Of a DNA stretch of 42,743 bases, positions 1-42,743 are shown in pieces. The translations under genes were made by a program, and so were the position numbers. The stretch is from positions 3,618 to 46,360 of the forward strand of contig NZ_AOJH01000084.1 of NCBI RefSeq assembly GCF_000337355.1, written 5' to 3'. The notes beneath the pieces were generated by a model, which saw nothing but the letters and a program-made list of their open reading frames with translations, was not told the origin of the DNA and searched no databases. Each line of letters opens with the position of its first letter. Position 1 is the stretch's first letter. The stretch is from Halorubrum kocurii JCM 14978. GTDB lineage: Archaea > Halobacteriota > Halobacteria > Halobacteriales > Haloferacaceae.

Positions 1-138
1 CCGCAGACAGTGAAGGGAAACGAGTGCATAGTCGGCGAATCCGCCGCCACCTTCCGGGGCGGCGGATTCGCCTCCATCGCCAGCAACTCTTTGAGCAACC
101 GGGACAACTTCCCCGATGAAGCGGGAGATCTGCGTCAT
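1..138 (-). CDS. IS5-type transposase, N-terminal 46 residues (cut by window edge)
   Basis: Read on the minus strand from an ATG at 138, the frame stays open to the left edge and gives 46 residues beginning MTQISRFIGEVV and ending FADYALVSLHCLR. From memory, this matches the start of a common haloarchaeal IS5-family transposase, in which a variable acidic/glycine-rich stretch precedes a conserved ADYALVSLHCLR segment. The rest lies outside the window, so whether the copy is intact cannot be judged. Two strong inverted repeats (34-48 with 58-72, and 117-128 with 151-162) fall in this 5' region; they could limit translation of the transposase from read-through transcripts, which is inference. 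The call rests on sequence recall, not a search. Confidence 0.6.
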   Translation of the reverse strand, partial: MTQISRFIGEVVPVAQRVAGDGGESAAPEGGGGFADYALVSLHCLR

Positions 139-220
139 GAACAACCGCATTCTCCCGCTTCAACTCCTTTGATTTAGCGCCCTACCTCGTTGCTGTATGG
201 CGATTCAACACAGCCCTTCA
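1..220 (-). mobile_element. End of an IS5-type insertion sequence
   Basis: The transposase 5' end is followed, outside the gene, by GATTCAACACAG at 202-213. This resembles the terminal motif seen again at 3267-3278 and 4485-4496 (GATTCAACANAG). I therefore place the end of the element near 213-220. The exact terminus and target duplication cannot be fixed because the other end is outside the window. The remainder up to 352 is AT-rich intergenic DNA with no gene that I can see. Confidence 0.5.
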
Positions 221-352
221 GGCCCGAATACTCCAAGTGAGAAATCCTGATTGCGTAGACAACTTCTTTCATAGACAGGTTTTGCGTGAGTGGTCTCTTG
301 AGGTTTTCCAGAGATAGGATCGAGAGTGATTCTAACAACCGTCAAGCAGTAG

Positions 353-1096
353 ATGTATACAACAGAAATAGAACCCAGACATATGGATTCACCCCTAGAA
401 AATGAACAATTTCAACAACTCCTGATTTTTGCCATTGTGTTCATATTTCTATTTCCGGTCGTGATCTTCATTGCGTATGGAATCGAAGCCGTTGAGGTTT
501 TTTCAGTTATAGTCAGTAGTATCCTCAGTTTAGGATTAATTATACTCTATTTCCGTCAACAGTCGACTTTGGAAACTCAGACTCGGTTGATGAATCGAGA
601 ATATATATCAAATCTACATTTTGGTCCATATGCTCTTGCTGATAGTGACGAAATAATATTTGAGTTGAAGAATAACGGGAGAGGGAGAGTACAGCATATC
701 CAGATGGAAAGTGAGATCGTCAGTGACACCTCCAATATTATGATAGAACCAGGGGAGACTACACTCACAAATCGTGAAAGCGGGGATTTCGAACTAGAAC
801 CGGATTCAGATTACGAAAGATACTCTGCCAAAGCCAAGTTTACGATCCCGTCACAGTACCAAGGAAGAGGAATGCCGTTTACTATCATTTCCAATCAATT
901 ATCCCACAAAGGAATTGACAGTTGCCAGGTTGTGATTCGGCTTAAGATCTCCGATGAGAGTTTAGAATCTCCGCATGTGTTTGAAATTGCTGATCAAGAA
1001 ATAGCAACTGGAGGAGCGATTGAGGATGGTATCGAACATGACTTTTCCAGCGATCAGGATATTAACAAGAGATCATTCGAAGACAGCCACCACTAG
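353..1096 (+). CDS. Two-helix membrane protein of unknown function
   Basis: A 247-residue protein. Residues about 21-43 and 47-67 are two closely spaced hydrophobic segments (for example LLIFAIVFIFLFPVVIFIAY), followed by a soluble domain of about 170 residues rich in beta-type sequence (FELKNNGRGRVQHI, then EPGE). That pattern recalls Ig-like or CARD-like beta-sandwich domains, but no family is recognised. The second ATG (383) is an alternative start; the first was kept because the reading frame and length are otherwise unremarkable. The gene is AT-rich relative to the chromosomal part of the window and lies between an IS end and a radical SAM gene on the other strand, only 9 bases away tail to tail. 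It is probably a cargo gene of the accessory region. Function unknown. Confidence 0.55.
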   Translation: MYTTEIEPRHMDSPLENEQFQQLLIFAIVFIFLFPVVIFIAYGIEAVEVFSVIVSSILSLGLIILYFRQQSTLETQTRLMNREYISNLHFGPYALADSDEIIFELKNNGRGRVQHIQMESEIVSDTSNIMIEPGETTLTNRESGDFELEPDSDYERYSAKAKFTIPSQYQGRGMPFTIISNQLSHKGIDSCQVVIRLKISDESLESPHVFEIADQEIATGGAIEDGIEHDFSSDQDINKRSFEDSHH

Positions 1097-1105
1097 TCAA
1101 TTGTG

Positions 1106-2395
1106 TTAAAAACGCCCAGTCATCGCAAACGATTCTGGCGACACTTCCTGCTTCAATTCATTTAGCCGCTCTTTCTCGTTCCCTGACGCAGCCTCGATCA
1201 GCTTTCGATCAGGCCATGAGTGAATATGCAACCGCTCGAATTGCTCCTCGGCGATCTCTCGTACAAGCTCAATATGCTCAATTGCATACTTCGTCCACTC
1301 ACCGTGATCGTGGATTCGCTCTAACTCCTCCGCGACGTCATTGTAACCGGCCTCCCGAGTCGCTTCGAGACACATATCGAAATTCTCGCCGCGAGGGTTC
1401 ATCGGCTCATGGAACACCACATCCGGATCGACCGCTGCGAACCACGAGAGCGCCTCACGAATCTCGTCTCGATCCATCGTCGGATAGGTTGGCGAGAACG
1501 AGACGAACCGCGGCACCCCCGCACGAAAGAGTTCATCGAGCGCTTCCCACCGTGCCATTGGCGGCGGCGCATTCGGTTCGAGCGCGTCGACGAGTGACGC
1601 GTCGAACGATGGGATCGAGGTACCGACAGCCACCAGCCCGTCAGCCTCCTTGAACAAGTCGATGTCACGGGTCAGGTTCGGACTCCGAGAGAGGATCCGG
1701 ACCGGAATGTCCGCCTCGACGAGCTCACGAACGCACCCACGAGTGATCTGCGCTGCGCGTCGATCTTGGTAGCAGTCGGTCCCGCTAGAGAGCATTACGA
1801 CACCGCGGCCTCGTCGCGTTGTCTTCCATTCCTCCTCGAAGTCCGTGTTTTGGAGCCCTTCGTGAACGCGCTCCGGGAGGTCGTCCCGGTAGAGCAGGTA
1901 GTCGCCCCAATCGCGTTGTGGGTCCTCGACGCCGGCCTGCTCACCGAGCATCTCGTCGCGGCTGTCGATCGCCGGCGTCGACGGGACGTAGCAGAACTTA
2001 CAGCCGTGGCGACAGCCCGTGGCGACGTTGATCACGTAGTCGCAGAGGCTCTTCTCGTTGAGCTTCGACTCACTGAGGACCGTCTTCGTCGGGTCGACGT
2101 TGACCGTCAGTCCGCCCTTCTCTTCGCCGTCCTCTGACGACGCACAGTCCCAGCAGAGGAGGTGTCCGTCAGGTCGCGCACTGAACCGGTCGGTAATCTG
2201 GTTTCCGCACTCCTTACAGACGAGTCCTTGCTGCCAGAGGTTGAGTCGATCGCCGTACTGACGCTCGGCTTCGCGCAGTTCATCGAGCGTCGGATGTTTG
2301 CCCAGCTCCTCGACGACGCGACCGTCCTCGTCGACGAGGTGGACAAATCTATCGTACCACCCACCGTCGGGATCGCGTTCGGTGTCGAGTTGCAT
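1106..2395 (-). CDS. Radical SAM protein with N-terminal zinc ribbon (paralogue 1, no adjacent partner)
   Basis: A 429-residue protein. Residues 60-84 form a zinc ribbon (CKEC and CWDC, Cys 60, 63, 81, 84). Residues 128-135, CRHGCKFC, are the CX3CX2C motif that binds the radical SAM [4Fe-4S] cluster, inside VINVATGCRHGCKFCYVPST. A later block, SSGTDCYQDRRAAQITRGCV, resembles the SplB-like COG1533 radical SAM group, whose members commonly carry a TDxYQ block. It is clearly paralogous to the gene at 4515-5810 along its whole length, but here no TcmP-like gene sits upstream; instead a 148-residue unknown protein is encoded 117 bases away in the same direction. Substrate unknown; RNA, DNA or peptide are all possible. 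The radical SAM assignment is firm, the subfamily less so. Confidence 0.85.
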   Translation of the reverse strand: MQLDTERDPDGGWYDRFVHLVDEDGRVVEELGKHPTLDELREAERQYGDRLNLWQQGLVCKECGNQITDRFSARPDGHLLCWDCASSEDGEEKGGLTVNVDPTKTVLSESKLNEKSLCDYVINVATGCRHGCKFCYVPSTPAIDSRDEMLGEQAGVEDPQRDWGDYLLYRDDLPERVHEGLQNTDFEEEWKTTRRGRGVVMLSSGTDCYQDRRAAQITRGCVRELVEADIPVRILSRSPNLTRDIDLFKEADGLVAVGTSIPSFDASLVDALEPNAPPPMARWEALDELFRAGVPRFVSFSPTYPTMDRDEIREALSWFAAVDPDVVFHEPMNPRGENFDMCLEATREAGYNDVAEELERIHDHGEWTKYAIEHIELVREIAEEQFERLHIHSWPDRKLIEAASGNEKERLNELKQEVSPESFAMTGRF

Positions 2396-2419
2396 AGGGG
2401 ATTCTCTAGTGTAACCTCG

Positions 2420-2440
2420 TATTACAAATACTATAAAAGC
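2420..2440 (-). promoter_or_regulatory. Promoter and palindrome before the first radical SAM gene
   Basis: On the minus strand CTTTTATAG (2432-2440) is a good archaeal TATA box about 40 bases before the ATG at 2395. Directly downstream, GTATTTGTAATAC (2420-2432) is a 5-base-arm palindrome lying where a repressor would block the start of transcription. The operator role is inference. Confidence 0.4.
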
Positions 2441-2512
2441 GAGGTGATACCGCGGTGGAAGTGGAACTGGAATAGGTTACACGATCTTACGCGAATCTCT
2501 TACTGCGGCGTT

Positions 2513-2959
2513 TTATATCTCGATTGTAGGAAGAGACTCGACCACGCGCTTTCGGATCTGCTCTGGGATATTTTCGACAAATATCTCTTCATCCCGATTG
2601 TTGACTGCTACATCGGGTGCCCGCAGGGTGAGGTAGTCTAATTCCTTCACCTGGCCCGTTGATAATTTCTCTATGAACAGACCGGAGGGATTCATCTCAA
2701 TTTCGTACTCGCCTCCCCTTGACTTGCCTTTGATTCTGAGAAAGTATCCCTGTTCGTCAATTTGCTTGGTTGGGGGCTCAAAAATCCCGTATTCAGACCC
2801 ATGATCCCAATTCCCTGCCTTCCACTCCGCCGTGACACTCTGAAATGCTTCAACCGAAGCAAAGAAATTCTCCACAACTTCCACCACGACTGACTCAAAA
2901 TTACCCTCATCAATTGCTTGGAGTTCAGTGTTGTCCCAGGTGACGACCAGTCCGGTCAT
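2513..2959 (-). CDS. Uncharacterised 148-residue protein
   Basis: A soluble, acidic protein starting MTGLVVTWDNTELQ and ending RKRVVESLPTIEI. No signal peptide, membrane segment, cysteine cluster or known catalytic motif is visible. It looks like a mixed alpha/beta small protein and its composition is normal for a real haloarchaeal accessory gene. It precedes the first radical SAM gene in the same direction, 117 bases away, so cotranscription is possible, but the palindrome and TATA box in the gap suggest that gene has its own promoter. I do not recognise the family. Confidence 0.55.
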   Translation of the reverse strand: MTGLVVTWDNTELQAIDEGNFESVVVEVVENFFASVEAFQSVTAEWKAGNWDHGSEYGIFEPPTKQIDEQGYFLRIKGKSRGGEYEIEMNPSGLFIEKLSTGQVKELDYLTLRAPDVAVNNRDEEIFVENIPEQIRKRVVESLPTIEI

Positions 2960-3530
2960 GGGTTCCAGAAGTGTGTTTTAGAATATAGTTGTTTGTACAG
3001 CGCCGTATGTTTATTTGCGTATTTACTAATTTCCCAGTCGGACTTGGATCTGGAAGATAGTTTCAACTGCTCTATTGAATCCGTAGACTTCGCAGGGACC
3101 GGGTTTGAATACATGGTCAGCAAACTCCAGTGGTGGCGGATTCTCACACGTGGACTTCGAACGGTAGGGTGGCTTCGGCAAACGAAAGCGGGTTCCAACC
3201 AGCGATGTGTCGTTGACTCCGACTTTAGCTTTGGATGCTAGTCCGCCGATCCGTCTGCTGTCTCCGGATTCAACAGAGTAGTCTGATCAGTATTCTCATC
3301 ATGATGTCTGCTTATCTAGACAAGCCAATTTTTGAGTTCGGTCGGATCAAGAACTTTGATGCCCTTAGCATTTGAGTCAAATCTTTTTGTTAATATACTT
3401 ACTAAAAGAGAATAGAAGAATAAATTAATATTTCCGGAGTTCACCGTAAAAGGTATGGACACACCGCACAGACTAGATCCAAAATTGGTTATTCAAAAGA
3501 TATAACTCAATTCAGGTGCTAACTATTACC
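2960..3530. other. AT-rich intergenic stretch with one MITE-like element
   Basis: No coding sequence that I can support. Besides the element at 3066-3282 the stretch contains a very AT-rich run at about 3360-3440 and a TATA-like TATAAC at 3501-3506 placed about 28 bases before the ATG at 3531, suiting a leaderless transcript of the small zinc protein gene. Confidence 0.5.
3066..3282. mobile_element. 217-base MITE-like element with IS5-type inverted ends
   Basis: The left end 3066-3088 (ACTGCTCTATTGAATCCGTA followed by GAC) and the right end 3260-3282, read on the opposite strand (ACTACTCTGTTGAATCCGGA then GAC), match at 20 of 23 positions in inverted orientation. The ends carry the same TTGAATC core as the IS5-type end at the left edge of the window and the end-like motif at 4485. 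No transposase fits between them; the ORFs crossing it have no protein-like character. I find no convincing target-site duplication. It is best read as a non-autonomous element or deletion derivative mobilised by an IS5-family transposase. Confidence 0.5.
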
Positions 3531-3782
3531 ATGGGCTTGCTCAACTCACTACTTGGCTCCGATAAGCCACCAAAATGTAGACGTGATGATCTTGATGTAG
3601 ATTGTGCGTACCGTAAAGTCGGCGAAGAAGAATTCAGTCCCAGTCATCCCGAAGGTCGTGGTAGTTCGACGACCTACCATATTTACAAGTGTAAGTACTG
3701 TGGAAGCACTAGAAGAGAAAATCCGTTTAATGAGCCAAATGATTCACAGGATGATCCGCACGACATCGGCGGTGTATTGTGA
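3531..3782 (+). CDS. Small zinc-ribbon-like protein
   Basis: An 83-residue protein from the ATG at 3531 (MGLLNSLLGSDKPPKC). A GTG at 3516 would add five residues, but the ATG is preferred because TATAAC lies about 28 bases upstream, as expected for leaderless haloarchaeal mRNA. Cysteines in CRRDDLDVDC and in CKYC give a possible four-cysteine zinc site linked by a flexible segment. The N-terminus MGLLNSLLG is a short amphipathic or hydrophobic stretch. It stands alone on the plus strand between the two minus-strand radical SAM genes. Function unknown; a regulatory or nucleic-acid contact role is speculation. Confidence 0.55.
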   Translation: MGLLNSLLGSDKPPKCRRDDLDVDCAYRKVGEEEFSPSHPEGRGSSTTYHIYKCKYCGSTRRENPFNEPNDSQDDPHDIGGVL

Positions 3783-3842
3783 ATAAAGGGTTGCGAAATC
3801 TATAAGACGAGAAAGATTACTACGAGTTGTTCTGTTGACTCG

Positions 3843-4295
3843 ATGGAAACGCTGCTATCCCTAGAGAACGTGAACCAAGATATGGGGCGCAAGAGACCGA
3901 TAAGGATTCCGTGCCATAGAGCACGTTCTGTTGACTGGTCCATGCGCGAAAGAAGTCGAGTCATGGGCGCTACAGCCCGGATGCCGCGCGCCGCGGCATC
4001 CGGGAAAGCCCGAATACGTGAATCTCTGCTTCACGTGCTGGCGTCCCGAGTCACAAGATCGCCTCTCCGAATGATGATGACCACTGGCCGGGCAGACAGA
4101 CGAGGGAGCTGAGGGCCGCCAAATCGGCGGCCCTCAGCAGTCGGTCGGGGCCCTTCTTTAGCATCTGCTATCGCTAGACAGCGACCGCACCGCACACACG
4201 TTTCGACCGCCTACCGGCTGTGGAAGAAGCAGATCCCCAGACGGCGTAATCATTTTGTTGTTAGCCGTGGTTTGGCTAGCTAGCAGCGTTTCCAT
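3843..4295. repeat. 15-base perfect inverted repeat flanking the hairpin segment
   Basis: ATGGAAACGCTGCTA at 3843-3857 recurs exactly, inverted, at 4281-4295, enclosing about 420 bases that include the GC-rich hairpins at 3965-4138. GTTCTGTTGACT also occurs twice in direct orientation (3829-3840 and 3924-3935), and ATACGTGAATC twice (4014-4024 and 4294-4304). The arrangement suggests an inserted or rearranged element, but no transposase gene or target duplication is seen. Confidence 0.4.
3960..4160 (+). ncRNA. GC-rich multi-hairpin segment: structured RNA candidate or decayed IS200/IS605 end
   Basis: Four helices can be drawn. P1 is 3965-3972 with 4039-4046 (8 pairs, two GU). Inside P1 are P2, 3976-3988 with 3992-4004 (13 perfect pairs, 3-base loop CGC), and P3, 4016-4022 with 4030-4036 (7 pairs, 7-base loop), making a three-way junction. 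P4 is 4108-4120 with 4126-4138 (13 perfect pairs, loop AAATC), followed within 20 bases by CCCTTCTTTA. The segment is GC-rich in an AT-rich neighbourhood. Alternatively it could be the 3' end of a decayed tnpB with its right-end hairpins: one open frame over 3907-4071 ends in CFTCWRPESQDRLSE, somewhat like tails I recall from haloarchaeal tnpB genes. No promoter was assigned. Confidence 0.35.
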
Positions 4296-4514
4296 ACGTG
4301 AATCCGAAGACATCGTGGTGATCGCCAATTCACAGTCTGATTCACTCTCGAATCTACGTTCTTTCACTCACTTTTACTGTTAGTGGCTGCTAAGTAGCAC
4401 GACCTCACCAAGACTCAGATCGGAAAGTCACTCGGGAAAGCTGTTCGTCCAGCCAAATCCATGCCTGATCTCACGCCTTCTGTGGATTCAACAAAGCAGT
4501 TTCAACCGAGTTGA
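4161..4514. other. Intergenic stretch with an IS5-type end motif
   Basis: No convincing gene. A 69-residue minus-strand ORF (4158-4367) has no homology I recognise. GATTCAACAAAG at 4485-4496, extending to GCAGTTTCAACC, matches the terminal motif of the MITE-like element, read outward to the right, and lies immediately before the 3' end of the second radical SAM gene. It may be a leftover IS end. Confidence 0.35.
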
Positions 4515-5810
4515 TTATGCTGAAGAGGGCAGCTTCGGGTAGTCCTCGGGCGACTCCATCTTCTCGCGTTCGCGGCGGAAGAACTCCTCGTCCTCCCCGG
4601 CGTGTTTGATGAACTCTTTGTCGGGCCACAGGTGAATCGGGAGATCGAGGTCGTCGCCGATGTCGCGAACGGCGGTCAGCTGCTCCTTCGAGTACTCGAC
4701 CCAGTGATCGCGATCGCGGAGTTTGTCGAGTTCGTCGGCGAGCTCTTCCTGTCCCGCCTCGCGTGCGGCCTCGACCGTCATCTGGAAGTTGCCGCCGCGG
4801 GGGTTGATCGGTTCGTGGAAGACGACGTCGGGGTCCAGCCGTTCCTTGAACTTGGTGAGGAGGTCGCGGAGGTCCTCGCGGTCCTGCGTCGGGTACGTCG
4901 GAGACATGGAGACGTAGACGGGAACGCCGGCGTTGCTGATCTCTTCGAGTGCGTTGAGTCGGGCAGACGGAGCAGGGGCACCGGGTTCGATCGATCGAAC
5001 CTTCTCGTCGTCGAGGCAGGGAATCGAGGATCCGACGGTGACGAGCCCGTTGGCGGCTTTGAACACGTCGATATCGCGGACGACTGCGGGGCTGCGGGTA
5101 AGGATGCGAACCGGCTTCTCGTGTTTGACGAGTTCGATGACGCAGCCGCGAGTGATCTGGGCGGCGCGGCGATCTTGGTAGCAGTCCGTTCCGCTGGAAA
5201 TCATGACGACGCCGCGGCCGTCCGGAGTTGAGTCCCAGGTTCGTTTTCGGTCCAGTTTCTGTGCGAGTCTGTCTGGGAGGTCATCTCGATACAACAGATA
5301 GCTTCCCCACTCCTGTTGACCGCTATTGACGTCCACCTGCTCTTTGAGCATGTCACCTCTTGCTTTGATATTCGGTGTACTAGGGACGTAGCAGAACTTA
5401 CACCCGTGTGTACACCCGGTAGCAACGTTGATTACGTAATTACACAGGTTCTTGTGATGAAGTGCGGATGACGATATGACGGCTTTGGTTGGATCTGTGG
5501 TATGAGAGACTCCTCGGGAATCATTTTCCATCTGCTGCTTTTCGACGCAATCCCAGCAAATGATTTCACCAGAAGACGTTGACCCGTACCGATCCTCGAT
5601 AGTAGAGCCACAATCTGAACAGCGCACTGAAGAAGAGAGAACATTAAGTCGTTCTAGAGGCTCGCCGTTCTGTCGGCTGGCTTCTCTTATTTCGTCGAGG
5701 GACGGATCATTACTTAGCAGGTCCACATACTTCCCTTGCCGCCTAACCCAAAATCCTCTGTGATCCTTTTGTAGGGCCAAGCTATTCGAGGACAGTTCAT
5801 TCGCAGTCAT
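4515..5810 (-). CDS. Radical SAM protein with N-terminal zinc ribbon (paralogue 2, paired with TcmP-like gene)
   Basis: A 431-residue protein. The zinc ribbon is at residues 64-88 (CSDC, CWDC), the radical SAM CX3CX2C motif CTHGCKFC at 133-140, and the block SSGTDCYQDRRAAQITRGCV at 205-224. It is closely similar to the protein at 1106-2395 in the core and diverges at both ends. Its ATG overlaps the stop of the upstream TcmP-like gene by four bases, so the two are cotranscribed and probably translationally coupled. In the known family, TcmP genes sit beside three-Cys proteins of the Gp37/Gp68 (DUF5131) or related radical SAM type, which fits. Composition changes inside the gene: the first ~195 codons are AT-richer (47% and 52% GC in two 60-base blocks I counted) and the rest GC-rich (65% in one block), as if recombined. 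Confidence 0.85.
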   Translation of the reverse strand: MTANELSSNSLALQKDHRGFWVRRQGKYVDLLSNDPSLDEIREASRQNGEPLERLNVLSSSVRCSDCGSTIEDRYGSTSSGEIICWDCVEKQQMENDSRGVSHTTDPTKAVISSSALHHKNLCNYVINVATGCTHGCKFCYVPSTPNIKARGDMLKEQVDVNSGQQEWGSYLLYRDDLPDRLAQKLDRKRTWDSTPDGRGVVMISSGTDCYQDRRAAQITRGCVIELVKHEKPVRILTRSPAVVRDIDVFKAANGLVTVGSSIPCLDDEKVRSIEPGAPAPSARLNALEEISNAGVPVYVSMSPTYPTQDREDLRDLLTKFKERLDPDVVFHEPINPRGGNFQMTVEAAREAGQEELADELDKLRDRDHWVEYSKEQLTAVRDIGDDLDLPIHLWPDKEFIKHAGEDEEFFRREREKMESPEDYPKLPSSA

Positions 5811-6859
5811 TGGAATTCTCCTAGGGCGGTTTGACCCGAATCTTCATCCGAGGATTCCTCAGCTAGTTCCTCTGAGATTCCTTCGTCATCGTCAGGAAGA
5901 TACGACGAAAGAGACGACTGAGACCCATCTAACACGTCCAAGATACGATCTACGTCCCCAGAATGAACCTGTTCGATGAAGTCCCGAACGTACTTGATTG
6001 TCTCTTCGTAGCCGTTTCCGGCCTTAATATCACGAGTAGCGTAGATCATATCATAATAGTAGCTTCCAACGTCAGCCTCTACCCTTGTATTAACCTGTAC
6101 TGGCCGATTTCGATCTTCTAACTGCTCTAAATACAGATCTCGCATGAACTCACGCATTCCTGTATCCGGGATATCAACTGTACTTAGATCACGACCGTAG
6201 AATTCGCCAACAGTCTCCGGATATGTACCTACGTTACGCCCGATCGCCTGTGATGTTGGCAAATTAATAAGCAGATCACCATATGGTTTCGGCGTCAGCT
6301 CCTCAATCGCAGGCCATTTGACATTCATTCCCTGATTATCAATGAAACAGAGATAATTTAGTCCATTATCATTGTTCCGGAAGCTCCTCCACATTCCGCT
6401 GATAATATCTGGAATAGCTTTATTCGCATCTCGGGGGATCACCTCCCACTGTTCCGGTTCTGCATATTTGTCACTCTTCTGATTGAACGCATACTCCAAT
6501 CTACGCTCAAGTGCTTCAGCGTGATCGGGATCCTTCTCCACGAAATACATCTTCTTGAACGGTACGGTGGCATCTTTAGCCGCGATTAGGGGGGATCCGA
6601 GAAAACATCGGTTTTCATCGTTGTATTGTGAAACGCCAGACCCTGCCAGAGCATCGATGTAATAGAGATCGTCATAGTAGTCGTTCTGGGCAAGAACGGT
6701 CGTGTACATATTCACAGTTGCTGAGTGTAGAATTAGCTTTAGAGCAGACCAGGTATCAAAATCATTTGCCTGCCCTGGGACCTGCGAATAGAACTCCTGA
6801 GAATCCTCTGTGAGGCCCTCTATTCGAGATTGAATATAATCACGTACGTCAACACCCAT
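5807..6859 (-). CDS. tcmP: TcmP-like (three-Cys-motif partner) methyltransferase-fold protein
   Basis: A 350-residue protein from the ATG at 6859; a TTG at 6868 is an alternative, but TTTTATG at 6885-6891 lies about 29 bases before the ATG, as for leaderless mRNA. Residues 68-75, IDALAGSG, match motif I (DxFAGSG type) of class I SAM-dependent methyltransferases; 106-112, FVEKDPD, fit the acidic motif II; 172-182, FIDNQGMNVKW, sit where motif IV should be but lack the usual N/DPP(Y/F), so catalysis is uncertain. The overall order recalls the TcmP family, named only for its position next to three-Cys radical SAM proteins. It is the first gene of a two-gene operon with the radical SAM gene downstream (ATGA overlap). 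The last ~30 residues are acidic. Substrate and biological role unknown. Confidence 0.7.
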   Translation of the reverse strand: MGVDVRDYIQSRIEGLTEDSQEFYSQVPGQANDFDTWSALKLILHSATVNMYTTVLAQNDYYDDLYYIDALAGSGVSQYNDENRCFLGSPLIAAKDATVPFKKMYFVEKDPDHAEALERRLEYAFNQKSDKYAEPEQWEVIPRDANKAIPDIISGMWRSFRNNDNGLNYLCFIDNQGMNVKWPAIEELTPKPYGDLLINLPTSQAIGRNVGTYPETVGEFYGRDLSTVDIPDTGMREFMRDLYLEQLEDRNRPVQVNTRVEADVGSYYYDMIYATRDIKAGNGYEETIKYVRDFIEQVHSGDVDRILDVLDGSQSSLSSYLPDDDEGISEELAEESSDEDSGQTALGEFQ

Positions 6860-6884
6860 TGAATCCAATATGTTAGTAGGGACT

Positions 6885-6891
6885 CATAAAA
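6885..6891 (-). promoter_or_regulatory. TATA box of the TcmP/radical SAM operon
   Basis: TTTTATG on the minus strand, about 29 bases before the ATG at 6859. The spacing suits a leaderless transcript. Confidence 0.45.
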
Positions 6892-7331
6892 CTTCGTTAA
6901 GGATTGGTGAGGAAATATCGATCAGCCCATCCTGTATCAATACCTTTCTACGCTGATCGACGGCAGTGGTTCCGACAAAAGACTATCACACTGCTCATGT
7001 AATTTGCGAACTTCTCTCCGGCCAAGAATTGATGGGTGAGTCGGACCTTGGACATCCTCTCGCCTGATAGAAGGGTAAAGGATGCAAAGATGGTTCCAAC
7101 AATAATTGGGTTCGTTACGACTTTTTCAAGTTGTGCGCGAATTCGTGCTAGCACGATAGAGACATTGAAGACACGACTATTAAGCGGTCAATTAGGGTGG
7201 ATGTATTCGCAATTCAACTTCAGACAGTCGTCAGCTTACATGGGTCCGAGATTTTCCGATATTCTCGGCTTTCACTGGCGACGTGTCCTCACACCCAGTT
7301 TTAAACCGCAAAACGCGACTAACCCATCTCG
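6892..7331. other. Intergenic stretch, possible decayed gene fragment
   Basis: No firm gene. A minus-strand ORF at 6948-7154 includes TNPIIVGTIFASFTLLSGE, a membrane-like stretch that could be a permease remnant, but it has no flanking homologous sequence that I can recognise. TTTTAAA at 7299-7305 is a likely promoter for the small gene starting at 7332, with about 30 bases spacing. GC rises sharply after this stretch, marking the right limit of the AT-rich block. Confidence 0.35.
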
Positions 7332-7535
7332 ATGCACGACTGGCACCCTCAGGATTGGCTGCTCGTGGCGGAAGCACTCACGGCATACGCGGGGGATCCA
7401 CGGGCACTTGACGAGCGTGAGGCGCGGGCGTGGGAACTCGTCGACGAGATCGCTGACGAACAGGACCTACCAGTGACCGAGTTGATCGGGCAGGTCGACG
7501 ACGATTGGCCGCGATCAGAATCCGAAGAGCGGTAG
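7332..7535 (+). CDS. Small acidic protein of unknown function
   Basis: A 67-residue protein (MHDWHPQDWLLVAEALTAYA and onwards) with a strongly acidic, helical composition typical of haloarchaeal small proteins. A TATA-like TTTTAAA at 7299-7305 suits a leaderless transcript. It converges on the winged-helix gene at 7603-7878. No known domain is recognised. It resembles small ORFs often found beside integrases and PhiH1-like repressors in haloarchaeal integrated elements; that is contextual inference. Confidence 0.6.
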   Translation: MHDWHPQDWLLVAEALTAYAGDPRALDEREARAWELVDEIADEQDLPVTELIGQVDDDWPRSESEER

Positions 7536-7602
7536 AGCTACCAGATAACGAGGCTGAAGGCGACAACAGCGACGAGCGGTACGTGAATATCGAGGTCGAC
7601 TT

Positions 7603-7878
7603 TCACGCGTCTTCCAGCTCGTCGGCATCGATCTCGCCCGCGAGGTAGGCGCGACCGAGATCGGTGATCTGATAGAGTCCACGATTTTCGTCGTAGTATT
7701 CTACTAGGCCAGCCTCGTGGAGCTTCCGCATTCGACTCCGAATATGCGAGATTTTGTAATCGATATTCGCTTCCACAAACGTCGGAGACGCGTTAAGCGG
7801 CTTATTCCCGTCGTTCAGTAGAAACTCAAGTATCGTGTCGTCGGCGTGAGTCATCCACTCCACCCGAGGCCGGCGCAT
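7603..7878 (-). CDS. Winged-helix repressor-like protein (PhiH1-repressor type)
   Basis: A 91-residue protein starting MRRPRVEWMTHADDTILEFL. The pattern is a compact winged helix: helices around ADDTILEFL and SPTFVEANIDYKISHIRSRM (recognition helix region), then the wing LVEYYDENRGLYQITDLGRAYL. This is the usual layout of haloarchaeal PhiH1-repressor-like or PadR/MarR-like regulators of viruses and integrated elements. A second ATG (7854) is possible, but the MRRPRVEWM start is common in the group as I recall it. It is divergent from the rightward module that ends in the integrase and probably controls it through the 7879-8114 region. Confidence 0.75.
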   Translation of the reverse strand: MRRPRVEWMTHADDTILEFLLNDGNKPLNASPTFVEANIDYKISHIRSRMRKLHEAGLVEYYDENRGLYQITDLGRAYLAGEIDADELEDA

Positions 7879-7932
7879 TGAATCGTTGCCACGCGGATCA
7901 GGGTGTTAGTTCGATTGGTTACAAACTTGTAC

Positions 7933-7962
7933 CGTATCATATGAGACATTATAGCGTATCAT
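7933..7962. promoter_or_regulatory. Paired CGTATCAT sites, candidate operator
   Basis: CGTATCAT occurs at 7933-7940 and 7955-7962 in the same orientation, 22 bases apart, about two helical turns, in an AT-rich strip between the divergent repressor gene and the rightward module. CTAAATTTAA at 7971-7980 could be the rightward TATA element. The link to the repressor at 7603-7878 is inference from position and phasing. The rest of 7879-8114 shows no gene that I can support. Confidence 0.4.
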
Positions 7963-8114
7963 TCCATACACTAAATTTAATATCCCCGAACCCACACCCT
8001 ACGCTCACGGACCCACTCGGCCGTCGTCGACGACGTGCCGTGCCTGAAAAGGACGCGGGCCGCGCTGCGCCAACAGCCGGCCCGTGTGGGGTTCCGTGTC
8101 CATCCACGAAACCC

Positions 8115-8297
8115 ATGCACACCGACTCGACGCGGGGGCTTGAAACTCCCGTCCGAGACGCGGCATCGACTCTGACTGACGAGTACCCGGCAGCGCTCGC
8201 GACGCTGATCCGCGCCGACCGCGCGAGCCACGACGTGGCGCAAACGACGCTCCGCGAGTTCCGCGGCGAGGTCGATCTCTACCCCGGCGGCCGATGA
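8115..8297 (+). CDS. Small protein in the integrative module
   Basis: From the ATG at 8115 the frame gives 60 residues beginning MHTDSTRGLETPVRDAASTL and ending EVDLYPGGR. The longer upstream extension of the same frame is rich in arginine and proline and does not look coding, so the internal ATG was chosen. It overlaps the next possible ORF by four bases (ATGA at 8294-8297). Composition is acidic and helical. Family unknown. Confidence 0.45.
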   Translation: MHTDSTRGLETPVRDAASTLTDEYPAALATLIRADRASHDVAQTTLREFRGEVDLYPGGR

Positions 8298-8491
8298 TCG
8301 ACGCGACGGCCACCCCGTCCGGAACACCATCCGGAACCACCAAAATCCGGGGACGGTACAGGGGCCGGGACCATCCGGAACCGTTCGGAACCGTGCGGGC
8401 CACAGTAATCCGTGCGTCGGGGCGACTCCGACGCATGCCCGTTCACGACGGCGCGACCAGCACCGCGCGACGACTGACCGATGACGACTGA
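8294..8491 (+). CDS. Possible small ORF bridging to the PadR-like gene
   Basis: A 65-residue frame that overlaps the ORFs on both sides (ATGA at 8294; 11 bases with the next gene at 8481). The translation (MIDATATPSGTPSGTTKIRG and onwards) is low in acidic residues until the last few and is built largely on repeated TCCGGAA DNA, so it may be a spurious frame across a regulatory repeat array. Kept because the overlaps are tight and the direction is right. Confidence 0.25.
   Translation: MIDATATPSGTPSGTTKIRGRYRGRDHPEPFGTVRATVIRASGRLRRMPVHDGATSTARRLTDDD
8318..8390. repeat. TCCGGAA repeat array before the PadR-like gene
   Basis: TCCGGAA occurs at 8318-8324, 8330-8336 and 8374-8380, with near copies TCCGGGG (8346-8352) and TTCGGAA (8384-8390). 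Each contains or nearly contains the palindrome TCCGGA. An 8-base stem (TGCGTCGG with CCGACGCA) follows near 8413-8435. This could be an autoregulatory operator or iteron-like array for the module that begins with the PadR-like gene. Confidence 0.45.
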
Positions 8492-8855
8492 CGACACCAC
8501 CATGAGCGACGCACATACCCAGCCGACAGACGAGCCGCACAGCGACGAGACCACCTGGTACGACCTCCTCGGGTTCCAGCGCGACCTCCTCCTGGTCGCC
8601 GCCGAGGTCGAAGGCGAGGAGCTGCCGAAGGGACTGACGCTGATGAGCCGCCTCGAAGACCGGTACTCCGACCCGATCAACCACGGCCGGCTGTACAGCA
8701 ACCTCGGCGACCTCGAAGAGGAGGGCCTGATCGAGACGGAACAGTTCGACGGCCGGACGAACGCCTACCGAATCACCGATCGCGGTCGCGAGCTACTGTC
8801 ACGAGGTCGTGACAGTCTCGATTCCGCACTAGAAGGTGAGGGGGTGGACGAATGA
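8481..8855 (+). CDS. PadR-family winged-helix regulator
   Basis: A 124-residue protein; an internal ATG at 8502 would remove seven residues. The core TWYDLLGFQRDLLLVAAEVE, then SRLEDRYSDPINHGRLYSNL, then the wing LIETEQFDGRTNAYRITDRG matches PadR-type winged-helix regulators, with the acidic tail common in haloarchaeal versions. Its stop overlaps the start of the next gene by four bases (ATGA at 8852-8855), and that gene likewise overlaps the integrase, so regulator, zinc protein and integrase form one transcription unit. It probably regulates the element itself, perhaps through the TCCGGAA array just upstream (inference). Confidence 0.8.
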   Translation: MTTDDTTMSDAHTQPTDEPHSDETTWYDLLGFQRDLLLVAAEVEGEELPKGLTLMSRLEDRYSDPINHGRLYSNLGDLEEEGLIETEQFDGRTNAYRITDRGRELLSRGRDSLDSALEGEGVDE

Positions 8856-9757
8856 GCCCGACCGTCGACGTCGAAGTCCGCCGGAACCGCCACGGCTCGG
8901 TGCTGGCGTACGCGGACCGCGACCGCGCGGCGCGCCTCCTCGCGGACCATCGGGCCGTGCTCCAGTCGCTCTACGACCTCGTCGACCGCCGGCACGGGTC
9001 GGACGGCGAGACCGTCGCGCGCCTCGCTGTTCGCGAAGACTCGCGAATCGTCGACGAACTCGACCTCCGGGACCGGTTCCGGCGCGACCTCGAGGCTGAC
9101 CGCGCGATCGCGCTCGTCGAGGACCTCCGGTACCACGCCGGCGAGCGCGAGCTCGTGACTGACGGCGGAACCGATCTGTGCGGAGACGAGAGCCGCTTCT
9201 TCTGGACTGGTGAGGAGTGTCCGGACTGTGGCGGGGACCTGGAACAGCAGGACGAACACAACGTGATGTGCCTGACCTGCGAGGCGGTCTTCCAGCACCT
9301 CCTCACGGAGAGCGAGCATGTCCTGCACACTCCTGAACGTGACGAGAGCGTCAGGAAGCCCCGGGCCGTGACGGATGGTGGCCCGGAGTCCGAAAAGAAC
9401 TGGATGCAGAGCCTCCTCGGGGCAGCGAGCCAATTCGAGGAGGAACACGACGACTTGGAGGTAATCCTTGAGGGAGCGATCGGCTTCCACACGTTCTATG
9501 TCGCGGACGGAGACGATCCGACTCGTGGCGTGAAGACCGCCCTCTACAGCGGACTCAACGATCTCCTAGAGGAGGTCAGCGTCGACGCCGATACCGTTCG
9601 GCTGAACCACGGCGCTGTGACGCCGGAAACCGTTCGCCAGGAGACGGTGGACCAGATAGCGGAGTTCACGTACGTTCCCGAATCGCTTGCAGAATCCATC
9701 GGTGAGAGCGTCGAGGAACGCGTTCGGCAGAACCTGAACGGGGAGGATTCTCGATGA
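8852..9757 (+). CDS. Zinc-ribbon protein of haloarchaeal integrative elements
   Basis: A 301-residue acidic protein with one clear zinc ribbon at residues 123-143 (CPDC and CLTC). The N-terminal ~110 residues are charged and helical; the C-terminal ~130 residues (WMQSLLGAASQFEEEHDDLE and onwards) are acidic with no recognised domain. It is locked between the PadR-like regulator and the integrase by ATGA overlaps on both sides, so it is likely an accessory factor for recombination or element maintenance. I do not know a named family for it; the role is inferred from context only. Confidence 0.65.
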   Translation: MSPTVDVEVRRNRHGSVLAYADRDRAARLLADHRAVLQSLYDLVDRRHGSDGETVARLAVREDSRIVDELDLRDRFRRDLEADRAIALVEDLRYHAGERELVTDGGTDLCGDESRFFWTGEECPDCGGDLEQQDEHNVMCLTCEAVFQHLLTESEHVLHTPERDESVRKPRAVTDGGPESEKNWMQSLLGAASQFEEEHDDLEVILEGAIGFHTFYVADGDDPTRGVKTALYSGLNDLLEEVSVDADTVRLNHGAVTPETVRQETVDQIAEFTYVPESLAESIGESVEERVRQNLNGEDSR

Positions 9758-10830
9758 GCCGAAAGGGCTCCTCGCCGCCCGCGAACCCGTCCGATCTCTC
9801 CCCGCGGCAGGCCCGCGACCGGTTCCTCGAGAAGCGGTCGATGGAGAACTCGGCGAAGACGATCCGGAGCTACAACAACCGCCTCACCCGGTGGGTCCAC
9901 TGGTGCGAAGAGCGCGGCGTCGAGCGCGTCGGCGACCTCTCCGGCTGGCTGTTCGACGAGTACGAGCGCCACCTCCGCGCAGAGGAGAACGCCCCGGCCA
10001 CGGTGAAGGGGAAGATGACCGCCGTCTCGCAGGTGGTCCAGTACCTCGCGACGATCGAGGCCGTCGACGAGGACCTCCCGGAGAAGGTCCACGTCCCGAA
10101 GCTCACCCGGTCGCAGGAGACGAGCGACACGATGCTCGACACCGAGGACGCGAAGCAGCTCCTCGAGTTCTACCGGAACGATCCGGCCCGCTTCGGCACC
10201 CCGCCGCACGCCGTCCTCGAGGTGTTCTGGAACACGGGCTGCCGGCTCGGCGCGGTCGTGGGGCTCGACCTCGCTGATTACGACCCGGAGAACGGGTATC
10301 TCGACTTCAACCACCGGCCCGAGTCGGGGACGCCCCTCAAGAACAACGAGCAGGGCGAGCGCGTCGTCCGTATCTCGGAGCCAGTCGTCGACGCCCTGGA
10401 CACGTACATCGCTCGCGAGCGATCGGACAAGCGCGACGAGTACGGTCGGGAGCCGTTGTTCGCTGGCCGTCAGGGGCGCGTCACGGACACGACGATCCGT
10501 TCGTGGACGTATCAGGGGACACAGCCCTGTCTCTACATGGAGTGCCCGCACGGGCGTCGTCGACGGAACTGCAAGTTCACGGAGCGCTCGCACGCCTCGA
10601 AGTGCCCCTCCTCGCGGGCGCCCCACCACATCCGGACGGGGTCGCTCACGTGGCACTGCGACCGCGGGCTCCCGATCGAGGTGATCAGCGAGCGCGTCGA
10701 CGCGGACCCGGACACGATCAAGCGCTACTACGACAAGGCGGACCGGCACCGGAAAATGGCAGAACGCCGAGAGGAGTACACTGCGGACCTCGATATCGCC
10801 GGAATCGGCGATGAGGAGGACGACTCATGA
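9754..10830 (+). CDS. Tyrosine recombinase (phage-type integrase) with zinc-finger insertion
   Basis: A 358-residue XerC/D-like site-specific recombinase. The N-terminal SAM-like core-binding domain spans about residues 18-105 (SAKTIRSYNNRLTRWVHWCE). In the catalytic domain, Arg164 lies in NTGCRLGAVVGLDL, the HxxR box is His291-Arg294 (HHIRTGSLTW), and the nucleophile is Tyr325 or Tyr326 (TIKRYYDKAD). A cysteine cluster between the boxes (Cys259, 264, 273, 284; CLYMECPHG and CKFTERSHASKC) forms a zinc-finger-like insertion that, from memory, is common in haloarchaeal integrases. It is the last large gene of the regulator/zinc-protein/integrase unit and presumably moves the element. The attachment site is not identified; no tRNA is adjacent. 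Confidence 0.9.
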   Translation: MSRKGSSPPANPSDLSPRQARDRFLEKRSMENSAKTIRSYNNRLTRWVHWCEERGVERVGDLSGWLFDEYERHLRAEENAPATVKGKMTAVSQVVQYLATIEAVDEDLPEKVHVPKLTRSQETSDTMLDTEDAKQLLEFYRNDPARFGTPPHAVLEVFWNTGCRLGAVVGLDLADYDPENGYLDFNHRPESGTPLKNNEQGERVVRISEPVVDALDTYIARERSDKRDEYGREPLFAGRQGRVTDTTIRSWTYQGTQPCLYMECPHGRRRRNCKFTERSHASKCPSSRAPHHIRTGSLTWHCDRGLPIEVISERVDADPDTIKRYYDKADRHRKMAERREEYTADLDIAGIGDEEDDS

Positions 10831-10928
10831 CAACGACACCGAAGACGGGTATCTCAGAGTACCGACATAGGGGATTTTTGAATTTGGTTCGTCCCTCCGG
10901 CCCCACTACCCTGTTCCTCAACCGCTGA
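10827..10928 (+). CDS. Possible 33-residue ORF overlapping the integrase stop
   Basis: Starts in the ATGA that ends the integrase gene and runs 34 codons (MTTTPKTGISEYRHRGFLNL and onwards). The coupling mimics the other overlaps of the unit, but the translation has no acidic bias. It may only be the element end or part of an attachment region. Confidence 0.25.
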   Translation: MTTTPKTGISEYRHRGFLNLVRPSGPTTLFLNR

Positions 10929-11392
10929 GCGTGCCGAAAAGAGGCATATTAGCAGATGAATTATTATCCAGTTACGACAATTTAAGAACTGAGGTATCTC
11001 CTTCATCGATCGCACCCGCTGTCGTGTTCGGTGAATCGAATATCTATTCAGTAGGTATCGCTGGGAAGCGGCTGCCGAGTTGTTGACGAACAGATCGGAC
11101 TCGGAATGGTCTGGCTGTTGATTGAATTGGCGTGTGGGCCTCTCGCAGTGGTGCACGTAAATATCGTACAAACCCGACAGTTTTGCAAGTGTCAATCTGG
11201 ACCCGAGAGGCGAGTCTCCGATGTATGCATAACGAGCGGCCATTGAAGCCAATTAAACGTCTGCTACTGCTGGGTTCACGTTTTATAAACTCCCGCGATC
11301 TGCCACGGGCAATAGCTTTCGGAGATACCGGTCGATTCACTGCGGGTAAAAAGGTCATTAACAATACATTACCACACATATCATCGAGGTGA
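10929..11392. other. AT-rich stretch at the right edge of the integrative module
   Basis: No supported gene. A plus-strand frame near 11048 reads YRWEAAAELLTNRSDSEW before a stop and could be a decayed helical gene fragment. TTTTATAAAC at 11281-11290 is a strong TATA-like element and ATTAACAATACATT at 11358-11371 a weaker one about 30 bases before the ATG at 11393; either could drive the following operon. The right attachment site of the element would be expected here, but I could not find its partner. Confidence 0.4.
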
Positions 11393-12334
11393 ATGTTTGA
11401 AAAACTCAGAATGTTCGAGGCGATCCGCATCAATCCGACGCACCTTGCCCTCGCAACCGTTGCAGGAACGTTGGCGGTCGGAATAGCAGCAGAGACGGCG
11501 ACTTCAATGGCTTACGTCGGTGGCGTCTTTGTCGTTGCAGGATTTCTCACCGGACTCGTGGCACCGCTCGGTGGCGTCACCGGCCTCGTCGTCTACGACC
11601 TCTTCCAAGGGACAGTCGGGTATTCGACGCTGGGTACGGCGGCGTGGATACTGGTCTTTACCGGGTTGGTCGCGTGGCTCACTGGGCCAATAGCTACCAC
11701 GTCTGAGAGACTTGAGCTCCGATCGATACGCCGAACGGTACCAGCCGACATCGGGGTGCTCATGATCGCTGGAATTCACGCGACGGCATTTGCGGCGTGG
11801 CTGGTGATGCTGCTCGGATGGCGTCGCTTCTACACGGCCGCGCTCGGGTTCCTTCCCGGGGTCGCCGTGGCGATAGGGGTCTGTACACTCGTACTGGTTA
11901 CTGTGGTCGTTGTACGGTCTCTTGACCGGCTTCCGGATCGAAATTACACCTTCGACCTCGGCTCGCTCAACCCGGCGGCACCCGACCGAGGCCGCTCTGC
12001 GAAGCGCAGCACTGCGGTGACTGCCGGTGCATTCGTTATCGGTACCGGATGGTTGGGAGGAACGTTTGCATTCGACATCTTCGTTCACGACCTGGGGATC
12101 TTCGCGACGGCGGACGAATTCCGCGCTTTCGTCGCCGAATTCCTCGGTACCAGTTCGCCGATCGCAGCCGTTGGGACGTCTCTCCTCGTCAGCGTGTATC
12201 GATACGGTGAACTGGCAGTGCTCCTCTCGGCACCACTCGCGATGCTCGCTCTCTGGGGGTGGTGCAACTATCACAAACTGATATTGTCGTCCACGATCCG
12301 TAGCATCAAAACGATCAGTGGGGGATCGACCTAA
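11393..12334 (+). CDS. Multi-spanning membrane protein of the dehydrogenase operon
   Basis: A 313-residue protein with about seven or eight hydrophobic segments, including LVAPLGGVTGLVVYDLFQG (re-entrant or helical), AAWILVFTGLVAWLTGPIA, the long pair around IGVLMIAGIHATAFAAWLVM and VAIGVCTLVLVTVVVVRSL, and two near the C-terminus. No heme-binding CXXCH or known quinone site is visible. The ATG follows a GAGGTG by only one base; an ATG at 11411 is an alternative. The stop and next start overlap as TAATG, so it is cotranscribed with the two dehydrogenase genes and is the best candidate for anchoring them or passing electrons to the membrane. I know no named family for it. Confidence 0.7.
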   Translation: MFEKLRMFEAIRINPTHLALATVAGTLAVGIAAETATSMAYVGGVFVVAGFLTGLVAPLGGVTGLVVYDLFQGTVGYSTLGTAAWILVFTGLVAWLTGPIATTSERLELRSIRRTVPADIGVLMIAGIHATAFAAWLVMLLGWRRFYTAALGFLPGVAVAIGVCTLVLVTVVVVRSLDRLPDRNYTFDLGSLNPAAPDRGRSAKRSTAVTAGAFVIGTGWLGGTFAFDIFVHDLGIFATADEFRAFVAEFLGTSSPIAAVGTSLLVSVYRYGELAVLLSAPLAMLALWGWCNYHKLILSSTIRSIKTISGGST

Positions 12335-12927
12335 TGACCGATGATCAGCACGGAGCGACCGATTCTGTGCTAACCAGACGGAGATTTTTCACGGCTCTCG
12401 GGGGCACAAGCCTGGCAGCGACGGTCTATGAATACGGAATCGGTTCCGACAGATCGCTTCAATCCGCCACGGAGACGCAGGATAGCAGGCATCCGGCGTC
12501 CCAATACCACATCGATGTGATGACGGCTATCGCTGAGGCGGTGTATCCGTCGGCTGTCTCCGTCGAGAGTTCATTCATCGAGAGCCGTGTATTCGGCAGG
12601 GTCGAACCGAAACCGAATCATTTTGAGAATCTCCTGACCAGTATCGAAGCGGTCGACGGTCATTCCAGAGCGCGGTTCGGCGGCGCGATCCCCGACATAT
12701 CGCCAGGTCGCCGGCGGAAAGTCTTGCAATCGATGGGTGTGACGGCGGTACATCCCAACGCCGACGGGACGACTGCGGAACAGGTTCGCTTCTACGTCGT
12801 GAACGACCTGCTGTACGCGCTGTTTACCTCCCCTGCTGGAGGCGAGCTGATGGGAGTCGACAACCCTCCCGGGTATCCCGGGGGGCGAGACGCCTACCAG
12901 CGAGGGCCCGACGGAGGTGAACGATGA
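12334..12927 (+). CDS. Gluconate 2-dehydrogenase subunit 3-like protein with Tat signal
   Basis: A 197-residue protein with a twin-arginine signal, TRRRFFTALGGTSLAA (Arg15-17), then a domain with QYHIDVMTAIAEAVYPSAV and an ending PPGYPGGRDAYQRGPDGG. The latter is typical of the gamma subunit of membrane-bound gluconate/sorbitol-type dehydrogenases, which carries the signal peptide and takes its flavoprotein partner through Tat folded (known for the bacterial family). It overlaps the upstream membrane gene by one base and the downstream GMC gene by four (ATGA), so the three subunits are probably made together. The subunit's residues are not catalytic in known complexes. Confidence 0.8.
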   Translation: MTDDQHGATDSVLTRRRFFTALGGTSLAATVYEYGIGSDRSLQSATETQDSRHPASQYHIDVMTAIAEAVYPSAVSVESSFIESRVFGRVEPKPNHFENLLTSIEAVDGHSRARFGGAIPDISPGRRRKVLQSMGVTAVHPNADGTTAEQVRFYVVNDLLYALFTSPAGGELMGVDNPPGYPGGRDAYQRGPDGGER

Positions 12928-14606
12928 CGGGAGCAGACGACCGATCGCCGACCGACGCCGATGTCTGTATCGTCGGAGCTGGCCCGGCCGGAGCGGTCAC
13001 AGCGTACGACCTTGCGCGGCGAGGACACGACATCGTCGTGCTCGAAGCGGGCGAGCGATTGACTCCCGAGGACCATCACCGACGGATGGAGATGTGGCTG
13101 CGCCCAGACCTCGAGCGTAATTCGTTTTGGCTCGATGGCGCGCGGGACGCGTACACGTCTACCGGTGCGATCGATGCGCGGCTCAACGAGACACGCGTGA
13201 AAGCAGTGGGTGGCACGTCTGTGCACTGGGACGCAAACACGCCGCGGCTTCACGAGGAGGACTTCGAAATGAACACCCGGTACGGGGTGGCGAAAGACTG
13301 GCCGATCAGCTATGACGACCTCCAACCGTATTACGTGCGCGCCGAGCGAGAGATCGGCGTGTCGGGTGCCGACGATAACCCACACGGACCGCCGCGGAAA
13401 GAGCCCTATCCGATGGAAGCGTTCCGACCGAGCTACTCGGATTCGCTGTTTGCCGAGGCCTGCGCGGAACTCGAAATCACGATGGCGTCCCAACCGAAGG
13501 CGATCAACTCGGAATCGTACGACGATCGCTCCGGATGCGTCGGATACGGGGTCTGCAATGCCTGTCCGTCTGGAGCGAAGTACAGCGCGGAAGTCCACGT
13601 ACGGAAGGCAGAGGCGGAAGGTGCGCGGATCGTCGATCAGGTGCAGGCGCTCTCCGTGGAACACGACCAGACGGGTGACTACGTGGAATCGGTCGTCTAC
13701 GCGACCCCTGATGGACGCGAGTATCGTCAAGAGGCCGATCAGTTCGTCATCGCGTGCGGCGGGATCGAAACCCCGCGGCTGCTGTTGTTATCGGACTCGA
13801 TCGCGTTCCCGGACGGATTGGCCAACTCCAGCGGCGCGGTCGGTCGATATCTCATGGATCACCCCAATGTCACGACGACGGCAACGCTAGATGAGCCGAC
13901 GCGACAGAGCAACATCGGGTGGGTCTCCAGTCGGAGTGACCAGTTCTACGCCCGCGAGAGCCCCGGCCCCGGAAGCTATCACCTCACGTTCAGTAACACC
14001 GCGAAGGTAACATACGGCGGCGCACAGGACAGACGGGCGCCGACGTCTCCGTCGCAGATTCTCGATATTGTCGGGAATCCGACACCAGACGCGCTCGCCG
14101 AGCTGGCAACGGATCCGTTGAACGAAACCCCATTAGGCGACAACCTCGACCTTCCCACGACCGATGGGCCGCCGTATCCAATCTCGATACGGGGTGCGGG
14201 TGAGATGCTTCCCCGATCCGACAACCGTGTCATGCTGGATGGGTCACGGACCGATAGCCACGGCCGGCCAGTTCCGTCGGTCGACCTCTCTGACGGCGAG
14301 CACGAACAGGAGACGATGGAGCACTGTCTAGGGGTTCAAGAATCCGTGTTGACGGAGCTCGGGGCCGAGATTACTGGAGTGTCAACACTCGACGGACGAG
14401 GGATGAGCACTCACCACATGGGCACGACGCGAATGGGAACGGATCCGTCCGACAGCGTGGTGAACAGCGAGTGTCGGACGCACGACCTCGAGAACCTCTG
14501 GATCGCGTCGTCGAGCGTGTTCACGACCGGCGGCGCGAACAACCCAACTCTCACTATCATTGCCCTCGCGCTGAAGGCGGCAGAGCACATCGACGATCAG
14601 CTGTGA
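12924..14606 (+). CDS. GMC-family FAD oxidoreductase (sugar/alcohol dehydrogenase flavoprotein)
   Basis: A 560-residue protein. The FAD-binding Rossmann motif is CIVGAGPAGAVTAYDLARRG with Glu41 closing it; the GMC C-terminal domain holds STHHMGTTRMG (His497/498) and GGANNPTLTIIALALKAAEH (Asn539/540), the usual catalytic His and second His/Asn pair. A cysteine group CVGYGVCNACPSGAK is typical of the gluconate 2-dehydrogenase flavoprotein branch and could bind an iron-sulphur cluster. It has no signal peptide of its own; export with the Tat-bearing small subunit is the likely route. Substrate unknown: a sugar, sugar acid or alcohol. The operon lacks a cytochrome c gene in the window. Confidence 0.88.
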   Translation: MTGADDRSPTDADVCIVGAGPAGAVTAYDLARRGHDIVVLEAGERLTPEDHHRRMEMWLRPDLERNSFWLDGARDAYTSTGAIDARLNETRVKAVGGTSVHWDANTPRLHEEDFEMNTRYGVAKDWPISYDDLQPYYVRAEREIGVSGADDNPHGPPRKEPYPMEAFRPSYSDSLFAEACAELEITMASQPKAINSESYDDRSGCVGYGVCNACPSGAKYSAEVHVRKAEAEGARIVDQVQALSVEHDQTGDYVESVVYATPDGREYRQEADQFVIACGGIETPRLLLLSDSIAFPDGLANSSGAVGRYLMDHPNVTTTATLDEPTRQSNIGWVSSRSDQFYARESPGPGSYHLTFSNTAKVTYGGAQDRRAPTSPSQILDIVGNPTPDALAELATDPLNETPLGDNLDLPTTDGPPYPISIRGAGEMLPRSDNRVMLDGSRTDSHGRPVPSVDLSDGEHEQETMEHCLGVQESVLTELGAEITGVSTLDGRGMSTHHMGTTRMGTDPSDSVVNSECRTHDLENLWIASSSVFTTGGANNPTLTIIALALKAAEHIDDQL

Positions 14607-14905
14607 GCGTGACCGGCGGGCCCGATATCCCTGCCCATTCAGTCTGGAGAGGACGGAAGAGCGGCAGGACACCGCCGTTATCGTCGCCGTCGTCGGTCCC
14701 GTTTTCACCGGTGGTCGCGTTGCCGCCGTGAGAAGTGCCGCCATCGGTCTCATTCCCGCCGGCTCGGGTGCGAGATACGTCTCCCGACGAGTCGCTCTCG
14801 TTCCGCCCGTCGCCGCCATCTGCGAAGATGTCTATCTGGGTCGTCTCCTCATGGGTGAGCGCGTCGAGCAGGACAGTGACTCCCCTCGTCGCCCGGGTTC
14901 ATACT
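14607..14905 (-). pseudogene. Possible remnant of an acidic, glycosylation-site-rich protein C-terminus
   Basis: One minus-strand frame across this gap reads VTVLLDALTHEETTQIDIFA, then an Asp/Gly/Asn-rich stretch with four N-x-S/T sites (NES, NET, NAT, NGT). That acidic composition is what a genuine haloarchaeal secreted protein would give, and is unlike the arginine-rich frames seen by chance in GC-rich DNA. There is no upstream start or domain, and the frame runs on into the end of the GMC gene on the other strand, so it is at most a decayed 3' fragment. The rest of 14607-15025 shows no gene. Confidence 0.3.
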
Positions 14906-14924
14906 CGCCCGGTCCCGCGAAATC

Positions 14925-14978
14925 GTAAAATCGTACCGCATCGCCATCGGCTCGCGTACGTTAGGCTCACGCAGCCTA
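14925..14978 (-). terminator. Possible terminator behind the 65-residue gene
   Basis: TAGGCT/AGCCTA at 14962-14978 forms a 6-base stem with a 5-base loop; on the minus strand it is followed by GATTTTACGATTT, a T-rich run, about 50-90 bases after the stop at 15026. Confidence 0.25.
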
Positions 14979-15025
14979 TCCCGCCTTCGGCTCGAGCGGA
15001 GGCATTTCAACCGAAACGCGGCGAT

Positions 15026-15223
15026 TTACAACACGTCGCCGATCCGCACCGGTTCGCCGTCGAGATCGGGCTCCTCGGCGACGATCTGCAACACCTCGTG
15101 GTCGGTGACGTCGCGGTACCCCTTGCCGGTCGCCTCCTCGATCAGGTCCTTTTCGAGCTGGAACTCGGTGCCCTCGTAGACCACGTCGACGCCGTCGTCG
15201 GTGAATGTCAGGTCGGTACTCAT
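15026..15223 (-). CDS. Small conserved haloarchaeal protein (DUF5800-like)
   Basis: A 65-residue acidic protein beginning MSTDLTFTDDGVDVVYEGTE and ending GEPVRIGDVL. From memory this is a highly conserved haloarchaeal orphan family (DUF5800), with conserved YEGTEFxLEKDLIEEATGK and TDHEVLQIV segments. No enzymatic motif or membrane segment is seen. It may share a direction with the next small gene (15314-15496), but 90 bases separate them. Function unknown. Confidence 0.75.
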   Translation of the reverse strand: MSTDLTFTDDGVDVVYEGTEFQLEKDLIEEATGKGYRDVTDHEVLQIVAEEPDLDGEPVRIGDVL

Positions 15224-15313
15224 GCGAAGCGGTAGGCCGCGACCGGATAAAAGGGGCGTGACACGGTCCCGATCGACCCGAGACGCCGTCGATCGCGGTC
15301 GGCGGGCGACGGT

Positions 15314-15496
15314 CTACTCGTCGTCTTCGTCGTCTTTCATCTCGGAGAGGCGCCCGACGAGGTCGTCGGTCGACGCGCCGCCCTCGATGGAGACCTCGCC
15401 GTCGTGGTCGTTCTCGTGGACGTTCACGGCGCCGTCGTCGTCGGTGTCAACGTCCTGGTCCTTCTGCTCGCTCTCGTCGTACGATCCGAATCCCAT
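15314..15496 (-). CDS. Small conserved haloarchaeal protein (DUF5786-like)
   Basis: The ATG at 15496 gives a 60-residue, extremely acidic protein, MGFGSYDESEQKDQDVDTDD and onwards, ending in LVGRLSEMKDDEDDE. A longer open frame upstream exists but its translation does not look natural, and MGFGSYDESEQ is the usual start of this haloarchaeal family as I recall it (DUF5786). The N-terminus is disordered-looking and the C-terminal half could form a short helix. Function unknown. Confidence 0.75.
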   Translation of the reverse strand: MGFGSYDESEQKDQDVDTDDDGAVNVHENDHDGEVSIEGGASTDDLVGRLSEMKDDEDDE

Positions 15497-15620
15497 GTCT
15501 GACCCTTCAGCGCCGCCCTGAAAAGGGTAGTGACACCGCGGCCGTTCGGCAACGAGCCGCACGCGCGTTCCCGTCGACCGCCCCGTCACCGTCCGACGCC
15601 CGTCGGACGACCCCACACGG

Positions 15621-15626
15621 TTTATA
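15621..15626 (+). promoter_or_regulatory. TATA box of the bactofilin-like gene
   Basis: TTTATA, about 26 bases before the GTG at 15650. This leaderless spacing supports the choice of GTG over upstream starts. Confidence 0.5.
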
Positions 15627-15649
15627 CGGGCGGAGGGAGTTCTCCCGGT

Positions 15650-16855
15650 GTGTCGCTGAGGGGAGGCGGTCCGATAGAGGAGCTCGCCGTCCCGTCCGGG
15701 ACGACCGTCGAAGAGCACGATCTCGTCACCGACGGCGACGTGCTCGTCGGCGGCCAGTCGACCGTGGAGTTCGGACTCCGCGGCCGCAACGTCGCGCTGG
15801 GCGAGCGCGTGAGCGTCGAGAACGACATCGAGGCTGAGGGCGACTGTCGGCTCGACACGTGGTGTTCGGTCGACGGCAACGTCCTCGTCGGCGAGGACGC
15901 GTATCTCGGCGAGCGGGTGACCGTCACCGGTCGCCTGATGGTCTCCGGGGACCTCGACATCGGCGACGACGTGACGATCGAGGAGGGGTTCGAGGCGAAC
16001 GGGTGGATCGTCATCCGGAACCCCGTTCCCACCCTCGTCTTCTACTTCATCGTCCTCTCTCAGCTCCTGCGGCTCGGTGAGACCGACGCGGCCGACGACC
16101 TCGCGGAGGCGCTCGCAGACGGCGAGGAGGTGCGCGACCCCCTGCTGGTCCCGCGCGGCGGCGAAATCTCCGACGACGCGTGGCGCGTCTCGACGCCCGC
16201 CACGGTCGGCGACGACTGCCGCCTCCACGGCAACCTCCGCGCGGAGTCGATCCGCGTCGGCGAGCGCAACGAGGTGTTCGGTTCCCTCCGCGCCCGCGAG
16301 GGGATCACGGTCGGCGCCGACACCACGATCCACGGCGACGTCACCACTCGCGGCGGAACCGTCACGATCGAGGCCGGCGCGCGGGTGCTCGGCGACGTCT
16401 CCGCCGGCGACCTCGTCGTCCACGACGGCGCCGAGATCGACGGCACGCTCCGCGCCCGCGGCGAGATGAAACTCGTTCAAGAGACCGGTGGCGACGAGAG
16501 CGAGGGCGAGGAGGATGACGCCGACGGGGGCGAGGAGGATGACGCCGACGGGGGCAAGGACGAAGCCGGGAGACCCGACGAGTCCGGCGAAGGCGGGGAG
16601 GAGGGCGTGGACGCCGCCGAGGCTGAGGACGCCGACGAGGCGTCAGACGAAAGCGAGGCGTCGGGCAGTGACGATTCTCCGGCCGACGAGGAATCGGAAC
16701 CGGATACGGGCGACGACGAACCGACGGCCGACGGCCCGGCGACTGAGACGGTGGAAGGGGACGGAACCGCTCGCGAGACCGAGGCCGACGGCGAGGGGTC
16801 AGACACCGACGCGGAAGCGACCGAGGAGCGAGACGCCGACGCGGAAGCGACGTAG
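15650..16855 (+). CDS. Bactofilin-like polymer-forming / beta-helix protein with acidic tail
   Basis: From the GTG at 15650 the protein is 401 residues. Residues 1-115 and about 165-270 are short repeated beta turns with alternating hydrophobics (GDVLVGGQSTVEFGLRGRNV, DTTIHGDVTTRGGTVTIEAG), the pattern of a right-handed beta-helix as in bactofilins (polymer-forming cytoskeletal family). Between them NPVPTLVFYFIVLSQLLRLG is a hydrophobic helix that could anchor it at the membrane. The last ~120 residues are a disordered Asp/Glu/Ala tail encoded by short repeats. The gene stands alone on the plus strand. A scaffold or cell-envelope role is likely from family knowledge; filament formation here is not shown. 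Confidence 0.7.
   Translation: MSLRGGGPIEELAVPSGTTVEEHDLVTDGDVLVGGQSTVEFGLRGRNVALGERVSVENDIEAEGDCRLDTWCSVDGNVLVGEDAYLGERVTVTGRLMVSGDLDIGDDVTIEEGFEANGWIVIRNPVPTLVFYFIVLSQLLRLGETDAADDLAEALADGEEVRDPLLVPRGGEISDDAWRVSTPATVGDDCRLHGNLRAESIRVGERNEVFGSLRAREGITVGADTTIHGDVTTRGGTVTIEAGARVLGDVSAGDLVVHDGAEIDGTLRARGEMKLVQETGGDESEGEEDDADGGEEDDADGGKDEAGRPDESGEGGEEGVDAAEAEDADEASDESEASGSDDSPADEESEPDTGDDEPTADGPATETVEGDGTARETEADGEGSDTDAEATEERDADAEAT
16506..16553 (+). repeat. 24-base tandem repeat in the acidic tail
   Basis: Two identical 24-base units encode GEEDDADG twice in the tail of the bactofilin-like protein. Slippage at such repeats would vary tail length without frameshift. Confidence 0.8.
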
Positions 16856-16887
16856 CCGCAGCGCTTTGTGAGCGTGACCGACCGCGA

Positions 16888-17652
16888 CTACCGCTCGACG
16901 GTCTCGCCGACGAACACGTCCTCGTGGAGCGTCTCGGTCACGACGTCCGCGAGCGTTCGGAGGTTCTCCGTGTCCTCGCGGTTGTAGGAGACGAGCGTCT
17001 CGAGCGCGTCGTCGTCGCCGCGCTCGTACTCGCGCCAGAGCCGGACCGCGTCCCGGCCCGAGATGTCGGGGCGGTCGCGCTCGATCCCGAGCTGCTTTTC
17101 GATCGGTTTCAGTCCCCCGGAGAGCCCGATCCGCTTGCAGGGGTACATGAGATCGAGGTGGGGCGTGTCGATCTCGATGTCGAAGGACGCCTCGAGGAAC
17201 GGCACGTCGAACCGGGCGCCGTTGAACGTCGCGAGCAGGCTGGCGTCGGCGAAGCGCTCGCGGAGCCGCTCCGCGGTCAGGTCATCGCCGGCGACGAGCG
17301 TCGTGGTCTCGCCGTCTCGGTGGAAGCTCACCGTCGTCACCTGATTGCGATGCTCGTCCAGCCCGGTCGTCTCGATGTCGAAGAAGCAGGTCTCCGCGCG
17401 GAAGTTCTCGTAGAGCCGCCAGCGCTCCCCGCTTGGGAACGTGCGGTCGAAGTAGGCGGAGTCGCCGTCGTCGAGACGCGTCAGCGCCTCGGCGATGAAC
17501 GACTCGATCCGGTCGGCAGTGGTCGAGCCGACGCCCGCGACGTCGACGGCGGGGTCGAACGACTCCCACGTGGTGACGCCCTCGCGCCAGAGCCGGCGCT
17601 CCGTCGTCTCGCCGACCCCCTCGACCGGGATGAAGCTGTTCTCGATGCGCAT
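16888..17652 (-). CDS. RNase H-like (YprB-type) exonuclease with N-terminal helix-hairpin-helix
   Basis: The ATG at 17652 gives 254 residues. Residues about 8-52 contain two helix-hairpin-helix elements (IPVEGVGETTERRLWREGVT and VAGVGSTTADRIESF) for non-specific DNA binding. The nuclease fold follows: FFDIETTGLD (90-99) carries the first acidic pair, LLATFNGARFDVPFLE the second, and VSYNREDTENL the third Asp, matching DEDD exonucleases of the YprB ribonuclease-H-like group. A longer frame upstream was not used because MRIENSFIPVEGVG is the natural domain start. Likely role in DNA repair or RNA/DNA processing; no nearby partner gene proves it. Confidence 0.82.
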   Translation of the reverse strand: MRIENSFIPVEGVGETTERRLWREGVTTWESFDPAVDVAGVGSTTADRIESFIAEALTRLDDGDSAYFDRTFPSGERWRLYENFRAETCFFDIETTGLDEHRNQVTTVSFHRDGETTTLVAGDDLTAERLRERFADASLLATFNGARFDVPFLEASFDIEIDTPHLDLMYPCKRIGLSGGLKPIEKQLGIERDRPDISGRDAVRLWREYERGDDDALETLVSYNREDTENLRTLADVVTETLHEDVFVGETVER

Positions 17653-17774
17653 GTCCGTCCCGGAGCGACGCGCGGCTAAAAAGTCGGCGGGAGGCGACGG
17701 CGAGAACCGCCGCCGCCGGACCACGCCGGGGCCGAGCGGTGTTTAACTAGCGGCGGCCCCAACAGCCGGTGTTC

Positions 17775-18521
17775 ATGTGCGGCCGCTACACCCTCTTCAC
17801 CCCCGCCGCCGACCTCGAAGCGCGATTCGACGCCGACTTCGCGGGCGTCGAGCCGAGCTACAACTGCGCGCCCGGCCAGGACCTCCCGGTGATCGCCGAC
17901 GAGGACCCGAGCGCCGCCACGCGGATGGAGTGGGGGCTCACCCCCTCGTGGGCCGACGAGTCGTTCGGCCTCATCAACGCCCGCGCGGAGACGGTCCGCG
18001 AGAAGCGGAGCTTCGCCGATGCCTTCGAGCGCCGGCGGTGTCTCGTCCCCGCCGACGGGTTCTACGAGTGGGTCGACGGAGGCAGCAAAGACGGGAGTCG
18101 CGGAGGGTCGGGCGGTAAGACCCCGTACCGCGTCGCCTTCGAGGACGACCGCCCGTTCGCGATGGCGGGGCTCTACGAGCGGTGGGAGCCCCCTGAGCCG
18201 GAGACGACCCAGACCGGACTCGGCGCGTTCGGCGGCGGAGCGGGGGAGGAAGGCGACTCGGACGACGGTAGCGGCACCATCGAGACGTTCACGATCGTCA
18301 CCACCGAGCCGAACGACCTCGTCGCCGACCTCCACCACCGGATGGCCGTGGTCCTCGACCCGAGCGAGGAGGAGACGTGGCTCCGCGGCGACCCCGACGA
18401 GGCCGCCGCGCTGCTCGACCCCTATCCAGCCGACGAGCTGACGGCCTACCCGGTCTCCACGCGCGTGAACTCGCCCGGCGTCGACGCCCCGGAGCTGATC
18501 GAGCCGGTGGGCGGCGGTTAA
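17775..18521 (+). CDS. SRAP/YedK-HMCES family abasic-site processing protein
   Basis: A 248-residue protein. The start at 17775 is fixed by Cys2 (MCGRYTLFTP), the residue that crosslinks to abasic sites in single-stranded DNA in the known family after Met removal; an in-frame GTG two codons earlier would bury it. Asn30 in PSYNCAPGQ, Glu98 in GFYEWV and His187/188 in LHHRMAVVLD are the other active-site residues. Insertions after GFYEWVDGG and around 140-170 are low-complexity Gly/Ser/Asp linkers, a halophilic extra. It is a single gene. It shields and repairs abasic sites at replication (family knowledge). Confidence 0.9.
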   Translation: MCGRYTLFTPAADLEARFDADFAGVEPSYNCAPGQDLPVIADEDPSAATRMEWGLTPSWADESFGLINARAETVREKRSFADAFERRRCLVPADGFYEWVDGGSKDGSRGGSGGKTPYRVAFEDDRPFAMAGLYERWEPPEPETTQTGLGAFGGGAGEEGDSDDGSGTIETFTIVTTEPNDLVADLHHRMAVVLDPSEEETWLRGDPDEAAALLDPYPADELTAYPVSTRVNSPGVDAPELIEPVGGG

Positions 18522-18557
18522 AAAGACGCACGACGCGGACCGAGAGAGGTCGCCCGC

Positions 18558-20012
18558 TCAGGGCGCCACGAGGTCGACGACCGTCTCGTCGTCGACGACC
18601 ACGTTGTACGCGCCCTCGTCGTCGTTCCAGAGGACCAGCCCGTTCTCGACGAAGACCACTGAGCCGTAGTCGGCCGTCCGGAGGTCGTCGTTGAGCACTG
18701 TCTCTCGCGTGCAGACGAGGTAGTGGTCGACCGTCTGCGAGCCGTCGCCGACGCGGTAGAGGGCGTTGTCGCCGTCGCTGAGGTCGTGGCTCAGCTTCAC
18801 GGCGAGGTAGTTCACGCGGCCGGTGACGTGCTCCTCCGAGTCGGCCATGCGCGCGCAGCGGCCGGCGTTCGCCTGCACGTCGACCCGGCGCGTTCCGTCG
18901 GGGCGGAGGATCGCGTACGCGAACTGCACGTCGACGTTGACGAACTCGCCCGGCTCGTCCGCGGAGCCACGCTCGGCCGCCTCGTCGAGCCGGCGCTGGA
19001 ACGGCGGGACCCCGAGGTCGTCGGCCACGTCGAACGACCACCCGCCGTCCGATGGGGTCGCGTCCGGCCACAGTCGGAGCGTGGGCGCGTACGTCTCGAC
19101 GCCGCTCTCGGGGGTCGCGACCGCGCGCTCCACCTCGCGGAGCCCCATGGCGGTGTTGCGGTCGGCGGGCGCGAACGCGACGACGCTCCCGTCGTCGGCG
19201 AGCCGGTCGAGCGCGGCCTCGACGACCTCCGCCGGGTCGTCGAGCTCGGAGAGGACGTTCCCGAACACGACCAGGTCGAACTCGTCGGCGGCGCCCCCGT
19301 CGGCCTCGTCCCCCGCCGCTCCGCCGTCGAGTCCGAAGAAGGTCTCCGCCGTCTCCTCGTGGATCGTCGGTCGGAAGTTCCGCCCCGTCTCGTCGAGCAG
19401 CCGGTCGAGCACGTCCGTCGCCGCGCTCGGCTCGACGGCGTGGTAGTCGACCACCGCGTCGTCGGGCAGGTAGTCGTGGAGGCCGAGCGCGGGGCCGCCG
19501 ACGCCCGCGCCCACGTCGAGGACGCGGAGGGTCCGGTCGAGCAGCCCGTTCTCGACGAGGTCATCGAGGACGTAGCCGATCGTCGCGTAGTAGGCCGGGA
19601 GATGGTAGACCGCGTACCCGAGCGCCGCGACCCGGTCGTACGCCACGTCGTTCCCGTAGAGGTAGTCGTCCTTCAGCCGGCGCACCGCCTCGCGCAGCTC
19701 GTCTCCGGACTCCCCGCGGTGCCAGTTCGCGCCGAACTCACGGACGAGCAGGTCCTCGAGGGCGAACGAGTAGCGCTCGGGGAGCGCGTCCGGCGCCCAG
19801 CCGGGGTCGGGGACAGGCTCCTCGGGGACGGGCTCGAAGGCGCCGTCCTCGCGCTCCCGGAGCCTGAGGTCGAACGCCTCCTCGCGGAGCGTCTCGCGGA
19901 CGACCGCCGGGTGGGCGCCTCCCTCGATGTACTCCGCGATCTCCTCTGGGTCGATCGGTCTGACGTTGCGCAGGTAGTTGGCGTTGTTCCGGACGGCTGC
20001 TCTGTCTATCAT
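18558..20012 (-). CDS. SAM-dependent methyltransferase, Rsm22-like
   Basis: A 484-residue protein. A helical N-terminal part (YSFALEDLLVREFGANWHRG, DDYLYGNDVAYDRVAALGYA) precedes the class I methyltransferase core: motif I VLDVGAGVGG (164-173), acidic YHAVEPS, and FDLVVFGNVLSEL as motif IV. The C-terminal ~150 residues form a beta-rich extension. This organisation, with a long helical leader before VLDVGAG, recalls the Rsm22 ribosome-associated methyltransferase-like family found in eukaryotic mitochondria and haloarchaea, but the four-cysteine cluster usual in mitochondrial Rsm22 is not apparent. It follows tyrA by 25 bases in the same direction, possibly cotranscribed. Confidence 0.68.
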   Translation of the reverse strand: MIDRAAVRNNANYLRNVRPIDPEEIAEYIEGGAHPAVVRETLREEAFDLRLREREDGAFEPVPEEPVPDPGWAPDALPERYSFALEDLLVREFGANWHRGESGDELREAVRRLKDDYLYGNDVAYDRVAALGYAVYHLPAYYATIGYVLDDLVENGLLDRTLRVLDVGAGVGGPALGLHDYLPDDAVVDYHAVEPSAATDVLDRLLDETGRNFRPTIHEETAETFFGLDGGAAGDEADGGAADEFDLVVFGNVLSELDDPAEVVEAALDRLADDGSVVAFAPADRNTAMGLREVERAVATPESGVETYAPTLRLWPDATPSDGGWSFDVADDLGVPPFQRRLDEAAERGSADEPGEFVNVDVQFAYAILRPDGTRRVDVQANAGRCARMADSEEHVTGRVNYLAVKLSHDLSDGDNALYRVGDGSQTVDHYLVCTRETVLNDDLRTADYGSVVFVENGLVLWNDDEGAYNVVVDDETVVDLVAP

Positions 20013-20037
20013 GAAATCACTGGCGTGGTCGGTCGGC

Positions 20038-20811
20038 TCACTCGTGTCGCTCCCGCCCCTCGCGGTCGCCGCGGGCGCGCTCGTAGAGGGCGGCGAACGC
20101 CTCGGAGTCGGCGTCGGCGATCTCGCGGGCCGCCGCGGCCACGTCGTCGGCGCCGTCGAAGGCGCGCTGGATCTCGGCGTACACCGCGGGCGACCCCTCG
20201 GTGACCGTGTCGGCGACCTCGTCGAGCGCGGCCGAGACGGGCGTGTGGAACTCCTCCCGCACGTCCCCGCCGGCGAGCCGCCACGCGAGCACGGCCGCGT
20301 GCGCGCCGGCCTGCACCGTCTCCATCGCCTCGTCGTGCTCCGCGGGCGTCGTCTCGAACACCTCGTTGCCCCTGGCCTCGATCGCGGCCGAGATCCCCCC
20401 GACGACCGGCCCCTCCGCGTCGACGACCGCGGCGACGTTGCCGGGGACCCGCGGCGGCGCGAACAGCGGGTGGTAGCTCGCGCGCTCGCGGTCCGGCGCG
20501 TGCTCGCGCATCGCCGCGACCGCGTCGGTCATCTCGCCGGAGACGTCGAGCATCGCTCGCTCCGCGCGGGGCGCGTACGCCTCGACGGCGGCGGGGACCG
20601 CCGACATCGGCACCGCGAGACACACCGCGTCGTGGGTCGTGTCGCCGTCGGCCGGGACCGCCTCCGCGTCGCGGTCGGCGGCCGCGTCGGCGGCGACCGC
20701 CGGGTCGCGGTCGGCGAAGGCCACGGTCGCGTCGACCGGCGACTCGTCGGCCGACACGGTGTCGGCGATCCAGCGGCCGATCTCGCCCGCGCCCACCACG
20801 AGGAAGTCCAT
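20038..20811 (-). CDS. tyrA: Prephenate dehydrogenase
   Basis: A 257-residue NAD(P)-dependent dehydrogenase. The Rossmann nucleotide site is LVVGAGEIGRWIAD (GAGEIG 8-13); DVSGEMTDAV and ASYHPLFAPPRVPG correspond to the conserved substrate/His region of prephenate dehydrogenases, and a helical C-terminal domain follows. It catalyses oxidative decarboxylation of prephenate to 4-hydroxyphenylpyruvate in tyrosine synthesis. It has no ACT or chorismate mutase domain, as in other haloarchaeal versions. It is upstream of the Rsm22-like gene by 25 bases, so the two may be cotranscribed. The TyrA call is confident; strict prephenate versus arogenate preference cannot be read. Confidence 0.85.
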   Translation of the reverse strand: MDFLVVGAGEIGRWIADTVSADESPVDATVAFADRDPAVAADAAADRDAEAVPADGDTTHDAVCLAVPMSAVPAAVEAYAPRAERAMLDVSGEMTDAVAAMREHAPDRERASYHPLFAPPRVPGNVAAVVDAEGPVVGGISAAIEARGNEVFETTPAEHDEAMETVQAGAHAAVLAWRLAGGDVREEFHTPVSAALDEVADTVTEGSPAVYAEIQRAFDGADDVAAAAREIADADSEAFAALYERARGDREGRERHE

Positions 20812-20908
20812 CTATCGTCGGTACGGAGGGGACGAGCGCCTTAAAAGGACTCGACTCGGCCGGCCGCGCGCTGCGGTTCGGGCCTCCTCCCGCGTCGCTC
20901 GCGGGGGG

Positions 20909-22189
20909 TCACTCCGAGTGTGACCGCCCGGTGCCGCCGAGGCCGAGGAGGCCGCCGCCGGGGGCGATCGCTCTCACGGCCGGGAACAGCGCCAAGGCGA
21001 TGGCGAGCTCGAGGCCGCCGACGGCGAGGAACGCGGTGCCGTACCCGAACGCCTCGGTCGCGCTTCCCCCGATGAGGAAGCCCGCGAGGAAGCCGAGCGA
21101 GCCGAACACGTTGAACAGGCCCATCGCCGCGCCGCGGGCCTCCGGCTCGACGAGGTCCGTGACGAGCGCCATCGTCGCCGGGGCCATCAGCGCGCCGCAG
21201 ACCCCGACCAGCACCATGAGCGCGGCCGCAATCGGGTAGACCGGCGCCGCGCCGACGCCGATCGTGACGACGCCGTACGCGATCGACCCCACCACGACGG
21301 GGAGGAAGCGTCCGATCCGGTCCGAAAGGGCGCCGAACGGGGCCTGCAGCAGCGCGAAGGGGACGAAGAAGAGCGCGAGCGTCGCCCCCGCGGCCGCCGC
21401 CGAGAGGCCGAACGTCGCCGGGTCCTGGAAGTAGTAGACCCCCACAAGCGCGAAGAACCCGGCCGTGAGCCGGTCGACGAAGCCGAACGCGAGCGGGACC
21501 ATGAGGCCGCGGGTCGTCCGTGCTCGGGCGAGCACGTCGCGGAAGCCGACCTCGTTCCGGACGCGATCCGCGCCGGCGGCGCCCGTCTCGGCCGACTGAT
21601 CGACGACGGCTCGCTCCGTGAGGGCCCGGTCGTCGACGGTGGCCGCGAGCAGGCCCGACCCGGCCAGTACCGCGGCGCCGGCGTAGACGGGATAAAACGC
21701 GTTCGCGTCGGCGAGCGCCCCGCCGACGACCGAGCCGACCGCCGCGCCGAGCCCGATCGCGACCCCCGCAGCCCCCATGTTGCGCCCGTTACCGCCGCCC
21801 AGGTCCATCAGCGAGGTGATCGCCAGCGAGAAGGCGCCGATGGTGAGGGCGCCGCCGCCGATCCGGACCGCGAGCGCCGCCCGGAAGCCGAACCCGAACT
21901 CAGGGACCATCGCGAGCGCGACGTACGAGGCTGCGCCCCCGAGCGCGCCGACGACGATCAGGGGCGCCCGCCGGCCGAGCGCGTCGCTCGCGGCGCCCCA
22001 GACGACCGCGAAGGTCACGAACGCGCCGAACTCCGCGACGAGGAACCACATCCCGGCGTCGATGCCGGCCGGCGCCCCGAGCGCGACGACCAGATCCGGC
22101 ACTCCGGGGTATAAAAGGACCTGCGAGATCAGCACGGCGAGTACGACGCCGCCCAGCCGTCGTCGCTCGCCGCGGTCGTCCTCCGTCAT
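20909..22189 (-). CDS. MFS transporter
   Basis: A 426-residue membrane protein with about twelve hydrophobic segments in two halves joined by an acidic loop (near TVDDRALTERAVVDQSAETG). Loop motifs such as GAASDALGRRAPLIVVGALG and GALSDRIGRFLPVVVG are the MFS motif A in both halves (G-x-x-S/A-D-x-x-G-R). It lies 97 bases downstream of tyrA on the same strand order and next to a DsbA-like gene, with no clear metabolic link. It is probably a drug or metabolite exporter; substrate unknown. Confidence 0.85.
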   Translation of the reverse strand: MTEDDRGERRRLGGVVLAVLISQVLLYPGVPDLVVALGAPAGIDAGMWFLVAEFGAFVTFAVVWGAASDALGRRAPLIVVGALGGAASYVALAMVPEFGFGFRAALAVRIGGGALTIGAFSLAITSLMDLGGGNGRNMGAAGVAIGLGAAVGSVVGGALADANAFYPVYAGAAVLAGSGLLAATVDDRALTERAVVDQSAETGAAGADRVRNEVGFRDVLARARTTRGLMVPLAFGFVDRLTAGFFALVGVYYFQDPATFGLSAAAAGATLALFFVPFALLQAPFGALSDRIGRFLPVVVGSIAYGVVTIGVGAAPVYPIAAALMVLVGVCGALMAPATMALVTDLVEPEARGAAMGLFNVFGSLGFLAGFLIGGSATEAFGYGTAFLAVGGLELAIALALFPAVRAIAPGGGLLGLGGTGRSHSE

Positions 22190-22264
22190 TCATTTATAAA
22201 ACGTGTCGGACGCTCAAAAGGCCGACGCTCGGGAGTGTGAGGCGTCGGACGCCCCGGGATCGCC

Positions 22265-22930
22265 CTACAGCGCCTCGTCGATCGCCGCCGCGACCGTCTC
22301 TGCCTCGTAGGTGTCGACCGCCTCGCCGTTCACGAAAATCGTCGGCGTCCCGCTGACGCCCATCGACTCGCCCTCGGACTTGTCGCTCGCCGACGCCTCC
22401 TCGTAGGCCGTGAACTCCGCGTCGGCGAGGACCGCGCAGGGGTCGGCGCCGCCCGGCATGGTGTCTACGCTGCTGCCATCACCGTATGCCCCCTGCGACT
22501 CGTAGGCCGCCTTGGCGAACTCGAAGAACGCCTCGTCGCCGTGACGGTCCCCCACGCCGCGAGCCGCGCTGGCGATCGGGACCGCCCACTGCTCGTCAAC
22601 GGGGAGCGGGAAGTCCCAGTGCTCGTAGTGGATGTCGCCGGGCTCGATGTAGTCTTCGCGGATCGTCGGGAAGTGATCGAGGCTGTACGTCGCGCAGTGG
22701 CCACAGGTGAAGTCCTCGAACGCCTGAACAGTCACGTCGGCGTCGGGGTTCCCGAGGGTCGGTCGGTAGTCGAGGTCCGGGTCGCTCGGCTCCGTCAGGT
22801 CACAGTCGTATGCGCCGGCGTCGAAGCTCAGTCCGCCGCCGCCACCACCACCACCGCCGAGACACCCCGCCGCGCCGACGACGCCGACCGACGCCGCGCC
22901 CGCGAGCAGGGACCGCCGCGTGCGTTCCAT
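22265..22930 (-). CDS. DsbA-like thioredoxin-fold lipoprotein (Tat-exported)
   Basis: A 221-residue protein. TRRSLLAGAASVGVVGAAGC holds a twin-arginine motif and a lipobox (AAGC), so it is exported folded and lipid-anchored outside the cell. A nine-glycine linker follows. The thioredoxin fold carries the active-site CGHC in VTVQAFEDFTCGHCATYSL and the cis-proline loop GVSGTPTIFVNGE, typical of DsbA-type thiol-disulphide proteins. It probably forms or shuffles disulphide bonds in secreted proteins. The polyglycine tract is encoded by a near-repetitive DNA run. It stands alone in its direction after the MFS gene. Confidence 0.88.
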   Translation of the reverse strand: MERTRRSLLAGAASVGVVGAAGCLGGGGGGGGGLSFDAGAYDCDLTEPSDPDLDYRPTLGNPDADVTVQAFEDFTCGHCATYSLDHFPTIREDYIEPGDIHYEHWDFPLPVDEQWAVPIASAARGVGDRHGDEAFFEFAKAAYESQGAYGDGSSVDTMPGGADPCAVLADAEFTAYEEASASDKSEGESMGVSGTPTIFVNGEAVDTYEAETVAAAIDEAL

Positions 22931-23026
22931 ACGCTCGCTGCGGTCGGCGCGTACTTAACGACTCCGCGCCGGGGCGGCGACGTTCCGCGTCCGAACGTTT
23001 TTGCCGCCGCCTCGCAACCCTGAGGT

Positions 23027-23323
23027 ATGAGCGACTGGGACCTCGACCTGCGCGACGCCGAAGAGCAGATGGACGAGGCGTTCGCGGCCGCCGGCGACGT
23101 CGTCCTCGGCGTCCTCGACGGGACCACCGACTCCGACGAGTGGGTCCGCAGCGTCGACTACGGCAACACCCTCGTGTTGTCCGTTGACGGCGACCTCAAC
23201 GAGCTCGCCGCGGGGTTCGCGCGCGAGGTCAAGGACATGGGCGGCGAGCTGATGCACTTCCGCGGGTTCCTCGTGGTCACGCCGCCCGGCGTCACCATCG
23301 ACACCGACCGGCTGAGCGAGTAG
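23027..23323 (+). CDS. Small conserved haloarchaeal protein (DUF5779-like)
   Basis: A 98-residue acidic protein, MSDWDLDLRDAEEQMDEAFA and onwards, containing YGNTLVLSVDGDLNELAAGF and ending FLVVTPPGVTIDTDRLSE. From memory it belongs to an uncharacterised haloarchaeal family (DUF5779). It appears as a compact alpha/beta protein with no signal or membrane segment. Nearby are a DsbA-like gene (divergent) and a sugar nucleotidyltransferase, with no obvious functional link. Confidence 0.7.
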   Translation: MSDWDLDLRDAEEQMDEAFAAAGDVVLGVLDGTTDSDEWVRSVDYGNTLVLSVDGDLNELAAGFAREVKDMGGELMHFRGFLVVTPPGVTIDTDRLSE

Positions 23324-23439
23324 TCGGCGTCCGGTCGCCGGTCGGGATCGGGCTCGTCCTCGCGTGGAGAACTCTGATCCCGTTTCTCGCCGTTGACACG
23401 AGCGCAAAAGGTATGACGCCGGGGTGAGACGAAGGTGAC

Positions 23440-24414
23440 ATGAAAGCCGTTGTACTTGCAGGGGGGTATGCGACCAGGCTCTGGCCGATCACCGAGACCC
23501 GACCGAAGATGTTCCTGCCGGTCGGCGAAAACACCGTTATCGACGAGATCTTCGAGGACTTCGAGGCCGACGACCGCGTCGACGAGGTGTTCGTCTCGAC
23601 GAACGAGCGCTTCGCCGACACGTTCGCCGACTACCTCGCCGACAGCCCGTTCGAGAAGCCCACCCTCTCGGTCGAGGAGACCGTCGAGGAGGACGAGAAG
23701 TTCGGCGTGGTCGGAGCGCTGGCCCAGCTGGTCGAGCGCGAGAACGTCGACGACGACCTCGTCGTCGTCGCCGGCGACAACATGATCAGCTTCGATCTGG
23801 CCGAGTTCGCCGACTTCTTCGAGTCGAAGGGGACGCCGACGCTGGCCGCCTACGACGTGGGCGACCGCGAGCGCGCCAAGTCGTACGGGCTCGTCGAGCT
23901 CGACGGCGACGAGGTCGTGAACTTCCAGGAGAAGCCCGACGACCCCAAGTCGACGCTCGTCTCGATCGCGTGTTACGCGTTCCCCGCCGAGACGCTCCCC
24001 GACCTCGAGACGTACCTCGAAGAGGGGAAGAACCCCGACGAGCCGGGATGGTTCCTCCAGTGGCTCCAGAACCGCGGCGCGGTCCACGCGTACACCTTCG
24101 ACGGCGCGTGGTTCGACATCGGCACCGCCGAGAGCTACCTCGACGCGGTCGAGTACGCCTTAGAGGGCGGGACGCTCGTCGCCGACGACGCCACGGTCGA
24201 GAACTCCGACCTCGGCGACGTGGTCCACGTCATGTCGGGCGCGACCGTCACCGACTCGACGATCGAGCGCTCGGTCGTCTTCCCGGACGCCACGATCACG
24301 GACTCGAAGATCCGCAACTCCGTGCTCGACGAGGGCGTCACGCTGGAGAACGTCGACCTCACCGGCGCGCTGATCGGCTCGTACACCTCGATAACCGAGG
24401 GCGACGGCTTCTAG
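23440..24414 (+). CDS. Sugar-phosphate nucleotidyltransferase
   Basis: A 324-residue protein. Residues 1-16, MKAVVLAGGYATRLWP, contain the nucleotidyl-transfer loop GGxxTRLxP, and PKMFLPVGE follows; VVVAGDNMISFDL is the metal-binding strand. The C-terminal ~75 residues are imperfect hexapeptide turns (SDLGDVVHVMSGATVTDSTI), a left-handed beta-helix as in RmlA/AglF-like enzymes. It activates a sugar-1-phosphate with NTP for glycan or surface polysaccharide synthesis; in Haloferax a related enzyme, AglF, serves N-glycosylation. No glycosyltransferases adjoin it here, so the sugar is not known. AGGTG five bases before the ATG could be a ribosome-binding site. Confidence 0.85.
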   Translation: MKAVVLAGGYATRLWPITETRPKMFLPVGENTVIDEIFEDFEADDRVDEVFVSTNERFADTFADYLADSPFEKPTLSVEETVEEDEKFGVVGALAQLVERENVDDDLVVVAGDNMISFDLAEFADFFESKGTPTLAAYDVGDRERAKSYGLVELDGDEVVNFQEKPDDPKSTLVSIACYAFPAETLPDLETYLEEGKNPDEPGWFLQWLQNRGAVHAYTFDGAWFDIGTAESYLDAVEYALEGGTLVADDATVENSDLGDVVHVMSGATVTDSTIERSVVFPDATITDSKIRNSVLDEGVTLENVDLTGALIGSYTSITEGDGF

Positions 24415-24459
24415 CGCTCGATCGCCGGTCGCGGGAACCGACGCCAATCTTTCGACGCG

Positions 24460-24678
24460 CTACTCCACCGCGGAGCTCCCGGTCTGTCGGTGCGTGTGGT
24501 GGAAGCAGTCGAACGCGGCGTCGGCGTCGACCGCCGGATCGACCGGGTGGAAACACACCCGACGGTAGCGCTCGTTGTCGAGGAGGTTGACGACGAACCC
24601 GTCGTCGTGTCGCGACACCGAGGCGTACGGGTCGCCGCAGGCGGGACAGGTCTCGGGCGGGTCTTCGGGGACGTACAT
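24460..24678 (-). CDS. Small zinc-binding protein
   Basis: A 72-residue protein with CPACGDPYASVSRHDDGF near the N-terminus, then CFHPVDP and CFHHTH further on. Cysteines and histidines are enough for one zinc site. Other small haloarchaeal zinc proteins of this length are common, but I do not recognise the exact family. It lies 59 bases before the DHH gene's 3' end, on the same strand, downstream of it. Confidence 0.6.
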   Translation of the reverse strand: MYVPEDPPETCPACGDPYASVSRHDDGFVVNLLDNERYRRVCFHPVDPAVDADAAFDCFHHTHRQTGSSAVE

Positions 24679-24737
24679 CGTGAGCGTCGTCGCTGGCTCC
24701 CGTTACGCACCGGCGGGGCAAAACCGCTCCGGCGGTC

Positions 24738-26201
24738 TCACGACCCGTTCCCGCTCTCGCCGCCGCCCTCCACGCCGAACGCGTCGAACAGCTTCCGGCG
24801 GACGGCCTCTTCGGTGAGGTTGAGCAGCGTCTCCCGGTTGTCGCCGCTCGACTCGATCCCGGTGAAGATGCCGAGCGGGATCTCGAGCGAGCCCTGCGTC
24901 GAGTGACCGGCGGCGTCGCCCATCTCGGAGAACGCCTCGTCGAGGACGTTGCCGATGTTCAGCCGAATGTCCTTCGAGCGCGCGGCGAGATAGATCGTGT
25001 CGTCGGCGATCCCCAACACGGCCGTCGTCGTGATCCCCTCCAGGTTGAGCAGGTGTTGGGCCGCCTGCGCGAGCGCCTCGCGGTCGCGGATGAACCCGGC
25101 CGTCGAGAAGAGGTGACTCCCCTGCACCTCGCGGTTCTGGATCGCCTCGGCGAGCACGTCCAGCGTCTCGGGGCTCATCGACGGCGACTCTACCTGCTCG
25201 AGCGTGTCGTGGTTCGCGAACGGATGGAGGTAGGCGGCCGCCGTCAGGTCGGCCGGCGTCGTGTCCCGCTTGAAGTCGAGCGTCTCGGCGCGGATCCCGT
25301 AGAGGAGCGCGGTCGCGACCGCCTCGGTCGGCGACTGGTCGAACTCCTGGAGGTACTTCGTGAGGATCGTCGACGTCGAGGAGACGTTGGTCCGCACGTC
25401 GACGAAGCGGGCGTCGAAGGGGACCTCCGCCTCCAGGTGGTCGAGGTAGATGTCGATGTCGACGTCGAAGTCGAAGCCGTCCTCGGCCGACTTCGCGAGG
25501 TCGACCGCGGCGACCGTCCCGTACTCCGCGAGGTCGGGCGCGTCCGAGCGCGCCACGAGGTCGATCCCGAGGAGGTTGACGAACGCGCGGTTCTCCTGGT
25601 GGCCGACGTCCCCGGAGTAGAGAATGTCTGCCTCGACGCCGAACGCGTCCGCGATCGCCTGCAGTGCGGTCGCCGACGCGATGGAGTCCGGCTCCGGGTT
25701 GTCGTGGGTCAGGATCGCCATCCGGCCGTCTCCGCCCTCGATGATCTCCGCGAGCTGGCGCGCCATGTACTCCAGCTCGCCGGTCTCCAACGACTGGAGC
25801 GCGCTGTCCGCGATCACCGTCGAGGGGTTGATCACCACGTCGGCGCCGCGCTCGCGCAGCTCGTCCTCGCTAACGGGGTCCGAGGCCCGGACGACGACGT
25901 AGTGGTCGCCGCCGGTGTCGCGCACCGCCGAGACGGCCGCCTTGTTGGCCTCGACGTCGCTCGCTAGGATCAGCACGATGTCCCGGTCGTCGAGCGCCTC
26001 GACCACGTCCGGGTCGGCGATGTCCTGCACGCGGGCGTTGAGGTCCTGGTCGCGGAGCGCTTCGACCCGACTCTCGTCGCGGTCGAGGATCAGCACGTCC
26101 TTGCCGCGACCGGTCAGGTCCTCCGCGACGGCGTGCCCGACGCTCCCACAGCCGAGGATCGCGTATCGCGTTCGCGCCGATCCGGATGCCCCACTACTCA
26201 T
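24738..26201 (-). CDS. TrkA-N / DHH-family phosphoesterase-like protein
   Basis: A 487-residue protein. Residues about 12-110 are a TrkA-N (RCK-like) nucleotide-binding domain, YAILGCGSVGHAVAEDLTGR. From about 160 follows a DHH phosphoesterase domain: LTHDNPEPDSIASATAL supplies the first metal motif (normally HxxDxD), but the signature DHH reads DHL in YLDHLEAEVPF (about 253-260). The DHHA1-like C-terminal part has DAAGHSTQGSLEIPLG in place of the usual GGH. Related proteins in haloarchaea are annotated as RecJ-like or bifunctional oligoribonuclease-like; with the changed motif this copy could have weakened or altered activity. It might sense a nucleotide and hydrolyse a small (oligo)nucleotide; that is inference. 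Confidence 0.8.
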   Translation of the reverse strand: MSSGASGSARTRYAILGCGSVGHAVAEDLTGRGKDVLILDRDESRVEALRDQDLNARVQDIADPDVVEALDDRDIVLILASDVEANKAAVSAVRDTGGDHYVVVRASDPVSEDELRERGADVVINPSTVIADSALQSLETGELEYMARQLAEIIEGGDGRMAILTHDNPEPDSIASATALQAIADAFGVEADILYSGDVGHQENRAFVNLLGIDLVARSDAPDLAEYGTVAAVDLAKSAEDGFDFDVDIDIYLDHLEAEVPFDARFVDVRTNVSSTSTILTKYLQEFDQSPTEAVATALLYGIRAETLDFKRDTTPADLTAAAYLHPFANHDTLEQVESPSMSPETLDVLAEAIQNREVQGSHLFSTAGFIRDREALAQAAQHLLNLEGITTTAVLGIADDTIYLAARSKDIRLNIGNVLDEAFSEMGDAAGHSTQGSLEIPLGIFTGIESSGDNRETLLNLTEEAVRRKLFDAFGVEGGGESGNGS

Positions 26202-26258
26202 TGCCCGTGATTTCCGCGGGACGACACTTAACGAGTGCGCTCTCGGCGCGAGGGGGAC

Positions 26259-28967
26259 CTACCGCGTGGTCGCCGTCGAGGAGTCCCGCTGCCCGCGCCT
26301 GTTCGACGCTTCTTCCTCGTAGTCGTCGCCGCCCGCGCGCCGCCGGTTCCGGACGAGGCCGACGACGAGGATCGCCGCGCCGACGCCCCGAGCGACGAGC
26401 TCGTTCGTGACCGAGTACAGGGCGACGTCGACGCCGACGATCCCGAACGCAGCGCTGGCGGGGAGCAACACCATCCCGGGGACCGACAGCAGCACCGCGG
26501 CGGCGATGAGCGAGACGCGCGACCCGGACCGCACGTCGGTGTGGTAGTAGCCGATGATCGCGACGCCGAGCGCGTACACGCCGGCGAACACCGCGACGAT
26601 CGGCGCCACGACCTCCGGGAGGAAGAAGCCGAGGTCGGCGAAGTCGGCGCCGGTCAAGACCGACCCCTGTCCGTCCGTCGTGCGGATCAGCAGGATCCCG
26701 GGCGAGAACACGAACGCGAACGGAACGAGGATCTTGTTCAGCGAGAGCAGGAACGCCTGCTTGCCGGTGTCGAAGGGGTCGGACTTCGCGATCCCGGCCG
26801 CGGCGTAGGCGGCGACCATCACCGGCGGCGTCACGTCGGCCATCAGCCCGAGGTAGAGCACGAACAGGTGGACCGCGAGGATCGCGATCCCGAACTCGGG
26901 GAGGACGGGACCGAGGAGCACGACGATGATGATGTACATCACCGTCGTCGGCATGCCCATCCCGACGATCACGGCCGCCAGACCGGCGAGGATCAACAGG
27001 AGGACGAGCGATCCGCCGCTCACGCTGATGATGAGCGCGCGGAGGCTGCCGCCGAGCCCGGTGATGCCGATGACGCCGGGGATGATCCCAGCGGCGGCGA
27101 CCGCGACCACGACGATGGTCGCGGTCTTCGCGCCGGACTCCATCGCCTTCAGCACGAACGAGCCGAACTGACCGGCCCGCGACGACGCGATGTCGAAGTC
27201 GGTCCGCTCGTCGAACCACGCCGCCGCGTCGACCACGCCGTCGTCGAGGTCGAGCAGCGGCGCGTCTCCGCGCGGGTCCGCGAGGAGGAAGACGACGCTG
27301 ATCGCCGCGATGATCGTCGGTAGCGAGGTGGCGGCCTCGCTGAGCGCGCCCACCGCGCCGTACTCCGCGGCCTCGGCGCCGTACGCGAGTCCGATCGGTG
27401 TCACGCCGAGCGAGACCAAGGAGACGACGAACAGCGCGTAACCGGCCAAGATGCTTCCGACAAGGTACGGACCCGTCCGCTCGTTGTAGGCGGCGACCAT
27501 CGCGATGAGCGCCACCGTCGCGATGATCGTGAGCCACCCGGCACGCCCCACCGAAAGGCGGGCGATCACGAGGTAGTACAGGAGGAGTCCCAGCGGGACG
27601 AGGTAGAACCAGCCGCGGCGCATGTGGGGCCCGATATCGAGGAGCTGGTCGCGGTCGAGCCCGCCGATGCCGTACTTCGCGGCCTCGAAGTGAACCATCA
27701 CCCACATTCCGAAGAAGAAGGCGATAGCCGGCAGCGTCGCGGCGATGACCACGTCGCGGAACGGCGTTCCGGTGTACTCCACGATGAGGAACGCGGCCGC
27801 GCCCATCACGGGCGGGAGGATCTGCCCGCCGGAAGAGACCGACGACTCGACCGCGCCGGAGAACTCGGGCGAGTACCCGGAGCGTTTCATCAGCGGGATC
27901 GTCAGCGCCCCGGTCGTCACCGTGTTCGCGACCGAGGAGCCGGAGAGCATTCCCATGAACCCGGACGCGACGACGCTCGCCTTCGCGGGGCCACCTTTCC
28001 GCGTGCCCGTGATCGAGTACGCGAGATCGATGAACCACTTGCCGGCGCCGGACATCTCCAGGAACGCGCCGAACAGGATGAAGATGTAGATGAACCGCAC
28101 CGAGACGCCAACCGGCACGCCCAGGATCCCCTCGACCGTGTACCAGAGGTTCTGAACGATCTGGTTCCACCGCAGTTGGGAGGTGGCGAACGTCCGGGCC
28201 ACCGGCAGGTCCCGCGGCAGCAGGTAGCCGTACTTGGCGTATAGCAGAAAGAGACTCACGAGCAGCGTCAGGAGGAGCCCGAGCGCCCGGCGCGTCGCCT
28301 CCAACACGAGGAGGATCGCGAGGACGCCCATCAGGTACGCGAAACTGTACTCGGTGAGGAAGCCGACCTCCGCGAACGAGAGCCACGGGACGATCTCTCC
28401 GAGCGTTCCGGCGCCGTTGAGGCCCCGCACGCGGATGATGTCCGTAATCTCGTCGTACTGGGTGACGTAGTAGGCGGTGGGGAACGTCGAGAGCAGGATC
28501 AACGCGAGATCGGACGGCGTGATCCGCGTGGACTCCTCGTCGACGAAGCCCCACCAGACCGCCCCCCGGACCGCCTCCGCGACTCGTGTCGCCGCCGAGT
28601 CACCGGCGCGCTCTCGGACGAGTGCTGGGAGCGCCCCGATCCGGCGCGTGATCGCTCCGGACCCGGTCGAGCCGGGGAACAGGAGGAACGCCATCACGAG
28701 CGCGAAGTTCACGTGGATCGCCCGGATCTGGAGCGACGCGAGCGACGCGAGCCGCACCGTGCCGAAGCCGGGGATGGTGAACTCGAAGACGAACCCGCGC
28801 GCGCCCAGCCACAGCTGGAACGCCGAAAAGAGGATACCGACGGCCGCCACGGCGACCAGCGGGACCCCCGTTAGCGATCGCCGGTTGTCGATCTCCTCGA
28901 ATACTTGGTCTGCCGCCTCGGTCCCCTCTGCGTCAGGTTCGATGCCGTCTGATGTGTTCGTCGTCAC
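26259..28967 (-). CDS. TAXI-type TRAP transporter, fused small and large permease
   Basis: A 902-residue integral membrane protein with roughly 18-20 hydrophobic segments. The DctQ-like small permease part occupies about the first 250 residues, and the DctM-like large permease the rest; the stretch MLSGSSVANTVTTGALTIPL and SSGGQILPPVMGAAAFLIVE are signature loops of the large subunit of TRAP transporters. It is the third gene of a leftward operon with the binding protein and the DUF1850 protein. It moves a small organic acid, likely with sodium, in TAXI systems (glutamate or related solutes in some species), but the substrate here is not known. Confidence 0.93.
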   Translation of the reverse strand: MTTNTSDGIEPDAEGTEAADQVFEEIDNRRSLTGVPLVAVAAVGILFSAFQLWLGARGFVFEFTIPGFGTVRLASLASLQIRAIHVNFALVMAFLLFPGSTGSGAITRRIGALPALVRERAGDSAATRVAEAVRGAVWWGFVDEESTRITPSDLALILLSTFPTAYYVTQYDEITDIIRVRGLNGAGTLGEIVPWLSFAEVGFLTEYSFAYLMGVLAILLVLEATRRALGLLLTLLVSLFLLYAKYGYLLPRDLPVARTFATSQLRWNQIVQNLWYTVEGILGVPVGVSVRFIYIFILFGAFLEMSGAGKWFIDLAYSITGTRKGGPAKASVVASGFMGMLSGSSVANTVTTGALTIPLMKRSGYSPEFSGAVESSVSSGGQILPPVMGAAAFLIVEYTGTPFRDVVIAATLPAIAFFFGMWVMVHFEAAKYGIGGLDRDQLLDIGPHMRRGWFYLVPLGLLLYYLVIARLSVGRAGWLTIIATVALIAMVAAYNERTGPYLVGSILAGYALFVVSLVSLGVTPIGLAYGAEAAEYGAVGALSEAATSLPTIIAAISVVFLLADPRGDAPLLDLDDGVVDAAAWFDERTDFDIASSRAGQFGSFVLKAMESGAKTATIVVVAVAAAGIIPGVIGITGLGGSLRALIISVSGGSLVLLLILAGLAAVIVGMGMPTTVMYIIIVVLLGPVLPEFGIAILAVHLFVLYLGLMADVTPPVMVAAYAAAGIAKSDPFDTGKQAFLLSLNKILVPFAFVFSPGILLIRTTDGQGSVLTGADFADLGFFLPEVVAPIVAVFAGVYALGVAIIGYYHTDVRSGSRVSLIAAAVLLSVPGMVLLPASAAFGIVGVDVALYSVTNELVARGVGAAILVVGLVRNRRRAGGDDYEEEASNRRGQRDSSTATTR

Positions 28968-29032
28968 AGTTGTGTCACCTTCAGGTGCTCAGTCACGCGT
29001 CCGCAGCTCCGCGTTCGGCGCGGCGACGGCGG

Positions 29033-29551
29033 CTACAGTCCCGGGAACAGCCGCCGTTCGACCGTCAGCTCGACCGCGCCGCCGTCGCTCATCCCCGCGA
29101 TGTCGTACCGCTCGTCACCGACGATCAGGTCGTGGTCGGCGACGGCACCCGTCTTCAGGTGCAGTGTCGGGTACGATTCGGCCGGTGGGGCATAGACGTA
29201 CCGACCGTCCCGGACCGTCACGTCCGCCCGCGAAGGGAGCCCGGCCCCGAAGGAGCTGAACTCCATCCGGGTCATGACTAGCTCGCCGTCTCTCGGGACG
29301 TACACGTCGCGAACGGTCGTCTTCTCGACGCTGTGCGTGTACTCGATGACGACCTCCGTCTCGTCTGAGACCGGGACAGTCATCAGTTCGGTGCCGTTCT
29401 CGGCAGTCACGACCAGCGTCGGTTCGCCGCCGACGGTGTCGACGGCGCCGACGCCGAACGCCACTCCCGTCGCGATCGTCAGGACCGCCACGAGGGCGAC
29501 GATGAGGGCGGGTCCGCGCCCACCCAACGGAAGTCGTGACCGGAGGGGCAC
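29033..29551 (-). CDS. DUF1850 protein of the TRAP operon
   Basis: A 172-residue protein starting with GTG at 29551, one base after the stop of the binding-protein gene. A hydrophobic segment (GPALIVALVAVLTIATGVAF) anchors it with the C-terminal beta domain outside. VVIEYTHSVEKTTVRDVYV is the conserved DUF1850 core, a family found with TAXI TRAP transporters. Its exact role is unknown, but conserved position suggests it assists substrate delivery or assembly. The permease gene follows after 65 bases. Confidence 0.85.
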   Translation of the reverse strand: MPLRSRLPLGGRGPALIVALVAVLTIATGVAFGVGAVDTVGGEPTLVVTAENGTELMTVPVSDETEVVIEYTHSVEKTTVRDVYVPRDGELVMTRMEFSSFGAGLPSRADVTVRDGRYVYAPPAESYPTLHLKTGAVADHDLIVGDERYDIAGMSDGGAVELTVERRLFPGL

Positions 29552-29552
29552 G

Positions 29553-30560
29553 TTACTCGAAGTAGCGGGCCGCGCCCTCGTGCAGTTCGATCGACATGCC
29601 GTCCTGCGCCGAGTCGACCGTGATGAAGTCCGTCTTGATCGACAGCTGGCCGAGGTTCTCGAAGATGGCCTCGGTGACCGCTTCGACCGTGTCGGCGGAG
29701 AACTCCGACCGCGTCGCGATCATCGCCTGCACGGAGACGGTGTCGACGTCTTCGTCGATGCCGTCGTAGGTGCCGGCGGGGATGGTGTCGTCAGCGAACC
29801 ACGAGGCGTCGTCGCGGGCCGCCTGCCGCTCCTCGCCGGACATGTTGAGGATCTGGACGTCCGTGGTCGTCGCGAGCTCCTCGATCGCGCCGACGGGCCA
29901 ACCGCCCACGACAAACGCGGCGTCCACGTCGCCGTCGCGGAGCTGGTTCGCCGCCTGCGTGAAGTCGGTGTTCTGCTCGTCGAAGTCGTCGGTGGTGAGC
30001 CCGCCCGCGGACTCGAGGATCTGGAGCGCGTTCACCTGCGTCCCGCTGCCCAGGTCGCCGGTGTTGACGCGCATCCCCTCGAGATCGGAGAGCGAACTCA
30101 CGTCCGCATCGGGGTTGAGGAGAACGTGAATGGTCTCCGGGTACAGCGTCGCGACGCCGCGGAGGTTCTCCACCGCGGAGCCCTCGAACGCGTCGAGCGC
30201 TTCACCGTTACGGGCGAAGTAGGCGATGTCGTTCTGGATCATCGCGAAGTCGGCGTCGCCGTTGCCGAGGCTGCCGACGTTCTCGACGGAGGCACCGGTC
30301 GAGGAGACCTCGACGGGGAAGTCGGTGTTGTCCTCGATGACTCCCTCGAACTCGCCGGACAGCGGGAAGTAGGTCCCGCCCGTCCCGCCCGCGTGCCAGC
30401 GGATGACGTCGCCGCCGTCGCCGCCATCGCCGCCATCGTCGCCGTCACCGCCGTCGCCGCCGTTATCCGAACAGCCCGCAATGCCGACGACGCCGGCCGC
30501 GGCGGCCCCGCGGAGGAGCGTCCGACGATCTATACGTTCGCTGATTGGGTTGTCTGACAT
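29553..30560 (-). CDS. TAXI-family TRAP solute-binding lipoprotein
   Basis: From the ATG at 30560 the protein has 335 residues. DRRTLLRGAAAAGVVGIAGC combines a twin-arginine motif and a lipobox, followed by an Asp/Gly linker (NGGDGGDGDDGGDGG), so it is folded, exported and lipid-anchored. The periplasmic-type binding domain starts at WHAGGTGGTYFPLSGEF, the TAXI signature; DLEGMRVNTGDLGSGTQVNA and VDAAFVVGGWP are further conserved parts. It captures the solute for the fused permease. It is the first gene of the three-gene TRAP operon; no clear TATA box is assigned. An upstream in-frame start (30602) was not used because the Tat signal begins here. Confidence 0.93.
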   Translation of the reverse strand: MSDNPISERIDRRTLLRGAAAAGVVGIAGCSDNGGDGGDGDDGGDGGDGGDVIRWHAGGTGGTYFPLSGEFEGVIEDNTDFPVEVSSTGASVENVGSLGNGDADFAMIQNDIAYFARNGEALDAFEGSAVENLRGVATLYPETIHVLLNPDADVSSLSDLEGMRVNTGDLGSGTQVNALQILESAGGLTTDDFDEQNTDFTQAANQLRDGDVDAAFVVGGWPVGAIEELATTTDVQILNMSGEERQAARDDASWFADDTIPAGTYDGIDEDVDTVSVQAMIATRSEFSADTVEAVTEAIFENLGQLSIKTDFITVDSAQDGMSIELHEGAARYFE

Positions 30561-30723
30561 ACGACACGTAGTACACAACCGTAGTTGATAACGGTTTCCC
30601 ATGTCCGCGGCCGTCGCGGTTGGAGTGTCCCGGTTTCATCCGTCGGTTTCCGAACTGATCGACGCGGTCCGCCCGCCGGCGAATGAAAAGGCCTTTTACG
30701 TCGACACGGATACGACTGAGTGA

Positions 30724-30797
30724 GGGCCGGTAGCTCAGTTAGGGAGAGCGACGGACTCTTAATCCGTCGGTCGCGTGTTCAAATCGCGCCCGGCCCG
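30724..30797 (+). tRNA. tRNA-Lys (anticodon CTT)
   Basis: Acceptor stem GGGCCGG (30724-30730) pairs with CCGGCCC (30790-30796), with G as discriminator. TAGCTCAG is the D-arm start; ACGGA-CTCTTAA-TCCGT is the anticodon stem-loop, giving anticodon CTT for AAG lysine codons; GCGTGTTCAAATCGCGC is the T arm. No intron and no encoded CCA are seen. Confidence 0.95.
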
Positions 30798-30895
30798 TAC
30801 CCTGAACCGCAGAGCGACGGCGATGCGGTGAGGGAACCGGACGGAAGCGATTTGAATGAGAGAAGTCGCAGCGCGAGCGAAGCGAGCGGCCGTCT

Positions 30896-30924
30896 TCGCG
30901 TCGTTCAAAATCGCGCCCGGCCCG
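30896..30924 (+). repeat. Partial copy of the tRNA-Lys 3' end (attachment-site scar)
   Basis: This repeats the last 27 bases of the tRNA-Lys gene (30771-30797) with only two single-base insertions, 126 bases downstream. A duplicated tRNA 3' end is what an integrase that uses a tRNA leaves at the far end of its element. The 98 bases between contain no gene, so this looks like an emptied or nearly deleted integration. Confidence 0.7.
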
Positions 30925-31010
30925 CTTTCTCACCGAGCGATCCCGAGTCAGGCTGTTAGCGGCTGAGCTATTTATAAGTGACAGACCGGGAGAGTACCGA
31001 GCGACCCCGC

Positions 31011-31427
31011 TCACTCCAAGAACCGCGACTCGACGTCCCCGGACGGCATCATACACCGGTCCTTCTTGCCGAACCATCGGTATCGGTTGTCGGCGACGAA
31101 GTCGTAGACCCGGTCGCGGACCGATCGGGGGACGTACCGGAACGGGGAGAGGAGCCGGTAGGCACCCCCCAGTCCCGCTGCGATCTGGATGATCGCCGAC
31201 GACTTCACGTAGCTCTCGCCGTCTTCGATCAGGACGACCGACTCGAGCTCGTCGCTCGGCAGGTCGTGCTCGGCGAGCAGCGCCTGCCCGGCGTCGGACT
31301 GAAGCGAGGCGAAGCGGTACTTGCCCTCCTCGTCGCGGGGGAGGACGAACTGCACGAACCCGCTACAGAGGTTACAGACGCCGTCGAAGAGGATGATCGA
31401 CTCGTCGTCGGGGGGCTCCGTGGGCAT
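31011..31427 (-). CDS. DCC-family thiol-disulphide oxidoreductase-like protein (DUF393)
   Basis: A 138-residue protein with ILFDGVCNLCSGFVQFVLPR near the start: DGVCNLC is the DxxCxxC-type signature of the DCC family (DUF393), a thioredoxin-like fold. SLQSDAGQALLAEHDLP and SSAIIQIAAGLGG are other conserved segments. These proteins often sit beside HTTM membrane proteins, as the divergent gene at 31534 shows here. They may act together on a membrane-associated substrate; the reaction is unknown. No signal peptide is present. Confidence 0.85.
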   Translation of the reverse strand: MPTEPPDDESIILFDGVCNLCSGFVQFVLPRDEEGKYRFASLQSDAGQALLAEHDLPSDELESVVLIEDGESYVKSSAIIQIAAGLGGAYRLLSPFRYVPRSVRDRVYDFVADNRYRWFGKKDRCMMPSGDVESRFLE

Positions 31428-31533
31428 CGCGTGCCCGAAGTAGGGACCCTCCGCAGTTCATGCTTCCGGTCGGTCCACAACAAGCTTATGCCGGGTCAGG
31501 CTGGAGTCCCCCTGAACGACGAGTCACGAACTC

Positions 31534-33183
31534 ATGAATCAAAGCCCCTCCACCGGCAGTCCCCGATCGCGGGTCTCAGACGCCGTCGACCGGCTCTCCG
31601 CGGCGTTCGCCGCGCGGGTCGCGATCGATCTGCGCGCGCTCGCGGCCTTCCGGATCGGGCTCGGGGCGCTGTTGATAGCGGACCTCGCGCTGCGCTCGCG
31701 CTCGCTGACCGCCTTCTACACCGACTACGGCGTGCTTCCGCGCCGGGCGTTCGCCTCGGACTACTCGGCGAGCCACTCGCTGCACGCGCTCGTCGGCGAG
31801 CCGTGGGCCGTGGCGCTGCTGTTCGTCGGCGCGGGCGCGTTCGCGCTCGCGCTGCTCGTCGGGTACCGGACGCGACTCGTCACGGCCGTCTCGTGGGTGC
31901 TGCTGCTCTCGTTGCACGCTCGGAACCCGATGCTGTTGAACTCGGGAGACAGCCTGCTGCGCATGCTGCTCTTCTGGAGCGTCTTCCTCCCGCTCGGTGC
32001 ACGGTGGTCGGTCGACGCCGTCAGGCGAGCGGACGCGCCGGAAGACGACACCGACGCCGGAATTGCGGGTTCGATCGGGCCCGCCGTGGCGACCGTCGCC
32101 GCGTTGGCGTTGCTTTTGCAGATGCTCGTGATGTACCTGACCAACGCCGTCCACAAGTACGAGGGCGACCTCTGGATGAGCGGCGAGGCGGTCGTCTACG
32201 TCATGCAGGCCGACCACTTCACCTACCTCCTCGGCAACCACATCGCCGAGTTCCCCGGCCTGCTGCGCGCGCTCACCGCCCTGTGGCTCGTGCTCCTGTT
32301 CGCGTCGCCGCTGTTGCTCCTGCTCACCGGGGTCCCGCGCGCCGCGGTCGCCTCGCTGTTCGTCGGCATGCACCTCGGAATGCTTGTCACGATGCCGATC
32401 GGTCTCTTCCCGGTCGTCGTCGTCGTCGGTTTCATTCCGTTCTTCCAGACGCCCGTCTGGGACGCCGCCGAGCGCGCCGTCGCTGGTCTCGGCCCGTCGA
32501 CGCCGATCGCGCGCTGGCGTGCCGGGCTCGAATCCCGGACGAGGGCGCTCCTCTCGCTCGGCGCGTCGCTTCCCTCGCTCGGGGCGTCACTCCCCCGACC
32601 GACCGCGTCGGAGCGCCTCGCCGGCCTGCGGGACGCGGACCTCTCGGCGGGCCTCGCCCGCGGACGCGTCCTCTTCTCGACGGTGCTGCCGTACGTCTTC
32701 CTCGTTCTGGTCGTCCTCTCGAGCGCGCAGGCGGTCGACTACACCGAGGTTCCCGAGCCCGGCGAGGACGTCTTAGGCGCCGTCGAGATGGACCAGTCTT
32801 GGCGGATGTTCGCGCCCGATCCCACCCACACGACGCGGTGGTTCGTCGTCTCCGGAACCCTCGAAAACGGGACCGAACGGGACGTGTTCCGAGACGGGGC
32901 GGTGGATTTCGACCGCCCCGATCGCGCGGAGACCACCTATCCGAGCGCGCGCTGGCGGAAGTACCTCACCAACGTCTACTCGACCGACAACGAGAACCAC
33001 CGCTCGTACCTCGCGAACTACATCTGTGCGGAGTGGAACCGCACCCACGAGACGGGCGTCGAGAACGTGACCGTCTCCCAGCTGTACGAGCGAACCGACC
33101 CCTACAACGGGACGGTCGAGGCCGAGGGGACCGTCGAGCTGATCGAGTACGACTGCTCGGGCGAGTTCGTCCAGAACGAGTGA
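31534..33183 (+). CDS. HTTM-domain membrane protein (gamma-carboxylase-like)
   Basis: A 549-residue protein with a multi-helix HTTM domain: AAFRIGLGALLIADLALRSR then FYTDYGVLPRRAF opens it, and NPMLLNSGDSLLRMLLFWSV is the conserved core shared with vitamin K-dependent gamma-carboxylases. About eight or nine hydrophobic helices follow, and a ~115-residue soluble C-terminal part begins around VDYTEVPEPGEDVLG with QSWRMFAPDPTHTTRW, the usual post-helix motif. A small internal duplication LGASLPSLGASLP is seen around residue 346. It is divergent from the DCC-like gene, and the two families are often found together. Function in archaea is unknown. Confidence 0.85.
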   Translation: MNQSPSTGSPRSRVSDAVDRLSAAFAARVAIDLRALAAFRIGLGALLIADLALRSRSLTAFYTDYGVLPRRAFASDYSASHSLHALVGEPWAVALLFVGAGAFALALLVGYRTRLVTAVSWVLLLSLHARNPMLLNSGDSLLRMLLFWSVFLPLGARWSVDAVRRADAPEDDTDAGIAGSIGPAVATVAALALLLQMLVMYLTNAVHKYEGDLWMSGEAVVYVMQADHFTYLLGNHIAEFPGLLRALTALWLVLLFASPLLLLLTGVPRAAVASLFVGMHLGMLVTMPIGLFPVVVVVGFIPFFQTPVWDAAERAVAGLGPSTPIARWRAGLESRTRALLSLGASLPSLGASLPRPTASERLAGLRDADLSAGLARGRVLFSTVLPYVFLVLVVLSSAQAVDYTEVPEPGEDVLGAVEMDQSWRMFAPDPTHTTRWFVVSGTLENGTERDVFRDGAVDFDRPDRAETTYPSARWRKYLTNVYSTDNENHRSYLANYICAEWNRTHETGVENVTVSQLYERTDPYNGTVEAEGTVELIEYDCSGEFVQNE

Positions 33184-33332
33184 GCTCGGCCCGTCTCGAC
33201 GGGTACTGAGGCGATCGCTCTCGTCGTCCGCCATCGCCGACCGCACGCGTCACCGTGACGCGCGACCTGAGCGGGTGCCGCGCGACCCGAGAGAGCGCTG
33301 CGATGCTCGTCCTGATAATTTGAGTTATAGAC

Positions 33333-33338
33333 TTTTAT
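33333..33338 (+). promoter_or_regulatory. TATA box of the PAS-protein gene
   Basis: TTTTAT about 26 bases before the ATG at 33361, suiting a leaderless transcript. Confidence 0.5.
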
Positions 33339-33360
33339 CCCTCACCGCAGTCGGCCGCGT

Positions 33361-35472
33361 ATGGAGCCTCGAACTGAATCGGTTCGGACGGTCGTTCACG
33401 TCGGCCACGCCGGGGACCGGGTCCGGGAAGCGGCCGCGAAGTCGACGGTCGTGGACGGACCGGACCGCGTCGTCACCGTCGATCCCGCGGCCATCGAAGA
33501 CGCCTCGCCGGAGCCGACCGACGTGGGGCTGATCGTCTGCGAGCCGACGCCGGCGTCAGGTGCCGAAACCCTCGTCGCGATCCGCGAGGCGTGTCCAGGC
33601 GTCCCGTCGCTCGCGGTCGTAGCCGACGACGCCGCGATCGACGACGCGCTCGCGGCCGGGGCGACCGACGTGCTGGTCCGCCGGGAGGGCGTCGACGAGC
33701 CGACGCTGCTCGCTCGCCGGATGGACACGGTCGCGACCACGCCGCCGCGGCCGCCGCTGGCCGCCGACGCGAACGGACGCCTGCTCGACGCGATCGACGA
33801 CGCGTTCTACACCCTCGACACGGACGGCGCGCTCATGCGGTGGAACGACCGCTTCCGCGAGATCGCGGGGTACGACGACGACGAGTTGGAGGGGAAGCAC
33901 GCGCTGGAGCTGTTCGCCGGCGCCGACCGAGATCGGGTCGGTGACGCCATCGAGACCGTGTTGGAGACCGGGACGGCCACCGTCGAGGTGGAGCTGATCT
34001 CGAAGGGGGGCGCGGCGACGCCGATCGAGTTCACGGGGGCCCTCGTGACCGACGCCGAGGGGACGCCGCGGGGCATCGTCGGCATCGGTCGAGACGTGAC
34101 GGACCGCCGGGAACGCGAGGGCCAGCTGTTGCGGCTCCGACAGGCGGTCGAGACCGTCGTCGACAGCGCGCCCCTGACGCTGTTCGAGGTCGAGCCCGAC
34201 GGGACGGTGTCGACGGTCCGCGGCGAGACCCTGTCGCGGCGGCTCCGCGGTCGGGTCGCCCCCGGAGACGACGTCGCGGAGGTCTTCGGCGACCGACCGC
34301 GGGTTCGCCGCGCCGTCGACGCCGCGTTCGCCGGCGAGTCCAGCCACGACCTCGTCGACCTGGGCGACGCGACGCTCGAGGCGTGGCTCCAGCCGCTGCT
34401 GGACGAGACCGGCGCCGTCAGTCGCGTGATCGGCCTGACCCTCGACGTGACGGAGCGGGAGGAGCGAGCCGGCATGCTCGATCAGATCCAGGCGAACGCC
34501 GGCGAGGTCATCTGGATGACCGCCCCGAACAAGGGGGCGATGGACTTCGTCACCGATTCGTACGAGACCGTCTGGGGGCGCTCACCCGGGACGCTCGACG
34601 AGGACGCCACCTCGTTCGTCGAGGCGGTCCATCCCGACGACCGCGAGCGGGTCGAGGCGGCGCTGGCCGAGCAGTGCGAGGACCCGGACGCGTACGAGGA
34701 GACGTATCGGGTGGTCCGGCCGGACGGCGAGGTCCGATGGGTCCACGACCGGGCGTCCGGCGTCTACGAGGACGGCGAGCTGACGCGTATCGTCGGCATC
34801 GCGACGGACGTCACGGTCAGGAAGCGCCGCGAGCGGGAGCTCCGGCTGAAGAACCGCGCCGTCGAGGCGGCGCCGGTCGGGATCGCGATCCACGAGGCGA
34901 CCGGGGCCGAGAGACCGGTGACGTACGCGAACGAGGCGTTCGAGGCGATCACGGGGTACGGTCCCGACTCGATCGCCGGCGAGAGCCTCTCGGTGCTCGT
35001 CGGCGACGCCACGGACGGCGATCGCGTGCGAGCGCTCGAGCGGGCGCTCGAGGCGGGGGACCACCGTTCGCGGACCGCCGTGCTCCACCGCGCGGACGGG
35101 ACGCCCTTCTGGGGGCGGATCGACGTCGCCCCCGTCGTCGGGGCGAGCGGCGACGTGACGCACGCGGTCGCGTTCGTCCAGGACGTGACCGAGTCGAAGG
35201 AGCACGAGCAGTCGATCGAACGACACCTGTCGGAGTTCGGCGAGGTGCTCGCGGAGGACCTCGGGGTCCCGCTGCGGGAGGCGAAGGAGCACCTGGACGC
35301 GGCGGTCGACGACGGACCGGGCGAGGAGCTCCGCCGGGCGACTCGGTCGATCGAGACCGCGATCTCGCTCGTGGACGACCTCGCCACCGTCCACTCGTTC
35401 TCGGTCGAACCACGACACCTCTCGGAGTCGATGCGGGAGTCGGCGCCGGGGGCCGCCGCGGGGAACGAGTGA
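33361..35472 (+). CDS. Multi-PAS signalling protein with receiver-like N-terminus and no kinase ATPase domain
   Basis: A 703-residue cytoplasmic protein. Residues 1-125 look like a receiver domain (GLIVCEPTPASGAETLVAIR, ALAAGATDVLVRR), but the usual phosphoacceptor Asp is not obvious. PAS/PAC units follow at about 137-250 (FYTLDTDGALMRWNDRFREI, GRDVTDRRE), 255-370 (a divergent one), 375-500 (VRWVHDRASGVYEDGELTRI) and 500-620 (NEAFEAITGYGPDS). The C-terminus (HLSEFGEVLAEDLGVPLREA) resembles the dimerisation helix of a HisKA domain but has no clear His and no HATPase domain. It may be a sensor that acts through partners, such as the downstream receiver-like protein (48-base gap), or a degenerate kinase. 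Confidence 0.75.
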   Translation: MEPRTESVRTVVHVGHAGDRVREAAAKSTVVDGPDRVVTVDPAAIEDASPEPTDVGLIVCEPTPASGAETLVAIREACPGVPSLAVVADDAAIDDALAAGATDVLVRREGVDEPTLLARRMDTVATTPPRPPLAADANGRLLDAIDDAFYTLDTDGALMRWNDRFREIAGYDDDELEGKHALELFAGADRDRVGDAIETVLETGTATVEVELISKGGAATPIEFTGALVTDAEGTPRGIVGIGRDVTDRREREGQLLRLRQAVETVVDSAPLTLFEVEPDGTVSTVRGETLSRRLRGRVAPGDDVAEVFGDRPRVRRAVDAAFAGESSHDLVDLGDATLEAWLQPLLDETGAVSRVIGLTLDVTEREERAGMLDQIQANAGEVIWMTAPNKGAMDFVTDSYETVWGRSPGTLDEDATSFVEAVHPDDRERVEAALAEQCEDPDAYEETYRVVRPDGEVRWVHDRASGVYEDGELTRIVGIATDVTVRKRRERELRLKNRAVEAAPVGIAIHEATGAERPVTYANEAFEAITGYGPDSIAGESLSVLVGDATDGDRVRALERALEAGDHRSRTAVLHRADGTPFWGRIDVAPVVGASGDVTHAVAFVQDVTESKEHEQSIERHLSEFGEVLAEDLGVPLREAKEHLDAAVDDGPGEELRRATRSIETAISLVDDLATVHSFSVEPRHLSESMRESAPGAAAGNE

Positions 35473-35520
35473 GATGACCGACCGCCGAGCCCGGTCGGCC
35501 GGTCGATCGCCGGTCCGTGG

Positions 35521-36297
35521 GTGATCCCCGTGGAGCTCCCGGCGTCGGGGGTCGTCGTCTGCGAATCGAACAGGACGAGGGCGGACCTCTACGAACTGTG
35601 GCTCGACGACCGCGAGGTCCGGCGGGCGCTGACGCGGTCGCAGTTCGTCGAGGCGTTCGACGCCGGTATCGCGGTCGTCGTGGTGGAGCACTCGTTCGGC
35701 GACGGGGGAGCGGAGCCGGTACTCGAACGAGTCGGAGCGGAGGCGCCTCACTGCCGCGTGGCCGGGATCCGAGACCGGTCGACTGCGACGCCGGAACCGA
35801 GGTACGACCGCGAGATCGAACGGCCGGTGTTCGAGGCGGAGCTCGCCGACTCCGTCGAGTCGCTGTTCAACCGCGCGAATTATCACCTGCTGCTCGACCT
35901 CTACTACCGGACCACGGTCGTGATCTCGGCGTACGAGTGGCGAGCCGACGGCGACCCCTCGGACGACGAGCGGTACGGCCGCCTCCGCGACCGCGCCGAC
36001 CGCATCCAGGACTATTTAAACGAGCTTCGGCCGCGGATGAGCGACGAGGACGTCCGCGCCGTCGCGCGGGGGATCACGATCGCCGACGTCGCCGACGCCG
36101 CCGACGGCGAGGCGTCGATCGAGAGCAAATACCGCCCCGACGCCTGCTCGCGGTGCGGACAGGACTGGAGCGAACCGATAGACGGCGGCGATTCGGCCGC
36201 GCGGCTGGCGGCGTACGTGTGGCGCTGCGTCAACTGCGGGCACGTCGACATGCGCGCGGACCCGAACCACCGGCACGTCAGCTCGTTCAGACGCTGA
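35521..36297 (+). CDS. Receiver-like protein with C-terminal zinc ribbon
   Basis: A 258-residue protein from GTG at 35521. Residues 1-85 resemble a receiver fold (GVVVCESNRTRADLYELWLD, AVVVVEHSFGDG) without the phosphorylated Asp. A helical middle (NRANYHLLLDLYYRTTVVIS) is followed by a zinc ribbon, CSRCGQDWSEPI with CVNCGHVDMR at the end. It follows the multi-PAS gene by 48 bases in the same direction, so it may be its output or partner, binding DNA or RNA. It resembles haloarchaeal HalX-type response-regulator relatives only in part. I give no firm family. Confidence 0.65.
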   Translation: MIPVELPASGVVVCESNRTRADLYELWLDDREVRRALTRSQFVEAFDAGIAVVVVEHSFGDGGAEPVLERVGAEAPHCRVAGIRDRSTATPEPRYDREIERPVFEAELADSVESLFNRANYHLLLDLYYRTTVVISAYEWRADGDPSDDERYGRLRDRADRIQDYLNELRPRMSDEDVRAVARGITIADVADAADGEASIESKYRPDACSRCGQDWSEPIDGGDSAARLAAYVWRCVNCGHVDMRADPNHRHVSSFRR

Positions 36298-36368
36298 GTC
36301 GGGCGACGTCGCGGTTCCGCCGGTCGGCGGGGTCGACGAACGACCCCCGCGTTCACCGCGACGCGACC

Positions 36369-36374
36369 TTTTAT
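36369..36374 (+). promoter_or_regulatory. TATA box of the SDR gene
   Basis: TTTTAT about 28 bases before the ATG at 36400. Confidence 0.45.
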
Positions 36375-36399
36375 CAGCGACGTCGCCGACGACGTACCC

Positions 36400-37140
36400 A
36401 TGGCACCGCTCGACGACGCGACGGCACTGGTGACGGGCGCGAGCTCCGGGATCGGCGAGGCGACGGCGCACGCGCTGGCGTCTCGCGGCGCGAACGTCGC
36501 CCTGCTGGCCCGCCGACGCGACGCGCTGGAGTCGCTGGCGGCGGAGCTGGAGGCCGAACACGACGCGAGCGCGCTGGTCGTCGACGGCGACGTCCGCGAC
36601 CGAGCGACGAGCGAGGCGGCGGTCGAGGCGGTCGTCGACCGGTTCGGCGGGCTCGACGCCGTCGTCTCCAACGCCGGGATCGGCCGGGGCAGCGACGTGG
36701 CGACGATGACGGACGAGGAGTACTTCGGGATGCAGGAGACGAACGTCGACGGGACGTTCTTCCTCACGCGGGAAGCGCTCCCGCATTTAAAAGAGAGCGA
36801 GGGGACCCTCGTCGTGGTCGGGAGCTTCGCGGGCCAGTACCCGCGCTCGTTCAACCCGGTGTACGCCGCGACGAAGTGGTGGGTGCGCGGCTTCGCGCAC
36901 AGCGTCGCGGCGCAGGTCGGCGACGAGGGCGTCGCCGTCTCGGTCGTGAACCCCTCCGAGGTCCGCACGGAGTTCGGCAGCGAAGACGGCGAGCCGTTCG
37001 AGGAGCGGTTCGAGCCCGGGACGGTGACCGAGCCCGAGGAGGTCGCCGAGGCGATCGCGTTCGCGGTCACGCGCCAGGGGTCGTCCGCGCAGGAGATCGA
37101 CCTCTTCCGCCGGGACAAGTTCACCGACACGCTGTCGTAG
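36400..37140 (+). CDS. Short-chain dehydrogenase/reductase (SDR)
   Basis: A 246-residue classical SDR. TALVTGASSGIGEATAHALA is the TGxxxGIG cofactor site, NAGIG the structural motif, Ser in VVVGSFAG and YAATK supply the catalytic Ser-Tyr-Lys, and VNPSEVRTEFG the loop after the active site. Charged LLARRR after the second strand suggests NADP(H) preference. Substrate is unknown; members reduce or oxidise a wide range of alcohols and ketones. It has its own promoter and no close functional neighbours. Confidence 0.88.
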   Translation: MAPLDDATALVTGASSGIGEATAHALASRGANVALLARRRDALESLAAELEAEHDASALVVDGDVRDRATSEAAVEAVVDRFGGLDAVVSNAGIGRGSDVATMTDEEYFGMQETNVDGTFFLTREALPHLKESEGTLVVVGSFAGQYPRSFNPVYAATKWWVRGFAHSVAAQVGDEGVAVSVVNPSEVRTEFGSEDGEPFEERFEPGTVTEPEEVAEAIAFAVTRQGSSAQEIDLFRRDKFTDTLS

Positions 37141-37179
37141 GGTCCGGACCGTCACTCGGCAGGAGTAGTGTCTCGACCG

Positions 37180-37293
37180 TCACTCGGCGGGAGAGTCGAT
37201 CGGCGCGCCGCAGTCGGGGCAGACGTCGTCCGCCCGCGCGACCGCGAGGTCGCACTCGGGACAGAACCGACGGTCGCAGGCTGGGTCGCCCAT
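37180..37293 (-). CDS. 37-residue double zinc-ribbon protein
   Basis: On the minus strand an ATG at 37293 begins MGDPACDRRFCPECDLAVAR, then CPDCGAPIDSPAE and a stop. Two CxxC pairs, CPEC and CPDC, make one complete zinc ribbon in a protein of 37 residues. The strict spacing and the normal acidic composition support a real gene despite its length. Its 3' end lies 39 bases from the SDR stop (converging). Likely function is a nucleic-acid or protein contact; not known. Confidence 0.65.
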   Translation of the reverse strand: MGDPACDRRFCPECDLAVARADDVCPDCGAPIDSPAE

Positions 37294-37363
37294 GGCCGGG
37301 AGACGGAGCGCGCGCCGCATAACTCCGGCGGCGGTCGCGCCGCGCCTTTCGAACCGAAATTCC

Positions 37364-37371
37364 TTTTAAAA
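37364..37371 (+). promoter_or_regulatory. TATA box of the second MFS gene
   Basis: TTTTAAAA about 24 bases before the GTG at 37391, consistent with a leaderless message. Confidence 0.5.
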
Positions 37372-37390
37372 CGCTGCGCGCCGATCCGGT

Positions 37391-38689
37391 GTGAGCAACG
37401 CGGACGCGGCGAACGGAGCGATCCGATCGCAGTTCTGGGCGCTCTACCTCACGCGGTTCGCCGAGGGGTTCGGCTTCATCACGCTGTTGACGCTGCTGCC
37501 GACGTACATCAACACGCTGGACCCGCAGGCGACGACGGTGCTGGGGGTCACGATCTCGGCCGGCTTCGTCATCGGGATGTACACCACCGGGTTCACCCTC
37601 GCGCAGACGGTCGCCGTGGTCCCGCTCGCGTGGGCCGGCGACCGGTTCGACAAGCGGCTCGTGCTGCTCGGCGTCCTCGGCGTCGGCGCGGTCGTCTACG
37701 CGCTCTTCCCGCTCGTCGACTCCTCGGGCACGATCATCCTCGTCCGCGCGCTGCAGGGGATCGTCGTCACCGGCGCCGGGCTGATGACGCTCTCGCTGGT
37801 CGGCCAGATCGCCGACGTCGGCACGCGGGCCGACAAGATCGGGAAGGCGAACGCCGCCTCCTTCGCGGCATCGATCCTGGGGTCGCTCGGCGCGGGCGCG
37901 GTGTACGACGCGGTCGGGTTCGGGCCGGTGTTCGCCGTCATCGCGGCGCTGATGGTGCTCGCGTGGACGGTCACGTGGGCGTTCCTCGACTCGGACCCGA
38001 CCCGGGTCGAGGGGTTCCCCTTCGCCGACCTCGCCGTCAACCGCAAGATCGTCACCATCTCGACGTTCCGCGCGCAGTACGCCTTCGCCGTGACGATGGT
38101 GCGGACGTGGGTCCCGATCTACGCCGGCACGGAGCTGGCCGCGGGCGGGCTCGCGGTCGGCGCGACCGCGGTCGCGGTCACCGTCACCGCCGAGAAGGCG
38201 ACGAACATGGTCGGCCAGCTGTTCACCGGCCGGCTCTCGGACGCCTACGGCCGCTCGCTGTTCGTCTTCGCCGGCGGCGGCGCCTACGGCCTCGTCGCGG
38301 TCTGTATCCCGTTCGCACCGGTCGCGGGCGCGTTCGTCGGCGCCGGCGTGACCGTCCCGCTGCTCGGCGCGCTGCCGCCCGCCTACCTGCCGCTCGTGGC
38401 GCTCTCCGGCCTGCTCGGCGTCGCCGACTCCTTCCGCGAGCCGGCGAGCATGGCGCTGTTCGCCGACGAGGGAACCGACGACGGCGGCGTCGCCTCCAGC
38501 TTCGGGATCCGCGAGCTCGTCTGGCGCCCCGGCTCGGTGGCGGGCCCGCTGATCGCCGGGTGGCTGATGGTCGAGGTGAGCATGGCGTCCGTCTTCTACG
38601 TCGGCGGCGCGTTCGCGGTCACCGGCGTGCTCGCCTTCCTCGCCGTCCTCGCCCACGACCACGGGAGGGCCGCGCTGACGGCGTGGTAG
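37391..38689 (+). CDS. MFS transporter
   Basis: A 432-residue protein from GTG at 37391, placed by the TATA box upstream. It has about twelve hydrophobic segments; VVPLAWAGDRFDKRLVLLGV and LFTGRLSDAYGRSLFVFAG are MFS motif A in the two halves. A short charged loop between helices 6 and 7 (DSDPTRVEGFPFADLAVNRK) separates them. It is unlike the MFS gene at 20909 beyond the family level. Substrate unknown; its neighbours are not informative. Confidence 0.87.
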   Translation: MSNADAANGAIRSQFWALYLTRFAEGFGFITLLTLLPTYINTLDPQATTVLGVTISAGFVIGMYTTGFTLAQTVAVVPLAWAGDRFDKRLVLLGVLGVGAVVYALFPLVDSSGTIILVRALQGIVVTGAGLMTLSLVGQIADVGTRADKIGKANAASFAASILGSLGAGAVYDAVGFGPVFAVIAALMVLAWTVTWAFLDSDPTRVEGFPFADLAVNRKIVTISTFRAQYAFAVTMVRTWVPIYAGTELAAGGLAVGATAVAVTVTAEKATNMVGQLFTGRLSDAYGRSLFVFAGGGAYGLVAVCIPFAPVAGAFVGAGVTVPLLGALPPAYLPLVALSGLLGVADSFREPASMALFADEGTDDGGVASSFGIRELVWRPGSVAGPLIAGWLMVEVSMASVFYVGGAFAVTGVLAFLAVLAHDHGRAALTAW

Positions 38690-38723
38690 GCGGGAGAGCG
38701 CGACCGGCGGCGCCGCGGCCCGC

Positions 38724-39443
38724 CTACCGCTTCCGAAGCGCGGCCCGGTAGTGCGGCCCCTCTCCGGTCCCGTCGCGGTCGATCGCTTCTATCTCCCACC
38801 CGGTCCCGAGCGCCGCCTCGCGAAGTCGATCCGGCGAGAACAGCCTGAAGTGGAGCGTCGGGTCCGTCTCGCCGTCGTACGCGAACCACATGACCCGGTG
38901 CGCGAGCCCCGGCGTCGGGTCCTCGCGGTACCCGAGAAGGTCCGCGGCTCCCAGGTGGTTCGGGTCGTAACAGTCGACCACGGCGGTCGCGTCGGGCGTC
39001 GTCACGAACGCGAGGTCGCCGAGGAACGCCGAGAGCCCCCGCATCGACCCCGCCAGACCGATCTGTGTGCCGATCGCGATCGCGGACGCGAACCGGTCTC
39101 GCTCGAACGCCTCCCGGAGGGCGAACATGTCGCCCTCGCGGGCGTCCGCGACGCCGCGGGCGCGCATCGTCTCGACGAGCGCCGCGCTGGTCTCGACGGC
39201 GACCGTTTCGAACCGCTCCTGCAACCACAGCGCGTGGCGGCCCGCGCCGGCGCCGAGGTCGACGAGCGGCCCCGTCACCCGCGACGTCAGCCACGACCCC
39301 GCGTCGCTCTCGGGGTCGAACGCGTCGAAGTAGAACGCCTCGATCGGGTGGTCGCGCGTCGCCTCGCCGTCGCCCTGGCGGAGGGGAGCGGTCCGCTCGC
39401 CGCGGTGGTGATCGCGAACGGCGCGTCCGAAGGCGTCGGTCAT
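38724..39443 (-). CDS. Class I SAM-dependent methyltransferase
   Basis: From the ATG at 39443 the protein has 239 residues; the frame opens earlier (39500) but the first 19 residues there are arginine-rich and look non-coding. GPLVDLGAGAGRHALWLQER is motif I, VAVETSAALVETMR the acidic strand, and DCYDPNHLG follows motif IV. It resembles small-molecule methyltransferases. No substrate can be suggested; it stands between a transporter and the IMPDH-like gene. Confidence 0.8.
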   Translation of the reverse strand: MTDAFGRAVRDHHRGERTAPLRQGDGEATRDHPIEAFYFDAFDPESDAGSWLTSRVTGPLVDLGAGAGRHALWLQERFETVAVETSAALVETMRARGVADAREGDMFALREAFERDRFASAIAIGTQIGLAGSMRGLSAFLGDLAFVTTPDATAVVDCYDPNHLGAADLLGYREDPTPGLAHRVMWFAYDGETDPTLHFRLFSPDRLREAALGTGWEIEAIDRDGTGEGPHYRAALRKR

Positions 39444-39516
39444 GCCCTGGACGTGTCCTGCCGGTGTCAAAAGCGCCCCGTGAGAACGCCTCGCAGTCAC
39501 ACGCTCGCGGCCGCCC

Positions 39517-39582
39517 GCTCAGTCGTCGCTTTCAGCCGCCGTTTCGCTCGCTCAGTCGTCGCTTTCGGCCGCCGTCTCGCCG
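39517..39582. repeat. 33-base tandem duplication across the end of the IMPDH-like gene
   Basis: The sequence GCTCAGTCGTCGCTTTC, then GCCGCCGT and TCGC, occurs twice in direct tandem (39517-39549 and 39550-39582) with two differences. The second copy holds the stop codon and last residues of the gene; the first repeats them outside. The 33-base unit keeps reading frame. Confidence 0.75.
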
Positions 39583-40661
39583 GTCGAGTCGGCGACTCGC
39601 TTCGTCTCGCTGTCCACGCTGACTCCCTCCCAGTCGTCGTCGGTGTGGAACCCCTCGCGCTCCTTCGCGCCCGGCGCGACGCGGATGAACTCCGCCCGGT
39701 CGCGGGCGCGCTCGACCGTGTGGCCGCCGCAGTACGACAGTCCCGATCGGATCCCCTGACAGAACTCCTCGGCGACCGTCGCGACCGGCCCCTTGTACGG
39801 TGTTAGCGCCTCGACGCCCTCGTCGGCGACGACGTCCGCCCCCTTGTCGTCGCGGTCCTCGGCGGCGGCGGTCGTCGCCATGCCGCGCGAGCGCTTGTAC
39901 CGCGTGCCGTCGACCTCGACGACCGCGCCGGGCGCCTCTTCCGTGCCGGCGAAGAGGCTCCCGAGCATCACCGTGTCGGCCCCCGCCATCAGCGCCTTCA
40001 CCGCGTCGCCGGAGGTCCGGATCCCGCCGTCGGCACAGGTCGTCACGTCCAGCTTCTCGGCCGCCGACGCGCAGTCATCGACCGCGGTCAGCTGCGGGAC
40101 GCCGGCCCCGGCGACCTTTCGCGTGGTGCAGTGCGAGCCGGGGCCGATACCGACCTTCACGCAGTCGGCGCCGGCGGCCGCGAGGTCCTCGACGCCCGCG
40201 GGCGTCGCGACGTTCCCGGCGACGAGATCCGTCTCCGGGAACTCCTCGGCGATCTCCTCGACAGCCGTGATCGTCCGCTCGAGGTGTCCGTGGGCCACGT
40301 CGACGACGAGCGCGTCCACGTCGGCCGCGACCAGCGCGGCGCTCCGGGCCACGTAGTCTTCGTTGATCCCCACGGCGGCGGCGACCCGCTCGCCGGCGGC
40401 GGCCACTCGTTCGACCTGTGCGGCCTGCTCGTCGACGGTGAGGAACCGATGGAGGACGCCGAGCCCGCCCGCACGAGAGAGCTCGATCGCCAGCTCAGCT
40501 TCGGTGACCGTGTCCATCGCCGCGGATACCAGCGGCGTCTCCAGTTCGATAGTCGGCGTGAGCCGCGACGAGAGGTCCACGTCGCTCCGGCTGTCGACCG
40601 GCGACCGCTGCGGAACGAGCAGGACGTCCCCGTAGCTCAGTCCGGTTCGTAGATCGTTCAT
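39552..40661 (-). CDS. IMP dehydrogenase / GMP reductase family enzyme without CBS domains
   Basis: A 369-residue protein from the ATG at 40661. It is a TIM barrel with [20 protein letters not shown], where Cys178 is the catalytic thiol loop, DVAHGH for substrate contact, and [19 protein letters not shown] for phosphate binding; the flap region has YKRSRGMAT. The CBS pair that normally interrupts IMPDH near residue 100 is absent: [10 protein letters not shown] runs straight on. Family members of this length are GMP reductases or CBS-less IMPDHs, which the sequence alone does not separate. It works in guanine nucleotide synthesis or salvage. It is 85 bases downstream of the aminotransferase gene. 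Confidence 0.85.
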
Positions 40662-40746
40662 GCCCTTACCGAGTGGAGAGATACGCACTGATAAACCCCT
40701 CGCTGGTGGGCCGGACGGGGAGCGACGAGCGCCGCGGCTCGACCGC

Positions 40747-41913
40747 TCAGAACCCCTGCTCCGCCAGCGCGTCCTCCAGCGCCGCGAGGACGTACTCGAC
40801 GTTCTTCGGGCGGGCGGAGTAACCCATACAGCCGATCCGCCAGACGTCGCCCTCCAGGTCGCCCAGGCCGGACGCGATCTCGAGGTCGTACTCCTCGAGG
40901 AGGTGATCGATGACGGCGCCGTCGTCGACGCCGTCGGGCACTCGTACCGCGTTCAGGCTCGGGAGCCAGTACTCGTCGGGGGCGTTCATCTCGAGCCCGA
41001 GCTCCTGGAGCCCGGCCTTCAGGTCGCCGGCGACGTCCCGGTGGCGCGCCCAGCGCTCCTCGATCCCCTCCTCGGCGACCAGTCGGAGCGCCTCGCGGAG
41101 CGCGTACACGTTCGTGATCGGCGCGGTGTGGTGGTACGCACGGTCCTCGCCCCAGTACCCCTCGAGCAGCGAGAGGTCGAGGTACCACGACCGCGGCTGT
41201 TCGTCCCGGTCGAGCACCTTGTCCATCGCACGGTCGTTGAGCGTCAGCGGGCTCGCGCCGGGCGGACACGAGAGGCACTTCTGCGGGCCCGAGTAGGCGG
41301 CGTCGATCCCCCACTCGTCGACGCGCATCTCGACGCCGCCGAGGGACGTGACGCAGTCGGCGATCACGAACGCGTCGTGCTCGTGGGCGATCTCTGTCAG
41401 CTCGGGGACGTTCGGCTGGAGGACCCCGGTCGAGGTCTCCGCGTGGACGAACCCGAACACGTCCGGCTGGTGCTCGTCGAACGCCCGCTCCACGTCGACC
41501 GGATCGAGGGGCTCGCCCCACGGCGCCGACACCTCGACGACCTCGCCGCCCGCGCGTTCCGCCATCGACTTCATCCGCCCGCCGAAGTAGCCGTTCGTCG
41601 GGACCAGCATCGTGTCGCCCGGTTCGACGAGGTTGCCGACGGCCGCCTCCATCGACGCCGATCCCGTCCCGGACACCGGGATCGTCCACTTGTTGTCGGT
41701 CCGGAACGTGTAGCGCAACAGCTCCTGGACCTCGTTCATGATCTCGACGAACGAGGGGTCGAGGTGGCCGACCAGCGGCGTGCTCATCGACTTGAGCACG
41801 CGCGGGTGGACGTCGCTCGGCCCCGGCCCCATCAGCGTCCGGTCCGGCGGCGTCAGCTCGCCGACGTCCGGCGTTTCGGCCTCTCGCTCGGTCAGCGCGG
41901 ATGCGTCTCCCAT
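40747..41913 (-). CDS. Class V aminotransferase (alanine-glyoxylate / serine-pyruvate type)
   Basis: From the ATG at 41913 the protein has 388 residues. It is PLP-dependent: DRTLMGPGPSDVHPRVL is the family N-terminus, SGTGSASMEA binds the cofactor phosphate, Asp186 in IADCVTSLGG contacts the ring nitrogen, and Lys212 in YSGPQKCLSCPPG forms the Schiff base. The Cys-rich PQKCLSCPPG loop is typical of the alanine-glyoxylate aminotransferase group. It moves an amino group between alanine or serine and glyoxylate or pyruvate; the precise pair is unknown. Upstream frames extending the ORF were not used, since they read into the thrS region. Confidence 0.88.
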   Translation of the reverse strand: MGDASALTEREAETPDVGELTPPDRTLMGPGPSDVHPRVLKSMSTPLVGHLDPSFVEIMNEVQELLRYTFRTDNKWTIPVSGTGSASMEAAVGNLVEPGDTMLVPTNGYFGGRMKSMAERAGGEVVEVSAPWGEPLDPVDVERAFDEHQPDVFGFVHAETSTGVLQPNVPELTEIAHEHDAFVIADCVTSLGGVEMRVDEWGIDAAYSGPQKCLSCPPGASPLTLNDRAMDKVLDRDEQPRSWYLDLSLLEGYWGEDRAYHHTAPITNVYALREALRLVAEEGIEERWARHRDVAGDLKAGLQELGLEMNAPDEYWLPSLNAVRVPDGVDDGAVIDHLLEEYDLEIASGLGDLEGDVWRIGCMGYSARPKNVEYVLAALEDALAEQGF

Positions 41914-41999
41914 GGAGTGCGCTTTCCGGAGCAACATGAAAAACACGACGGAACCCGAGAGCCGGGCCGGAGAACGACGCCCCCTCGCGGTCTCGCGGA

Positions 42000-42743
42000 T
42001 TACTCGTCGTCGACGAAGTCCGGTTCCGTCCGCTTCTCGTCGCGTTCGGCGACGAGGTGGTCGACGAACGCGTCGAGGCCGACGTCGCCGCGCTGGTTCT
42101 CGAACCGGTCGCGGACCGAGACGGTGCCCGCCTCCTGCTCGTCGTCGCCGACGATGACCATGTACGGGAGCCGGTCGTCGTGGCCGGCGCGGATCTTGCG
42201 GCCGACCGTCCAGTCGCGGTCCTCGACCTCCACGCGGAAGCCGGCGTCCTCGAGCTCGTTTTTCACGCGGTGCGCGTAGCCGAGCGTCTCGTCGGAGACG
42301 GGCAGAATGCGGACCTGCTCGGGCGCGAGCCACAGCGGGAAGTCGCCGTCGAAGTGTTCGATGAGCACCATGAAGAAGCGCTCGTAGCTCCCGTACAGCG
42401 CCCGGTGGATCATCACCGGCTGGTGGTCCTCGTTGTCCTCGCCCGTGTAGGTGAGGTCGAACCGGTCGGGCATGTTGAAGTCGAGCTGGACGGTGGGGCC
42501 GTCCCAGACGCGCCCCAGCGCGTCCTCGAAGCCGAAGTCGATCTTCGGGCCGTAGAAGGCGCCGTCGCCGGGCTCGACGTCGTAGTCGTAGCCGCCGGAC
42601 TCGAGCACGTCGCGGAGCTGTTCCTCCGCGGACTCCCAGATCTCGTCGCCGCCGACGGACTTGTCGGGGCGGGTCGCCAGCGCGACCTCGACCTCCAGGT
42701 CGAGCGTCTCGACGACCTCGAAGATCATCTCGATGACGGACTC
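42000..42743 (-). CDS. thrS: Threonyl-tRNA synthetase, C-terminal part (cut by window edge)
   Basis: The last 247 residues of the protein, open to the right edge. [20 protein letters not shown] and [16 protein letters not shown] belong to the class II catalytic core, [18 protein letters not shown] is motif 3 with the ATP-binding Arg, and from [14 protein letters not shown] to [10 protein letters not shown] is the anticodon-binding domain. It charges tRNA-Thr. The start and N-terminal editing domain lie outside the window. The stop is 86 bases from the aminotransferase start. Confidence 0.95.

What the first reader, a model, noticed from the sequence alone, without database searches (positions are those of the whole stretch)
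4515..6891. TcmP-like methyltransferase-fold gene coupled to a zinc-ribbon radical SAM gene in a mobile island
The two genes overlap by ATGA. The first has a class I methyltransferase motif I (IDALAGSG) and an acidic motif II, but an unusual FIDNQGMNVKW where NPPY-type catalysis should be. The second carries a four-Cys zinc ribbon and CX3CX2C. Seen: motifs, overlap and shared promoter. Known: TcmP is named only for sitting beside three-Cys proteins; no function is established as far as I know. Inferred: together they might install or remove a modification on nucleic acid, possibly for defence against mobile elements, since they sit among IS remnants next to an integrase module.
Basis: partly seen in the sequence, partly recalled or inferred. 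Interest (0 to 1): 0.75.

Follow-up and report, generated by a model that had tools for sequence, protein, structure and literature searches.

The report
Shuffled methyltransferase and radical-SAM gene cassette
A salt-loving archaeon carries, on acquired DNA, a methyltransferase-like gene (TcmP) with two radical-SAM enzyme genes; every relative of TcmP examined sits beside a radical-SAM gene and different TcmPs are swapped next to near-identical radical-SAM pairs, which points to an uncharacterised nucleic-acid-modifying, probably anti-virus, system.

Summary
In detail: TcmP (5807-6868, minus) and a zinc-ribbon radical-SAM gene (rSAM1, 4515-5810) overlap by ATGA and carry the stated motifs. 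TcmP+rSAM1 are adjacent in 26/26 haloarchaeal TcmP genomes, with rSAM2 in 22. From the rSAM side, 56/62 loci in other genomes, mostly cyanobacteria, have TcmP next door. From the TcmP side, 30/30 cyanobacterial TcmPs adjoin exactly one radical-SAM gene (26 DUF5131, 4 of this type). TcmP is predicted to fold like the RNA base methyltransferases RlmJ and Trm1 and keeps RlmJ's essential Asp and probably its Lys; rSAM1 folds most like spore photoproduct lyase. New: TcmP type is uncoupled from its partners (Mantel rho 0.01), whereas rSAM1 and rSAM2 travel together (rho 0.72), with DNA homology ending at the rSAM2 stop codon. The pair's bacterial form matches PADLOC's unvalidated candidates PDC-M30/M41, so 'nucleic-acid modification, possibly defence' is plausible and partly anticipated; no substrate or activity is shown. 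I file it as a new variant of the TcmP-radical-SAM kind.

The parts
5807..6868 (-). TcmP: compact class I methyltransferase-fold protein, 353 aa (ATG start at 6859 also possible)
   Evidence: TIGR04474 89.7 bits, E 2.9e-25; AF2 pLDDT 83.7, RlmJ/Trm1 best folds; GC 46% against 69% for window 11-42 kb
4515..5810 (-). rSAM1: radical SAM enzyme with N-terminal zinc ribbon, spore-photoproduct-lyase-like
   Evidence: PF04055 7.5e-16; AF2 pLDDT 91.5, best fold SPL 4fhf E 2.8e-7; adjacent to TcmP in all haloarchaeal loci
1106..2395 (-). rSAM2: paralogous radical SAM enzyme with zinc ribbon (C60, C63, C81, C84) and CX3CX2C; third member of the unit
   Evidence: 51% identical to rSAM1; present in 21 of 25 haloarchaeal TcmP loci and in a 26th; own genome holds only these two relatives
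5807..5810 (-). ATGA stop/start overlap of TcmP and rSAM1
   Evidence: sequence
2396..4514 (.). 2.1-kb insert between rSAM1 and rSAM2, a stretch of under 500 bp in the relatives that have both genes side by side; holds repeat-element remnants at 3831-4051 and 4098-4302
   Evidence: repeats elsewhere in own genome; rSAM genes close together in relatives
7603..7878 (-). small winged-helix protein; relatives lie between TcmP and an integrase in L028, L032, L041
   Evidence: weak HTH matches
9754..10830 (+). tyrosine recombinase (XerC/D-like) of the carrying island; generic in the genus
   Evidence: PF00589 2.2e-7; relatives near TcmP in 5 other loci; 92-96% identical copies in same-genus genomes that gave no TcmP match

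Best explanation
The three genes are a mobile conflict module that chemically modifies a nucleobase in two steps. TcmP, a compact relative of the RNA base methyltransferases RlmJ and Trm1, uses SAM to transfer a group (most simply a methyl) onto a base amine in DNA or RNA. The radical-SAM enzymes, relatives of spore photoproduct lyase, then do radical chemistry on the same base, either building it up further or reversing it. The two kinds of enzyme most likely meet on the shared substrate rather than through a tight interface, because very different TcmPs pair with near-identical radical-SAM genes and with a second radical-SAM family, DUF5131. TcmP would be the exchangeable part, setting the target or effect; the rSAM1-rSAM2 pair would be the conserved core. 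The module is carried as cargo by islands, plasmids and prophages and probably serves defence against other mobile elements. Shown: the genes, pairing, folds (predicted), catalytic-residue conservation, shuffling. Inferred: methyl transfer, shared substrate, order of steps, defence.
For: Pairing: 25/25 haloarchaeal TcmP genomes have rSAM1 adjacent, plus Haladaptatus salinisoli; 56/62 rSAM loci from other genomes have TcmP adjacent, in four gene geometries; 30/30 TcmP-first cyanobacterial loci have exactly one radical-SAM neighbour, 26 DUF5131 and 4 COG1533-like. Enzyme identity: TcmP model best matches RlmJ (Z 15.3, 216 residues, 3.5 A) and Trm1 (Z 15.9); it shares DxxAGxG...GSPLIA with RlmJ; the motif IV Asp D177 is 38/38 and K44 37/38, the likely counterparts of RlmJ D164 and K18, whose mutation abolishes activity (PMC3814359). 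rSAM1 model and profile both best match spore photoproduct lyase. Partner logic: TcmP identity is uncorrelated with rSAM1/rSAM2 (rho 0.01, -0.12) while rSAM1-rSAM2 rho 0.72, p<0.001; TcmP type needs 17 changes on the rSAM tree against a minimum of 2; DNA homology covers only rSAM1-rSAM2 and ends at the rSAM2 stop. In Halorientalis persicus an Eco57I-type N6-adenine DNA methylase takes TcmP's place, overlapping the rSAM gene. Context: BREX, R-M, Hna (PMC12445080), phage immunity repressor and integrase, PADLOC hits in flanks, PADLOC candidates PDC-M41/M30.
Against: No activity or substrate is known for TcmP or this rSAM family. Motif IV lost the PPY of amino-methyltransferases and the window clade also lost the Pro, so methyl transfer may be impaired or altered. 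The K44-K18 match rests on motif spacing and fold coverage, not on a printed residue superposition. The flank enrichment for defence genes is crude: family-hit counts, one control set for haloarchaea, none for cyanobacteria. DUF5131 without TcmP sits in replication modules of phages, so the radical-SAM half can serve something other than defence.
Confidence: 0.5

Rival explanations
1. Toxin-antidote or abortive-infection module: TcmP places a harmful modification on host RNA or DNA and the radical-SAM enzyme removes or prevents it; infection disturbs the balance.
For: Asymmetry: TcmP was never found without a radical-SAM neighbour (26/26 and 30/30), whereas radical-SAM genes occur without TcmP (6/62 loci; 4 haloarchaeal genomes). 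Convergent or divergent orientation gives the two genes separate promoters in many loci. Spore photoproduct lyase, the nearest fold, is an eraser of a base lesion.
Against: No sign that TcmP is toxic; partner exchange at 15-20% TcmP identity would require the antidote to reverse the same product each time; lone radical-SAM genes may be a different subfamily.
Confidence: 0.2
2. Self-protection rather than defence: the cassette modifies the DNA of the element that carries it so that it escapes host restriction.
For: Carriers are plasmids, prophages and islands; DUF5131 relatives are common in phages, including haloarchaeal PhiCh1.
Against: Loci without an obvious own element exist; TcmP pairs sit in the immunity region of a temperate phage and beside host defence systems rather than in replication modules.
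Confidence: 0.12
3. UV-lesion repair: an SPL-like lyase with a methyltransferase partner, useful to sun-exposed haloarchaea and cyanobacteria.
For: Fold and sequence similarity to spore photoproduct lyase; abundance in haloarchaea and cyanobacteria.
Against: Patchy presence (25 of 392 haloarchaea; no match in the other same-genus genomes listed), partner shuffling, mobile context, and occurrence in soil and rhizosphere bacteria; no known repair path needs an RlmJ-like enzyme.
Confidence: 0.08
4. TcmP of this clade is a dead methyltransferase that only binds SAM or nucleic acid and guides the radical-SAM enzymes.
For: Motif IV is DNQG in place of DPPY; the PPY is lost in all TcmPs seen.
Against: D72, G76, G91, S92 and D177 are invariant and K44 nearly so across 38 divergent TcmPs, which suggests retained catalysis.
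Confidence: 0.08

Closest known systems
PADLOC candidates PDC-M41 and PDC-M30 (TcmP + DUF5131)
   Same: Component A matches this TcmP (PDC-M41A, E 2.1e-19; PDC-M30A, 3.3e-6); two-gene TcmP plus radical-SAM logic; convergent overlapping arrangement also seen in short-rSAM1 haloarchaeal loci
   Different: Component B is DUF5131; neither window radical-SAM protein matches any PADLOC model; here there are two radical-SAM genes, zinc ribbons, and co-directional TcmP-rSAM1; the candidates themselves lack experimental proof as far as I could find
NCBIfam TIGR04474, three-Cys-motif partner TcmP
   Same: Score over curated cut-off; neighbour is a three-cysteine radical-SAM protein
   Different: Belongs to a haloarchaeal clade with Asp-Asn in place of Asp-Pro in motif IV
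RlmJ (23S rRNA m6A2030 methyltransferase)
   Same: Best fold match with Trm1; DxxAGxG, GSPLIA, motif IV Asp and (inferred) N-terminal Lys kept
   Different: No DPPY, no helical subdomain between motif I and GSP, and 14-18% identity in structural alignment
Trm1 (tRNA m2,2G26 methyltransferase)
   Same: Equal-best fold (Z 15.9); Asp-Pro-Phe/Tyr-Gly form of motif IV as in DPFG-type TcmPs
   Different: No significant sequence match; window clade has DNQG
Spore photoproduct lyase
   Same: Best fold and best PDB sequence match of rSAM1; ATGCxxxCxxCY motif
   Different: Below Pfam SPL cut-off (22.7 against 27); zinc ribbon; gene partner TcmP
Radical SAM mobile pair A/B (TIGR04470/TIGR04471)
   Same: Two adjacent radical-SAM genes in mobile DNA; A is DUF5131-like, B matches rSAM1
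   Different: Far below cut-off (64 against 410 bits); no TcmP next to the pairs looked at

Membership tests
TcmP (TIGR04474) | Score over the curated cut-off of 53 bits | tested here: met
   89.7 bits, profile 2-260 of 263
TcmP (TIGR04474) | Encoded beside a three-Cys-motif / radical-SAM protein | tested here: met
   rSAM1 overlaps TcmP; 26/26 haloarchaeal and 30/30 cyanobacterial TcmPs
PADLOC PDC-M41 | Component A (TcmP) model | tested here: met
   E 2.1e-19 over residues 39-211; a partial match, no curated cut-off available
PADLOC PDC-M41 | Component B (DUF5131) model | tested here: not met
   no PADLOC match for 4515-5810 or 1106-2395 at E up to 1
PADLOC PDC-M41 | Demonstrated antiviral activity | not testable with these tools
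   needs plaque or transformation assays
Radical SAM superfamily | PF04055 over cut-off and CX3CX2C | tested here: met
   59.2 bits (cut-off 29.5); C133, C137, C140
DUF5131 / Gp37-Gp68 (PF07505) | Pfam match | tested here: not met
   no PF07505 match, though profile comparison to a DUF5131 protein gives E 2.3e-5
Spore photoproduct lyase (PF20903) | Pfam gathering score | tested here: not met
   22.7 bits against 27
Spore photoproduct lyase | Catalytic H-donor cysteine outside the cluster | tested here: inconclusive
   C210 is the nearest candidate, yet is Pro in cyanobacterial members; no residue superposition available
Radical SAM mobile pair B (TIGR04470) | Curated cut-off 410 bits | tested here: not met
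   64.1 bits
RlmJ-type m6A methyltransferase | DPPY/F motif IV | tested here: not met
   window DNQG; other TcmPs mostly DPxG
RlmJ-type m6A methyltransferase | Essential Lys and Asp (K18, D164) | tested here: inconclusive
   D177 38/38 and K44 37/38 sit at the expected places by motif spacing and fold coverage; residue superposition was not printed
Trm1 (PF02005) | Pfam match | tested here: not met
   no Pfam match at all for TcmP

The most novel reading that the evidence does not exclude
An immune system that writes a previously undescribed nucleobase by sequential SAM-dependent and radical-SAM chemistry, with a conserved two-enzyme radical-SAM core and an interchangeable TcmP that sets target or outcome, swapped between cassettes much as specificity subunits are in restriction systems.
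Probability: 0.22. Interest if true: 0.92.

Novelty: new variant of a known kind. Interest (0 to 1): 0.62.

Why it matters
TcmP is common (86 of 293 genomes sampled in one cyanobacterial order) and spread over archaea, bacteria, plasmids and phages, yet I found no functional study of it. The evidence here says what to assay: an RlmJ/Trm1-like enzyme with likely catalytic Lys/Asp, always with a radical-SAM partner, and exchanged independently of that partner. If the two act on one base, this would be a new kind of nucleic-acid modification in genetic conflicts; if TcmP proves toxic alone, a new kind of toxin and eraser pair. Either is testable in a laboratory haloarchaeon or E. coli.

Tried and rejected
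Literature search for TcmP function: only incidental mentions (PMC12429752, PMC12445080); no study of PDC-M41/M30 found. RiPP-type peptide modification: considered and set aside, because the best fold is spore photoproduct lyase rather than a peptide maturase and I saw no obvious precursor gene; no search for leader-binding domains or precursors was made. Rv2578c/PA0069 housekeeping orthology: scores far below cut-offs. Mosaic origin of rSAM1 by a window-specific recombination between zinc ribbon and core: rejected, since the N-terminus is less conserved than the core in every pair compared. Integrase as part of the system: rejected as specific, since 92-96% identical integrases occur in same-genus genomes that gave no TcmP match. 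Island boundary and att site: not found; no exact repeat of the integrase-flanking DNA in the window, no tRNA nearby, and the left side runs toward the contig end. Profile comparison of TcmP with E. coli RlmJ and own-genome Trm1 aligned only short stretches.

Full report
What is there. On the minus strand, TcmP (5807-6868, 353 aa) is followed by rSAM1 (4515-5810, 431 aa), sharing ATGA. TcmP passes the NCBIfam TcmP cut-off (89.7 against 53 bits) and rSAM1 the Pfam radical-SAM cut-off. A second radical-SAM gene, rSAM2 (1106-2395), is 51% identical to rSAM1, has the same zinc ribbon and cluster motif, and lies 2.1 kb further on, beyond an insert holding repeat-element remnants. The own genome has no other relatives of rSAM1. 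TcmP is 46% GC, the insert 48%, and window positions 11-42 kb 69%, so the region looks acquired.

Pairing in haloarchaea. TcmP is patchy: 25 of 392 genomes of the order, 18 of 95 genera, and none of the other same-genus genomes listed. All 25 have rSAM1 adjacent and 21 also rSAM2; Haladaptatus salinisoli, missed by the family search, makes 26 and 22. From the other side, a near-full-length rSAM occurs in 30 of the 392 genomes, of which 26 have TcmP and four do not. Orders and strands differ among loci (TcmP first, last or between; co-directional, convergent, divergent), so a frozen operon does not explain the link.

Pairing beyond haloarchaea. A scan of about 85,000 species genomes for the rSAM found 62 loci, mostly cyanobacteria plus a verrucomicrobium and an uncultured archaeon; 56 have TcmP as a close neighbour. 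Starting instead from TcmP in the order of Nostoc, 86 of 293 genomes have it, and the 30 best-scoring loci each hold exactly one radical-SAM neighbour: 26 DUF5131 and 4 of the window type. DUF5131 is a recognisable distant relative of rSAM1 (E 2.3e-5). So TcmP needs a radical-SAM partner, and two radical-SAM families are interchangeable in that role. The sample of 30 is the top of the score list, which may favour canonical cases.

What the proteins are. The TcmP model (pLDDT 83.7) is a class I methyltransferase fold; its best solved relatives are RlmJ and Trm1, both RNA base methyltransferases. RlmJ's sequence shows the same DxxAGxG, GSPLIA and acidic motif II, with a helical insert that TcmP lacks. 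RlmJ loses all activity when K18 or D164 is changed to Ala (PMC3814359); the likely TcmP counterparts K44 and D177 are 37/38 and 38/38. The Lys match is inferred from motif spacing and the aligned range. Motif IV is DPxG in most TcmPs, recalling Trm1 (the own-genome Trm1 has DPYG), and DN[QE] in one haloarchaeal clade that includes the window. Some DPFG-type TcmPs carry a C-terminal winged helix (PF22560). The rSAM1 model (pLDDT 91.5) best matches spore photoproduct lyase, by fold and by profile.

Shuffling. In haloarchaea TcmP falls into three clades, each one side of a branch. Their labels are scattered over the rSAM tree: 17 changes where 2 would do, close to the shuffled mean of 19.5. Pairwise TcmP identity (mean 29%) does not follow that of rSAM1 (rho 0.01, p 0.39) or rSAM2 (rho -0.12), while rSAM1 and rSAM2 follow each other (rho 0.72, p<0.001). 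Within the small DPKG clade TcmP and rSAM1 do agree (rho 0.92, n=6), so shuffling is not constant. At the DNA level, L031/L048, L029/L044, L029/L048 and L027/L036 share 80-89% identity only across rSAM1-rSAM2 (apart from short repeats elsewhere), ending at or within about 10 bp of the rSAM2 stop codon and a short way inside the 3' end of rSAM1, while L044/L045, with one TcmP type, share TcmP through rSAM2. TcmP is thus the exchanged part. The window itself combines a DN-clade TcmP (best 58% to L041) with an rSAM1 nearest (76%) to that of L026, which has a DPFG-clade TcmP.

Context. Neighbours include BREX on a Nostoc plasmid, DUF499/DUF1156 and helicase genes in H. salinisoli, R-M genes in Rhizobium, Hna in Sinorhizobium meliloti (PMC12445080), and the immunity repressor and integrase of a Gordonia temperate phage (its gene 43 matches the TcmP profile at 2.8e-20). 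PADLOC profiles hit 126 families among 137 haloarchaeal flank ORFs against 36 among 140 control ORFs from the same replicons, and 194 among 128 cyanobacterial flank ORFs without a control. These are family counts, many per protein, so they indicate rather than prove enrichment. The bacterial pair is already in PADLOC as candidates PDC-M41 and PDC-M30.

A telling exception. In Halorientalis persicus the rSAM gene lacks TcmP and is overlapped by an Eco57I-type N6-adenine DNA methylase. A base-modifying methyltransferase of another family in TcmP's place fits the idea that TcmP also modifies bases.

Mechanism. I commit to a two-enzyme base-modification module in which TcmP acts by SAM-dependent transfer and the radical-SAM enzymes act on the same base, used in conflicts between mobile elements and hosts. 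The shared substrate is inferred from partner exchange: enzymes that keep working with partners at 15-20% identity are unlikely to depend on a detailed interface. Whether the radical-SAM step adds to the modification or removes it cannot be told here. The toxin-and-eraser rival gains from TcmP never being found alone while radical-SAM genes sometimes are.

Verdict.

Noticed in passing
L090:7952-10029 (Halorientalis persicus): An Eco57I/N6_Mtase DNA methylase overlaps the lone rSAM gene, in the place TcmP has elsewhere.
   Followed up: partly
L061-L067, L235 (Haloarcula genomes and plasmids): Several Haloarcula genomes carry short C-terminal fragments of the rSAM gene (about residues 280-424), some annotated as radical SAM domain proteins beside IS elements; decayed copies or something kept.
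   Followed up: no
L049:7747-9682: TcmP is split in two by an inserted minus-strand ORF (8327-9181) while both rSAM genes stay intact.
   Followed up: no
window:9754-10905: The integrase and 76 bp after its stop are 82-99% conserved next to near-identical integrases in same-genus genomes: a common integrase with changing cargo.
   Followed up: partly
L169:4989-5861 (Natrialba phage PhiCh1), L177, L171, L172: DUF5131 genes in phage replication or early regions without TcmP, in L169 and L177 with an ASCH-domain gene nearby; a second role for DUF5131.
   Followed up: no
Acidianus two-tailed virus records H6-H9; L141 (IMG/VR contig): Archaeal viruses encode rSAM1-like radical-SAM proteins, and a viral contig has one without TcmP next to it.
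   Followed up: no
L075 and L180 (radical SAM mobile pair): In the gut-bacterium 'radical SAM mobile pair', protein A is DUF5131-like and protein B is rSAM1-like, so a two-radical-SAM arrangement exists without TcmP.
   Followed up: no
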